From: Rhizodiscina lignyota
Lineage: Eukaryota > Ascomycota > Dothideomycetes > Aulographales > Rhizodiscinaceae
Assembly (NCBI GenBank): GCA_010015805.1
Contig: ML978130.1
Coordinates: 1,054,001 to 1,118,000, forward strand
Direction of reading: 5' to 3'
Length of the DNA stretch: 64,000 bases
The notes beneath the pieces were generated by a model that saw nothing but the letters and a program-made list of their open reading frames with translations, was not told where the DNA came from and did no database searches. Both the position numbers and the translations under genes were made by a program. Below, piece after piece: positions 1 through 64,000 of this stretch. Within the stretch, counting starts at the first letter, position 1. The number at the start of each line of letters is the position of its first letter.

Positions 1-231
1 GGTTCTCCGACATGGTAGAGGGCTGCGAGGCCGCTATAGCCATTCGGATTGACATACACCTAGAGTTGCGTTCGCGGGCTCAGGTTTCGCTTCCCTTTCT
101 TCTTCGTGATGAACGGTGGGGATAGTACGCTTGTGGAGAGATACTGTAGCTCGTGTGGAGCGGAGATGGATCAAGGTTCCGATGCAGCCGAGGAAGAAGA
201 TAACTAGGAGACGCGTAATGAGCGTTTTCAT
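1..231 (-). CDS. N-terminal fragment of a signal-anchor protein, runs off left edge
   Basis: Seen: ATG at 231 on the minus strand opens a reading frame that starts MKTLITRLLVIFFLGCIGTL, a hydrophobic signal peptide or signal anchor, followed by a charged, Glu-rich stretch. This frame stops near 34. In another frame the last 60 bases read VYVNPNGYSGLAALYHVGE, which looks like coding sequence. A spliced join is possible: the sequence before it ends CTCTAG, and GTATCT about 85 nt upstream would keep frame. I could not find a good branch site, so the join is a guess. Only the 5' end of the gene is in the window and the family is not recognised. Probably a secreted or type II membrane protein. Confidence 0.35.
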
Positions 232-297
232 ACTCTCCACATCCTCTTCTTGTGATGTACCGAATATTAAGGACGCTAGAAGGGTATGCGTCACCAA

Positions 298-1561
298 AGC
301 TGGGTATGTCGGTCAACGACGCCAAGCCTTTCAGTCTGGTCGACAGACGAACGAATGGAAGAGCAACGAAAGAGAGCAAAAAAGAGGCTGGCAAGAAGAA
401 ACGAGTCGCTGGAGGATTGGAAGAGATATATTGGAAGCAAGAGCATGATATTTCAGCGAATGGGCTCCACGTGCAGCACCGCGACGGTGTGCGTTTCAAG
501 AGCTCTCGGTCCGGAGAGGACAGCGGTGGGGTCTTCCACGCCTGCCATCTTGCAAGCAGGAGACTCTGAGAAACTCCAGACGATTGAGGTCGCAGAGACA
601 ATGGAGATGTTCGCAGAAGTACGCAAATGGACAGATCGTTTCTGGGCTGTCGCTGTTAAGGAAACTGAATTGAGTACACATAGGGCTCGACGTGGCAGCC
701 CTACGAGAAATGAAGTGTCTCAAGAGAATTACAATAAGAGTCTTACAGCTTACTACAGATAGCGAAGTGCTTGATTTGGGTTATCCTTCCAAGGTCGAGC
801 TGATGCTTTGGACATACTTTGTGGGGAGATGGAAGGAGGTCGAGCGATGCTTCTTGGCAAGTCTGGCAAGCTTCTCGAAGCTCATGCGGCGACGGCACGC
901 GTTTCGAGCTGCCTCTTGGCCGTAGCACGGCATGCGGTCCGAAGGAGAGAAGAAAGAGCGCTCGATTGCAATCCATGTGGCTGACAGGCTCGTGTTACTT
1001 GGCTATCCGCACCGCCAATTGATCGCACAGCGTCCCAGCGACGGTGATCGCCAGGAGAAGCTGGCAAGTCACCGTGTGCGGATGCCTTCCTTCGCGGCCA
1101 GGGGTAGAGTCATGTGCCACAAGCGCGGGAGGCAGGTGAGGCTGGCCTGCAACATGGAAGGCGTGTCGCTGCACCTGCTGTGCACTGCTGCGTGCTGCAA
1201 ATGGCACGCAGAGATGTCTCGAATAAAGTGAGAAGAGTCTGAAGCATCTCAAATAGCGACCTGTCAGACACAAACTCTCCGCAGAGGCGGGCGCTAACGG
1301 GCGGCCCCTGGGCCGATCTCCATCCACGCTCCATCACGCGACCGCATCTCATCTCCACGCCGAGCGAATGGGCAGCAATACGAGCGGAAAGCATGTTTGC
1401 TGCCCTTTTCAGCTCCACCTCCACTTCTTTTGTCACATCTGTCTCTCGCTTCTTTGTGCACGCTCGTCCTTGCATGCCACGCATTCCACTGCCTCGCGAC
1501 ACCCCGAGCAGAACCCCAGCCACTTGCTGACCGGAACATTAAAAAGCGGGCACAACCCACA
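298..1561. other. Intergenic region without a supported gene
   Basis: Short overlapping open frames occur on both strands, but none has family-like sequence, plausible splice signals or consistent codon use. The last 200 bases, just before the RA-PH gene, are C/T-rich as in many fungal 5' leaders. Probably divergent promoters for the genes on either side. Confidence 0.5.
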
Positions 1562-4450
1562 ATGGCGGATGCCGCCGATCCTCCTGGCATAGGCGATTCA
1601 TCTGTCAAAACCGCCGTTGCGCGCTCGCTCTCACGCTACCGTTCGGTGCGCAGGCAGCAGAGCCTCACCTCTTCCAGCCCTCCGCCAGTTCCTGTGCCTG
1701 AGCATGCGGCGCTGCCGCCCAATCGCGCAGATATGAATCAGCAGAATGTGCAGCGCAGCATGTCGCGCTACCACCGCAACCGACCCGCAACGTCTGCTGG
1801 CGCTGAACAGCCGCAGCCAGTCCCGCAACTCCCACCGCAAATGCCACCGCAGACTCAGGCGCGTCCTCTGCGTTCCCCCACCAGATACAAGCACATCTCG
1901 CCTCAGCAGAGCTACGATGAAATCATCGACAACTACGCCCAAGCCCCGCAGCGTCAGCGAACAACCACACGGCCGGGCACAGCAGTGCGGCCCCCTGCAA
2001 ACGATGCTAGTCGCGCCGAGGCTCGACAGATCATTGCTGGCGAGGCGGAGCGGCAGGAGCGCATGAAGGCGAAGATACGAGCAGAGCGCAAAGCGCAATC
2101 GGACGCGCAGGATGCGGAGCGCAGACGGAGGCAGCAGGAAGAAGAGCAGGCGGAGAGGGAGCGCCGCCGGAGAGCAGCCGAGGAGGTGCAGCAAAAGCAA
2201 CTGCGAGAGGCCGAGGAGATGCAGAAGAAGAAGAGGGAGAGGGAGGAGGAGTTAGCCTTGAGGCAGCAGCGGAGGGAGGAGGAGGCTCATCGAGTTTTCG
2301 AGGAAGAGGAGAAGCGCATGGCTGGCGGTCGCTTGTTGAAGAAGAAGGGCAGCTCTGGGGAGGGGCTGAAAGCGTCCAGAAATAGCGGGAGCAATCAGAT
2401 GGCTCAGCCAGTGACGCCGTCAAAATCGTCTGGCGGCCTATTTGGTATGTTCAAGAAGCGAAAGGGGGATGAGGCGCCGAAGTCTGCAGAGATTCTGGCT
2501 GGACCAAGTTCCAAATCTGCTACATGGCCAGAGGAACAATCAAAGTTCATCAAACAAGGAGGTGGAGGCATTGTCCCAGGGACCGACGCCCCCATTTCCG
2601 CCGTCAATGCTGGCGAGCGTCGCGTCAAAGTTGAATGCAACGACTCGTCGATCCTTCTCCCCGTCACACCCACCACAACTCCGCAAGATCTCATCCGGTC
2701 CGCGACGACCTGCCTATCTGTCCCAATCAACTACTCCACCGCCTTTCTGCTCGAATCCTACCTAAAAGTGGGACTACAGCGACCTCTCCGCAAATACGAG
2801 CATGTCCGTGATGTATTGAACAGCTGGGATGACGACTTGTCCAACACTCTACTCATCATGCATGCCACGTCCACCGCATCGGATGTTGAACTTAATGCGT
2901 CCCACGTGCCAAAGGATCGGCCAGCTTTTGGTTCAGGATGGTTCATGCACTACTCCCAGAAACCGGGGAAGTGGGACAAGCGATATGTCGCTTTACGTGC
3001 GGACGGCCAGTTGACAGCCGCGAAGAACGAAGCAGGCAAGGATCTGATCAACGTCTGCCATCTAAGCGACTTTGACATATATAGCCCGACACCGAAGAAG
3101 GCGAAGAAAGTCAAGCCACCGAAGAAGATCTGCTACGCGATAAAGAGTCAGCAGAAAAGCACCATGTTTATGAATACAACGACATTCGTCCATTTCTTTT
3201 GTAGCAATGATAAGCGGATTGCGGATGATTTCTACAGGGCGATCCAGGGGTGGCGGAGCTGGTATCTCGTCAATGTCATGGGCGAAGGGAACAAGAAGAA
3301 AGCCACTGAAGAAACGACAACGTCGCTGCTACGTAATAGCGATCTGGCGGGTGTAGGGGCACGAGACATCCCAGGAAGCCGCAGCGGTGCACGTCATCGT
3401 TCAACTGGCTCGCTGGACTCGCACTACCAACTCGGCTCGTTCAAACCCGTCTTCGATGAGAACCAGTTCGCAGCCCAGCAAACGACTTCCCCAACCACAT
3501 CCTCCGCACCTCGCAGCCAGCAACAGCCACATCAATCACGCAAGGTCTCTGCTTCATTGTCTGGGTCACTCCCGGACGATGCTCCTCTTGCCGTTCTTGC
3601 CAACAACATTCCTGACACCAAAGCACAGTACAGTCGCAAGATGACCGTACGTAACCGCAACACCCCACCATCCAGCTTCCCTGGCGCAGCATTCCACCAT
3701 TCGAACAGCAACAGCGGCGGAAGCAACAACCGCCCGTCCAGCAGCCACAGCAACCACGGCTCCGAGCAAACATTCGCAGAAAACGGCCTCCTCGGCCGCA
3801 CATACTCCCAACGCCAGCGCGACGTCTCAGGGCAAGCACCAGCCCGCCGCTCCTCCTTCGACGGCGGCTCCGGCCTCCAACGCACCCCGTCCATCCGCTC
3901 CCAGCGCCACCACTCCGCAGACCACTCCGACATCCCTGGACGCACGAAATCCATCCGCGGCAACCCGATGCCGAAGCCACTTGTCGATCTAACACCAAAG
4001 TATAAAGAGCCGCCGCAGTTCACGAAGAAGGGGAAGGGATTCAAACCAGACCACATCGGCCAAGGCGGGCTAGTCGAAGCCGCCACATCCGGTTTCCAAG
4101 ACGCCATCGTCATTCCCCCCTCCACAGACTGGCGCGGGCGGAACGTCGCCGGCGACACGGGGCGGCCGGTCACGAGCTCCAATGCACAGCACGACCGCAC
4201 GAAGAGCCTGCGCGGGCATGGAGTAAGAGTGAACGGCGGGCCGGAGGGCTTCACGGGCACGGGCTTGCTTGCGAGTAGCCGGGCGGAGCAGGGCTGGGGC
4301 GATGGGAACGCGGGGAGGGGAGTGGTGAGCCAGAACGCGAAGAGGGGAGGGCCGATGCTGGACATGCGTGAGGAGTCGCGGTTTGCACAGGGCAGTTTGC
4401 TCGCGAAGGTGGAGAGTAGTGGGGCGGGGAATGGGCATGGGGAGTACTAA
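1562..4450 (+). CDS. RA and PH domain adaptor protein (fungal MRL/RIAM-like)
   Basis: Single-exon gene encoding 962 aa from ATG at 1562 (MADAADPPG). The frame stays open upstream to about 1397 but has no ATG there. Seen: a low-complexity Ser/Pro/Gln-rich N-terminus; a very charged Glu/Arg coiled-coil at about residues 150-256; a ubiquitin-like Ras-association domain at about 350-435 (starts RRVKVECNDS); a pleckstrin homology domain at about 457-571 (GSGWFMHYSQKPGKWDKRYV, ending near the conserved Trp of SWYLV); then a long Ser/Asn/Gly-rich disordered tail. The RA-PH tandem is the architecture of lamellipodin/RIAM/Grb7-type adaptors. In fungi such proteins are thought to link small GTPases and membrane lipids to polarity or septation; that role is inferred. 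High confidence for the gene and domains, low for the precise function. Confidence 0.88.
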   Translation: MADAADPPGIGDSSVKTAVARSLSRYRSVRRQQSLTSSSPPPVPVPEHAALPPNRADMNQQNVQRSMSRYHRNRPATSAGAEQPQPVPQLPPQMPPQTQARPLRSPTRYKHISPQQSYDEIIDNYAQAPQRQRTTTRPGTAVRPPANDASRAEARQIIAGEAERQERMKAKIRAERKAQSDAQDAERRRRQQEEEQAERERRRRAAEEVQQKQLREAEEMQKKKREREEELALRQQRREEEAHRVFEEEEKRMAGGRLLKKKGSSGEGLKASRNSGSNQMAQPVTPSKSSGGLFGMFKKRKGDEAPKSAEILAGPSSKSATWPEEQSKFIKQGGGGIVPGTDAPISAVNAGERRVKVECNDSSILLPVTPTTTPQDLIRSATTCLSVPINYSTAFLLESYLKVGLQRPLRKYEHVRDVLNSWDDDLSNTLLIMHATSTASDVELNASHVPKDRPAFGSGWFMHYSQKPGKWDKRYVALRADGQLTAAKNEAGKDLINVCHLSDFDIYSPTPKKAKKVKPPKKICYAIKSQQKSTMFMNTTTFVHFFCSNDKRIADDFYRAIQGWRSWYLVNVMGEGNKKKATEETTTSLLRNSDLAGVGARDIPGSRSGARHRSTGSLDSHYQLGSFKPVFDENQFAAQQTTSPTTSSAPRSQQQPHQSRKVSASLSGSLPDDAPLAVLANNIPDTKAQYSRKMTVRNRNTPPSSFPGAAFHHSNSNSGGSNNRPSSSHSNHGSEQTFAENGLLGRTYSQRQRDVSGQAPARRSSFDGGSGLQRTPSIRSQRHHSADHSDIPGRTKSIRGNPMPKPLVDLTPKYKEPPQFTKKGKGFKPDHIGQGGLVEAATSGFQDAIVIPPSTDWRGRNVAGDTGRPVTSSNAQHDRTKSLRGHGVRVNGGPEGFTGTGLLASSRAEQGWGDGNAGRGVVSQNAKRGGPMLDMREESRFAQGSLLAKVESSGAGNGHGEY

Positions 4451-5313
4451 CTTTGGTCATGCAAGCGGTATGAACGGGCATATTGAGACGGCCGACATCT
4501 TTCGAAGCGAACGAGCATATCGGGTAGCCTTTTCCTTGCATAGCGTGCATAAGCAGCAGTCATAGCGTTGCATTGGGTATTTTCTTGCGTATTACTGAAA
4601 TAAGCTTCGGATTGGACGCCTTGGGGGTGACGAAATGGTTGGCTCCGATGGAGGCTGAAAGTGTTGTGGTATTTACTATCTCGCTCTTCCAAGCAATCAA
4701 GCGCATCTCTGAAGGCTCAATTTGATATGCTTCAGCCAGTATTTGTTCAGACTGCACAGCCTCGTTGAGTTTCATCTGTCTTAGTGAGAGATGCTGTTCC
4801 TCCCAGCAGCTCATTCCAGGGCAGCGAGAATTCATTCATAAAGTGCCTCTAGGCCACCATGCTGTTCCGCGTGGTTGACTGTTGTCACGTCTTTCATCTC
4901 CTTCACAATCGCCGTGAGAGGCTTGAAGTCCCTAAAGAGACGTTGCGTCTTGGCAGAAGGTAGCAGTATTTATAAAGATTGCACAGCTGCGTTAACTGAA
5001 GTCTGCTTTGGCTGGAGCTGCTGCTCTGCCTGGCAGCTCAACCACAGAGAGGGGGTTCAATTTGTTCTATTCCCTTGATTATAATATGACTGGCCGCGAT
5101 GGAAGTTGAAAAGCCTACAGCAAGAAGTCATCACTTTTTCCAGCGTGAGCGTGAGCATCGCTTCAGCCCATTCAAATCGCACGACGTGGTCAAACTCCGT
5201 CAGTATTTACTAGACACCGTAAGATACAACCAATGCCGCATGTTTTCATTTTCCGTCTGCGATTTAGCAGCTATGCATACTACGCACTACGCGACCGAGA
5301 GATCCATGATACC
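4451..5313. other. Intergenic region without a supported gene
   Basis: This stretch separates the 3' end of the RA-PH gene from the 3' end of the small membrane ORF. Only short open frames are present and none is convincing, so it probably holds the two convergent 3' UTRs. Confidence 0.5.
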
Positions 5314-5577
5314 CTAACGCCTCGCCATGCCCAAGCCATAAATAAGGAGTCCCAAACCAACGACGCCATTAAAAACGATGACGAAAAGCTGCACGCGCGC
5401 CCTGTTGCGCGCGTCCATGCGCGGCACCACCATCAGCAGCCACCAGGACAGCGCGCCCATCGCAGTGCAGAAGTACACCATCCAAGCCGTCGACTCGGAC
5501 GCGAACCTCGCGCAGAAGCCGGCGTTCGGAGGCGCGCCGGCGAGCAACGCGTCCGTGCCGTTCGTCACATCCGACAT
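5314..5577 (-). CDS. Small two-TM membrane protein, unknown function
   Basis: Open frame from ATG at 5577 to TAG at 5314, encoding 87 aa (starts MSDVTNGTDALL). The third codon positions are strongly G/C biased, as in the real genes nearby. Two hydrophobic segments are visible: WMVYFCTAMGALSWWLLMVV (about residues 34-53) and LFVIVFNGVVGLGLLIYGLG (about 65-84), joined by a basic loop MDARNRARVQ. It starts about 90 bp downstream of the cerato-platanin stop on the same strand. It could be an independent small gene or the last exon of a larger membrane protein whose other exons I cannot see. Family not recognised. Confidence 0.5.
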   Translation of the reverse strand: MSDVTNGTDALLAGAPPNAGFCARFASESTAWMVYFCTAMGALSWWLLMVVPRMDARNRARVQLFVIVFNGVVGLGLLIYGLGMARR

Positions 5578-5667
5578 GCCGCCCGCACGAAGCCTGCCAC
5601 CTAGCACGAGTACACATTAACCGCTGCTCAGCTCCCCACACGTTCCAAAATAGATATCGCCATCGTT

Positions 5668-6316
5668 CTATTTGAACCCACACAAGCTGCTCGCGACCTG
5701 CTCGACCTTGTCGAGCGTGACGCGGCCCTTCTGCACGGCCTGCGCGGTGCCGCCGGGGAAGAGCTGGCCCATGGCGGCGAGGGCGACGTTGAACTCGCCG
5801 GGCGCGGCGTGGTCGACGGCGGTCAGGAGGATGGAGCGGCCTTTGTAGGTGAGGCGGTAGCATTGGCCGCACTGCATTCGTATATCATATCAGTATCTTC
5901 GTTTCAGTGCATAGGAAGAGAATGGAAGGTGGGGCGGTAAGGTACCTTCGGGCTGTTCCAGCCAGCAATGTCGCCCGAGCCGCCGATGCGCGGGAAGGAC
6001 GGGACTTGCTTCTGCGTCTCCCAGCCGAAGCGGGTGATGAGGCCGTTGTCGCCGTCCGAGCAGGCCAGCGAGGTGAGGGCGCGGGAGCCGTCGTCGTAGC
6101 CTTGGTCGTAGGACACTGTCGGTGGATGTTAGTGTATGTGGTTTTGAAAGAGGGCATGATTGTGATGGGAGAGGAGGGTTGAAGGGGCTGGTAAGGATAA
6201 GAGCAAACTGAAGTGAATGTGGCAATGGTGCTGAGAAGAGAATGGAACATACGAGTCCAGGCCTGAGTGCCGGCGACGTAGACGGCAATGGCACTGAAGA
6301 CGGTGGAGAACTTCAT
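5668..6316 (-). CDS. Cerato-platanin family secreted protein
   Basis: Three exons: 6316-6253, 6115-5946 and 5871-5668, giving 145 aa in frame. Introns have donors GTATGT and GTACCT and acceptors GACAG and TGCAG. Seen: a signal peptide ([19 protein letters not shown]); the family opening [16 protein letters not shown]; a core with [28 protein letters not shown] across the second junction; then AVDHA and a C-terminal SSLCGF. The four cysteines of the family (ACSD, KCGQC, SLCGF) are present. Length matches the usual 130-145 aa. Cerato-platanins are small expansin-like secreted proteins that bind chitin oligomers, sit in or leave the fungal wall, and are recognised by plants. Position is unremarkable, not next to other effectors. 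Confidence 0.95.
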
Positions 6317-7504
6317 CTTGATTGAGCTGTTTCGGGGATGGGTTGAAGAAGTGACGATATTATAAATTAAGCTTAAAGCAAGAAGCGATTGCCGATGATC
6401 TGGGATTGATGCTTGGGAAGCTTGTTGAGTGAAGGAAAAGACCAGTAGAGAGACGAGGAGAAAGTCAAGATATATGTGAAGCTCGCCGGCTAAGCCTTCC
6501 CTTTACGATCTACTACGACGTGGTTACCGTTGCCCCGGCAGTCCACGGCAAGCAGTTGCTCGTGTATTCCCCATCACGAGAGCAGAGAAGCTGCATTGCG
6601 GCGGTGAGGTCGGTTCCTTGCATGTCTTTCGATACTCAGAGGTTGCACGAGCGGATTCACGGGCGGACGTGCGGAAGAGCAAACAGCTGGAACGAAGCCG
6701 GACTCGAAAGAGCAAACGCATATGTAATGGAACGTTCCGTATAAGGAAAGACTAAACAGCAAAGTCCCAGAGAGGAGTGGAAGATGCAAGACATTCAATA
6801 GTCGAAGTAGGCGCAGCACCTAGCTTGCCAGAAGTACGAAGGTAGGTAGCCGAGCTTATAGGAAGGTAGCGGCCCCAGCAGATTTAGTGCCGTGACGTGA
6901 CATAAGAAACGGATTCCGCCAGACGGTCTTTGCGGCGGCCGGCCAGCTTCAGCCGCACCGCAAATAACCCCGCGCAGTTAGAATTATACAAAAAAGCTCT
7001 CCAGTGCAGAGTTGCATGCAGGAAAACGAAAGGGTGAATCCCTCCCTCGAGAAAGCTGGCCAATCAAGAGGCCCGCTCTCGCGCTTGGCCAATCAGAAAA
7101 TGCAAGCAAAAAAGCCATCCGAAGTAGGTAATCCCATGCATCGTCCCATCGCATCGCATCCCGTGGCCGTAAAAGTCATCCCTTCCCAGATGCAGGCTTC
7201 CAGCTCGCCCGAGTTTTCTTACCTCTTACATGACCAGCAGCAATTCCAGAAAACGTGTGAAACAAGGCGCCAAACTTAGAGAAGACCCCACAAACTAGCC
7301 TCAAAGCGCCGTAGATCGCTTGCAATCTGAACCCAACCCCACAGGCAGGCACCTTTTCCGATCTGCCGGTTCCACCGTTATTTGAGCATCGTGTTCTCGC
7401 CCATGCCGTCATCGCCAAAAATACCCATATCTTCACACCGCATCCGCTCACACTTCTCTTCCCATGCCAATGCATCTCGTACATTGACACCTCCAAAGGG
7501 CGCA
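6317..7504. other. Intergenic region: cerato-platanin promoter side
   Basis: No supported gene. The stretch contains the 5' region of the cerato-platanin gene, a small cluster of GGTAGGTAG-type repeats near 6838-6870, and the 3' side of the F-box gene. Short open frames on both strands look accidental. Confidence 0.5.
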
Positions 7505-9348
7505 TTACCTCCAAAGGTCACCTCTGCTCCCTCTCTTCTCCGTCGCTGCATGCATCGGCATCCAGCTGCCCCGATGTCCATGTGCACCACTGTCCTTAAT
7601 ACTTCCCCTCGAGCCCGGTCTTGCGCCAGGCACTTCTTCGCTCGGGATAGCCAAGAAGCCACCGAACCCGTTACCGACAACCACAGATTCCCTTCCAGTG
7701 CCCCACTGCGGTCCTAGCCCTCTGCTTGCCGAGTACGCAGACATTGGACGTCCACCAGACAGAGAGAGGGAGCCGCGACGACCTGCAGGCAAGCCAGTAG
7801 GAGAGATGAAGTTGTAGACCCAGTCGTGCTCGTCGAGGCCCTTCGTGTACACCGACAAGGGGTGAGTTAAGCCCTGTGGTCCTCCTAGCCCTTTCGGTGG
7901 AGCCTTTCCGCCCGCAAATGGTTGAACTGGTGGCGCGAGGAGAAGAGAGTCGGGGAAGGTGGGATCGCGGACATAGAGTTCGCGAAGGGCGGGAAGAGAG
8001 TTGGACATTAACGACGACGAGAGGTAGGCGTAGTACGAGTCTGTGATCGATGCATGCATAGGAGAGGCGAGCAAATGGAGGGCAGAGGCGTTTGTTGCGC
8101 GTGGAGAACTCTCCTCGTCGCGGGGCGTCAATTCAAACTTGAGCGTGGACAGTGAGAAGGAGGCCATGGGAGGAATTGGATCAAGCGGCATGCTGGTGGC
8201 CACTTGCTCGATGACTCTGAGCGCCTTGAGGTTTGAAGCGGCCCAGATAACTTGATGCAGCTCAGGGATCGTGACACCAGTCGCGGAGAGGGAGAGTGTT
8301 GTGAGGGATTCCTTTACAAGCTGGTCGGACAGGTAGGTTGTGAGTCCTTGTGCAGTGATGTGTGGACACTGTTCAATTGTGAGAGACTGCAGGGGCGGGA
8401 AGTTCTGCAATGACGGCGATTGGTGGAAGATCGAGTCTGTCAGGTTCGGCATCTCAGAGAGAGTAAGCTCGTGGAGGGTCGGGAGGAAGCCAAGAACGCG
8501 TCTGAGATTCTGAGGCTGGTTTCGAAGGCGCGATACCTCGACGGTGGATAGGTTGAGCCAGTGTCCTTGGAGCAGCATCTCGAACAACTGCTCACTTCCC
8601 GCATCGTACTTCATCTTCCGAATCTCTGGACACCTCGCCTGCAGCTCGTTCCTTAACGTATGGCAGCTCTGATCGCCTGTGAAGAATCCATCGGGAAGAT
8701 CGACGTATTGGAGATTCGGCAGGGCGGAGACACAGCGAGCAAGATCAGCCTTGCAGGTCTCGCGTGTCATGTAGGGGAGCTTGAGGCTAAGGACGAGCGA
8801 AGCCAGCCATTGATTGTCCCACACCGAACGTGAGAGGAGATGTAGGCGGGTGGCGGGGGCATCAGGAGCATCGCCATGACGCGACTTGCGGCGGCGCTTT
8901 TCGGCAAGTATCTCTTCGAGTTCGCAGTAGTGGACGGCATCGATGCGGATGGACTTGTAGCTGCAAACATGGTCGTGTGAGCAGAAGATTTGGAGGTGTG
9001 CGAGCGCAAATGGGGCAAATAGACTTACAGTAGCTCTTGCACCGGCTGATACCAGTTCCTCCGCACTCTCGCGCAGTTTCCCAGATCTCTCAAATCGCAT
9101 AGCATGCATCCGTCGCCAACCTCGCTCCTCTCACTTGTCTCATAGCTCTCATCCAAGACGTGGGGACAGACGTAGGTGAATATGTTCTTCAGCACATTGT
9201 CCGGTAACCTTGAGATGTAGTCTGCGCCGGCGCGCTGGTATGGAGAGGTGTTGACGTTGTAGCCGTTGACGCCGTTATGGTAGGAGCTCGAGGCATCGTT
9301 CTTCTCGTTGAGCTTCGAGCGCGAGCGGAAGTGCTTGAGGAGACCCAT
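7505..9348 (-). CDS. F-box protein with leucine-rich repeats
   Basis: Two exons, 9348-9029 and 8960-7505 (68-nt intron, donor GTAAGT, acceptor TTTGCAG), encode 591 aa. Seen: F-box-like motif at about residues 44-62 (YISRLPDNVLKNIFTYVCP); CxxC-like spacing after it (GCMLCDLRDLGNCARVRRNW), the usual F-box second half; then a long region with LRR character (LPNLQYVDLP, LPTLHELTLSEMPNLTD, LQSLTIEQCPHITAQGLTTY, LTTLSLSATGVT). The tail is Gly/Ser-rich and disordered. F-box/LRR proteins act as substrate receptors of SCF ubiquitin ligases through Skp1; the target here cannot be read from sequence. Another intron may lie in the 5' UTR. Gene and domain calls are solid, orthology is not assigned. Confidence 0.88.
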
Positions 9349-11639
9349 GAAGCCTTTGAAGGGACTGAATTACAAATAAGCGTCAGTATTTGATATGGCG
9401 CGAAGTGCACGCAAGCAGTGGAGTCAGGATTGCGAGAGCTCACCTGGGCATGTGGGAGAAGTTCTAGTGGGGTGTGCCGACCAGGATGATGCCACAAGGC
9501 GAGCGGCGTATAATTAGCAGTGCGCCACTCGAAGTTGTGCTGGATGTTTCAGAGAAACAAGTCCAGAGATTTATGGAAAGGTGTTTCAATGCGGCGTCGC
9601 TGCTCTGAAAAGGGAGCGTGGAGCGCGATCAGCATGGGGGCGCGCCGCGACGTGGAGAAGGCGAGGATAGGGGAGGCCAGCGAGTGAGCGTCGTGATATT
9701 AGTGTCCCGCACAATGCAGAAGGATTCGCGCAGATCAGGGACACCGGCTGGATAGCGTGGAGGTGCGTTTGGCGCGGAAGAGAGTGGGCAGGCAGCCAGA
9801 TAGGCAGAAGCTTGGAGAGGAGGAGGTTCATTAGATGGCTACGGAGTACTGTGCTACTGCTACCTAGGTAGGTACGCTCCTCATTGGCGTCATCATTCGA
9901 GCAATGGGCGAGTCCACGTTGGACGCCAAGCATTCATATGTTTCACAATCTGCCACACAACAGGCAGTGGGAAAGAGCGTGTTGCCAGCGCTGTTTGCGC
10001 TCCGACTGGCAAAAGGTCGAGTCGAGCGAGGCCATATATATTCGGCCGCGATCACGCCCGCCACGCGCACGTTGGTCCTCACAATGACGAGTCGGTGGTG
10101 TTGAGGAGCGCTCAGGGGCAGCGTGCAACGCGAACATGAAACAAGTCGCTCAGCTGCTGCGTGATCAGCGAATTGGAGGCGGCGCCGCTGTCGCTTGCGG
10201 CTTTGCGGCCCTACCCGCGGCCAGGCTTGTCTCTTCCGCCCTTCCAGAAATTCACAACTGGCCAGCGGAGCTTTGAGTGCTGGCTCGGCACTCGGCGTGA
10301 TGAGGCGCGGCCATGAAGAAGCCATCCACGACGGGGGTCAGCCTCCTTTGCGCGCATCGTAAGCGACGCGCGACCAGCCAGCCGTTGAGCAGCGGCGGCA
10401 GCAAAACGTGCTGTTTGCCACATGCTGCTGCTGTGCCACAGCTTCCACAGCGCTGCATTCGACGGCTCACGGTGCAGCGCTGCCCCGTTTTCAATATCAG
10501 ATTCTGACCCCCTGAGCACCGCTGGACGCTTACGGAGCACATCGATGAGCCATTCCACAGCAGTGGTTCTCGGGACCGCTCTGTGTCTTTGGACCGCGAT
10601 GCAAGCTAGAATCGCGACGTTCCACGATGCCCGAAGCTGCCAATGCACCAGGCCTCGACGTGCAGCGCCTCTGCCAGACGACGGCGTGCATGCAATTTGG
10701 CGGCACGCTTCCAGCTCGGCTCGTGGGCCCGCGCATCAAGCGACACGGCCGCAGCTTTGATATGAGTATCGATACGACGATCAGGCAATACCGCACATAT
10801 ACGACGGTGAGTCCGGAGGATCCATGAGCTCAGAGACAGAGAGCGTCAGGCTTTGCTATATCCAGCCCGAATGTGTCACTTGAAAGTGGAAATGGCTGTG
10901 ATGGGTGTCGGGATTAGCCCAGCATGTCCCAAAAGCCAAGTTCCACAACGCTCGCAGGGCACGCGAACCCAGCGCCATGCCACGCGGCGCGAGAGAACGA
11001 CAGTTTCAGACGCCTGTGTCATAGGCACCACCGAGACGAGGCTCTGCTGGATCGGCTGGCGGGGGCTCTGCATAGCCGGTATAAGCTCTTACCATTGAGA
11101 CGCAAATATATGGAAGCAACATGCTGTATGGAGCAGCCGGAGTGACTCGTCACTCAACTCAAGACGAGCAGGAAGACGTGCTGAGGATCACCTCCAGTAA
11201 GCGTCATGACGCGGGGATAAAATAGCTGCTGCAGCCCTTCGCGTACAGGACGATCCCGGGAATCACAAATTGGGTGCTGCTTGCAGCGGGCAAGGCTTAA
11301 GCTGGCTTGAGCCCAGCACCCACATGTCATCTTTCGATGGAATCTGCGGCCCAGAGAAGAAGTGCTGCTGAGAAGAGTAGCGAGGAGGAAAGTTTGAGGC
11401 AAGCCTCAAGACCGAGCGTCGTCGCTCACGGTAATTGACATGGACTGGCTGCAAATCTGCTTCAGTGCAAGTGCTTAGCTAGTTCACGCCGGTAGCTTAC
11501 CGGCATGCAAAGAAAAGAAGAAAGTCTGCCCTGAGGTGCTGCCAATTGAAGCTATTCTCGTTGCGGCGTTCGGATAGACAACTAGTGAGGTGTGGTGAGC
11601 GGACTCGAAACTTTTCGACTTGCACGTCCAACTTCGCTT
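9349..11639. other. Long intergenic region without a supported gene
   Basis: About 2.3 kb. Many overlapping open frames appear on both strands because the DNA is GC-rich, but none has recognisable domains, splice structure or a consistent coding strand. It lies between two divergent gene starts (F-box on minus, NRP1-like on plus), so it probably holds two promoters. An unannotated non-coding RNA cannot be excluded from sequence alone. Confidence 0.45.
9861..9874. promoter_or_regulatory. Palindromic TACCTAGGTA motif
   Basis: The 14 bases include the perfect 10-bp palindrome TACCTAGGTA, extended by GGTA. This kind of CCTAGG palindrome is common in Pezizomycotina intergenic DNA. A TACGGAGTAC near-palindrome lies about 20 bp upstream. 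Function unknown; a DNA-binding site is a guess. Confidence 0.3.
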
Positions 11640-12024
11640 CTCACCACCCCAACTTCTTCCCTCCTTCACCCACCTCTACCCTCACCTCTACCTTGCATTC
11701 TCGTGCAAGACACCCGGTGTGAGCGTGCACTGTGGCTGAGCAGCTCTGCTACTCGGCAGATTCGTGATCTGCCAGCTGCTGCATCTTGAAATCATTTTGC
11801 CGCGGTGAGAAATCGGGAGCCAACCTTGACCTCGTCAACCTCAGCTCACCCTCTCTCTCCACCTCACCTCTCTCCCGCTTCTCCTCGAGCTCTCGTTCCA
11901 CGCGCTCTTGCAGCTGCTCGACTCACCGGCCACACCCTCTGCTGCCCTTCCCACGCCTTCCGGTCGCTACTTCTCGAACCACGTAATATCTGCGGAAGCT
12001 TAGGCACAACCAGCATTGGACAAC
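11640..12024 (+). promoter_or_regulatory. Pyrimidine-rich leader of the NRP1-like gene
   Basis: Long C/T tracts (CCACCTCTACCCTCACCTCT at about 11670 and similar runs near 11850-11900) precede the ATG at 12025. Such CT blocks are typical of fungal core promoters and 5' leaders of well expressed genes. An intron in the leader is possible. Confidence 0.4.
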
Positions 12025-14319
12025 ATGGCAGCCAACCAAACGCCGCAGGGCCCGAAGCTCGACCGCTACGTCGTCATACACGTAGCAACGACATGCGACG
12101 AGCATGGCGTATATGTTACGAAGGACTCTGCCGAAGTCATAGAGCTTGGGTGGATTCTGCTCGACGCAAAGACTTGCGATGAGGTATGACACTGACTACC
12201 CGCTTCAAATTTTTTTATGGCCGTTCCAGACACTGACTGTGACGGCGACAGCTATACCGCGAATCGGTACTGGTGAAACCAGTTAACACGCCAATCACCC
12301 CCCTGTGCAGTATGTTTCCTCCTTTAGGCGCTTTGACGTCTTCATCACCTCTCCATCCCACTGCTTTACTTGCTGACACTGACTTCTTCCCCGTGCAGCA
12401 AGCTTGACCACGTTGACTTGGGAACACGTACGGAATTCTGGCACCTTCCGCGATGCAGTAACATCCTTCGACACGTTTGCCCAGCAACACCTCATCCCAG
12501 AGAACCTCGAATTCGCCTTCGTCACGCTTGACTCTTGGGATCTCCGCGTACAACTTCCGCGGGAAGCCCGGGACAAAGCTGTTGTCCTTCCTCCCTACCT
12601 CCAACACTCTCGCACATTCGATCTTCGCACAGAGTATCAGCGGTGGCAAGCACACCATCCAGAGTCACTGCCGTTCGGAAGCAGCAGCTTGACAAATATT
12701 TGCGCGGCACTCGAGGTTGAGCCTGTCCAAAACACAGCGCCCATCAAACACAACCTACCCTTCCACCTTCAAGCACTAGCCCCGGCCTCGCCGAGGCGTG
12801 CTATGGAAGAGGCTGTCACACTTGCTCGAGTACTGCGTGGCCTGATCAGAAAATCTCAACCCCAACACGAACACCCCGACGTGCTAACAAGGCCAATGGA
12901 TGCCAGAGCGGACGTGAGGGCATTCCTCACTGAGAGGAGCAAGGTTCTCCATATGAGTGGCTTGCCTCATGATACGACGCAGAGCGAGTTGGAGAGCTGG
13001 TTCACGCAATTTGGTGGAAGGCCGATCGCGTTTTGGACGCTGAGGACCCCGGATCAACACAAGCCCACGGGATCAGGCTTCGCAGTATTTTCATCACATG
13101 AAGAGGTAGGCTCTCCGAAGTTTCAGTCTGCTGTTGCCTCGTGCGAGAGGCACTCCGCGGAATCAGTGTTACGTCACCGTTCTCCTTCTCTACAAAAGTC
13201 TTTCTTTCGCATCTCACTTCCTTTGACTCTTCATCCAACTTCTCAATTCGATCTAGCTTACGTACAATGTACTACACACAGGCTGCCGAATCACTCTGCA
13301 TGAATGGCCGTGCTCTCAATGAGAAGGCCATCGAGGTCACGCCGTCCTCTTCCCGCGTTCTGGACCGCGCTGCCGAGATCTTGACTCCCTTCCCACCCTC
13401 GAAGAACCGTCCACGCCCTGGCGACTGGATGTGTCCTTCCTGTGGCTTCTCCAACTTCCAGCGTCGTACGGCTTGTTTCCGCTGCAGCTTCCCGGCCATG
13501 TCCAGTGGACCTCCTGCTGATCCAGCTATGATGGGCTATGGAGGTGGCTATGGTGGCATGGGCTACGGACCGATGGGAGGAGCGATGGGTATGGGCCATC
13601 CTGGCGGCCACCATATGGGCGGTCACCATGGTGGTATGGGAGGTCATGGAGGCGGTGGTCGTGGAAGTGGCGGCATCGTGCCCTTCCGCGCTGGTGACTG
13701 GAGGTGCGGAAACGAAGGCTGCTCCTACCACAACTTTGCCAAGAACGTCAGCTGTCTCCGCTGTGGAGGCCCTCGATCTCAAGCCGCTGTCGTCACCGAC
13801 CAAGCATTCCCGAGCCCAATGGAGACACCGAATTCCTTCGGCCCTCCCGCAGGTATGATGGGTGGCCCTCCAAGCATGGCAGGAACTCCAGGCCCTGGAC
13901 CGTTCGCAGCTCCAGCTGGTGCTTTCGGCTCTGGTGCCTTTGGCCCTCCAGGCGGCTTCGCAGCTCCTGCTCCGTCTACTTACGCTCTCCCCTCTGGTCT
14001 CGGCTACGGCTCCGGCCCTATGATGGGTGCTCCCTATGCAGCAAACGGTGGCATGCCTCCTCCACCTGCAGGCTTCGATGCTCGTGCCGAGGCAGCGTTT
14101 TCGGGTGCTGGCCATGGCCACATGGGTGCTGGTGCGTTCGGTAATGGTGCATCTGGTTTCGGTGGCGCAGATCCTTCATCGCAAGGACAGGCAGGCGTTG
14201 GTGCAGGTCCCGGCGGTCCGGATCCCTTCGCGTTCTTATCGGCTGGTTTGGGTGCGCTGAACGTCAATGACGAGAGGGGCAGGGCTGGTGGCGCTGGACA
14301 GGCGAAGAGTCCTGCTTAA
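12025..14319 (+). CDS. NRP1-like RNA-binding protein: degenerate exonuclease, RRM, two RanBP2 zinc fingers
   Basis: Four exons, 12025-12183, 12252-12309, 12399-13105 and 13282-14319, encode 653 aa in frame. Domains in order: an ERI1-like DEDDh exonuclease fold at about residues 10-215; an RRM at about 253-335 (SKVLHMSGLPHDTTQSELES), split by intron 3; RanBP2-type zinc fingers at about 354-380 (GDWMCPSCGFSNF...TACFRC) and 445-472 (GDWRCGNEGC...SCLRCG); and a long Gly/Met/Pro-rich low-complexity region around and after the fingers. This order matches budding yeast Nrp1 and the fungal asparagine-rich (ARP) proteins, which are linked to stress granules. The exonuclease motif I reads VIHVATTC where active enzymes read roughly IDFEATC, and the C-terminal His/Asp motif is also lost. 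It therefore probably binds rather than cuts RNA. Confidence 0.9.
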
Positions 14320-15251
14320 ACGGCTTCGTTAATCCCGGGGATGGAAACCGGTACGTAATATACTTTGACATGGATCAGATATTGGAGTTACGTCTCGGCA
14401 GATTAGCACGAAGATGGAGTGGGCTTTCTCTTCACAATCTCGACACATTTGGGAACCGGCAAACAATTCATTCCAATCGACGACGCCATCAAACGGTCAC
14501 ACTCAAACGGAGTCTGGCAGCTTCTTGGCTCAAGGCGGGAAGGAATTTGTCGGTCATGGATGGGGGACATCTCTCTTCTTCTTGGACTGGATCGGGCATC
14601 GGTTGCCTTCTCTCGAGGTGTTTGCGATCAAATCAAAATGGAACAACTGGCACAATAGAATGGGACATTAACGGTCAAAAGAATGCTCGGTGCTGGAGGA
14701 TGGAATGCTGCGGCTTTTTTGATTGCTGGATTTTTTCTCTTCAAAAGTTTCCTTCCATGATCACCTTTTTCATTCCATGTTGCTGCTTTCTCTTTTACAC
14801 CCTCCCCTTCTCAACTTCACCTTGTCTATTTGCAGCAAATACTCCGTTTCGATGTTGTTATTGCACCCCCGACATTGCACACCTTTTGCACAGCAGCTTG
14901 CACACTTCCCCTCTCGGCTCTCACCTCTTTCACACTCTTCAGAATGTTTGCAAGGCAGCAGCAACACATGCCTCTTTGGTATTCGACGGGACGGGAAACT
15001 TAAAGGTGCATAGCGCAGCGAAGGAACACACACCAAAAAGCACATAGGGTTATGGGCAGAACGTACTGCACTGCTGTGGCGTGAGCGGGATGCGTGGGGG
15101 CGTGCACTTGTGCTTACTCGCATGACGACCAGGCCAGGGTGGACTTTGTGGTTTTGTTTTGATTTTTGACTTTTTCCTCTTTTCTCCCTTTTTCGATTTC
15201 CAACTTCGGCTGCTGCTTTTCACTTCTCTTCTCCTCTTGATGCCACATGCC
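14320..15251. other. Convergent 3' regions, no supported gene
   Basis: It lies between the NRP1-like stop and the small ORF downstream of the permease. A plus-strand open frame covers much of it (14370-15047), but it is Cys/His/Phe-rich without domain features and sits where the 3' UTR should be. T-rich runs near 14710-14800 and 15160-15230 may contribute to 3'-end formation. Confidence 0.45.
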
Positions 15252-15533
15252 TCACTCCGGTATTGCAACGGGCGGATCGAGCTTGTAAACTCCTTTTTTC
15301 CAAAACAGTGAAGGAACGATTTGCACATCTTTGTGGACCAGCTGTGACTGATGTGATCGATTACTTGCGGTGAAAACTCTTATCGGCCGTTTCGATGTCC
15401 TGCTTTTGATGTCTATCGTAATATGCACAAGGCTCTTGCCTAAAAGCCCAACCAACAGAAAACCCAGTATGTACACTCCTCCAAGGACAGCCATGTATCC
15501 TTTCTTGAAACCATGTCCCAAATCTTTCGCCAT
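15252..15533 (-). CDS. Possible small single-TM protein
   Basis: Open frame from ATG at 15533 to 15252 (93 aa), starting 18 bp after the stop of the permease on the same strand. The N-terminus MAKDLGHGFKKGYMAVLGG is basic and leads into a hydrophobic helix VYILGFLLVGLLGKSL. The rest is basic and featureless and may be partly intron or 3' UTR. It may be a genuine small membrane protein, a downstream ORF on the permease transcript, or chance. Not recognised. Confidence 0.3.
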   Translation of the reverse strand: MAKDLGHGFKKGYMAVLGGVYILGFLLVGLLGKSLVHITIDIKSRTSKRPIRVFTASNRSHQSQLVHKDVQIVPSLFWKKGVYKLDPPVAIPE

Positions 15534-15550
15534 ATACCCAATTCCCCATT

Positions 15551-17572
15551 CTACTCCTTAACCATCTGAATCCCCACCCCCTCCGCCCTCCTCCCCTCCA
15601 CAAATATCACCGGCGGCGTATAGTGCTTCCTCCCATGCACGACATACACACCCACCGCCAGCAAAATCACCCCCACCCACAGCACCGGCCCATAGTTCGC
15701 ACTGCTCCCGTCCACCGGCAGCGCGACGGGGAAGCAGCACCACACGATCGCGAACACGCTGTATAGGAAGCCCGCGGCGTTGATCCAGATGCCCCAGCGG
15801 CCGAGGCTCCAGCGCGCGGGCGGGAGCGGTAGCGAGAAGACGCGGCGGTAGAGCACGCAGCCGATGGATATGGTGTAGGAGGAGAGCAGCGCGAGGAGCG
15901 AGAGCGACACGATGATGTTGAAGGCCAGCGTCGAGCCGAGGTTTATGAGGCAGAGGAGCGCGGAGAGCACGGAGGTCAGGTACACGCTGTTGAAGGGGAT
16001 TTGCGTTTTGTGGTCCATCTACGATGCATCATGTCAGCTTCTATGGACTGGGGAAAGAGGGATAGGAATGACAGACTTTGGTGATCCAATTGCTGAACGG
16101 GAATCCTCGGTCGCGCGCGAACGCCCAGGTCTCGCGCGACACGGTCGCGAGGAGCGTGATGTTGCCGATGTAGATGAGGATGATGAGCACGATCAGAATC
16201 ATCAGCGCGACGCCGTTGTTGCCCGTGTTCGCGACCAGCAGCAGATACGGGATATCCGCGTTCATTGCATCCTCAACCGGACCCCACGTGAACAGCATGG
16301 TGATCAGCGTCACCAGCGCGAGGACGAAGTTCAGCACGTACGACCACCACATGGTCTGCGGGACGACGATGGATGCATCGCCGACTTCCTCGCTGATGTG
16401 CACGGCGGTGTCGGAGCCGAGGATGCAGTAGAGCGAATTGACTTGGTTGAGCAGCACGGCGACGCTGATGGACCAGCCGGACTCGTTGGCGACTTCGATG
16501 AAGACTTGGTGCGCCGTGGCCTTTGGCGAGAGGACCCAGAGGGGAATGATGACCATGAGGAAGCCGGCGCAGTGGAAGAAGAAGGAGAGGCTCTCCAGCA
16601 CTGGCATCAATGTATCAGCATTGTCACTCGGGATATCCGAGGGCGGAGATAGGAGGGGATTGGCATACGGGGAAGGACTGGCGCAGCCCAAGTGTTGAAG
16701 ACGATAGTCGTCGCGATGAACGCGAGCATAAGCAGTGTGTACTGCCAGTTTGTAAATGCATAGTCGGGATTCGTGACGTTGATCATGACTTCAACGAGGG
16801 TGACTGTGAGGAAGGGACCCGACGTCTGACTCGCGAGCCACGCTAGGGTCGACATCCAACCTGGATTCAGATCAGTGGCCCTGAGTCATGGAGACGTCAT
16901 AGAAAATAGAGTATACCAGTTGCGTAGCTGAGGATCTTTTGGCTGCCATCGGGTGCGAATTCACTGACCCAGTGGTATTGGCCGCCCGAGGTGGGAGCCC
17001 TGCGATTGATTAGAGAAATCACCTCTTGCGAAGACCATTGTTGATAATGAAACATTGAGAGCTGTTGAACAGAATGTCCAAGTCGACAAGCACAATCTCC
17101 TGTGGAATCGTATTTCAAAAGTAAAATGTCGTCTCACATCGACTCCATCTCCGCCAGGGATGCCACAATCGGAGCATACGCGATACACGTGCCAAAGAAC
17201 ATCCAAAAGAGACCAGCGAACCCTCCGGAGAAGACACCAGCACTTAAGACTCTGCTCCAGTTAGCAATTGTCTGTAATCAACAGGGCGAAAGACGGACAG
17301 GATGACGATTTCCCATGTTGCCATGTACACCGATATGAAGCCCATGGTTGATATGAAGCCAAAATTCCTCTATCTTGGTGTCAGAAACCATAGTGAGCTG
17401 TTGAAACGCAGAAAGAACGCACCTTAAACTGCTGCTTCTTACCCAATCGCCTCATATCCGTTGCATCATCTTCGCCGTGGTCTCCCCAATTGGCTCCGTG
17501 AAAGACATCTTCCGCCACCGCCGACGTGTATCCAACATTCTTCTCGTCCGAGCCCCCATCGCTTGAGCCCAT
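15551..17572 (-). CDS. Amino acid/GABA/choline-type permease (APC superfamily)
   Basis: Seven exons: 17572-17423, 17369-17299, 17242-17138, 16999-16917, 16860-16669, 16600-16077 and 16018-15551, giving 530 aa in frame. The start is the ATG at 17572; upstream in-frame codons are not ATG. Seen: a hydrophilic N-terminus with RRLGKKQQFKRNFGF, typical of the fungal choline/GABA family; ATWEIVIL then GGFAGLFWMF (TM2 region); the signature SLAEMESMAPTSGGQYHWV; and about 12 hydrophobic segments up to VILLAVGVYVVHGRKHY. The length fits the family. Fungal relatives (Hnm1, Uga4) import choline, GABA or related amines across the plasma membrane; substrate here is open. Intron 2 uses an unusual donor GTCCGT but has a perfect GCTAAC branch site. 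The GC content is high in the last two exons. Confidence 0.93.
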
Positions 17573-19232
17573 CTTTATGATCCTGTCCACTCCAAATTTA
17601 GATTGAGAGAATGAAGGAAGAACAGATAGTCAAAAGAACGAAGGAATGCAACAAGAAATCTATGGAGAAGGAAGAGAGATCCACGAGACAAATGCCTGAT
17701 AGCGGCGGAGCCTGGGGAAGATAAAGACAGATACTATGACCCTCGCAAGGTACCAGACCGTCCCTCGAGCCCTCCCCAACGCTCGCTTCACGCGGAGGGT
17801 TTGTTATTTGAAAAGAGTGCTAGCGACATCTAACCGTAGTCCAGTTTTTTCCATCACAGCAATAAAAAGTAACGCGGACGGTCCAACCGGCGTGCAGCAA
17901 TCGCATAGATACCGCATGCACAATTGGCGACGCCGTCTTCTTCAGTGGTTTGTACAGGGACAGAAGCGCACCATCTTGCACACACCTTCTCCATCGGGTT
18001 TGGCAAGTATCCAGTACATCGGGCTGAACCCCAGAAGAATGGACTCTGGAGGCTCCAGGGGCAGATCAACCGTTGGAAAGCTTGGATTTGCTTTGCTCCC
18101 CCTTGCGAGCTTGCGCAAGCGGCTGCGGAAAAGAAGAGATGAAGTGCTGCAGTCAGGTCTGCGATAGGTGCGGATAGGCGACCATGTAATCAGCAAGCCA
18201 GCATCATATGGCTAAATGGGGGTCCTGGTTCGATTGAAACCCCGAAGATGCAGGACGGGACGCGGAATGGCGCTTGCTTGCCGCGTGGGAGGACTGCAAA
18301 GGTTGGAAGAGACGCTGTGATGATGCGGTGCTGAGAAGTCCCTTTATCTTATCGCGAGGACTGCGCGAACATCGAAGCTTGTCCATCGGTGCGACATGGA
18401 TGGGAAACAGCACCTCTTTTATCGACCTTTAGCATGAGGGAACATCAGTTGAACTGCATCGGGACTTCCGAAATTGAAGAAGTGGTGACGAAGATTAGAG
18501 ATCTCATCATCAGGTGGTCCGCACTCCTGCACAATCACCACCTCACGGTCCATCTCCAAGCCAGCATTTGAGCCAGGTTCATGGTTTGGGATTTCGCGGC
18601 CGGGGAGCCACATGCCGGCAGTTCCTGGATTGGAGACTCGTCCCCCTGTAACGACTAAGGGACCAGTTGTTGCTCTTCAGTGACTCTTTCTTCCCTCAAC
18701 CATGAGGTGCAAACAAAGCCAGAACAGACAAAATGTTGCAAAGTGCTATTCAGCTTCCAATATTCGCAGGTGAAAACAGTGTGATTATTCAATTAGGAAA
18801 TCAGAGACTGACCTTGAACTTCCCCTGATATCAAGCACTTCGTTTCCAACCATCACAAGAGAAAATGTAGGAATAAGCAGGAATATTTCCCGGATTAAAT
18901 ATGGCATGTTTACTTAGACGGTCCTGTATTATATAGTTAGTGGGTACATATTTCATGAGCTAAAGAGTGTTGTTTGTAAGGCGTATGTTACTATTATTTT
19001 AATCTTGCATGTTTTGATATTACAATGGTGGCAGGATGAGATTGGAAGCGGTCGCTCTCTGCGGATCTCTCAGGGCGCTTCGAACTCTACAAACCGATGT
19101 TACAACATCTCGGGCCATTTAGAACACAATTACTTTCAAGTAAAGTATCTGTGATCAGCAGAAGGGGTAAATGTAGTTTTGGTTAACCCAAACCCTAACC
19201 CTTTCACAGCAACGATGATGAAGGCAAGTCTA
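17573..19232. other. Intergenic region, A+T-rich toward the right
   Basis: This 1.66-kb stretch has no supported gene. The first kilobase is mixed in composition and includes the permease promoter. From about 18700 to 19080 it becomes clearly A+T-rich. Short minus-strand frames near 17940-18610 lack any family signature. Confidence 0.5.
19184..19203. repeat. Short telomere-like repeat (AACCCT-type)
   Basis: About two and a half imperfect-to-perfect units of the CCCTAA telomeric motif lie here (ACCCAAACCCTAACCC), some 30 bp past the cysteine synthase stop. It is too short to call an interstitial telomere; a telobox-type protein-binding site is equally possible. Confidence 0.4.
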
Positions 19233-20434
19233 TTACGGCAAGACTATGTACTTCTCTAAATGCTTCGGTACCGCTCCCAACAGCTTCTTCTCTTCCAGCC
19301 ATTTCCGACTGAATAACCGATCCGCATACCTATACGCGCCGTCGCATAATACCGTCACTACTGTGTGGCCCTTTCCAAGCTTTTCCGCGACCTTTTTAGC
19401 GGCCACCACATTGAGAGAGCTACTGGCGCCAAGATACAGACCTTCTTCATCTAAGCATCGGTACACGTATTCTACACTCTCCTCGTCCGGGATGTTGAAT
19501 GACCCATCCAATTGCTTGATGTTTGGTTTCAGATTGTTCGTTACCCGTCCTTGACCAATACCCTCCGTGATCGAAGATCCAGTGCGCTCAGTTAGAGTGC
19601 CACCGCTTTGAATGTACGAATGTAGGACACTGCCGGGCGGGTCTGCAAGGAAGCATTTGATGTTCGGGCTCTTGTCCTTCAGGTATTGCGTGACCCCGGC
19701 CAACGTCCCTCCCGTCCCTGTACCGGCTACGAAGGCATCGAGTTTTCCACCCGTCTGCGCCCATATCTCAGGTCCTGTTGTCTCGATGTGCGCTTGCCTG
19801 TTTGCGGTATTGTCGAACTGGTCCGTCCATACCGCGTTCTCCGTTTTCTCGGCATGCCGCTTCGCTTGGTGATTATAGTTTTCCGGATTGTCGTACGCTA
19901 CCGCCGGTACAGGATACACCTCGGCCCCTAGTAATCTCAACAGATCAATCTTCCCTTGGCTCTGTGTATTTGGCATGTATATGACGAGTTTGTATCCTTT
20001 GGACCGACATACGTGCGCGAGGCCAATTCCTGTGTTACCAGCTGTGCCCTCGACGACTGTCCCACCAGGATGGAGCTTGCCCGCCTTCTCGGCCGCCTCG
20101 ACAACATATAGAGCTGCTCGGTCTTTGACGCTACCGCCGGGATTTTGGAACTCGGCCTTGCCTAGGATCTCACAGCCGGTCTCCTCGGAGAGCTTCTTTA
20201 GGCGTATTAAGGGTGTCTTTCCGATTGCTAAGCACAAGATGTTAGCAATTGAGCGCCGCATGAACCACATTGGTGGAAGTTTATAATCTACTTACCGTCA
20301 ATGAAGCCTCTCTTAGCTATCCTCTGCGCATGGGAAATCTCCATGATGTGCGCAAGCTCCTCTTTGGACGCAATCGTTTCGTATGCCCGTTGCGCAGTTG
20401 TTACGAAGCGCCTTACTGCCGAGGGACGGAACAT
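19233..20434 (-). CDS. Cysteine synthase-like PLP enzyme, mitochondrial type
   Basis: Two exons, 20434-20296 and 20227-19233 (68-nt intron with a TTGCTAACATC branch site), encode 377 aa. It belongs to the beta family of PLP enzymes that make cysteine from O-acetylserine and sulfide. Seen: [10 protein letters not shown] with the PLP lysine at about K81; the phosphate- and substrate-loop motif GTAGNTGIG at 108-115; [10 protein letters not shown] further on; and a C-terminal extension after the catalytic core. The N-terminus [18 protein letters not shown] is Arg-rich and amphipathic, like a mitochondrial signal. The domain plus this leader resembles the fungal second cysteine synthase (yeast YGR012W/Mcy1). 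An in-frame codon series continues upstream of the chosen ATG but is probably leader with an intron. Confidence 0.92.
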
Positions 20435-20745
20435 AGCAGACGGCACACAAACTGGCGGCGACAATGTCGCGCTGACTGCTAGGTAATAATCTTGATGAAG
20501 CTCGAGAGGTGTCTGAGAATTACCAATTGGACCCTTGCGCAATTGATGTCGCCGAGGTCGGGATGATGTAAGCGGGTCGTCTGCAATGACTTGCGCAGCA
20601 GATCCGCTAAGCTGGAATTAGGTAAATGTCAACAACTTCACGTGCGAGTCAACAACATCCACCCGTTCATGACGACTCCCAACTTTCCGCAATCTAGACA
20701 CCAATGAACGATTCGAATATCAACTAAATTCTATCTGAGAACGCC
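20435..20745. promoter_or_regulatory. Divergent promoter, cysteine synthase / condensin
   Basis: These 311 bp separate the two ATGs of divergent genes. A possible leader intron acceptor (TTACCTAG on the minus strand, near 20480) precedes the cysteine synthase ATG. No specific factor site is evident. Confidence 0.5.
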
Positions 20746-23700
20746 ATGCCTGGACGCGTCTCCGTCCGCCAGTCCCAGCGCGCGAGCGCCGTGTCGCGCA
20801 AATCCTCCACGCAAACCCTCAAGTCGCGCGCCTCTTCGACGCGTAATTCTGCACAAGCTGTCGAGATTCCCGACGAAGGGGCTTCAACAACCCTCCGACA
20901 GCATATTTGCGGCATCTTTGGTGATGCGCAGCGTGGTACGGCGACGCAGCGGAAACTCGCGGTCATTTTGAGGAAGATACAAGAAGAGTGCTGCTATGAA
21001 GTTGAGCCAAGCAGCAAGGGAAAGGGGGGCAAGAAGGGCAAAAAGGTCAAGGAATACAGCTTAGATGATGGAGAGGCTGAGTTCGGAGAGGACAATTTTA
21101 ACGAAGAGATTGCAAGATGCCTCATTAGAGTCTTGCCTGTGAAAAAGAGTGAGCCAGTGGGCGATAGAACAGTCAGGTTTTTAGGACTGTTCTTGAAATA
21201 TGCGTCTGACAAAGGTAGTCTCATTGATACCGATATCTTACCAGCTCGAAGCTAACTTAGGTGGTCTAGACAACGCAATTGCTGCGCCAGCGGACGATGA
21301 CGCCACTCAAAGTTTCCCTGAAACGCCCTCCTCCCGTCTCGTATGCCATATCTTGAAGACGCTTCTACCTCTCCTCACAGCGAAAGATAAGACAGTCCGT
21401 TTCCGCGCAACGCAAATCACAGCACATATCGTAAATACGCTCGATAGCATCGACGATGAGCTCTTTACAATTGTCCGCCACGGCTTGCTGAAGCGATTGC
21501 GCGACAAGGAAGCTGCAGTCCGCGTACAGGCTGTGCTTGGTTTAGGCAGATTAGCAGACGACGGTGACGAAGAGGACGAGGACAGTGATGACGAGGAAGA
21601 GCGAGGCGGCATTTTGCAAAAGTTGCTAGATGTCCTGCAGAACGACCCAAGTGCCGAAGTTAGGAGATCGCTTCTTCTCAACCTGCCATTCGCGCCAAGC
21701 ACATTGCCGTTCCTGCTCGAACGAGCGCGGGATTGCGACCCGGGTACGAGAAGAGCCCTTTACGCGCGATTACTACCCGCTCTCGGCGACTTTAGACACT
21801 TGAGCCTGACACATCGCGAGAAGCTCCTCCGCTGGGGCTTGCGCGATCGTGATGAGAACGTGCGCAAAGCTACAGCCCGTCTCTTCCGGGAGCGGTGGAT
21901 CGAGGACTGCGCAGCGAGTCGCGAGGCGCCAGAGGAAGGTGGAGATGCTCCAGCACCAGAACCAGGACAGGTAGCCAAACCGAGCTATGAAGCTTTGCTC
22001 GAACTTCTCGAGCGCGTCGACGTGGTCAACTCTGGCGCAGAAACAGGCATCGCACTGGAAGCGATGCGCGAGTTCTGGGAAGGCAGACCAGACTACGTTG
22101 ACATGATCCATTTCGATGACGACTTTTGGGATACTTTGGCACCTGAAAGCGTCTTTGTGGCACGCACGTTCAATGACTACTGTCGTAAAGGCGCGGACAC
22201 GGAACCGAGATTGGCCGGTATAATTGAAGACCGCATGCCGGAAGTCACACGTTTAGGCTTCATCTTACAGAAGAATATCGTCTTCCTCATTGAAGATGTA
22301 CAGAAAGTTGCTCTCCTTTCGGCTGCGGGCGATGACGGTGAAGAGGATGTTGCGAACGCGGAGGAAGACACCGTGGCCCAAGAATTCTGTCTCGAGCAGC
22401 TGCTTCATATCGCCTTGACGCAGGACTTTACTGACGAGATTGGACGCCGCAAGATGTTCGGAGTTATGAGGGAGGCGCTGGCTTTAGCGGAGCTACCTGA
22501 GGAATGTACTCGACTGGTTGTTGAGGTGCTGCGCGCGACTTGTGGCAAGACGCCAGCAGGAGAGAGGGAGTTCTGCGAAGTTGTTCTTGAAGCTGTGGCC
22601 GAGGTCCACGACACCATCATGGGCGAAGACGGAGAGAAGAGCGTGGACGATAGCTTCCATTCCGCGACTTCGCACATTACCGACAACCTGATCACGCCAA
22701 CAAAGAATGGAAAGAAGGGTCGCAAGCGTGATGATGACGACGAAGAGGAGGACGAACAGGAAGCCGATGAGGATAAGGCAGTAAAGGAGATCATGGTGAA
22801 CATGAAGTGCCTGCACATTGCGCAGTGCATGTTACAGAATGTGGAATGCCAGCTTGAGAACAACAGCCATCTGGTGACCATGTTGAACAATTTGGTCGTT
22901 CCAGCAGTCAGAAGTCAAGAGGCTCCCATTCGAGAGCGTGGGCTTCTCTGCTTAGGTTTGTGCTGCTTGCTTAGCAAGGTCAGTTCACTTCTCATCAATC
23001 TCATATAATAAGTACTGACCTTGATGACAGAATCTTGCCGAGGAGAATCTCACACTCTTCCTTCACTGCTTCAACAAAGGCTCCGATGCTCTCCAAATCA
23101 TTTCTCTGCAGATCATTACTGACATCCTCACCTCCCATCCTACACTCCTCCGTCCTCAACAACTCCAGCAGTCCATCGAAGATGGCGACACGACATCAGC
23201 TACGATCGTCAATCAGCCCAATCCCCTCCTCAAGGCCCTTCAAAAGATGTTCTCCAAATCCCTCAAATCGCCAACCAATAGCGTGCAAACAAACGGCGCC
23301 GTTTCCCTCTCTAAGCTCCTCCTATCTGCGCCCAACAGCCTCGACTCAGCACCAGACCTCCTCAAGCAGATGCTGCTGACGTACTTCGATCCTGACACTC
23401 GGGGCAATGCATCGCTCCGCCAGGCGCTGAGCTACTTCCTGCCTGTCTTCTGCCACTCGCGACGCGAAAATGCAGCGATGATGGCGACGATTGCAGTGGG
23501 AGTGGTGCATGTGCTGCACGAGAGACAAGAGGAGGCTGGTGAGGAAGAGGAGGACATGGGAAATGGCATGGTTGGACTTACCAGTGTTGGCGCGATGGTG
23601 GTTGATTGGACTGATGGGCGAAAGGGCGTCGATCCGGAGAAGGAGTGGGATGGTGTGGATGCTCATGTTCTGTTGGCTGAGGAAATCCTTGACCGTGTCC

Positions 23701-24354
23701 TTACGCCTGGGTGCAGTAGTAAGTGGGCTTTCTAAATCTGTGATTGACATCTCGCTAATGAGTTTGACAGAGGAGGAGCGCAAGTCGCTTATGTCAATGC
23801 TGGGCAAGCTGCATATCCCACAGTCCTCATCCACCGCTGCTGTCGAGGCTATGAAGGCTCTGCTCGAATTGGTAAATGAGGCTATCGAATCCAAGCTATC
23901 CACCGAGGCTTCTACCCGTAATGCCCTCAACAAACTATCTACATCTTTGACCAAGCATATCACCGCGGTAGCCCCTAGTACAGAAGTCAGTGGTGAGGTC
24001 GCAAGTGGTAGCGGAAGTGGAAATGAAGCTGTGGACGCTGATGGAGACGTCACAATGACCACCGTCGTTGATACACCTCGCCCAAGCAAGAAGCAAGAGC
24101 AGATTATTGAGGAAGAAGAAGAAGAAGAAGAAGAAGAAGACGAGGATGACGGAGCAGAAGGGGATACAACTGCGATGACAATGACCACGGAATTCGCTCC
24201 CGATGCAGAGGGAACGAGGATTGTGAGATTGGACGAAGAGGATGAGGTTGACGAAGAACATGACGCGACCGTTCTTGGGAAGAGCGAAAAGAGGCGGATA
24301 AGTGATCGGAGTTTATTGGATAGCTTGTTGGATAGTGCAGATGATGTCGCGTAG
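20746..24354 (+). CDS. Condensin complex subunit 3 (CAP-G/Ycg1/Cnd3)
   Basis: Four exons, 20746-21214, 21261-22978, 23031-23718 and 23771-24354, encode 1152 aa. The HEAT-repeat subunit of condensin binds DNA with CAP-D2 and the kleisin, and compacts chromosomes in mitosis. Seen: a basic Ser-rich N-terminal tail; the first HEAT block (LRQHICGIFGDAQRG, CHILKTLLPLLTAKDKTVRF, AAVRVQAVLGLGRLADDGDE); repeated acidic loops; KEIMVNMKCLHIAQCMLQNV, typical of the C-terminal Cnd3 domain, at about 685-705; a C-terminal HEAT block; and an acidic tail with a Glu tract. Length fits fungal Ycg1 (about 1000-1150 aa). The first intron (46 nt) ends with GCTAACTTAG. Confidence 0.93.
24112..24140 (+). repeat. GAA microsatellite within the condensin gene
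   Basis: Nine to ten tandem GAA units encode the poly-glutamate run in the acidic C-terminal tail of the condensin subunit. Length variation would stay in frame. Confidence 0.85.
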
Positions 24355-25008
24355 TGCAACATCAGGTTGCTGTATATTTCTCGGGCGTTAGCTTGGTCCT
24401 AAAGCACATAATCCCATTTGCATATGACCTCTGCGGTTTTTGTGCTTCCCTCTCACCCTCATTGTCTTGGGCATCAGGCTGCTGGAGTCCAAGCAGAGGA
24501 AAAGCAATACCTTGGCTATGATGGCCTTTCGATGGCTAAAAAAAATCATTAGTTGTATCTTGGCATGCCGATGGAAGCGGAGAATCCAACCAAAGTGCTG
24601 GCAGGCTTCAATACAGTGTATTTGTGAGTTGGAGAGAAGAAGATGGCATACTTCTATCTCACAAGGAAGCACATTAGCTACAGGAGCAGGCTGAAGTAGA
24701 CTTGGGTGACGCCTGCATGCGAATTTAAGGCGTCCATGGACGCGTCTGCGGGAGATGTTCGCCTGACTAAGAAGTTCACGTTATGAACTTTCCGTCATTT
24801 GCTGACAAGAGTGCGTATGGGCTCGATAGGGAGAATGTAACTAAGTAAGGATATCTAGAAGATGGGCATGATACTAATGCCCCGGTTTGCTATGCCTGAT
24901 ATTCCCATCAATGATATGAGATCCTCCTAAAACGCCGCCCAATGCATCTATAATGGTACAAGCCTCCTCATCCACGGCGCGCTCTTCATATCTCCTTCGA
25001 CTGCAACA
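24355..25008. other. Convergent intergenic region, no supported gene
   Basis: It lies between the condensin and tim22 stop codons. Only weak open frames are present; this is probably two 3' UTRs and spacer. Confidence 0.55.
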
Positions 25009-25698
25009 TTATATTACATTCTTCCTCCTCTCTTCTTCCGGTAATCGCATATACCAATCAATCGCAGCACTAAACGCCGCGAATCCACCACATCCCAGCG
25101 CCATCGCCTGCGGACCTGCCTTGACTGCTAATGCCCCACCCGTCAAACATCCCGCCGATACGCCATTCCATAAGTCATTCTTCGCGCGGAAGCCCTCAAT
25201 GGTGCATTCAGTACCGCTGAAGATAGCGCCGATGAGGCCGAAATTCTTTGCAGATGAGTAGGAAGTTTTGGCCATGTCGCGCAGACCGAGTCGCAGTTGT
25301 TGGCGCATGGGGAGAGTAGATATGTCAGGCGTATTCGCCGGGTTTAAAGGATTTGAAGCATTGAGTGGGCCGGATAAAGGTGTATCGTATCGCATCTATA
25401 CACCTTCGTTAGAGAGAGTTTGAAAGAGATGGACGTAACCATACGCTGGACATGAAGAGGCCGAACATGCCACCAAGAGCAAAACCAGCAACTCCAGCCA
25501 TGACAGTTTTGGCGGCACAAGATTCCATGCCTGCTTGTATCTTTGTATTCTGTCAGCTTTGAATCTAGAATGCAGTGTTGAACGTATTGCGTGCGGTCGT
25601 ACGTATTTGATGACCTTCTGCTCTTGTAATTGCTGATCCGACAGGTTCCCTCCTCCTCCGGCCGCTCCTCCCATGCCGGGCATACCTGGAATATTCAT
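25009..25698 (-). CDS. tim22: Mitochondrial inner-membrane translocase Tim22
   Basis: Three exons, 25698-25603, 25540-25445 and 25395-25009, encode 192 aa. Tim22 forms the channel that inserts multi-spanning carriers into the mitochondrial inner membrane. Seen: a Gly-rich N-terminus; QEQKVIKY followed by [16 protein letters not shown] (conserved ESC cysteine); TM1 with [15 protein letters not shown]; then [30 protein letters not shown], the Tim17/22/23 signature with the second conserved Cys; and two further glycine-rich helices ending near [11 protein letters not shown]. For exon 2, an alternative acceptor 9 nt upstream (CTGACAG) would add three residues. Its promoter is shared with the divergent mitochondrial gene at 25863. 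Confidence 0.95.
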
Positions 25699-25862
25699 CG
25701 TGAACAGTTGCGATAGATGAGATGCGACGAAAGGACTTTTTGCGGCGAGCGAGAAGATGAGACGAAATGCGGCAAATTCCGTTCTCGGGGGTTTGCTCCG
25801 CAAAAGGTACGGACAACGTCGAACTTTTCTCAACTACATCCATTCTCATCAATTGCTACGAA
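25699..25862. promoter_or_regulatory. Short divergent promoter of two mitochondrial genes
   Basis: Only 164 bp lie between the ATG of tim22 (minus) and the ATG of the mitochondrial protein at 25863 (plus). Both products are probably mitochondrial, so shared control is plausible. Confidence 0.6.
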
Positions 25863-27145
25863 ATGAACGTCTGCACGCGCTGCTGGCGCTCCTTCTTCCT
25901 TTCATCTGCATCTGGTCGCAGTTCCAGTCATTCTTTGCGGCGGTCATTTGCACATACTGCACGTCGCTCCCGTGTCAGTGAGTCTTCTTCTTCCACCAGC
26001 TCTTCCGAAGCTCAGTTCTAACTAGCCGCAGAGCAACTGCCCGTTTTCGCAGATTCCTCGAGCGCCGAACTAGCAAATCTCCTTCAGACCATTCGCGAGC
26101 GTATTCTCATTCCCGGGTTTCTCAACGCTGCCCAGCGCGACCTCATCTTCCTACCAAAATGGAAGTCTACGCTTGAAAATGAAGATATTACGGCTGAAAT
26201 TGGCGACGAGGAGGTGCCTTTACGACACTTGGATGTTGACAGAGATATCCCTCGACGATGGCCAGCATTCAAGCAGGCGGTGGAGATGTCAGAGACGGAG
26301 GAAGATTGGAGGAACATGCTTGCACTGCTCGAAGGGCTACATCAGGCTGATGCAAAGATTACTCCCGCGCAGCATGCCAAGTTCATTCGCCGTGCGATTG
26401 AAGCGGACATGATGCCCATTGTGATACAAGCGATAAGAACTGTATCGGCAACGGGAGTAAGCCTTAGTGAAGAGACTGTGCTAGAAGAAGTATTGTTGGG
26501 GGGCGTTCATGAGAGGGCCGTGGATAGCGGATGGTCAGATGAGGCAACGGAAGAAGCTTGGACACTTGCGACACAGATTACACAGTTGATGGAATTCCCT
26601 AAGCACTGTGGAGACGCGCATATGAGGCAGGGAAAAGATCTAAGAGCCGAGCCATGGGTTCTAGGAGTTTTGCTGGAAGCTACTGCGATGAGGCAGAAGC
26701 TGCTCTTCGACGGCAAAGATGACGATGGCCAGGTAGCGCTGTGTGTGGACAGGTTGGTTAGTGTTGCTGAGAGATCACCAATTGAGGTAAGCATAGAAGC
26801 TATCGTTTGCTGCAATGTCTTTGCAATTGCTAATCCTCGTTTCCTCGACAGTCACTCCCAGATCCCACAGCGATAGAGATCAAAACCCAGGACGAAGAGC
26901 GAAGGATCGTACAGAAGGCCATCAACGCGCACAAATTTGCGCGCAAGTTGATTCCTCTGTGGAACGGGTTGAACATTGCCGAGGAAATCCTTGGGCCTAC
27001 GAATCGAGACGACAATATAAGGAGCTTGAAAGAAGTCGTCGCACAACGGATACAGAAAGCCGTAGACTACGTTGAGGCACATGGGTCGCGCGATAAGTCA
27101 TATCGATCTGTCGATGAATGGACAGAGCACCAGCAATCTTCTTGA
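25863..27145 (+). CDS. Conserved fungal mitochondrial protein, unknown function
   Basis: Three exons, 25863-25977, 26032-26786 and 26852-27145, give 387 aa. Intron 1 has donor GTGAGT and branch TTCTAACTAG. Seen: an N-terminus rich in Arg/Ser and poor in acid residues (SGRSSSHSLRRSFAHTARR), a likely mitochondrial presequence; then LLQTIRERILIPGFLNAAQR and RHLDVDRDIPRRW, a pattern I associate with an uncharacterised family found across filamentous ascomycetes; then helical sequence to the end (KLIPLWNGLNIAEEILGP). No catalytic motif is evident. The helical-repeat look and targeting would fit a mitochondrial expression or ribosome-associated factor, but that is a guess. Confidence 0.82.
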
Positions 27146-27714
27146 GCGCTGCACAAATGTTTTGTATCATATTTTGTACGAATATCCAGGCCCTATTCAA
27201 CAGCTGTAAATTCGAACAGCGCGTGCAGTAGATTTCGCAAGATATCCAAAGATCCTTGTTGGCCGCTCGGCACGCTGTAGCACCCAATGTGACTCTTAAA
27301 CGGGAAGTAAAGACCAGCCAGCACGCTTTCTCGGTTTCCTAACCTAAGTAAACGCTTAGAAAATGGCTAAATCAGTTTTAGAAGAGGCCTGAGCATCTGC
27401 TTTAATTATTGCAAGTTGGTCCGAGTGCCTGTAGTTGTTTGGAGCACGTTGCAAAACGCCTCTAATCAATGGGGCTCAACTATTTTGTTCTTTCCTCCGA
27501 GCTTACGTCTTCCCCGCTCACATCCATATAACACTAGTGTGCACGATATGTACCCCGTAGATGATTTGGTGCCAGTACGCTGTAGAAATGCTTTCGATTC
27601 GGCTTTTTCGATGCTCAACTTTCCAGAATATACCCTAGTCAAAGTCCTATAGATATTAATTTCGATGCGCTCTTATCGTTTCGCTTTGCGAAACACATTC
27701 CTTTCTATTTCGCC
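27146..27714. other. Intergenic region upstream of the SDR gene
   Basis: No supported gene. A+T-rich patches lie near 27350-27420. Contains the promoter of the SDR gene on the plus strand and the 3' UTR of the mitochondrial gene. Confidence 0.5.
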
Positions 27715-28686
27715 ATGGGTGTTACATTCTCACAATTCTTCCCGCCGACCCCAGCACTAACAGAAGCCAACCTGCCTAGCCAGAAGGGAAAAGTCTTTAT
27801 CGTCACTGGAGGCGCCTCAGGCATAGGGTTCGAGCTTTGTAGGATCCTGTATCAAGCCAGTGCTACAGTCTATCTTGCCGGCCGCTCAGAGAACAACGCG
27901 CAAACCGCAATCTCAAGGATCAAAGCTCTCCCCGCAGCTTCACCCGGCGAATTGAAATTCTTGGAAGTCTCGCTCGATGACTTAAATACTCTCAAGCCAG
28001 CCGTGGATGCATTCACGGCGGCCGAGTCTAGGCTTGATGTCCTATTCAACAACGCAGGAGTCTCGAATCCTCCACACGGATCTGTCTCTGCACAAGGTCA
28101 TGAATTGCAAATGGCGACTAACTGTCTCGGCCCCTACTTCCTCACACAACTTCTTCTGCCGACTCTCAAGCAGACTGCACAGAGTGCAGCGCCGGGTGCT
28201 GTGCGCGTAGTCTGGACATCATCCATCGCGGTCGATCTCACCGCTCCTAAAACTGGTATTGATATTGAAGAACTTACGACGCCTTCCAAAGATCAGCAAA
28301 AGAACTACACGACCTCGAAGACTGGAAATTGGTTCCTCGCCAGCGCGCTTGCTTCCGAAGTCGGCCCCGACGGCATCCTGAGTGTCACCCAAAGCCCTGG
28401 CAATCTGAAGACTGCACTGACACGTCATGTTTCTTGGGTTGTGCCATTGGTAGCAGTACCGTTACTGTACAAGGCAAGAATGGGCGCGTATACGGAACTA
28501 TGGGCGGGCCTGTCAGAGGACTTGAAGATCGAGGATGGCGGCAAATACGTGCTGCCTTGGGGAAGACTTCATCCGAGTCCAAGGGCTGATTTACTGGCTG
28601 CGTTGAAAACCAGAGACGAGGGCGGTACGGGAGTTGCGGCCTTGTTCTTGGACCATTGCGAGAAGCAGACAGCAGACTTTCGATAG
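27715..28686 (+). CDS. Short-chain dehydrogenase/reductase
   Basis: Single exon of 323 aa from ATG at 27715. Seen: a Rossmann glycine motif TGGASGIG at residues 31-38; AGRSE after beta-2, suggesting NADP preference; NNAG at 112-115; a catalytic Ser in VVWTSSIA at about 169; and YTTSK with Tyr198 and Lys202. The family reduces or oxidises carbonyl/alcohol groups with NAD(P)H. The sequence resembles the retinol dehydrogenase/WW-domain oxidoreductase-like branch common in fungi; the substrate is unknown. A 20-residue extension precedes the Rossmann fold. No biosynthetic neighbours suggest a pathway. Confidence 0.93.
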   Translation: MGVTFSQFFPPTPALTEANLPSQKGKVFIVTGGASGIGFELCRILYQASATVYLAGRSENNAQTAISRIKALPAASPGELKFLEVSLDDLNTLKPAVDAFTAAESRLDVLFNNAGVSNPPHGSVSAQGHELQMATNCLGPYFLTQLLLPTLKQTAQSAAPGAVRVVWTSSIAVDLTAPKTGIDIEELTTPSKDQQKNYTTSKTGNWFLASALASEVGPDGILSVTQSPGNLKTALTRHVSWVVPLVAVPLLYKARMGAYTELWAGLSEDLKIEDGGKYVLPWGRLHPSPRADLLAALKTRDEGGTGVAALFLDHCEKQTADFR

Positions 28687-29044
28687 TCGGCAAGGAATTG
28701 AACGTCTGAAATACCAAATGCTGGGTAATTATAGTTGCGAATGGGAATCGTCAGCGCTGAAAGCCAAGAAGTGCGGTTTTTTGGGTGAGACCGCGAGAAC
28801 TGCAAGTGCACCGGGAAAACTGGGTGACCTAACAATCGAAGCTGAGAGCGAAATTCTCTACCATCGCGATGGGCGCATTGAAAAGATGTGTTATCAGAAC
28901 TTCAGTGAAGACAATCAGCTAGTTCACTATTTCCGGAGAAGAGAACATTAGAAGCGTGCCATTGGGTATCGATATTGTAAGCTGATGTGAAAGACCAAAT
29001 GTTGTCGTTAGCGCACAAATATCAAAAACATTCATCTCACAAGC
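28687..29044. other. Convergent spacer, no supported gene
   Basis: 358 bp between the SDR stop and the Gtr1 stop. Nothing beyond probable 3' UTRs is seen. Confidence 0.55.
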
Positions 29045-30241
29045 TCATCCGCTACTTTCAATTCCCTGCACCTGCGTCCCACTTGCCGTTCTCCGCATCT
29101 GCTCCTGCTGCTGCGTATCCGTCTTCGGCTTCGCAGATATATCAAGCTCTGCAAACCTCGGCCGTGCGAGTAGGATGTTTACTCGAGCAGCATTGAAGAT
29201 CTGTTCTGATGGTGGAATTGATGCTGCGAGGTTCGTATTCTCCGTTAGTCGGGTAATAAAGAACATGAACTGGCTCGTCTTGATTTGCATTTCAGCGAAA
29301 TTGGCGCTTCCAGCTGGAACACCAGTATGCTTTCTATGATTGGAGTCAGTAACGGCCGCAACATAAATTTAGCACTGTGCGGAACTTACGCCATTGAATG
29401 TTTGTGCGTCTTCAGAATGCTGGAGATGCGCTCAAACCGATCGGTAAATGGATTCTCCATCTCCCAGCCACGGGTGACATGCGTGACCATTAGACATGTA
29501 GTGCGCTCGTATAGAATTAGCTCTCGAGCGTCGATGACCTCTGCCAACTCTTGCAGAAGTGCCTCGATCGTGGAAGCGTTTGGAATGAGGAAGTATATAA
29601 TTTGAGTCCATGCTTTGTATAGCGATTGATCCCAAATGCTCGTCGCGAAGAAGTCGACCTTGGTTTGAAAGTGGCCCGATGCAGCGCGGATATGCTCCGC
29701 TCGCTCTTCGAAGAGTTGTAAGCGTAATCGAGCTTGGACGAGATCCATCTTGTGGATCAAGCAGAAGACCTTGGCATTGGGACTGCATTCTTCGAGGGCC
29801 GCAATTATGGTCTCGTAGCTGACGACGTCCATTCCAAACTCGCGAGATTCGATATCGAAAACGAAGATAAGAACGGCGACGTTGCTGAAGACATGCTCGC
29901 GTTGGTGGGTAAGATAGTTCTCAACAAAACCATCTTGACTGCAAATTGTAAGCATAGGCCTCCATGTTCAGTGTATTTCGGCGCTGAGGAAGGTCGGCAG
30001 TAAAGAGCAGGAGAAGGAACCACAGAGAAGAGGCATACCCGCCACAGTCCCATAAGTTTAGCATAAGATTGCCCATGAACTTGATGTTGCTGTGCTCCAC
30101 ATCGATTGTTGCGCCTAACCGACGGACGTCTTTGGCCACGTAGTTGCTGAATACAATGGATCTCATGGACGACTTGCCAGCTCCACTCTTGCCCATCAGC
30201 AGCACCTTACGCTGCTTCTGCTGCCGCTTGCCTGTATTCAT
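29045..30241 (-). CDS. gtr1: Rag GTPase Gtr1 (RagA/B)
   Basis: Three exons, 30241-30039, 29938-29390 and 29333-29045, encode 346 aa. Gtr1 pairs with Gtr2 in the vacuolar EGO/Ragulator-bound heterodimer that reports amino acids to TORC1. Seen: P-loop [18 protein letters not shown]; switch region [25 protein letters not shown] joined over the first intron to [14 protein letters not shown] (G4); and the C-terminal roadblock-like half with [18 protein letters not shown]. The start is ATG at 30241 ([17 protein letters not shown]); an upstream in-frame codon is not needed. Introns end TTTGCAG and ATCATAG, the latter with a TTACTGAC branch. Slightly longer than yeast Gtr1 because of a tail rich in Gln/Thr. 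Confidence 0.95.
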
Positions 30242-30567
30242 CTTGACCCGTGCGCTCCCCTTCACGCAGCGTCTGGGCAAGAGTGTCGCTCATGCAGTCA
30301 TCAGGCTGTATTTCGCGGAGTGGGTGGTGCGCGCGCATGGGCAATTTGATATCGCGCGACGTCACTTCTAAATTGCAGGGGTAGGCTCGGCCCGATTCTA
30401 CCGAGGCGCTGTTTTCAGCATCTACTTGGAACTGCCCCAGACCCAAACAACCCCTTCTTTCTTCACTCGCTCAACTCATTTCTCGCACAATCGAACGCGC
30501 TGAAGACGCAGCGCGGCATCATCGAAACTTTCATCCGCTATTGAGACATTTGTAAAGACTATTCAAC
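30242..30567. promoter_or_regulatory. Divergent promoter, gtr1 / WW-domain gene
   Basis: 326 bp separate two divergent ATGs. The right part (30440-30520) is C/T-rich on the plus strand, as in fungal leaders. No specific site recognised. Confidence 0.5.
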
Positions 30568-31460
30568 ATGGCCGAAGACACTGGCAAGGAGACGCGTGGA
30601 GAGCGCGAATCGACGCCGCCAGCTGAGACTGAGCCAGCATCAGCTTTGAAATCTGAAGAGCAGATCTCATATACAACCGCCGATGGTCCGTCGGAGGATT
30701 CAACTCGTGATAGCTTCGGTTTATCATTTACGACAAATATGTTCATACTAACATGTTGATTGCAGCGGCCCAACCCCCTCTCCCAGACGAAGAGGCTCCA
30801 CCCTTGCCAGATGAAGCACCTCCATTGCCAAACGAAGACCCCCCAGCGCAAGAAGATGACGGATGGGAGCCAATGTGGGACCCGACTAGTCAAGCATACT
30901 ACTTCTACAATCGGCTCACCAAAGCTACGCAATGGGAGAATCCTCGAGTGCCAGAGGCCACAAACAACTCCGTGCCCGGTCTTGGCTCATACGATTCATT
31001 AGCAGAGGGAACGAGTAGCACTGGCGCTCTAGGTGCATCCTCATCACCTGCTCCTAAGCGCGCTGCCGGTGGCTACAATCCTGCAATTCATGGCGACTAC
31101 GACCCAACAGCAGACTATGCCATCGAAGCCCAACAAGAAGAGCAAGAAGAGCAAGCTCGTGCAGAAGCTGCTGCTGCAAGCGATGCGGCGGCAGTGTATG
31201 GTACCACCGCGACCTTCAATCGCTTCACTGGCAAATGGCAAGCTGAATCACTGAATCCCGAAAAATTCAACGACGAGAACAAGAGCAAGCGCCAAATGAA
31301 CGCATTCTTCGACGTCGATGCTGCTGCGAATAGTCATGAAGGACGATCTCTTAGGGCAGAACGTGCGAACAAAAAGTTGTCCAAGGCTGAGCTGAAGGCG
31401 TTCAAGGAGAAACGGCGAGAAAAGAAGGAGGAAAAGCGCAGAGCGTGGCTCCGCGACTGA
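30568..31460 (+). CDS. WW domain protein
   Basis: Two exons, with exon 2 at 30766-31460 (acceptor TTGCAG, branch ATACTAACATG). The donor is uncertain: GTCCGT after 30685 gives 270 aa and GTGATA after 30706 gives 277 aa; both keep frame. Seen: an acidic Thr/Glu-rich N-terminus; a proline repeat of PPLPDE type; one WW domain DGWEPMWDPTSQAYYFYNRL through TKATQWENPRVP, with both Trp and the conserved Pro; YNPAIHGDYDPTADYA; FNRFTGKWQ; and a basic C-terminal tail NKKLSKAELKAFKEKRREKK. The family is common in ascomycetes and may act in pre-mRNA splicing or nuclear processes; that is inference. It binds proline-rich ligands by its WW fold. Confidence 0.88.
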
Positions 31461-31702
31461 GTACTTATGAACTCGGTGTTGATCAATTCTTATGATGGCC
31501 AAGCATGTCATCTTCACATCAAATTCGATGTTTTGAATACTCCCATTGTGGTTCTTGGCCAACCTCCAAGCTAACTGTCCACCACCCCTCCACCATCATC
31601 AGGTGCCTTGTATAATTAGTCTCTACAGGGTCGGCTCAGCTAGTACGGAATGACTCATTTTTACATGAAATTTCCTCCAGATTGGTGCACACGCTCTCAC
31701 GT

Positions 31703-33019
31703 TTAATAGGAACTCTCCAGAAGTCCCAGGTCCTGTCCTTCCAGGTTCCTTTTCGAAATCTGCAATTGCCGCTTCGACCAGAACCGCCAAAATGATATCG
31801 AAAGAGAAATGATTGCCGGACAAAGTCCAACAATTCCCAAAACGACAGGCCAATCGGCCCTGGATGAATGTATCGGTCCCTTGCCGTGCAGGCCGTCGGG
31901 CTGACACGATGGCCATGGTCCGTTCTTCATTTTGAGAGCGTTCTGACACTCACTAAAGTTTACATGATGCGGCTGTTGAGATATCAGCGAGCTATAGTTA
32001 GGTTTTGAGGACTCGGTGCACCTTGATGTGTGAGCAATATCTCAAGTATGCATCTCGTGTCGCATCTCCTTCTGAGGCCAGTCCCTCCAGCGATGTCGTG
32101 TAGCCTACAATGGCAACTAGGATGCCGAATACACTGATGCCGGCGGGTAGGACGGCCTGGAAATTCGGATTTCCGAAATGTATGCTTCGACTCAAAGGCT
32201 CTCGAGAGTAGGTGTTGAGCCTCCGCCTCCGCGTCCAAAGCCATACGAGAAGCAAAGATACCAAAGACAGAAAAAGTAAAAATACTACAACCTTTGACAC
32301 GGCTGTCAGAAATACTGTAGTCAACGAAGGGATTGAAATTTGCTTTGAGAGATGTTGTTCCGGTGGAAATGTCGACGATAAATTGCGATATGGTGCGTTG
32401 AGGCACGCCTGGTAGGGAAACCCTCGTGGACGGAGCTCTTGCACATTTCGCTTCGAATTCGACATTGGCACATAAGGCGGTGGTCTTAACCCATTTTGCA
32501 GAGCTCGAGTACAGTCCGCTTTCAACTTCTGGACCAGCTCGTGCTGCACAGTTATCAGTACGACCACGTGCGGTAACGATGACGAATGAATATTCTCACA
32601 ATATTCTCTTGACAGTACTCCAGGTAATCCTTGCGCGCTGTCCAGATAGCAATCTGGTAAGCGTTCCAGGCTGGGACCGCGGCAAGAATGCCAATGACAA
32701 GCCCAGCTATAATGGTATTTCTGTCAAAGGTGATCCACTTCAACATCCTACGCCATAGTGATAGGGATTCTTGCATGCCAGAGAGTGGAGTGGGCTGCAG
32801 TTGTGACTGGGAGAGACGAGGCGAGGGAGACGTAGTATGTGTAGTAGAAGAATTTATTGATTGCTCTGGCTCTTGCGGTACGGAAGAGAGCGGAACAGAG
32901 TTTGGAGTGACTAGTGATTGAATAGCAATTGATATCGAGTTTGACTGTTGTATGTGAGGCAAGCAGTCCAGTGGTATCGAATTCGTTGTCACGGAAGCAC
33001 CAACGCGTCCAGAGCTCAT
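31703..33019 (-). CDS. Four-TM membrane protein with an internal duplication
   Basis: Three exons, 33019-32600, 32543-32022 and 31972-31703, encode 403 aa in frame. Seen: a Ser/Thr/Pro-rich cytosolic N-terminus; TM1 NTIIAGLVIGILAAVPAWNA (about 114-133) followed by ARKDYLEYCQENI; a loop with DCTRALQNGLRPPP; TM2 around VVVFLLFLSLVSLLLVWLW then a run of arginines; TM3 AVLPAGISVFGILVAIVGY followed by ATRDAYLRYCSHI; ECQNALKMKNGPWPSC; and TM4 WPVVLGIVGLCPAIISLSI. The TM-DxYLxYC-C..AL..G..P unit therefore occurs twice, each split by an intron just after the YC motif. I know similar uncharacterised fungal membrane proteins but no function. Confidence 0.8.
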
Positions 33020-33708
33020 GGCTCAACGTGTGTTCACAAATGATATCAGCAAACTCTCAACGTGGCCTTCTGTACGTACAAGAAGACGGCATCACCCACT
33101 ATTTGTATCGTCATTCGCAGTTCACTCTCAGCCACTTCCTTTTTATGCATGAACAGGGGTAAGTCATATTCTATTGTTTCAGCCTTGCCAGACACCTTGT
33201 CGAGGATACGCGGCTCATCGTCTCATTCGCCACTTTCGTAAAGGATTTCCGAAGCTGCCGATAGTTGTGAAGATTTTCTCTAGAGCATTCGTAGGAGAGG
33301 CCGCGAGGCTGTGCAAAGCTGAACGATGTACGATCTTTCAGCCTGATCTTAGTTTCGTTGCATTTCATGCAGTAATTGCGATTGATACTAGGTCTATAGT
33401 AATAAAATCAACAGAAACTTTGAATTAGAGGCTTGATTGAGTACTTCAGTATCCATTCCCATCCAATGATACATGCAATGCAACTTCTTCCGTCCACGAT
33501 CTGTCTCTTTCTCTGCGAGCCTACGCCTCTTCAGACGTCTCGGATATGGCATCGTAGTGAAGTGATTGCATCCCGTACGCAGTATGTGATCTTGTGGTGG
33601 GTTATGTATACTTTGGTAGCCGAGCGCACGTCTTAAAGGTCCATGGAGCTGGCCTCAGCTTACAGGCCAAGTCTTTAAGTAGCAGAATCCAATGGCATGG
33701 TGCACCTT
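33020..33708. other. Intergenic region, no supported gene
   Basis: Contains the promoter of the four-TM gene and the 3' region of the Yar1-like gene. Short frames near 33170-33640 show no features. Confidence 0.5.
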
Positions 33709-34403
33709 TCAGCCGGGCATCGTTCCATGAGACGATCCACCGCCGTTCACCGTAGCTCTGCTTGCCATTGAACCCTCGCTGACTGTGGTGCCCCCATCAA
33801 CATCCATATCTTCTCCGTCAACCTCAGTCTCTACACCATTCCCACTCCCTCCGACCGCCCTTTCCAAGCCAGGCACCTCTTTCAGCAGCCACTTAACAGT
33901 CTCTTCTTTGTCATTACGTTCGGCCTCGAAGACTACATCGTGCCCAGCGTTATTCGTCTTTGCGGGATCGGCGCCTTCAACTACGAGTAATTGTACGACT
34001 TGGAGTTGACCATTTAGTGCAGCCCAGTGTAAGGATGTGTTTCCTGCTTGATTCGGGGCGTTTATAAGTGCCGTGAGCGCAGCTTTGTCGGAACTGAAGT
34101 AAGATTTGAAGAGGTTGAGGATATCTAAAGCGAAGCATGATCAGTACTTCAACTCCATCCCTTGTATTAGGCATTTAGAGACCAACCAATGTGCCCATTC
34201 GCGCTTGTGTAGTGGACCGCATTATTTCCGCTCTCTGCATCAGCTGCGTTACAAATGACATCTGCTTGTGAGACATTGTACTTTTTTGACAAGTCATTGA
34301 GAAATTCCTGAAGCTCAGCGGCCTCCCCTGCTCGTGAGAGGTAAAGGATATCGTCAATCTCGTCCTCCGTCAAAGAAACGGCTAATTCAATTGGAATCGT
34401 CAT
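33709..34403 (-). CDS. Yar1-like ankyrin protein
   Basis: Two exons, 34403-34187 and 34124-33709 (62-nt intron, donor GTTGGT), encode 210 aa, close to the 200 aa of yeast Yar1. Seen: an N-terminal helical part ending DILYLSRAGEAAELQEFL; ankyrin units at VICNAADAESGNNAVHYTSA through NGHI and at LINAPNQAGNTSLHWAALNG then QLQVVQLLVVEGADP; and an acidic Gly/Glu/Asp tail with VDGEDMDVDGGTT. Yar1 is the dedicated chaperone of ribosomal protein Rps3. The small size, two-repeat core and acidic end fit it well. Orthology is likely but rests on my recollection of the family. Confidence 0.85.
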
Positions 34404-34640
34404 TTTTTACAGAAGGGCGGTCAAGGTTATAGGAAAGAATTCCGGCGCAATCGAATACCCTAAAAATGTGCTTCGATGGGCGGATATTCTTCGGCACATG
34501 TGATGTCACCGCGAATAAGGGAACAAACGAGCGCCCTTTTTCCAACTTGGAAGTTTCACTCATTGTACAACTCGAATCTAATAAATTCAGAGTGTCTTAT
34601 TCAAAGCCGAACACCCAGCTTAACGCTAAACAGCTCGATA

Positions 34641-34934
34641 TCAACTAATCCTGGACACTCCTATGCTGGGCAGCCCGTCATCGAAGGCTTCGGCTTGTTG
34701 ATCTGAGGCTCCCAAGCGATTGTTATCGCTCTGTAGGCCCTTCGTTTGGTCCAGGTGATTTCTTTTTTCAAGGGCAGAAACGGTGTGATTGAGGAAGACC
34801 GGGAATTTCCTCCATCCTCCACACTCCCGTCCTGACTTTTCGCAGCGCATACATCTCGGACGAGCGAGATCGCGTTGAGTTTTTCTGTCTCTGCAGGTCG
34901 AGCAGTCTTTCAATTTTCCTGGTACACCGACCAT
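34641..34934 (-). pseudogene. Degenerate Zn(II)2Cys6 transcription factor fragment
   Basis: ATG at 34934 opens 97 codons that begin like a fungal zinc cluster: KLKDCSTCRDRKTQRDLARP then RCMRCEKSGRECGGWRKF. The normal spacing is CxxCRxRKxxCD..P.C..C......C. Five of six cysteines are present and the third is replaced by Arg (TQRD instead of xxCD). The frame then ends without any middle-homology domain, where an intact factor would be 400-900 aa. It is thus a truncated copy, or the first exon of a gene that lost the rest. The surroundings (34.4-36.2 kb) are A+T-rich and otherwise empty. Confidence 0.6.
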
Positions 34935-36190
34935 ATTGCCGTCCAATCGTTGGTCGAGCAGATCAATGGACAAGATGCACATTCGAATTAGATTGGCGTT
35001 ACGCTTGCGCTTTATTGCGCCCCGGTATTAATTATCACATATCAAAGAGGATATCAAAACAGAAGGAATGGAATGATTACCTGACTTTGGGAGCGTCCAT
35101 ACACAGTTCATCCTTCACATATCAATTCTGAGCTCTCGAAGATAGGACCGAACCTTGCCTCAGCTGAAGGTCATGGAGAAAGGAGCCTTAGATTTGAACT
35201 GTCCACCCCACACTCATGAATGACATAGTACAATCTGATCCCGGATGGAGCTCAAATGGTGTTCTGCAGATGAGCCTTTTTCTCTTATACCTAAGATTAA
35301 AAATATGGCCATATCAACGTGCTTCAACAGAAGCACAGAAGTTTGTGTCTGCAGCCTGTTTACTAATGTGCTCCGGACGAACTTGAATCTCATAAAGTCT
35401 TAAATTTTGCTTGAGATCGTTCCTATTTGTCTGCGGGAACAGGCATAATACTTCTACTGCGGCAACATCAAGGAACCCAATCGGAAATTATCCGAAAATT
35501 GCCAAGCTCGGGACTTGGCTCTAAGATTAGGTTTAGCGTCCCTGTACTTCACCGTTCCTGACGTCTCCTTAGTCCAAGCCCACTGTTTCTGTGGCTGATC
35601 ATGAACTTGGTATTACATCGCATACACAACCCTTAGATACGATATTGCGATGCGATATCCAGCTTGCCAACCACGCCTACGTCTCTCTGCTAAGTACAAT
35701 AGCTGAATACGAGCCCGTGAAGCAGAAGATCCGAGCATCCAAGCTTCCGATCTGCTAAAAACAGTCACATCATCCTGCCACCCCCCTCCCATCGCAACTT
35801 GGCGCCGGAAGTGGGAAAATGGCAAGAGTCGTGATGTCCTCTTTTCCCCACTCTACTTCACCCAGCAACGTTATTCCTTTATGGGCTCTTACGCCACTTG
35901 CTCATTTCTCGCATGTAGAGACATATTCGGAAGAGTCTTCGCAATCAGCCTGGGAATTCGGTGTCATGCAATGCCTCGAGCAGTATGTCAAGCACTGGAC
36001 TCTTCCGTATAAATGAAGAGTTATCCTGGTAAGCAAGAAGCGTTCTGTACAATATTGTTCAAATTTGAAGTCACATTGATCCTCAAACTGCACTATCTCT
36101 TTCTCGCTTTTCTTTCATCTCCCTTCTATTGCGAACCAGAGCGTGATAAGAGGGAAAGCGAATAGTTAGGTTTCGCCACTTTTGGCGAAG
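34935..36190. other. A+T-rich gene-poor region
   Basis: No supported gene in about 1.25 kb. Composition is more A+T-rich than the flanks, and open frames are short. Together with the zinc-cluster remnant it may be decayed coding DNA. The right end holds the promoter of the arylsulfotransferase-family gene. Confidence 0.45.
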
Positions 36191-37880
36191 ATGAAGCTTA
36201 GAAACAATGCCCTCTCAACACCTGCCATTCTGTCAGTTACCTTAGGGAGCGTCCTCGCCGCGCCGCCCACCGAGAAGGAACTCTGCTCGGCCAATTCGGT
36301 CGAAGTGATCAATAATCATCCAGAGACCTGGCCGTACCAGTCATTCGTGAGTTCCGAACGCAATCCGCCTTGGCTGAGTATCAATCGAACCGGGGAGGCT
36401 CTTGCCCCAGGCTTCATTTTCTTAGCCCAGGATGCTGGGTTCAGTAACTCATCTATCAAAGAGCAATCTCCTCTGATTATGACGAGTGATGGGAACCTTG
36501 TGTGGGCCGGACCAAGAGTATCTGGAACTACAAACTTCCGCACTCAGACTCTCTTTGGCGAACCCGTTCTTACCTTCTGGGAAGGCTCTGGAGCGGCCGC
36601 AAACAGCCAAAATGCAGGCCACGGTTTCGGTAGCGTCAGGATATTCGACAAGTCATACAAGCAAATTTACAACGTCTGCCCTAAGTTGGACATCGTTCTA
36701 CCACCAGGTGCCACGGCGTCTTGCAAAGCCGACATCCACGAGTCCTATATCACAGAGCAGAATACGATCCTGGTGACAGCATACAATATCACAACGACCG
36801 ATCTGACGAGCGTTGGAGGCCCGAAGAAGGGTTACGTCTATGATTCCCTTGCGGTTGAGGTTGATGTCAAAACCGGAGAAGTACTCTGGACTTGGAGTCC
36901 GGTGGCTCACGTTCCGGTGAACGCCTCTCATCTGCCACTAGATGGAGCAGGTCAAAATACCTCGAATCCGTGGGACTGGTTCCATATGAACTCCATTCAG
37001 CCCTTTGAGGGCAATTACTTGATCAATAGCCGTAGTGCCTGGTCCACATATCTGGTCAAACCGTCCGGCGAGATCATCTGGCATATCAATGGTGAAGATG
37101 GTGGTGACTTTGGGAAGCTTCCAGATGGCGGACACTTCGTGAGAATATCTTTACTTTCTCTGATATGCATAAGTATCCTCCCAGCTAATTGGTTTGTAGT
37201 CTTGGCAGCATATGGCTCGCATCGAAAGAGAATCCTCCAACAAGGTCAAGCTGCACTACTTCGCAAACAACAACGACGAACCGGTGACAACTGTCCCATC
37301 GACCGGCGTCGAATTGTGTCTCACACTACCACCTGATCCATCAAACCCACCAGAACTGCTAAAAGATTTGAGCGACCCAAAGAATCCAGTCGTCGTCTAC
37401 GCCGAGGGTTCTTACACACCGCTCGAGAATGGCAACACACTCATGGGATATGGTGTCCAGCCCTTTATCAAAGAGTTCGGACCAAACCCGACCGGCGCAG
37501 ACGTACGCTGGTCTGCGCAATTTGGTTTTGACCCATATGGTGCTGGTAGCTATCGGGCGTACAAGAGCGAGTGGAGCGCAATACCGTCCACAAAGCCTTC
37601 ATTAGTAGCGAAGAAAATCACTGGCTCTGACAAATTGACATCCTGCGCCGGGTCCTCGAAATTGCGCGGTTACGTTAGCTGGAACGGTGCTACGGATGTA
37701 GAGGAATATAAAGTCTACGCAGGAGACAGCAAGACTGATTTGAAGGAGGTTGGAGAAGTGCTGAAGCGAGGATTTGAGACTGTATTTTCTCTTCCAGCGG
37801 GTGTAAAGTTTGTGTCGGTTGGTGCTGTGGTCAAGGGAAATTCAACCGCGACTATGTCAAAGGTAGTGGCGGTTGACTGA
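36191..37880 (+). CDS. Secreted arylsulfotransferase (ASST) family protein
   Basis: Two exons, 36191-37138 and 37200-37880 (61-nt intron, donor GTGAGA), encode 542 aa. The start is the ATG at 36191; the codon three triplets upstream is TTG. Seen: a signal peptide ending near SVTLGSVLAAPP; N-glycosylation sequons; SPLIMTSDGNLVWAGP and LTFWEGSG, hallmarks of the fungal ASST domain; ADIHESYITEQNTILVTAYN; DPWDWFHMNSIQPFEGNYLI-type sequence (here NPWDWFHMNS); SGEIIWHINGEDGGDF; and FSWQHMARI across the intron. A C-terminal fibronectin-like beta domain (LRGYVSWNGATDVEEYKVYA) follows. Bacterial ASST moves sulfate between phenols, but the many fungal paralogs are uncharacterised, so activity is open. 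Confidence 0.9.
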
Positions 37881-38102
37881 ACAGCTCGGTCACTAGCTAT
37901 AATTTTTTAGTTTTCTTTTTCGTAATGCTGTTTTGGGTTGTTTAATTGTCCAGAATACCGAGTTCACGTTTTATTCTTTTATCGTACACGCCTCGTTATA
38001 ATCAAAACCAATGTTTTCGCTTTCATGCCCTGAAACTTTCGTAAACCGTGCTCCTAATGAAACCGTACATCATGGCAAGCCAGTTCAAGATGCAATCCAC
38101 TC

Positions 38103-39237
38103 TCAAGTATTCACACTTCCGTTCCTTTCTCTCTCTTCTGTTCCAAGCAGCGGTGGGTCATCCACCGACTCGCCAGAATCTGAACTATCATCGTCCTTTC
38201 GGTACATGAAGTACTGAACGAAGACGCCAGCATCCAACAATAGCGTACCAAAGCTTCCCAGCAACCACGAGAAATTGACAGCAAAATACCGCGCGTAGAT
38301 CGCTCCAGCTTCGCTAGGCTTGCAGTGCTTGGGATGCTCGCAGACAGGCGAGTATGCGAGAATCGACATGACGTAGGTCAAGTTTCCGATGCAAGCGAAG
38401 AGAAAGAATAGCATCGATATGCCTTCTGTGCTCTTTCGGCGGTAGTTGAGCAACAGTTGTGGAACCCGCGAACCAAGATAGAGGACTGCACAGATGTAAC
38501 CGAACACTTGACCGAGGATATTGAACCCAAGCACCTCGTGCTTCTTAGGGGATCCATCGTCTCTGTTGCGGTTGCTAAGCCACCATCCAAAGACACCGGC
38601 GAAGCACACGAGGACGATGGCGAAGACGTTGAAGATGACTACCTGAAGCGTTGATTGCGGTGATGATGATGTTGAGTCAGGCGGATTCGTGGGATCGGAG
38701 TCAGGTACCAAGGGAGTCGCAGGAGAGAGGTGGGTCCCGTCAATGGAGAGGAATCGGTCTCTGATCGAAGAGGAAGATCCTCTACGGTCAGCATCAGAGA
38801 TCCGCGCGGGGCGTTCAGCCGCTCGTTCGGATCGTAGTAGAGGTGTCCTTTCAGCGTCTCCGTTCGGCTCGTTAACTTTATCTTTCAGCGTGAAGCCTTC
38901 GTAGTAGAAGCACTGGGCAAGCAGAACAATGTCTGCGATCGTGTAATAGACTGCCAATATAATCTGTAATTGTTAACATGTCAACGAGATGCTCAGTGAA
39001 TCTTGCTCTCACCATTGTCGGTAGAACGCCTTGGAGAACGGCGCCCAATATGTTGAAGACATCTCCGGCAAGCCAAACCACGATGAAGACAATGGAGAGG
39101 CCTTCCGCTGATCCTCGCTGGAAATTCTTAATGATCTGAGGAGAGAAGACAACCACCCAGCAGGCGATTGAGATCGATCCACAGATGCCACTGAGAGCTT
39201 CAATATCAAGATTCAAGCCTTGAGACGGTGGATACAT
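38103..39237 (-). CDS. PQ-loop vacuolar amino-acid transporter (Ypq-like)
   Basis: Two exons, 39237-39013 and 38963-38103 (49-nt intron, acceptor ATTACAG), encode 361 aa. Seven hydrophobic segments are visible. Two PQ-loop motifs: SPQIIKNFQRGSAEGLS (first half) and RVPQLLLNYRRKSTEGIS (second half), the classic duplicated three-helix pattern. A long hydrophilic loop with Ser-rich, possibly phosphorylated sequence separates the halves. The family (yeast Ypq1-3, human PQLC2) exports basic amino acids from the vacuole or lysosome. The acidic C-terminal tail (DDDSSDSGESVDD) may carry sorting information. High confidence for family. Confidence 0.93.
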
Positions 39238-40320
39238 GGTGGAGAGAGTGAAGCAGCGAATGCCCTCGGAGTTGGGGACCCGTGCTCACCAAGGCAGTGA
39301 AGCACGCGAGGCCTTTGATGGCGTGCAGTAGAAGAGTTGTGGATAGTAGTTCGTGATCTCTATGATGGAACAATCCAAGAAAAGGAAGAGCGCAAGAGAT
39401 ACAGATTGTTGGCGGAGTGTGGAGTCATTTAAAAATTCGCGGGCATTACGTACAAAAAGTCTTGGCTTCGATGCTGCTCCCCTGCGCGCCAAAATCCGGG
39501 GTAACAGGGATCTTCCTGTAACATGTGTTTCACGACCTATCCCTGGCTCCAAATTTTCGAGTCTCGACTGCGAAGCCTGCAATTGCATCAAAACCTAACA
39601 ATTTTGTGACAAGCATGCGCCTTGATTCAATCCAGCAGAGCGCAATAACTTACCATTAGCTTACGGTATCAGAGCTCAGTCCCTCACACGGATCGGGCCG
39701 ATTGGTGGCCTCTAACTGATTTCCACGTAGATTATGCAATGTACAACCAAAGTCCTCTCTTTTCGTGATAAGTTAGGTAACGGCAATGATTGATAATCAG
39801 TCATGACTGTTCAACTGTGAGATGTTCAGCCCTCTATACACAAGGCTGACTGATCTTCATTCTGCTTATATTTCTCCCTTGAGCTCGTTCTTCTCGCTGT
39901 TACGATAGTTCCAGGTCTACGCCTTCTCGATTCCAGGCCGTGAGATTTATTTGGTCTCCTTGCAGTTCGTTCATCGCTTATTCGTGGAGCATAGTTAAAT
40001 TTTTCCCTGGCCTCTTCCTCTTCTCACAAGGCTGCCAAGGCTATGTCTGATTGGTATTGCTGCAACTGCGCCTTGGAAACGTGATGTGGCGTCCCCACCT
40101 CCGCACCGCCAGGCTAATCGCGAGGCTGAAAACCTCCGACTCATTGCGACTGCTCTGTCCTCTCCTGGAATGTTATGTCTTCGGAGGTTCTCAAAGTTTT
40201 TCCATCTAATGTTTCCGGGTTGCTCATTGCATCACACTTCGTCTCTACTGATCCGTCCCAAAGCTGTATAGTCGGGACTCGGCGCTTTCGACAAGGCTGA
40301 ACCCTGTAGATGCACGCGAG
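39238..40320. other. Intergenic region, no supported gene
   Basis: The region holds two divergent promoters. Pyrimidine-rich runs near 39870-40030 probably belong to the leader of the gene at 40321. No domain-bearing open frame was found. Confidence 0.5.
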
Positions 40321-42488
40321 ATGGCAGATCCATTCTCTATCGCAGCCCTTAGCATCAAGGTTACTGCTAGTACTGCGCAGTTAATTGTTGACCTCAATGC
40401 TCTCAGGGGCCGGTACAAAGCGGTGCCACGAAATGTCCAACTCTTCACAACGCAAGTGTCGGCATTGCGTTCTGCAACCTCCAGCCTTGCCGTTTGGTTG
40501 AAGAAGACAGAAGTCGATGATGATAAACGAAAGAAATCTGAAGATGCTGCTCACCAGCAGCTAAAGCGCGATCTCCACGATTTGCTCGAGGGATGCGACC
40601 TCCTCATAGCCGTAATCGCCGAGCATATCAAAAATGTCAGGAAAGATACGGAAGGGGTCGGATTTGCGGTAAAGACAAGATACGTATGGGGAGAGAAGGA
40701 GCTGGAGGACCATAGGAAAGCATTGGGGTATCAGTGCGATGCTTTGATGTTCATCCTGAAATGTCTGGAACTGTAAGGGCAATTGGATATCATAGATTTG
40801 TCAACCCCACCTTGCTAATGGCAATATCACCCAGTTCGGACAAGACAGCTACTCCTCCTGCTATCAACTCAACGGAGACCCGACAACTCATAGCGTTGGC
40901 AAAAGACAGCGCATCCTCTATACTTTCGAGAGACGATTCATCACAAAGAAGCAACGAAGGGCAAGGACCCATTGAGTTCGGAAGCTCTTCAACGCTGGAG
41001 AGACCTTCTGCGTACATATTCGAGGAACTGTTGCAACAATCACAACCATATGTCGAAGCAAGCAGGAGTCCGACAGACACCAGAAGCTCTTTATCACCAA
41101 GAAGCTCCACCGAAACGGAGACACCAAGTTCTTCGATTACGGGGGCATCGTCGAACGACACGACACTTCAAACGCCAAAAATGGCCGACGCAAAGAAGAT
41201 TGCGCAGCTTGAAGAGAAGGTGAAGCATCAAGACTTCGTCATCAGCCGATTGAAACGAGAGAAAGAAGGTATTAAAATATTGTCTCAGTACATCACCGAC
41301 TGCTCCACGTTACAGTTGCAGTTGGAAGAAAGGGAAATGAATCTTCAAGCTGCCACTGAGAGGATCCAAGGCCAACGAGAAGAATTAGGCAAAATGGAAA
41401 CAAGTCTCCAGCTTGCTGTGGTCGAAGTTCGCAACCAGCAAGAGAAGCATGAACGCACTGTCACTGACATGAATTCGCGGCTGTCCTCCCTTCAACAAAA
41501 GGCTCATACAGCTTGGGATGAACTTGGACAAAGCAATATATCAAAACAGAGTCTCGAAAAGAGACTCCTTGAGGTGTCCCGAATCAATCAATGGCTGACA
41601 GCCGAGAGTAAAGGCCTCAGAGCCTGTCGAACGAATCTCACATCAAATCGTTGAAAATAGTGAGCATTCTCGAAAAGGCTTAGAAAGCTTGTGAATTAAA
41701 GGATTGAGAGGGCTAAGGGAGGAGAGGGCTCCCTGACCGATTATATACACTAAAATAAGGAGAAAGGCATCGGAAATTAGGACTCCGAAGCCCACGGCGA
41801 CTCCGAGCCGTGCCAGTTGACTGACTCGTTCAATAGAGCCTCATTGCTAGAGGAGCGAGATACAACCACAATCCTCAGCGAAACAAAGACCGTCCTCGAG
41901 GCTGAACGAGATCGTTTAGAGCAACATCTTAAACTCATGGCGTTTGATGTCGTCGAACTGCAAGAAAAACTGGAAAAAGAATCGGCAGATTTCGTTTCAT
42001 GCGCAGCAAATTTCGTTGCATGTGGGAAGGATGTCGAAGTCCTCCATGAAGAGCTCAAACACCAGAAGGTAGCACTCAGTGCCATCCAGAATCAATATGA
42101 GCAACGCGAACTGGAGCTGCAGCAGGGCAGTGTCAAACTAGCGGACGAATTCCAACGATTTATGGCGATATGCACACGCGTCCAGTCCAACTCTACAGAA
42201 GGGACAAATAAGCCAGTGGAGCCCACGGAACCGACATTCAATAAATTGGGGAATGGTAGCACTGCACAAACAGCAGAGAAGGATGTGCCACGAGTGTCTT
42301 GGGGTCAGACGTTACCACCACAAACGATTGGGCAAAGTAAAAACGAAGCCGAATCTAAACGACCAAGAACTTTTAATGACATACCACCGTTTAGAGAGAC
42401 CCTTCGAATAGCACGCGGAGGAAGCAGCACCAAATCTCCAAGTCAAAGGAAGAAACGGTTCCCAGTCAACACAACGCACAATGCCTGA
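40321..42488 (+). CDS. PigL_N-type fungal protein with long coiled coil; last junction unresolved
   Basis: Exon 1 is 40321-40772 and exon 2 begins 40835 (62-nt intron, donor GTAAGG, branch GCTAAT). Exon 1 reads MADPFSIAALSIKVTASTAQ..., the opening of the fungal N-terminal domain found at the front of NLR-like and signalling proteins. Exon 2 is Ser-rich and then strongly coiled coil (QLEEKVKHQDFVISRLKREK and onward). The exon 2 frame stops at 41654, giving 423 aa. A second coiled-coil frame runs 41781-42488 without an in-frame ATG near its start, so it is probably a third exon: GTAAAG at 41608 with an acceptor ending 41790 keeps frame but looks weak. Otherwise the gene is broken there. It ends in a basic tail (KKRFPVNTTHNA). 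Function unknown. Confidence 0.65.
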
Positions 42489-43327
42489 CATCCCCACTGC
42501 CCCAATGTACAACCGAACTACCAACATACCCAGGTAACTTATCCTTCATGGAGTCCCACACGGACACGTAGCGACATCTTATAACCTCCGCCAGCAGTAG
42601 TTCCGCCGATATGCACGAAGCCGAAGTGGCTCAATGGGAAGAGGCGTGCGGCGATCAAGCTGAGAACCAGAGAAAACATAGTGCGCTATGCAATAGAACT
42701 TGACATCGACTCTCAAAGCGACGTAATCCTCGTAAAACAATAGGGCATTGTTCAAGCTAGTCGACGCTTGAGGTTCCATGTGAGATTACATTCGACACCA
42801 ACGTCGATGAAAGCGCCAGTGGGATATCTGTGAACAATAGTCAGAGACCTTTCAAGCGGCACCAATGATACGAAAAATTCATCAAGCCATCCGTTGGAAC
42901 GACCCTTTAACGACCATACAAAGGAGCAGGGCCTTTAACACCGGAAGATGGCGTTAGTCCTGCATCGGTCGTACTATGCCCGGGTGATGGATGAGCACGT
43001 GCTCTGTGATAAAGCTTCTCTTCCAAAGTTGCTGCCTTGTTCCCTTTATTTTTGCAGCTCATCACAAAAGCGCAGGCGAGAAAGCGCGACCCGCGCACTT
43101 CCTATGACAGTACTTCTTCGACCACTGCTCACAACGCTTGTTCAAATCATTCGGCAGCCTCTCACAACAACGCATCTTTCTTGCACTATTTAATTGCAAT
43201 CAAGAGTAAGAGTAGGTCTCCCTTCCTGACGCGCTGATGTTCCTCCTCCGCAACATCGCTGACTGATCATTCTAGAGTGTCGAACACTCATTGCTCTCGA
43301 AGCCGCAAGCTCGCGTCCCTTTCGAAA
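42489..43327. other. Intergenic region, no supported gene
   Basis: Short frames on both strands only. Contains the promoter of the coiled-coil gene at 43328. Confidence 0.5.
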
Positions 43328-43969
43328 ATGTCGCATCATACCGACGGATCTCCGCTCGACAGTGCAAGTGAGGGTGCAGCCGACTCTAATTTTGACGGAG
43401 GCCCGGGTGAAACTCCAACCGATCATCACGACGACCTTCCGAGCGACGGCGCTAAATATGTAGCTGCGGCGATGTCATCCATCCAGGACGCTAGCGACAA
43501 AATCTTTTTCGAAGCGGAGGAGTTAAAGCTGTTTGATGAAGCAAAGAACTGGTGCAAAGCTCGCGACTCTCTGCTCGTCGCCGAGGTGCGTGAAGCTGTA
43601 CAGCTGCTCAGCATGATTGACACAGAGCAATGCCCGATTATCACCAGAGACATCTTGGGACAATTGCGAGATCTGACGCGAAAGTTCCGCGATCTTTCGC
43701 AGGTAGCAGAGGCCACTATCAAGGGAATAGAGACTCTTATGGCTCTCTCAGGGGTACGGGGAAGGATGGCTTTTGAGGAAACTTTCATCGAAGAGGAAGA
43801 AGCCGCCATTGAGACAGAGACAGACACTGAAAAGAGGGCAGAATGGGAGCAGATTATACAGAAGGTAAAGGCACATCGAGAGAAGCTAGAGAAGGATGGA
43901 CGTGAACTTACAGTGGTTTTGGAGCAGTGCATGAGAGATATCAGGGCGGCATTGAGAAGGGCAGCGTAA
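43328..43969 (+). CDS. Small acidic coiled-coil protein, unknown
   Basis: Single exon of 213 aa from the ATG at 43328 (MSHHTDGSPL); the frame is open upstream but without another ATG. The N-terminus is Asp/Gly/Pro-rich and disordered. From about residue 50 on it is helical and charged (AAMSSIQDASDKIFFEAEEL, DILGQLRDLTRKFRDLSQVA, EEEEAAIETETDTEKRAEWE), ending RDIRAALRRAA. No known domain recognised. Its final 64 coding bases plus stop region recur, mutated, exactly 600 bp downstream, so this gene end was duplicated locally. Confidence 0.55.
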   Translation: MSHHTDGSPLDSASEGAADSNFDGGPGETPTDHHDDLPSDGAKYVAAAMSSIQDASDKIFFEAEELKLFDEAKNWCKARDSLLVAEVREAVQLLSMIDTEQCPIITRDILGQLRDLTRKFRDLSQVAEATIKGIETLMALSGVRGRMAFEETFIEEEEAAIETETDTEKRAEWEQIIQKVKAHREKLEKDGRELTVVLEQCMRDIRAALRRAA

Positions 43970-43976
43970 GAGGCGC

Positions 43977-44010
43977 CGGCACACCATGGTGAACGGCACA
44001 CCATGGTGAA
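43977..44010. repeat. Perfect 17-bp tandem duplication
   Basis: The unit CGGCACACCATGGTGAA occurs twice back to back. Each contains the palindrome ACCATGGT. It lies directly after the coiled-coil gene stop. Confidence 0.9.
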
Positions 44011-44400
44011 TTGCACATCTATTTTGTAGCCGTCTGAGTAGCGAGCTAGGTATTACTGCGAATTTATGATGGCATTGAGTGGGCGTCACATGCAGTACCG
44101 TTTTGAGGAGCTCAAACAAATGTATAATCAACGTCATGGAACTCACTCTCCTTACCCATCTCGAGGGTGACAAGAAGTTAACCACCTCTTGAATAATTAT
44201 GAAGCATAACCTCTATAACCACAAAGTGTGTAAGTTTTCAATGGGACGCTATTGTTGTATGCACTCCAAAGGATATAAACCTAAGCTTTCAGCGATAGTC
44301 ATGCTTACGTTGAAGTGCAAAAGCTGCTCGCCATTGGGTGTCACAGCTTGCCTGACGAGTAATTACTTCGTCACCCTTCTTACCATGTGGTATTTCGTAA

Positions 44401-44499
44401 TTACTTAGTAGCGCTGATTGGAAGTGAAGCCGTCTGAAACACTAACGGGCAGCTGTGAGGATGTATCTGAGGCTTGGAGGAGAACTTTATAGTATATGC
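44401..44499 (+). repeat. Left copy of a ~100-bp dispersed repeat flanking the cluster
   Basis: Aligns over about 97 bases with 57002-57100 in the same orientation, with landmark strings CTTAGTAG, GTGAGGATGTAT and GAGGCTTGGAGGAGAACTT. Most differences are transitions. It abuts the copied gene end at 44501. Confidence 0.8.
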
Positions 44500-44500
44500 A

Positions 44501-44579
44501 CGTGAACTTACGGTGGTTTTGCAGTAGTACATGAAAGATACCAGGACGGCATTAAGAAGGGTAGCGTATGGGGCGAGGG
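44501..44579 (+). repeat. Mutated duplicate of the 3' end of the gene at 43328
   Basis: Aligns without gaps to 43901-43979. Several differences are C-to-T or G-to-A relative to the intact gene, and four of those six fall in CpA/TpG contexts (for example GCAGTGC to GTAGTAC), as expected of repeat-induced point mutation. Confidence 0.8.
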
Positions 44580-45052
44580 CCGACCTGGTGGGTTGCACAC
44601 CTTGCTCAAGTCTGCACCGCTACAAGCTCGGGCTACTCTCCTTCCACTCAACTTCAGCACTTAATTCTGCTTAGCCCTGCTGAATATTATGTTAACTGTG
44701 CCCGAGGTACACGTCTACGATTGTTAGCTATACGGGCTCCACATTAGGGCGGTGGTCCTGAACCGGACTATCTATGTAATTTCGCCCACGCATGGACCCT
44801 CCACTCAAGAGCATATCCAGGGTGGTCGAAACCTAGCCTGCTGGGGAGTTTGCTGAAAGTGGTCCACCTGGGTGATTGTCTGAGATTCCTCTCCGAACCC
44901 ATACATCGTAGGATGAGCCTCATTTTGGGTTTGATACCCTCTAAGGCTTTTCAGCCACGATGATACTCCGATTTCGGGTCATGGCCAGTATATTCAGCCT
45001 GTCACCGAGCCAACCAGACGGATAATGCCAGACACCGTTAGTCTGCCGCTCC
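44580..45052. other. Spacer at the left edge of the cluster
   Basis: No gene seen. The 3' UTR of the cluster regulator probably lies at its right end. Confidence 0.5.
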
Positions 45053-47106
45053 TCAGCCGAACAGGTACTGCCTCGTGGAGCTGATCCCGGATTTCTGGTC
45101 GATGAGAGAGCCCCACCAGCTGTCCGGGTCTGCCGCTGCCGCCCATACCTCTTCGAGGAGGCCAAGGGTGGTGAGGAACATGTCGTACCGCGTCTTGACG
45201 CCCCACCAGTTACAGTAGTCCCTGGCCTCTTCCCTCAGATACTCGTCGTCCGTCTCGCACGCGGCTAAGAAGACGGGTAGCAGGAGCTGCTTCTGAATCA
45301 TGACGCTCCGCCTGCACGACAACACGTTGTTGAGAGCCTTGCGCGCGAAGAGGCGGATGCGCGCCATAGAAGCCTCGCAGCGGCGCCACTTGAAGACGCG
45401 CTCAATGTAGACGAGCAGTGCAAACCGCCACGCCTGGGCGCAGTGGTAGAGGTCCTGGGCGTAGTGCGCTGCCTGGACAGGATCCAGGGCCCCGTCGTCA
45501 GGGATGCCAGCAGCGCCCGGCTGGGTAAATTCCACGTCCGGATCGTCGTACTGGGGTGCCCGCCACTCCTCGATGGCTTTCTCCACGGCTAGCACGGGGC
45601 CCATGTCGAAGGTGACGCAAGTCATGTGCGAGGCCAGCTCGAACTCGCGTGCGTAGGTTCCGAGCCGGAACATGTACCTGAAGAGCTCCTCAGGGCATCC
45701 CGAGATGTTGTAGAAGGTCGGAGCGTTGTTTGGGTTGAAGACGTTGCTGATCGTAGGGCCAGACAGGACGAACCCTTGACGAGTGGTGAGGCCAAGCGTG
45801 ACATCCCACCTAGATGTCGCATTGGTCAGTTGTGTTGAAAGGATACGGTTGTGTGGGAAGAAGACACACCAAACAAACATGTCGACCTGAGCCTGAATCC
45901 TTGGGCTCCTTTGGATTTTGAATGCCCCGAGAGCTTCGATGATCCTCTGCGCGCGCCTGAGGTGCGCAACCCAGGGACCTTGGGCTGAGGTAGCACACTT
46001 GGGCAGATGGTTAGCTGGAGTGGACTGGGGTAGCGAGTATTTCAACCAGCTCACATCTAAGGTCATCAATATCAACAATCCATTAAGCAAGTTTGTCCCA
46101 GAATGTGCGGATCCAAGGTAGCCGTCTAGTTCCTCGAGGAGCTGCACGGCTTTCCTCTTGTGCACCTTTGCTTCGGCGAGGCAGGAACCAGTCTCGCGAT
46201 GGATGTGCTTATACGACAAGGCCAGAATAGAGTGCCACAGAAGGGGCGAGCCTCTGCCGGTCTCAATATCATAGCGGAAAGGATTTGCTTCAAAGTCGTG
46301 CGTCAAAGGCCAGACGCAAAATTCCCGGTCATCTGCCCGGCAACGTTAGTGGCTTGCGCCTCGCTTTATCTCTCTGAGGTCATCAAGGCACTGGCGGGCT
46401 TACACTGGGCGAAGAGCCTATAAAAATTGTCGCTGATATTTACAGGTATTGAGCTATGATCGTCCAGTTTGGGGTCGATATCTCTCAAAATGCCTCCAGT
46501 TGAGTTGGGCGAGTCTTCCGACGATATATCTTCTATGATCGGATGGCCCTGATCTCCTGGAAGGTGCTCTTGGGACCTGTCTAGTGAATGTTCAGGAGCT
46601 GCCATACTGGTATGGCCTAGAGTAGGCGAAGTAGTCAGGTGGAACGGGGCGCCAAACAAAGGTAAGGGGTCGTTGAAGTCGAGAGCAGGCCCCAAGGCAT
46701 CCGTGGCCATTGTCAGACCGGTCGATGCCGGCCAGTCCAGGAGTGACTCCAGAATGTCAGTGGGAGGGTGTACTACAGTGGTCGGCATAATTTGGGGCTC
46801 ATCGGTGAAAGATGTGGCTATTGGTGTTCTCGTGGTTGTGACGTCCTCATTCTGGAATGCAGCGCTAGGTGCAGCGCAGCCGTCGTTTCCCTCAGGACTG
46901 GAGCTTGCGTGTGATTCGGTGTGCACAGTAGAGACCAGCTGCATCAGCCTCCGCATATCGTTTGTCGCTGCCGCCGCCTTCACCACAGACATGGGCTGCG
47001 GCGACGTCGACTCGGCATGGCGGGTGGTAGACGGCGCACATCGGCGTCGCTTTCTGCTCGGACCACCGACAAACTTGAACGTGCGGGGCAACTTGGGCTG
47101 GGACAT
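45053..47106 (-). CDS. Fungal_trans_2-type regulator without a visible zinc cluster
   Basis: Four exons, 47106-46404, 46332-46055, 45997-45870 and 45809-45053, give 621 aa. Two introns (46054-45998, 57 nt, with GTGAGC donor and GCTAAC branch; 45869-45810, 60 nt) have lengths divisible by three and no stop, so they could be misread as coding. Removing the second creates VWWDVTLGLTTRQGFV, the conserved motif of the family. Other family features: YDREFCVWPLTHDFEANPFR, HSILALSYKH, and WRFALLVYIERVFKW. The N-terminus has a basic SRKRRRC patch but no Zn2Cys6 array, and I found none upstream. It is probably the pathway regulator of the adjoining cluster, perhaps acting through a partner or by a DNA-binding exon I missed. 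Confidence 0.85.
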
Positions 47107-48385
47107 GTTAACGTCAACAAGAAGAATGAGAGGAGAGCACGGTCAGTGAGATACAGTGCAATCGAGCAAGGAACGTACCCCACATAAGAAAAATCCTCCT
47201 ATCGCACCATGGTCTGGGCTTCTACGCCATTCCCGGGTGAGCGGGACGACCGACGAAGCTCCGCACAGGGGTTTGCCAGGTTATGCTAATAGGGGCGTAC
47301 AGCCTTGTTCGCAACTGGGGAACTATATCAGATACAAGCACGCAGAACAATCACGGCGCGTGAAATACTATAAGCTTCACCACGAGCAAAATCAGGATGA
47401 GAACAGTGGTGCCAAGCTTCACGCGGCGTTGACCAGCTTGCAAAGCTCCATCTTGCTTATGACGGTCTAAGTGCTGTTCGCCTCGATCTCACGCGCCACA
47501 TTCTCAGTGCAGTGCCGGGTGTGGTTTGACGATGATGCTGTAGCTGACTCTTCAAGCACTGTCGACTCGTTCGATCTCAGCTGTTGGTTGTACTGCGAGG
47601 ACGGCCACCCTGCAACAGCGGTCGAGTCCCTTTCGTGCTTTCGAATTAATTGTTTGGTTGGTAAGTATCGGAGGAGCAGAGAAAGCGTCTGTATAGTTCG
47701 ACTAGGACGAGCAGAAGAGATAGAGTGGCAGTTGAATAGCAAACGACCTGGATGTGTAGACAAAGTAGATACGTCGTCTCAGTGCCTCGTCGCTCCCTAC
47801 AAAGTCACCTACACTTGGCCACAATATAGACCACCACTTTGCCCCATTCCAGCCTCATTCCAACTCTACATTTCCTGATTTGAGATATTCAATTGTGGGG
47901 TAGAAATTTCTACCCTCCCTGAGTCAGGACAGCACCTCCTGTCTGGCTTATCTTCGGTGGCGGGCACCGCTAGTACAGAAAAGGCGATTGGACTTTGCCG
48001 CTATGCCCAATCAGGAGAAATGGCACATAGAGCGCCGGGGTCAATCCAACCACCTGCTAATCTCATTTTGGAGATATTGACACCCTGCCATCCTCACTTT
48101 ATACACTACAACCGGTGTGTCCTACCCTCCTAGCGTTCGATGTCAGGCGTCTAGGCGTGCACCAGCTGGCATGATGTCAACGCTACCAGAGCGGAGCGCC
48201 GAGCATGCTATTCCTCGCAAAGAACACTACCAAGTAGGGCAGTCTACCAAGCTGCCTTTACCTTGAATTGCTCTATCTAGTGCGTACTTCATCAGTGAGA
48301 TTACTCCGCGAAACATGCCCTCCAGCCAGTATGTCTCGTTGCATTTCGCCCTATCAAATTTGCTGCAACAACGCACACGTCCACG
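47107..48385. other. Divergent region between regulator and D-amino-acid oxidase
   Basis: About 1.3 kb between two divergent starts. Open frames of 98-135 codons near 47470-47880 on both strands are unlike any family and overlap each other, so I do not call them. Probable promoter for both cluster genes. Confidence 0.5.
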
Positions 48386-49682
48386 ATGGCTTCGTTGAGC
48401 TCGAACGACAGTATCGTCATTGTTGGGTAAGTTCATATGTTCGCAGCGGCTGGCAAAACACCTAACGATTGGTCGCTCAGGGCCGGTATCATTGGTCTCA
48501 ATGTTGCGTTGGTCCTCTCGGAGAGAGGCTACGGCCAGTCGATTGCTGTGGTGGCTGAGCATTTTCCAGGCGACACGAGTCTGAATTACACGTCACCATG
48601 GTGAGAAATGTGCAGATCCGAGCCGAGCGCCTTGCACGATCTGTATGCTTACTTGGAGCAGGGCCGGCTGCAACTTCTCGGCAATCTCCGGCACAGATGC
48701 CACTGCATTGCGTTGGGACCGTCTGGGATATGATCATCTTTCGAGGCTTGCGTCGGTGCGCTCTGAGGAAGCATATGTGCATTGGACTCCGTCGATTGAG
48801 CTTTGGGATGAGGATGTTCCTCGTGATAAGATACAACACATGTCAGAATATCTGAGAGATGTAAGGGCCTGCATAATCCTGCGCGGCGCTAGGTGTCGCT
48901 GACATACCACAGTTCCGAATCTTGCCTGAAGCTGAGCTTCCGAAGGGAGTGAAATTCGCTGTCTCCTTTACCACGCTGACCGTGAATGCCCCCGAGCACA
49001 TCAAGTATCTGCATCGAAGACTTCAGGACCAGTACGGTGTGCGGTTTGTGCGCAAAAGGCTCCCCAGCATCCAGTCAGCGTACGCGAGCCCGTCCACCAA
49101 GATTGTCTTCAACTGCACGGGAATTGCCTCTGGCACCCTCCCTGGCGTCGAGGACCCCAAGTGCTACCCTACCCGAGGCCAGGTGGTGTTGGTAAAGGCC
49201 CCTCATATCCAAACCAACATGATGCGTCACGGCGCGGACTACGAAACATACGTGATCCCTCGCCCGGGATCCAATGGGAACGTCATCTTGGGTGGGTACA
49301 TGCAAAAGAGAGTCAGGTAATTCTCTGGCAGTACTGATAATTTCCATAAATCCTCGCTAACGTGATTCTCAGCGACGGTTCTACCTACGCTTTCGAAGTT
49401 GAGTCCATTTTAGCCCGCACGCGTGACCTGAGCCTGGAGATTCGCCAGCAGGAGCCTGAGTTATTGGGCACCTTTGCCGGCCTCCGCCCTTCACGTGAAG
49501 GAGGTGCGCGTGTGGAGAGAGATGAGGTCGTTATAGACGGGCAGAAATGCGCACTGGTTCACAACTATGGTGCGGGTGGCACGGGTTTTCAAGCTGGCTA
49601 TGGCATGGCCCTCGAATCCGTGGCGATAGTCGAAGATGTGCTGCACCAAATTCAGAACAGCATGCCTCGAGCGAACCTCTGA
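48386..49682 (+). CDS. D-amino-acid oxidase
   Basis: Five exons, 48386-48426, 48481-48600, 48662-48860, 48913-49316 and 49373-49682, encode 357 aa. The FAD enzyme oxidises D-amino acids to imino acids, which become 2-oxo acids, with release of hydrogen peroxide. Seen: Rossmann motif GAGIIG at 14-19 (split by intron 1); YTSPWAGCNFSA; YPTRGQVVLV; YETYVIPRPGSNGNVILGG with the substrate-carboxylate Arg; and LVHNYGAGGTGFQAGYGMA, an excellent match to the DAAO signature. The length is right for a fungal DAAO (about 340-365). The C-terminal ANL could act as a weak PTS1-like peroxisomal signal. It is the first plus-strand gene of the cluster. Confidence 0.93.
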
Positions 49683-50188
49683 AAATGCGATTGTTCGTAT
49701 TGCAATTTTAAGCATTCAGTGTATTAGTAAACTGCAACACATTGAAGCGATCAGTTTTAGTCAAGTTGCAGTACTACAGTAAGATGCTCACGGCTCATGC
49801 TATTAGTTCAGACCCGTATATACTCTTAGTACAGAAGCTCAAGCATAGTGCACTGGCCAACCAGCTCCCTTCACAAGACCTAGTACTGCGGCGACTACTG
49901 CCCTAGTGTCATGGTTAGAGTCAATATACGGGGCTCCCGTCATTACTGCGTTCCTCTGCATTGCCAAATTAGGAATTACCGGATTAAGGGAAACTGCAAC
50001 GTGGAAGTTCAATTGCTAGGTAGATAGTCCTTTCCTCTTGAGTATACTTGGCGTGAGATAGGTATGCTTATTAGACGCTGCAGGTCGCTGGCTGAATTGA
50101 CAGGCAACGAACAGACTCTGCTCTAACCACTCGTTGTCCTCAAAGCCATTCCACTCGGCGGCCCATCCGAAGAAGACGGCCAACCAGC
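49683..50188. other. Spacer, promoter of the transaminase
   Basis: 506 bp between two same-strand genes. No frame of interest. A+T-rich in the middle. Confidence 0.55.
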
Positions 50189-51211
50189 ATGGCTACCATG
50201 GACCAAGTCTTCGCTGGTTACCACAGCCGACAGGCTGTTCTGGAGGCCAGTTTCGACAAGAATCTTTTTGCTAGCGGCATTGCCTGGGTCGAGGGGGAGT
50301 TCGTGCCTCTCCACGAAGCTCGCATCCCGCTGCTAGACCAGGGCTTCATGCACAGCGATTTGACCTACGACGTACCATCTGTCTGGGACGGCCGCTTTTT
50401 CCGGCTCGACGATCATATGACTAGACTACAGGCCAGTTGTGAGAAGATGCGGCTGCAACTTCCTCTGCCGCGTGAAGAGGTCGAGAGGATCCTGGTCGAG
50501 ATGGTTGCCAAAAGTGGCATTCGTGACGCCTTCGTCGAGCTAATTGTGACCCGCGGTTTGAAGGGCGTGCGTGGCCATACCCCCGGCGAGGTCTTCAAGA
50601 ACAACCTTTACATGTTCATCGAACCTTACGTGTGGGTGATGGAGCCCGAAATCCAGCCCACTGGGGGCAAGGCCGTTGTGGCGCGGACAGTGCGGCGCAT
50701 CTCTCCAGGGTCTATCGACCCGACCGTGAAGAACCTCCAATGGGGCGATCTCACGCGTGGTCTCTTCGAGGCTGCCGACCGAGGCGCCGTATATCCATTC
50801 CTAACAGACGGTGACGCGAATCTCACCGAGGGGTCGGGGTTCAACATCGTTCTGATTAAGGACGGCGTCCTGTACACACCCGATCGTGGTGTTTTGCAGG
50901 GTGTCACCCGCAAGAGTGTTATCGATGTCGCCAAGTCCTGCGGCTTCGTAGTGCGGATCGAGTACGTGCCGACAGAGATGGCCTACAGCTGCGATGAGAT
51001 TCTCATGTGTACTACCGCCGGCGGGATTATGCCCATCACTGAGCTCGACGGCAGACCTGTAGGGGACGGCAAGGTCGGTCCCATCACAAAGAAGATCTGG
51101 GATGGCTACTGGGCCATGCACTACGATCCAACCTACAGTTTCGAGATTGACTACGCAACCAGTACTGCAAAGAGAGTGAACGGCGCAAAGAGCTTGAACG
51201 GTACACACTAG
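50189..51211 (+). CDS. (R)-selective amine transaminase (class IV PLP fold)
   Basis: Single exon, 340 aa. Closely resembles the Aspergillus-type (R)-selective omega-transaminases such as AtRTA (325 aa): [81 protein letters not shown]. Seen: the PLP lysine at K181 in [10 protein letters not shown]; the E-containing [21 protein letters not shown]; and [11 protein letters not shown], which binds the phosphate. R128 of AtRTA, used to hold the carboxylate of the amino acceptor, is present as R128. These enzymes move an amino group from (R)-chiral amines or D-amino acids to a keto acid; the natural substrates in fungi are largely unknown. A 15-residue basic tail is extra. Confidence 0.94.
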
Positions 51212-51897
51212 AGTGCTGTGGTCGGATGTAGATCGCAGCCATGCAGTTTCAATAATTTTGTCAGGAGGTGATCAGTGTGCCTTAGCGTGTATATAGCCTT
51301 GCACTTCTCCTGGGGAGCTTCCTCCCTCAATCAACTCACATTGATCATTCGTGCTCCGACAGCCTTTCCACATCTGCCATTATTACGGATTGTGTTTAGC
51401 TAAATATTTAGATATAATAAGGAAGGACAAGGGCAAGTAAGGAAGACATGTGGCCTGACGGACTGGATGTAAAGTCATCTTCACTAAGCTACACAACATG
51501 CCAAGTATCGTGAGAAATGCGATCATAAACAGATCAATTCGATTAGCTGTGTGCAGTCCCTTTAGATTGATTGATAACGATACTCCAATCAGCACAATCC
51601 CTTGGCAATCAAACGTTTGGTTGGATTATTGACAGGTCACTGACTATATTCTCCACATGCGCGCTGGGCCCCTCGATAAAAGATCTCAGACTCTTCCATG
51701 GCAGTTTGCCGTCCACACTAAGAAACTTGTAGAAGTGCTCTTAGGACTCGGTGAAAGAGGGGCATCTCTATTATCAACCCAACAGCGTTGCTATTCAATC
51801 ATGGTCTTCGTATGGCGCTATCTTGCCCCTTGGAATGAGTAGATGTGCTACATTCCCGATTGCCAACCCTCTCCAACCAGGTGTTGCATATATGGCC
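51212..51897. other. Convergent spacer, no supported gene
   Basis: Between the transaminase stop and the transporter stop. A+T-rich near 51380-51430. Short frames show no features. Confidence 0.55.
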
Positions 51898-53582
51898 TCA
51901 AGATCTCTTCTCACTCTGAGTCTCCACAATAGGCTGCTCTACTTGGAACGCGCTCCCTTCAATCGCCTCGATACTTTCTCCCATGTTAGTATCCTTGAGC
52001 CAGTATTTAATTATTGGTAGAACGAAGACCGGCCCAGCGGCCACAAACTAAACATTGTCAGTGAGAATATATCACTGTAGCTCAAGGGGTAGCGCTCACC
52101 GCCCATGAGGAGCCAAACATAAACTCTTTGGAATACCCGTTTAGGTTGAGCGAAAAAGCGCAAATTTGACACAGGGCGTTAAGAAGACGAAACATGGACG
52201 CATAGACGGAGAGCTTTGCTAACTGTTAGTAGATGCCGCTTCATGTGGGATTTGTGTGTAAATATGGACGACTTACCTCCTCGGGTCGGTTGCTCAGTGC
52301 TCCAATGAACCAATAAGCGTAGCAGTTGTACGTAGCATCTGTGAAGCCATACAAGACGTACACAGCACACGCTCCTGGATAGCCAGAATCGAATACGTCC
52401 ACACGTTCTTCCTCGCTCAAGCCGAACACGGTCTTCTTCATTGTGAAGTATCCAGCAATCCAAACGGCGTTGATGGCGACGAAGACATAGATGACGGCAA
52501 CGAATGCCCTCTTGCGGCGACCAAAGGGCAGCTTGTCTGTAAAGAGGTTGAGAATCCATGCGGAAGGGATCTGAACTGCGCCGGAGATGAAGGTATTGAG
52601 GGCTCGGCCGCGGACGGTGAAATAGACGCCGTTGAAGTCGTTGCTCTGGTAGATGTTATAGTAGTTAACAGCCCAACACATTGGCCAGAAGAACAAAATC
52701 CACCAGTTTCTCTTGCAGACCTCCCACGATGTGACGAGCTCCTCCAGGAAGGTTTTCTTGTTTACCTCCAGCATAACACGCGAACCGTCCTCTCGTATGA
52801 TCTTCTGCCAAGGATAAAGAACCAATCCTAAGCATGAGCCGATCAGCATAAGGATGAAGAGTCCAATATACGTGCCGTCACCGACACGGCTATTGTTGTT
52901 GGTGCCCGCATTCCAGTTCTGCGCCACGGGGATGGAGGCTCCGATGACCACACCGAACTGGAAGATGGACCAGAAGATGGACACATAGAGCCCCTTTTTG
53001 TTTTCGCTCGCGAACGAAGTAATCGCTGTTCCCTCGGCGCACCAGAGCAATGCGGCAGAGAACCCGCACCAGCAGCCTCCAAAGATGACGAATGGGACGT
53101 TTCCGGTATGGTTGAAGCACCACAAGCTGGCTGCGTAGCCCGCATATCCGATACCGCCGGCACACAAAGTAGCCCGCAGTCCGAAATAGTTGAGACAGGC
53201 AGGAGCAACAAAACAGAAGGCCGAGAACACGCTATAGAGCGCTATGTTGGATATGTCGGACAGCCAGGCGCTTTGCTGGCCGGCACCTCCGATGAACGTA
53301 ATGACATTGAACATGCCCACTGTCATGAAGAGGACGCATCCAAGCATTATAGCCTGCACTCGAGGGTGGCCATACGCCCAAATCTTGAATCCTCTGATGT
53401 GATACGGTTTTGGGAGCTGCAAGCGCTTCATGTTAGCCTCGTATGTTTATGACAAGCTTGAGGAGAACATCTACCTCGTAGGCCTGGGGAATATCCACTG
53501 CAGCTTCATAGCCATTTTCGGCATCGTTCTTGTTGCTAGGATTCTCGATGACTTGTGTCAGGGGATTATCAACTTTCGCCAT
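51898..53582 (-). CDS. UNC93-like major facilitator transporter
   Basis: Four exons, 53582-53475, 53416-52277, 52222-52100 and 52047-51898, encode 506 aa. Seen: a hydrophilic N-terminus (MAKVDNPLTQVIENPSNKND) before the first intron; about 11-12 hydrophobic helices; AIMLGCVLFMTVGMFNVITF (TM1); NYFGLRATLCAGGIGYAGYA; WCAEGTAITSFASENKKGLY, the usual UNC93-like loop; WMWSIFQFG-type segment (here FWSIFQFGVVIG); and a basic loop LPFGRRKRAF. The last two short exons close the C-terminal helix and an acidic tail. The fungal DUF895/UNC93-like members are plasma-membrane transporters of uncertain substrate. It is divergent from the amidohydrolase and probably serves the cluster. Confidence 0.9.
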
Positions 53583-54444
53583 TGTGTCCGATCTTTGAAA
53601 TATCAATGTGTATCTCTGGAGACGACGGAGTTGTGGGGTTTAATAGCGATGTGAAGTTTAATATAACGGCCGGTCGCGCAGTAACCTGCTAGTCGCCTTT
53701 GTGTAGTGTCTCTGATATCTAGACATTTGGCGTTGTTCAGACATGGCAGTCGCTTAATGTGGAGGAGAGACTACAATACGCCATGGATGAAAGAAATCGC
53801 CTGATTAGGCAGTTAAGATACTTAAGTTCATCCCGGTTTCCCGGGCGAGAGGATGATATAGAGATGATTAGATTGCCTAACTTCCTGGAGTAGACGTAGG
53901 AAGTCAAGGCGAGGATAAGGTGTTTGCGGGGGACGCTTTGAGGACAGATAAGGCGATATCTTATTCCAGTTTAGAGGAGTGGGCCGCATAGAACGCTCGA
54001 CTGGAGATGAATCTCTTAGTGGACTAAACTAACCACATGTCGAATTCCCTCTTTCGGAAGGCCCGTCGAGCGCCTTCGACGTTTGGGCTCCAAGAGAAAA
54101 ACGCCATATGCGGTTAGAATCTAGTCCATTACGGTTAGTTAGTAATAGGGTATTTTGTTATCCCCGAGATGCGAACATTTTGCCCTGTTAGGAGCTAGAG
54201 TGCTAATGCCTAAATGATAATAGTGGCACTAACCCCGCAAATTGTCATTACACATGCGAATTACTATTCGTCCTTAGCTTCAACTACATGCCCAACAGAC
54301 CCATTTCCTTCACGCTCCGCAACATGCATCAAATATATTGAAACTTTCCTTCCCTTATCTCGAAAATGTTACCATTTCTTCCCAATAAGTGGTCAGACTT
54401 GGATTGTTGAGCACTTTAGATTACTTGTTTTGCGTACTTCATAG
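53583..54444. promoter_or_regulatory. Divergent region, transporter / dimethylformamidase-like gene
   Basis: 862 bp between the two divergent ATGs. Imperfect inverted copies of a TAGTCCA...GGTTAGT-type sequence lie near 54020-54045 and 54120-54145 and could be regulator sites. No gene seen. Confidence 0.45.
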
Positions 54445-56841
54445 ATGGTGGCAATCGACGCCGAAAAAGGTGGCTATCTACCAGAGATCATTGGGTATGC
54501 CGAACCATGGATAGCGGCCCCTGGTGATTCGGTTGCAATCAAAGTAAGATGCGCATCTTTGTTCCTATGAGCTCCCAGTCTCGGCCGGTAACGCAGAGCC
54601 CGTTCATTCCTGAAAGATAGAAGAGCGATCAATAATATGTCCAGTGGAAATGGCCGCACAGGATATGCTCAGGCTAACACATATGCGTAGATATCATGTA
54701 CGGAGCCGGAGTATAAGTATCGGACCGTTCGCTTGATCCAGGGTATCGATCTCGAGCACTCCCCAGAGAAGGCCGAAGAAGAAGTAAAGGATATTCCTCG
54801 AGGTCAACGGCAAGGCAGATTTCAAACGGCTCAACCGGGATCATATGGATATGTTCCTAATTGGGGGCCACCGATTGCAGCAGAGGGTCTTCAAGTTTCT
54901 TTCTATATGCAACCGTGGTTGGTGGACTGCTCGCACGTACAAACTCTCGTTTCCACCCTGGATTCGACCGCACATACTGGATTCTCCATTGCCTTGAACC
55001 ATCAAGGTTCGCTTGATATCAGCGTGGGAACTGGGCACAAGATTGAAGTTATCAGCACTGGGCTTAAACACCAGGAGAAGACCTGGTCAAAAGTCAAGCT
55101 CGTATTCAACGGTCGGTCGGTCCGGTTGAGCTTGACGCACATACCTTTCAGAGTCGAGCCCGTACCTCCTCCTGCGGCATCCGAATGGCAGTTGAATGGT
55201 GAAGCGCTATTGTTCAGGCTTGGACCTCTTCTCGTTGCAGCAAGCCAGAGCCATGCTGCCGACAACAGTCGAGGTGGCCTGAGATCGCATGTGACAGATT
55301 TCTTCAACGGTCGCATTGACCGCCTAACGTTAAAGTCATGCGGCCAAAAACCCTTGACCCTCGCCAAATATGACTTCTCACTGGACATGTCGAGTGACCG
55401 GATCGTCGACACCTCTGGACGCGGTTACGATGGTGTTCTGATTAACGCGCCGACTCGTGCTGTTAAGGGTCATGATTGGGACGGTTCAGAGTGTGACTGG
55501 ACACGGGCGAAGTCTGGCTACGGCGCCATACATTTTCACGACGATGACCTGGATGATGCGGAATGGGACACAGACTTCGTCATCACAATTCCGTCCAGTG
55601 CCCGCTCTGGCGCCTATGCCGTCGAGGTAGAGGCAGTCAACGGCCGAGATAGGGATTCGATCACCTTCTTCGTGCGGCCGACGCACTGGTCATCAGACAA
55701 CTCCAAAAAAGTATGTCTCGTCTTTTCGACATTCACGTATCTGGCGTATGCCAATGAGCGCATGTACGACACATCTCGCCGGAACGACGCCGATCTCGGG
55801 CCGGGATTTGACATCAACAAGGCCCTGAAGAGCGCTGAGTTTTACAAGATGCGCCGGCGCGGTGACCTGGGCTTATCTTGTTATGATCGCCACAACGATG
55901 GCTCTGGCGTTTGCTTCTCTTCGTCAAAGCGGCCGATCCTTAATGTCCGTCCCGGCTACGTGATGTGGGCATTCTCTCGTCCGCGCGAGTTCTCCGCTGA
56001 TCTCATGATGCTTGGGTTCCTGGAGCGCGAGGGCATCCCGTATGAGATCCTGACCGATCATGACTTGCACGTCCGAGGGGCCGGCGCCCTTCAATGCTTC
56101 AATACCGTCATCACAGGCTGCCATCCCGAATACCCTACTCTAGAGTCGTACAGTGCCTATAGCGCCTTTGCCAGAGGTGGGGGGAGCCTCATGTATCTGG
56201 GCGGAAACGGCTTTTACTGGGTAAGTGCCCTCAATGCTGCCCGTCCGCATCGTTTAGAGGTGCGTCGAGGCGACACCGGAGTCCGGCCTTACGGTCTTCC
56301 GGGTGGTGAGCACGTCAACGGCCTCGACGGACAGCGAGGCGGTCTGTGGAGGTCCCGCGGCATGAGTTGCAACACGTTGTTCGGAGTTGGCTTCTGCGCC
56401 CAAGGAACCGGCCCGGGCGTACCTTATAGGCGGACTGAAGTGTCCAGGGACCCCAAACTGTCCTGGATGTTCACGGGCGTAGATGGGGATCTTATCGGGG
56501 AGCATGGCTTTGGGGGCGGCGCGTCGGGCGATGAGATAGATCGCTATGACATGGAGAACGGGAGCCCCGAGGGTGCGTTGACGCTCGCCACGAGCACCGG
56601 CCATAGCGACGACTTCGGCATCGCCATCGAGGACCTGAGCTATCCCGCGCTGAACACGCTCGGGACCCAAACGAATCTGATTCGTAGTGATGTGGTTTAT
56701 TATGTTGGCGCGGGTGGTGGTGCGGTGTTCAGCGTTGGCAGTATTAATTGGTACTGCTCGTTGGCCTGGGACGGCTACAATAACAACGTTGCAAGGTTAA
56801 CAGGCAATGTTATCAAAGGCTTCTTAGCGGGGAAGCGATAA
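54445..56841 (+). CDS. N,N-dimethylformamidase large-subunit-like hydrolase
   Basis: Two exons, 54445-54543 and 54691-56841 (147-nt intron), give 749 aa, close to bacterial DmfA2 (about 760 aa). Seen: an N-terminal IIGYAEPWIAAPGDSVAIKI with SCTEPEYKYRTVRLIQG; a lectin-like beta region (SFYMQPWLV...TGFSIALNHQGSLDISVG); VPSSARSGAYAVEVE-type sequence (here IPSSARSGAYAVEV); FSTFTYLAYANERM; LGFLEREGIPYEILTDHDLH; TGCHPEYPTLESY; GGGSLMYLGGNGFYW; and GAVFSVGSINWYCSLAW at the end. In the bacterial enzyme a mononuclear iron is held by two Tyr and a Glu; Tyr383/386 and Glu513 of HPEY are my candidates. It presumably cleaves an N-substituted amide or formamide. No small DmfA1-type subunit lies nearby. 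Confidence 0.88.
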
Positions 56842-57687
56842 GAATAGTTAGAAACAGATTCATCAACTTGCCTTGGCCCTTGAGTTCAAATCGGGACTTA
56901 TAGCAGTCTCATCTACTTTAATGTGCAAGAAACTGCCCGCTCTTAGGCATTGCAGGTGGCCCTATGACCAACTACTTTGGTACACATGTGATGGTTGACG
57001 ATTTCTTAGTAGTGCCGATTGGCAGCGAAGCGGTCCGAAGCACATAGGGCAGTTGTGAGGATGTATCCGAGGCTTGGAGGAGAACTTCACAGCATTTAAG
57101 GGAACCAAAGGCGAACAGTAGCTGTGGAGATCCTCAAAACGATACATGTGTTGAGAAACGGTGGCCGCAGCGGGATCGGCTGTTCCCATGCTTGAAGTGC
57201 AGCGAGAGCTTGAGGCTGATAGTTGAGACGACGTATTGCTTCGATTGGGGAGGGGGGCCGCTCGTGACTCTCACATGGCAGCGCATGGATCGCCGCAGCG
57301 CCCGCGCGCCCACGCTATCTCCGCTGCGATTGGGCGAGCGTGACTTCACATGCTCGTCGGCCAGAGCGAGAGTCGCGCGCATCCCACCCCCCCAAACTCT
57401 CTCCAAAGGATCCCACGCTCAACCCCGAACGCCAACCCACCGACCTCGCACGCCCGTGAGACAACCGCCGATCCTTCGTCGTCAGCGACACCCCGTCCGC
57501 ATCCCTCTTCCTCCATCATCGACCTTTGCGACACCTTCTCCTGTCGCATGTAGACCGCACACGCGCTGCGGACCCATCGCAGCGCACTATTCGACGTCAC
57601 ACGCACCGTCTCCTTCGCTACCAGTCGCGGCTCAAACGGCGCTTGCACGCGATAAATCTGCTCCAACGTCGATAAAAATCCATCCAG
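56842..57687. other. Right edge of the cluster and Opi1 promoter
   Basis: Holds the right copy of the dispersed repeat and then the C-rich leader of the Opi1 gene (57380-57540 is very C-rich). A 182-codon plus-strand frame there is proline/serine noise in the leader. No gene called. Confidence 0.5.
57002..57100 (+). repeat. Right copy of the ~100-bp dispersed repeat flanking the cluster
   Basis: Pairs with 44401-44499 in the same orientation. The minus-strand translation of both copies contains a related string (KFSSKPRIHPHNCP here, KFSSKPQIHPHSCP at the left), so the source may have been coding. Confidence 0.8.
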
Positions 57688-59535
57688 ATGGCGTCGCTGC
57701 AGCAAGAGCGCGCACCACCACCCTCATACAGCTCGCATGACCCCGAGTCGCTCGAGCTGCCGTCCGTACCACAGCACGAAATTGGCAGTCCTAGCAGCAA
57801 TGCGACTTCGGTGACCCTGCCGCACTTGAAGTCCTTGGGCTTGCCAGAGCACAACAGTTACACGCCGAGTCCGCCAGAGTGGCCAGACGCCTCTGCGCCG
57901 TCGTTTTATGGGGGTTACAACTTCTCCACCGCCTTTCCGCCTGCTCCTCATACCGCGCCTCGAAGTGATGCCGGAATTGGGAGCCCAATGGAAGTGTCGA
58001 GCGTCATGAGCCTCGATGAGCAGAACCATCGCGCATCCTCCGTCTCAATGGATGATCCCGACGTTCGCATGGCAGCAGAAGCTCTGTCTGGACTCGGAAA
58101 CCCCGACTTCGCACGATCACCAACATCCTCTTATCGCAGCACTACTATATCTGTGCATCCATCGACCGCTTCTACCAGTACCACTCTTCGTCAGACTCCG
58201 CAAGCTCAATCGCAAGAACCGGAACCCCTCCTTACACTGCTTACAACGAGTCACCCCTGGCTCGGCGCAACGGTCAATGGCTCGCTATACGCCTATGGCG
58301 GCGCGAAACACTACTCTCCTCGCTTTGTTCGAGGTACAGCGGAGTTTATGGAAAGGAATATCGGTTCACCAATGGTCAATACTGTTGGCTTTGTGTCGCG
58401 CCAGACTGGTGTCGACGGGCGCATTCGACGTTACCTTGGCGACCGGCGATTATCTGATGATGGCAAGGATGCAAATGGTAGCAAGAGGCGACGAGTTATG
58501 GTTGGTGTGACCAGTCCAAAGCAGAAAGAGGAAGACATCGAGGCTCAGACAAACGGCGATGTTGCAATGACCAGTCCGAGGAGCGATGCTCAGCGCATGA
58601 GGACAGGAAGTCAGAGCAGCATGTCTATTGTCGAAAGTCTACCCGCATACGATGACAATCGCTCTCCTCATTATGAGGAACTATCTCCTCTCCTGAGGGC
58701 CGAGAAGCAGCAGGAGGGGGAGCCATCTTCGTACGAACAACAACGGCAACGGGTGGAATCCACTTGGCATGGCCAACTCCTCATGACTACTTCAGGACTC
58801 GGTGTCGCCTTGTCAGATTCTTCTCTGCGCAGTCTGAAGTATACACTTTCTGTACTCGGACGTACGACCGACGAGATTGGCAACTTGATGCGTGCTCTCA
58901 AGATTCTTCTAAATGAGTACCAGCAATCAGAGTCATCATCACAATCAAATGGCCAAAATGAGAAAGCCCCGCTTGCTGGACCTCAATATCAGCAGGACCA
59001 GAGACAAGTGTCTGCAGAGAACGAAGAGCGCTCGCGAAGACTCGCCGAGCGTATTAAATCATACTCGAATACACTCTGGAGCCTCCTCCGTGAAACAGTC
59101 GCTACCATCTCCCAATATACCGGTTCTGCGCTTCCCGACAATGCAGCGTCCCTCGTTCGCCGCCAACTCATGTCCTTGCCTCAGCGCTGGCGCACAGCTG
59201 CATCCTTTGGATCCAGTAATCCTAGCGTGAGCTCGGGAGACCCGTCAAGTTCAGATTCTCCGAACCAAGCTGTCATTGCTGCGAATCGTATTCTCAACTT
59301 CGGTCAAGAGAGTTTGGACATGTTGAGTCAAGTCAGCCTCGTCGTTAGTGGAACGATTAGGAGCGCAGAGCAGTGGCTTGATAGTATGGGTCGCAGGCGG
59401 GAGAATGAGGAGGGTTCCTCTAATGTGAGCAACGATGGTGCCGCACAGGTCAACGAAATTGCGCTTGGGCAAGGAAGTATGATCGTCGCTGGCCAGCGTT
59501 GGCATCTCGATTCTAAGGACACTCCCCAGCGATAA
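57688..59535 (+). CDS. opi1: Opi1-family transcriptional regulator of phospholipid synthesis
   Basis: Single exon, 615 aa from ATG at 57688. Seen: a Pro/Ser-rich N-terminus; AAEALSGLGNPDFARSP, the conserved motif at about 126-142; the core LYAYGGAKHYSPRFVRGTAE followed by RNIGSPMVNTVGFVSRQTGV and IRRYLGDRR, diagnostic for Opi1; a middle basic KRRR patch; a Gln-rich linker; and a C-terminal activator-interaction region with ALSDSSLRSLKYTLSVLGRT and LMRALKILLNEYQ. In yeast, Opi1 sits at the ER bound to phosphatidic acid and Scs2, and moves to the nucleus to repress INO1-type genes when lipid precursors are plentiful. The filamentous ortholog (Neurospora ccg-8) also links to the clock. Family assignment is firm. 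Confidence 0.92.
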   Translation: MASLQQERAPPPSYSSHDPESLELPSVPQHEIGSPSSNATSVTLPHLKSLGLPEHNSYTPSPPEWPDASAPSFYGGYNFSTAFPPAPHTAPRSDAGIGSPMEVSSVMSLDEQNHRASSVSMDDPDVRMAAEALSGLGNPDFARSPTSSYRSTTISVHPSTASTSTTLRQTPQAQSQEPEPLLTLLTTSHPWLGATVNGSLYAYGGAKHYSPRFVRGTAEFMERNIGSPMVNTVGFVSRQTGVDGRIRRYLGDRRLSDDGKDANGSKRRRVMVGVTSPKQKEEDIEAQTNGDVAMTSPRSDAQRMRTGSQSSMSIVESLPAYDDNRSPHYEELSPLLRAEKQQEGEPSSYEQQRQRVESTWHGQLLMTTSGLGVALSDSSLRSLKYTLSVLGRTTDEIGNLMRALKILLNEYQQSESSSQSNGQNEKAPLAGPQYQQDQRQVSAENEERSRRLAERIKSYSNTLWSLLRETVATISQYTGSALPDNAASLVRRQLMSLPQRWRTAASFGSSNPSVSSGDPSSSDSPNQAVIAANRILNFGQESLDMLSQVSLVVSGTIRSAEQWLDSMGRRRENEEGSSNVSNDGAAQVNEIALGQGSMIVAGQRWHLDSKDTPQR

Positions 59536-60142
59536 CACGACGAATGCATTTATGTGCACACGAAGACACTCGCGCGTTGATTCTTCAATGACCAGCCAAC
59601 CTCATTTTCTTCCGCCTGCGAGCACGGGACACTATTTATTTTCCCTTTTTTTTTTGGAGATGTACATATCACTTTTGGCTTTTGCGGAGTGATGCACTTT
59701 TAGCTTTGATGCAACGGAGTCAGCTCTGTACAGCAATATCAGTAAATTTGTCATTTTGTCGGCCGACCATGGAATGGAGACTCACGGAGAGCAGCAATCG
59801 CGCCGCTGGGAGCCTTAGTTCTTGTCATTTCTTGTCTTTCATTGGGCTGTTTGGCATATGGCTCTTGTTGATCATGCGGATACCACCCTTTTTCTGTTGC
59901 CTTCACTAGCATTGGAGATGTATGTTGCACCTTCCAGGGAATCCAATGTTTGCTTGGCGCTGGGGCGGCTGGTCGGAAAAGGAAAAAGGGATCCTGGTTT
60001 TGAGGTTCTTTCATATTCGGAATACACTATACGAAGTCTAATACATGCGAAAGGCTTCACAGCTCGTTGAATACATCGTATATCTTCACATCAATGACTT
60101 CGTGTACGTTAGACATTGTGACCAGCACAGTCTCCTCTCCGC
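59536..60142. other. Convergent spacer, no supported gene
   Basis: Between the Opi1 stop and the PSI protein stop. T-run of about ten at 59646-59656 may act in 3'-end formation. Short frames only. Confidence 0.5.
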
Positions 60143-62006
60143 TCACTCGCCCAAAAGCGCCGTTCTCTCATCAGCATCTCTACTACTCTCATGCCCTTCA
60201 CCGCGCTTCTTTCCACCCAGTAGAAATGCAGGCACATACCGCCTCCAACCCCTTCCTTTCAACCCGCTCCCATCCTCAAGCACCTCCTCCCCATCCATCT
60301 CAAACTCCGCACTCCTCCTCGCCCAAAGCCATCCCCTCCTCTCCCGCTTCCACGCACTCCCAATCCTCCTCACCTCCCCCGCACCCAACCCCTTCCCATC
60401 GCCATCATCCTCAATGACAATCTCCCACCCATACCGCCCCGCTCTGAGCGCGCGCCAACAGACCGCGATGCTCTTGAACAGGACGTACAGGATGAACAGC
60501 CCCACGATGGTGGACGCGCAAGTGATGAGCGCGGCGAGGAGAGTGATCGGCGAGCAGTAGCAGCCGAGTGCAGGTGTGCGCAGCTCGTAGCGCTCGGTCT
60601 CGAGAGGACAGATGGGATCGTTGTTGTAGGCCTTTGAGAAGGGCGCGAGGAGAGGGGCGGGGTTGGACTGCGGAAGTGGGACGCAGGTGGCGGACTGGTG
60701 AGTTGAAGGTGTTAGTGAGTTGGACGGTTGAGGTGGCGAGAATCGCGAGATTTAGGTGAGGTTCCAGGAGAGAAATACAGAAGAAGAGAAAGAGGTGTGT
60801 GTTAGTTGTAGGAAGCGGAGAATAGCAATACAAAGAAGTAGAAGGAATTGAGCAGGTTCGCTGCGAGAAAGTAGACCAAGCTGCAAACCACAAGAAAATG
60901 AAACAAGCTCAAAGAGAGCACGATGTAAACAGAAGAATTCGCTGCGAGCAAAAGCAATTCACTTTGACCAGTAAGGGTGGGCCGAACGCCTGCTCTACCA
61001 CGCCAAAATGCCCCAAATACGCCTGCAGCCCGAACGCGCTAATTTTTATATAATATATACAACTCGCATATTCCTAATCCCTGCCTTCGGGCATTTGGCG
61101 AGATTCGGTGATGTGGTCGAGTTGGGACCATGTCACCTTTGGTAATCTTGTGAGTTTAAACGGAAAGAGCAGGCACTAGTACAGGTTAACCATTTGCAGA
61201 GAGTCCCTTTTTTTTGCTTCTAGTGGCCGCAAGTTCGAATTCCGGTCCCTACCCTCATTTTTTTTCTTTTCCTTTTTTTTGGGTTTAATCCATAGGTGCC
61301 CAGTAACGGACAAAACCTCATGGTACTGGGCATGAGTAGTCCTAAAGATGACACTAAGACTATCCGTTATTGTTTTTTTGGTCTCCTGTAGGGTCGGTTG
61401 TAACCCCACCCTTGCCATCTCTTTTTCTTCTATAACGTGTCTCTGTCATTCCTATTTTTCTCTCCACAGGACCACAAATGACCTTGAACGCAGGAAGAAC
61501 ATCGATTTTGGAGGTAAGATCTGTTCGCCGGCCTCATCTTACGAACTTTCTAATTTGCGACCCCCGGTAAATACTGCTCTTGGAGTTTTCGGTACTCCTT
61601 CTGCGGGCCAAAAGCGTTCGCGTCCACGCAAGAATCGCCTTTCCAGCCAAGGTCACCACGACGGGAGGAATCCTCCTCTTCAGACAGCCAGAATCCTCAA
61701 CAGCAAAGCAAATACAGCATTACGGCGAAAGGAAATGTAAAAATGACATTGTATTGCAATAGTCTTCGCATTTTAAAGAGTAAAAAGTTGGAATTGCAGG
61801 TAAAGAGACCATAACGCGAAGTACTATGATATTAAACTTACAAAGGGACACCATCCGCAGTATGCATCATCCTTCATGCAGTCTCCGCAATCTTGGATCT
61901 TCCAGCATCGGAGGAAGCGGTCGAGGTCGTCCTCCGAGTTCTTGAATCGGCTCAGGAACGAATCAGGCAAGACGGATGAAGCGTTCGCGAGCTCTGCAGA
62001 CGCCAT
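60143..62006 (-). CDS. PSI-domain single-pass membrane protein with a 1.15-kb intron
   Basis: Exon 1 is 62006-61842 (55 codons, donor GTAAGT) and exon 2 is 60694-60143 (acceptor CTCACCAG, with a CACTAACACC branch), total 238 aa. The join makes DAYCGWCPF + SATCVPLP, a perfect plexin-semaphorin-integrin-type cysteine motif (RCWKIQDCGDCMKDD before it and NNDPICPLETERYELRTPAL after it). A TM helix follows (PITLLAALITCASTIVGLFI to LYVLFKSIA), then a basic cytosolic tail with an acidic patch. Similar PSI proteins occur across Pezizomycotina with no assigned role. No signal peptide is obvious. The intron is some 10-20 times longer than the other introns in the window. Confidence 0.82.
60900..61840. 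mobile_element. Repeat-like insertion inside the PSI gene intron
   Basis: Approximate limits. The 1.15-kb intron contains sequence unlike its neighbours: poly-T/poly-A tracts (61209-61216, 61259-61280), a 9-bp perfect hairpin arm pair (61297-61305 with 61324-61332), and a tRNA-like A box (GGCACTAGTACAGGTTAA, about 61170) and B box (GTTCGAATTCCGG, about 61232) at roughly tRNA spacing. It may be a decayed SINE-like element. I could not find clear target-site duplications, so the limits and class are uncertain. Confidence 0.35.
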
Positions 62007-62311
62007 TTGGGATGGATTAATTCCTTACTCTGGAGCATGTACAGTCGATGGACGAGAAAGGCTTCAATTATTTCCAAGGAAGGCGAGGACAACGGAATGT
62101 ATTAGCCATCTACCGGGATGAGACGAAGTTAGGTTGAGACGACGTCCAACTTGGCGCGGCGCTAGGATCGCACCATGCCTTTCCTCGGTCTCCACTGTTC
62201 TCGAGACAATCACAAGAATTCGGATTTCAAGCGAGTCTCAGCAATACATTTATTGATCGCCAAATAATTGAACTCCGAATCTTTTTATCCCCTTTGAGGG
62301 TGAAGACAGCC
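62007..62311. promoter_or_regulatory. Divergent promoter, PSI protein / ankyrin protein
   Basis: About 305 bp between the PSI gene ATG and the first candidate start of the ankyrin gene. No specific site recognised. Confidence 0.4.
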
Positions 62312-62330
62312 ATGTCTCTCGAAATGTCAA

Positions 62331-64000
62331 TTGAAAGACTCTCCCCAAGTCCCGACGAATCCATCGGTAGAGATCCTCCTTGATTATAATGCAGACACTG
62401 AGCTAAAGACAAATACTTCGCGTTCGACGGCGCTCCACGTGGCTGCAAGTCATGGGTATGTTGAGATCGTTGAGACTCTTATAAAGAAGCGCGCAAGTAT
62501 CGATGCGATAGATCTCAATGCGATAGATTTCGATGGATGGTCTGCGTTACATTACGCTGCAAGCAAGAACAACCTCCCTTTGGCAAAGGCACTCCTCGAA
62601 AACGGTGCAAATACCGGACTAAAGACGCGCGGTACGGGTCATACTGCGCTCCACAAAGCTGTAGATGGTAAGTACGTCGAGATGATAAACTATCTCATAA
62701 AGCAAAAAGCAACAAATATCGACGAGACAGACGATTATGGGTGGTCTGCTTTACATCACGCCACGGACAAGAGGTATATATCTGTACTGGAGGCACTTAT
62801 CCGAAAAGGCGCGAAAATGGAGCTAGGCACAAGCACTACAGGTGCGACACCGCTACACCTAGCTATATATCGTGGATCCTTCAAGGTCGTGGAATTTCTC
62901 ATCAGGAAGAAGGCAAACGTCTGTGCAATGACTTGGGAAGGCGAAACAGTTCTACACATTGCTCTACAATCTGCATGGGATGACGAAAGCGTGGGAGCCC
63001 AGGCAAATAATACAGGGGGTGGAAACAGGATTTTGGATCACATCATAAAAAATATTGACAAAGGGAAGCAGTGGCAGGAGCTATTGAACGTCGCTCGACG
63101 TGAAGAGAATCGATCTAGATTGAAATACTTGGTAGAGAGAATGGATAATGGGGACATGACAAGGTGGATGCCTTTGGAACGCATCTGGCTTGCTATGAGT
63201 GAAAAAAGGTTTCATGGATTGAAAGACAATCTCAGAGCTGAGGTTGGCCTCAACGCGTTTACAAGTAACATGAAGCAGGAGCTCACCGGCAATTGTGATG
63301 TTCTTAAGCTTGCAGCGTGCCTTGGAGAAGATGAGATTGTGAGGTGGCTTCTTAGAACTAGACACTGGTCCGAATCAGAAAAAGAAGAAGCGAAGAAGCG
63401 AACCAAGAGGCCTCAGTGGGTTACAAAGGAAGCCTTCGAAAGATTGAATGACGGGAAGCTCATCTGGGACACCCCATTTGTCCGGGATGGGAAAAGGGCG
63501 GCCGAAAAGTTTCGTCGACCTTCGCCAAAAGGGCTTGCCGAAAGTTTGCACGAGAACAAGCTTAAAGCTGCTATTATGGATTTTGTTGTCCATGATCAAC
63601 AAGTCGATTTCATGTATTTCGACCGCGATGTCTCCCAAATCATTTACGGAAAGGATGGCGCTGCCGGAGGAGAAACACTCAAAAAGTTTGCAAAGGACGC
63701 CGCAACGCAATTGGAAGATCCAACCATATTCCAGCCGGAATTGCGAGGCAAATGGCCCAGCTTCAGGTGGATACACCTACCCGCTAATTGTGTGAGTAAA
63801 AACAACCCACCCAAAAGCTAAGAACAATTATTGATATTACCCAGATAGATTGGATGAACGTAAGTAGCTCTTATGCTGCTCACAAGAATGGAGTTAACAA
63901 TTTACTCTTTAGGACATAACCTTATCCATATATCTTGAAAAGGATACAAGGAAGGATAATTGGCAAAGCACATTGCAATCTCTACGGCAAAGTTGGGATG
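62331..64000 (+). CDS. Ankyrin-repeat protein with CorA-like C-terminus, runs off right edge
   Basis: Exons 62331-63791, 63845-63859 (15-nt microexon) and 63913 to the edge. Seen: five or six ankyrin units, e.g. RSTALHVAASHGYVEIVETL, DGWSALHYAASKNNLPLAKA, GHTALHKAVDGKYVEMINYL, GWSALHHATDKRYISVLEAL, GATPLHLAIYRGSFKVVEFL. Then a charged linker and KWPSFRWIHLPANC + IDWMN + DITLSIYLEKD, the entry to the CorA-like region of fungal ankyrin/Mg-transporter-like proteins. The 5' end is unclear: the coding frame has no ATG before the first repeat, while ATGs at 62312 and 62324 are in another frame that stops after 23 codons. The gene may have lost its start or have an exon I cannot place. The rest lies beyond the window. 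Confidence 0.75.

What the first reader, a model, noticed from the sequence alone, without database searches (positions are those of the whole stretch)
45053..56841. Five-gene amine/D-amino-acid cluster with (R)-amine transaminase, DAAO and dimethylformamidase-like hydrolase
Seen: a Fungal_trans_2 regulator, D-amino-acid oxidase, (R)-selective transaminase, UNC93-like transporter and DmfA2-like amidohydrolase side by side. Established: the transaminase accepts (R)-amines or D-amino acids, DAAO acts on D-amino acids, DmfA2 cleaves substituted formamides. Inference: together they could import an N-formyl or N-alkyl amide of a D-configured or chiral amine, release the amine, and deaminate it. I know of no described fungal cluster with this set, and the natural role of fungal (R)-transaminases is unsettled, so this is the best candidate for an undescribed system.
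Basis: partly seen in the sequence, partly recalled or inferred. Interest (0 to 1): 0.86.

Follow-up and report, generated by a model that had tools for sequence, protein, structure and literature searches.

The report
Conserved fungal (R)-amine breakdown gene cluster
Several moulds keep together the genes for an amide-splitting enzyme and an (R)-selective amine transaminase, sometimes with a D-amino-acid oxidase, which probably lets them strip nitrogen from one mirror-image form of certain amides and offers a testable natural job for an enzyme family prized in biocatalysis.

Summary
All five genes are present and intact by hand-built models. The organism is Rhizodiscina lignyota. DAAO is linked in fewer genomes; one linked DAAO is from another branch.

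The hydrolase has the full iron site of PF20254 enzymes. By score its best solved match is N-acetyl-(R)-beta-phenylalanine acylase, narrowly ahead of dimethylformamidase, though TM-score slightly favours the latter. The transaminase carries the (R)-amine:pyruvate signature, so its amino product should be D-alanine.

Model: an N-acyl (R)-amine or (R)-beta-amino acid is deacylated; the transaminase passes the amine to pyruvate, giving D-alanine; DAAO returns pyruvate and NH3. Substrate, DAAO specificity, transporter conservation and co-expression are not shown. Each enzyme family is known; ten searches of one open-access library listed no paper on the combination.

The parts
45053..47106 (-). 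Fungal_trans_2 regulator, 660 aa, exons 47106-46404 and 46332-45053; no Zn2Cys6 cluster seen in the model
   Evidence: Pfam PF11951, splice model
48386..49682 (+). D-amino-acid oxidase family (DAO), 357 aa, exons 48386-48426, 48481-48600, 48662-48860, 48913-49316, 49373-49682; ends RANL (PTS1-like, recalled)
   Evidence: splice model, PF01266, PDB matches to DAAO/DASPO, motif positions
50189..51211 (+). fold-IV (R)-amine:pyruvate transaminase, 340 aa, single exon
   Evidence: PF01063, PDB matches up to 637 bits, signature residues
51898..53582 (-). UNC-93-like MFS transporter, 510 aa, exons 53582-53475, 53437-52277, 52213-52100, 52047-51898
   Evidence: PF05978, splice model
54445..56841 (+). 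DMFA2_C amide hydrolase (iron-type acylase/formamidase family), 749 aa, exons 54445-54543 and 54691-56841; Fe ligands Y386, Y431, E513 plus H511, N539
   Evidence: PF20254, splice model, site check, fold match
53583..54444 (.). 862-bp divergent promoter region between transporter and hydrolase
   Evidence: gene models; no 8- to 12-mer shared by all three promoter regions
47107..48385 (.). 1279-bp divergent promoter region between regulator and DAAO
   Evidence: gene models

Best explanation
A catabolic cluster for an N-acylated (R)-amine or (R)-beta-amino acid. The UNC93-like transporter moves the substrate (inferred). The DMFA2-type iron hydrolase cleaves the amide and frees the (R)-amine (family chemistry established; substrate inferred). 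The (R)-amine:pyruvate transaminase turns the amine into a ketone and pyruvate into D-alanine (established for homologues). DAAO oxidises D-alanine back to pyruvate, releasing NH3 and H2O2, so pyruvate is only a carrier (inferred; possibly in peroxisomes). The regulator switches the set on (inferred).
For: Linkage: 16 of 120 DMFA2-like rows (window included) share a contig length with one of 120 transaminase rows; the eight other species with ordered tags have tag distances of 1, 2, 2, 3, 3, 3, 1 and 5, about 10^-27 if positions were independent with 10,000 genes each (the eight were picked because they share a contig, and shared ancestry is ignored). Branches: all 16 linked hydrolases lie in one 75-row clade and none in the 45-row paralogue clade; none of 58 transaminases in the branch with the A. 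terreus rows is linked to a listed hydrolase. Distances of the 16 pairs correlate (r 0.76, 0 of 5000 permutations). Hydrolase: Fe ligands and His/Asn present in 44 of 44 rows aligned; by score the nearest solved enzyme is (R)-beta-phenylalanine acylase. Transaminase: the signature and pocket residues are present; PMC4255305 states that this class makes D-alanine from pyruvate, and the T. stellatus enzyme takes pyruvate and D-Ala but not alpha-ketoglutarate. DAAO: gene intact and motifs present; in Neocucurbitaria sp. VM-36 the tags run TA 102210, hydrolase 102230, DAAO 102250, with a DAAO from a different branch than the window's.
Against: The acylase lead over DMFase is small (356 v 336 bits; 40 v 36% identity), TM-score is slightly higher for DMFase (0.64 v 0.60), the acylase's N-terminal domain aligns only weakly, and the fungal branch joins the acylase only by two long branches with unstarred support 84. 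DAAO linkage is seen in few genomes, and the Gnomoniopsis DAAO model lacks a conserved stretch. DAAO specificity is open: an Arg aligns with or lies next to human D-aspartate oxidase R216 (numbering recalled), and a D-Asp-specific enzyme would not recycle D-alanine. Most hydrolase orthologues (59 of 75), including a whole 19-row clade, have no listed linked transaminase. The lists are ranked by likeness to the window's own proteins, so linked rows are expected to fall near the window in the trees. No shared promoter motif. None of 80 prokaryotic DMFA2 loci has a detectable transaminase, DAAO or UNC93 homologue.
Confidence: 0.45

Rival explanations
1. One reading: the hydrolase is a true N-substituted formamidase, and the cluster degrades N-formyl or N-alkyl formamides, for instance formamides made from isocyanides; the amine then goes to the transaminase.
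For: Same Fe site as dimethylformamidase; DMFase aligns end to end in one stretch while the acylase's N-terminal domain aligns only weakly; TM-score slightly higher for DMFase.
Against: Best bit score, identity and Foldseek E-value go to the (R)-beta-phenylalanine acylase; DMFase groups with a bacterial protein (support 96), not with the fungal branch; dimethylamine itself has no chiral carbon for the transaminase to act on.
Confidence: 0.2
2. A D-amino-acid cluster: the hydrolase frees D-amino acids from N-acyl-D-amino acids (plants are recalled to make N-malonyl-D-amino acids), and transaminase and DAAO are parallel routes of deamination.
For: DAAO in the same cluster; the A. terreus transaminase uses some D-amino acids such as D-Ala, D-Ser, D-Thr.
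Against: The transaminase has the amine signature, which the Nectria paper ties to negligible D-amino-acid transaminase activity; alpha-ketoglutarate is not accepted by a homologue; among listed hits the transaminase shares a contig with 16 hydrolase rows, DAAO with 3.
Confidence: 0.15
3. The genes are linked but serve a biosynthetic or detoxification route, with the transaminase making an (R)-amine or the hydrolase disarming a toxic plant or microbial amide.
For: Presence in scattered members of three classes, as for specialised metabolism; transaminations are reversible.
Against: No synthase, ligase or P450 among the five genes; a hydrolase plus an oxidase points to breakdown.
Confidence: 0.15
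4. Chance neighbours without a joint function.
For: No shared promoter motif; transporter and regulator conservation untested.
Against: Repeated adjacency of hydrolase and transaminase in distant fungi.
Confidence: 0.05

Closest known systems
N-acetyl-(R)-beta-phenylalanine acylase (PDB 8huy, 8i59, 8i5a)
   Same: Same fold over the whole chain and same Fe-site residues; best solved match by score; releases an (R)-configured amino compound, by its deposited name
   Different: Bacterial (recalled); 32% identity over the whole chain, 40% over 238 columns; its paper was not found in the library, so any link with a transaminase is unknown to me
N,N-dimethylformamidase large subunit (PF20254; PDB 6lvb; PMC7686228)
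   Same: 2-Tyr-1-Glu iron site with His and Asn conserved; aligns end to end; slightly higher TM-score
   Different: 28-36% identity; DMFase has a small subunit that I did not look for here; substrate differs or is unknown
Fungal (R)-selective amine:pyruvate transaminases (A. terreus 4ce5; Nectria and Thermomyces enzymes, recalled as 4cmd and 6xwb)
   Same: Signature and pocket residues shared (the T. stellatus row has Arg for His at position 55); 75-82% identity to the five unlinked fungal rows aligned
   Different: The linked enzymes sit on other branches than the A. terreus rows, whose 58-row branch holds none linked to a listed hydrolase
Eukaryotic D-amino-acid / D-aspartate oxidases (PDB 7ct4, 1c0i, 6rkf)
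   Same: FAD motif and conserved Tyr and Arg motifs
   Different: Substrate class undecided; part of a cluster

Membership tests
(R)-selective amine:pyruvate transaminase | Signature residues equivalent to Nectria His53, Tyr58, Val60, Ser62, Phe113, Glu115 and loop Val125-Arg126-Gly127-Ala128 | tested here: met
   H55, Y60, V62, S64, F115, E117, V127-R128-G129; the fourth loop position is His here, and varies too in the A. terreus (Thr, Ser) and T. stellatus (Ser) rows
(R)-selective amine:pyruvate transaminase | Catalytic Lys and pocket residues of the A. terreus structure (Lys180, Leu182, Trp184, Thr274, Thr275, Ala276) | tested here: met
   K181, L183, W185, T275, T276, A277
(R)-selective amine:pyruvate transaminase | (R)-amine to pyruvate activity | not testable with these tools
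   needs purified enzyme
DMFA2_C iron amide hydrolase (PF20254) | Fe ligands Tyr399, Tyr440, Glu521 plus His519, Asn547 of parDMFase | tested here: met
   Y386, Y431, E513, H511, N539; the same in 44 of 44 rows aligned
N,N-dimethylformamidase proper | DMF hydrolysis and alpha2beta2 complex with a small subunit | not tested
   no search for the small subunit was made; activity not testable
N-acetyl-(R)-beta-phenylalanine acylase | Closest relative, distinct from DMFase | tested here: inconclusive
   slight lead in score, identity and Foldseek E-value, slight deficit in TM-score; tree placement by long branches
D-amino-acid oxidase (DAO/DAAO) | GxGxxG, Tyr of the YxIPR segment, Arg of GLRP, HNYGxGGxG[FY]Q (roles recalled) | tested here: met
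   positions 14-19, 233, 293, 318-328 of the 357-aa model
D-aspartate oxidase | Arg for acidic side chains (human R216, recalled) | tested here: inconclusive
   R225 is aligned to it by HMMER, but lies one residue off in an ungapped reading
Zn2Cys6 regulator | N-terminal Zn2Cys6 cluster | tested here: not met
   only Fungal_trans_2 found; no cluster by eye in the 660-aa model; a missed upstream exon is possible

The most novel reading that the evidence does not exclude
This cluster shows a natural role for one branch of fungal (R)-amine transaminases: an amine-salvage cycle in which an iron acylase supplies (R)-amines, the transaminase loads the nitrogen onto pyruvate as D-alanine, and DAAO unloads it as ammonia, so that D-alanine is a nitrogen shuttle. 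DAAO joining the set from two separate branches would then be convergent evidence for the cycle.
Probability: 0.35. Interest if true: 0.75.

Novelty: new variant of a known kind. Interest (0 to 1): 0.6.

Why it matters
In two structure papers that I searched for it, 'natural substrate' and 'physiological' or 'physiological role' occur 0 times (PMC7387707; PMC4255305). A conserved partner hydrolase gives concrete substrates to test and separates this branch from the A. terreus type studied for biocatalysis. The hydrolase orthologues are also candidates for new (R)-selective acylases or amidases.

Tried and rejected
Prokaryotic parallels: 80 bacterial or archaeal loci around DMFA2 relatives (the best 80 of 290 found) hold no transaminase, DAAO or UNC93 homologue (tblastn E <= 1e-3; the hydrolase itself was found in 80 of 80). 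Flanks were at most 10 kb and often shorter. In a Pfam survey of 109 of the 129 neighbouring ORFs of 200 aa or more extracted from 24 of the 80 loci, no family matched more than 4 of 109; only 25 of 78 families were displayed.

Shared promoter motif: no 8- to 12-mer and no spaced dyad common to the three promoter regions. The test is weak with three short regions.

Peroxisomal transaminase: 2 of 16 linked transaminases end in a PTS1-like tail by my pattern, so I did not build on it.

DAAO as pseudogene: considered because its reading frame is interrupted in the raw ORF list; rejected after splicing.

The AlphaFold model of the hydrolase, from 24 sequences, is moderate (mean pLDDT 70.5; under 50 at 384-406, 427-443 and 548-607, which includes two of the Fe ligands). 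It supports the fold but not pocket details.

Literature: ten searches of the open-access library, six of them aimed at the cluster or the transaminase's role, listed no paper on this cluster; one search found none and the others were judged from titles and abstract starts. Searches for the acylase paper found nothing. Subscription papers are not covered.
Full report
What is there. Hand splicing gives five intact proteins. The DAAO looks broken in the ORF list, but removing four GT-AG introns gives a 357-aa protein that aligns end to end with an 81% identical protein of Diatrype stigma. The window is from Rhizodiscina lignyota, a dothideomycete. The hydrolase is the only PF20254 hit in the assembly. 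The genome has a second (R)-transaminase, 69% identical, on another contig.

Is the grouping conserved? No fungal genome collection was at hand, so I used the protein database. Each listed hit shows the length of its longest contig and, for many deposited genomes, a locus tag. Only the best 120 hits per query are shown and the proteins are clustered at 90% identity, so counts are lower bounds and absences mean little. Of 120 hydrolase rows, 16 (the window included) match one of 120 transaminase rows, two of which have no contig. Eight have ordered tags (hydrolase/transaminase): Talaromyces atroroseus UA08_01695/01694; Neocucurbitaria sp. VM-36 102230/102210 (the tags shown from there all end in 0, so I read this as two genes); Hypoxylon texense 008854/008856; Rhinocladiella mackenziei 03566/03563; Fonsecaea nubica 00865/00862; F. 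pedrosoi 04587/04584; Capronia coronata 07642/07641; Gnomoniopsis sp. 004133/004128. Five unnamed contigs of 46-123 kb also hold both. The remaining two are Hypoxylon cercidicola (567 kb) and an unnamed 1.26-Mb contig, where the distance is unknown. Taxonomy look-ups of six of the names place them in Dothideomycetes, Eurotiomycetes and Sordariomycetes.

DAAO. Listed DAAO hits share a contig with a listed hydrolase or transaminase in Neocucurbitaria VM-36 (both; tag 102250, two genes beyond the hydrolase by the same reading; a second DAAO at 101980), Gnomoniopsis (both; 164-kb contig), Diaporthe amygdali (transaminase; another 164-kb contig), N. cava (transaminase; 3 Mb), Trichoderma sp. SZMC 28015 (hydrolase; 4.1 Mb) and Colletotrichum truncatum (transaminase; 6.8 Mb). 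The last three contigs are too long to show proximity. In the DAAO tree (the window plus 118 of 120 hits; two were dropped for length) the window, Diaporthe, Gnomoniopsis, N. cava and Trichoderma fall in one 9-row clade (support 99), while the VM-36 gene lies in another branch. C. truncatum was not labelled as linked there. So DAAO may have been added more than once; this rests on one genome. The label is not strongly clustered on the tree (5 changes; 38 of 500 shuffles as low).

Trees (FastTree, local support). Linked transaminases sit in a 36-row branch (10 of 36; support 99) and in a 15-row branch with Fonsecaea, Capronia, Rhinocladiella and Exophiala (6 of 15; support 93); 0 of 58 in the branch with the A. 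terreus rows (support 92) are linked to a listed hydrolase. Linked hydrolases all lie in a 75-row clade (16 of 75; support 100) and 0 of 45 in the paralogue clade. Because the lists are ranked by likeness to the window's proteins and cut at 120, part of this pattern is expected. The pairwise distances of the 16 pairs correlate at r 0.76, reached in 0 of 5000 permutations; shared species history alone could give this. T. atroroseus groups away from the other Talaromyces transaminases, with moderate support, so transfer of the set between lineages is possible but untested.

What the enzymes should do. Hydrolase: the iron ligands and helpers of dimethylformamidase, read from passages of PMC7686228, are present, and invariant in 24 of 24 fungal rows and 44 of 44 mixed rows (the window, two solved enzymes, 8 other fungal and 33 prokaryotic proteins). 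Since they are shared across the family, they show amide hydrolysis chemistry but not the substrate. By score, identity and Foldseek E-value the acylase for N-acetyl-(R)-beta-phenylalanine ranks first with DMFase just behind; by TM-score DMFase is slightly ahead (0.64 v 0.60). Transaminase: read against section 12 of PMC4255305 and passages of PMC3907554, the signature and pocket residues are present, except a fourth loop position that also varies in known enzymes. Passages of PMC7387707 show a homologue using pyruvate but not alpha-ketoglutarate, and D- but not L-alanine. DAAO: FAD and conserved motifs intact. It ends RANL, a PTS1-like tail (recalled); 69 of 120 listed relatives end SRL, ARL, AKL or SKL.

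Mechanism. Putting these together: amide to (R)-amine; (R)-amine plus pyruvate to ketone plus D-alanine; D-alanine plus O2 to pyruvate plus NH3. The three steps fit stereochemically only if the hydrolase releases an (R)-amine, which is inferred from its nearest solved relative.

Limits. Substrate, localisation, regulation and transporter role are inference. DAAO could be D-aspartate-type, which would break the shuttle. Ten searches of one open-access library listed no description of this cluster (see Tried and rejected).

Noticed in passing
window 48386-49682: The listed proteins hold no self-match for this intact DAAO (best 81%), so its deposited annotation is probably missing or mis-spliced; the deposited transaminase model also ends differently (329 v 340 aa).
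   Followed up: partly
G000:C1:1365549-1366223 (L001; L103:912-1985): A second (R)-transaminase (69% identical) outside the cluster, ending in AKL (PTS1-like, recalled).
   Followed up: partly
L102:6349-7191: Aspartate dehydrogenase-like gene (PF01958) near that second transaminase, with one other ORF listed between them.
   Followed up: no
window 36170-37880: Arylsulfotransferase-like gene (PF14269) upstream of the cluster.
   Followed up: no
45-row clade (e.g. P0072-P0075): A second fungal DMFA2-like clade, with many rows named Exophiala, Capronia, Fonsecaea or Cladophialophora, none linked to a listed transaminase: function unknown.
   Followed up: partly
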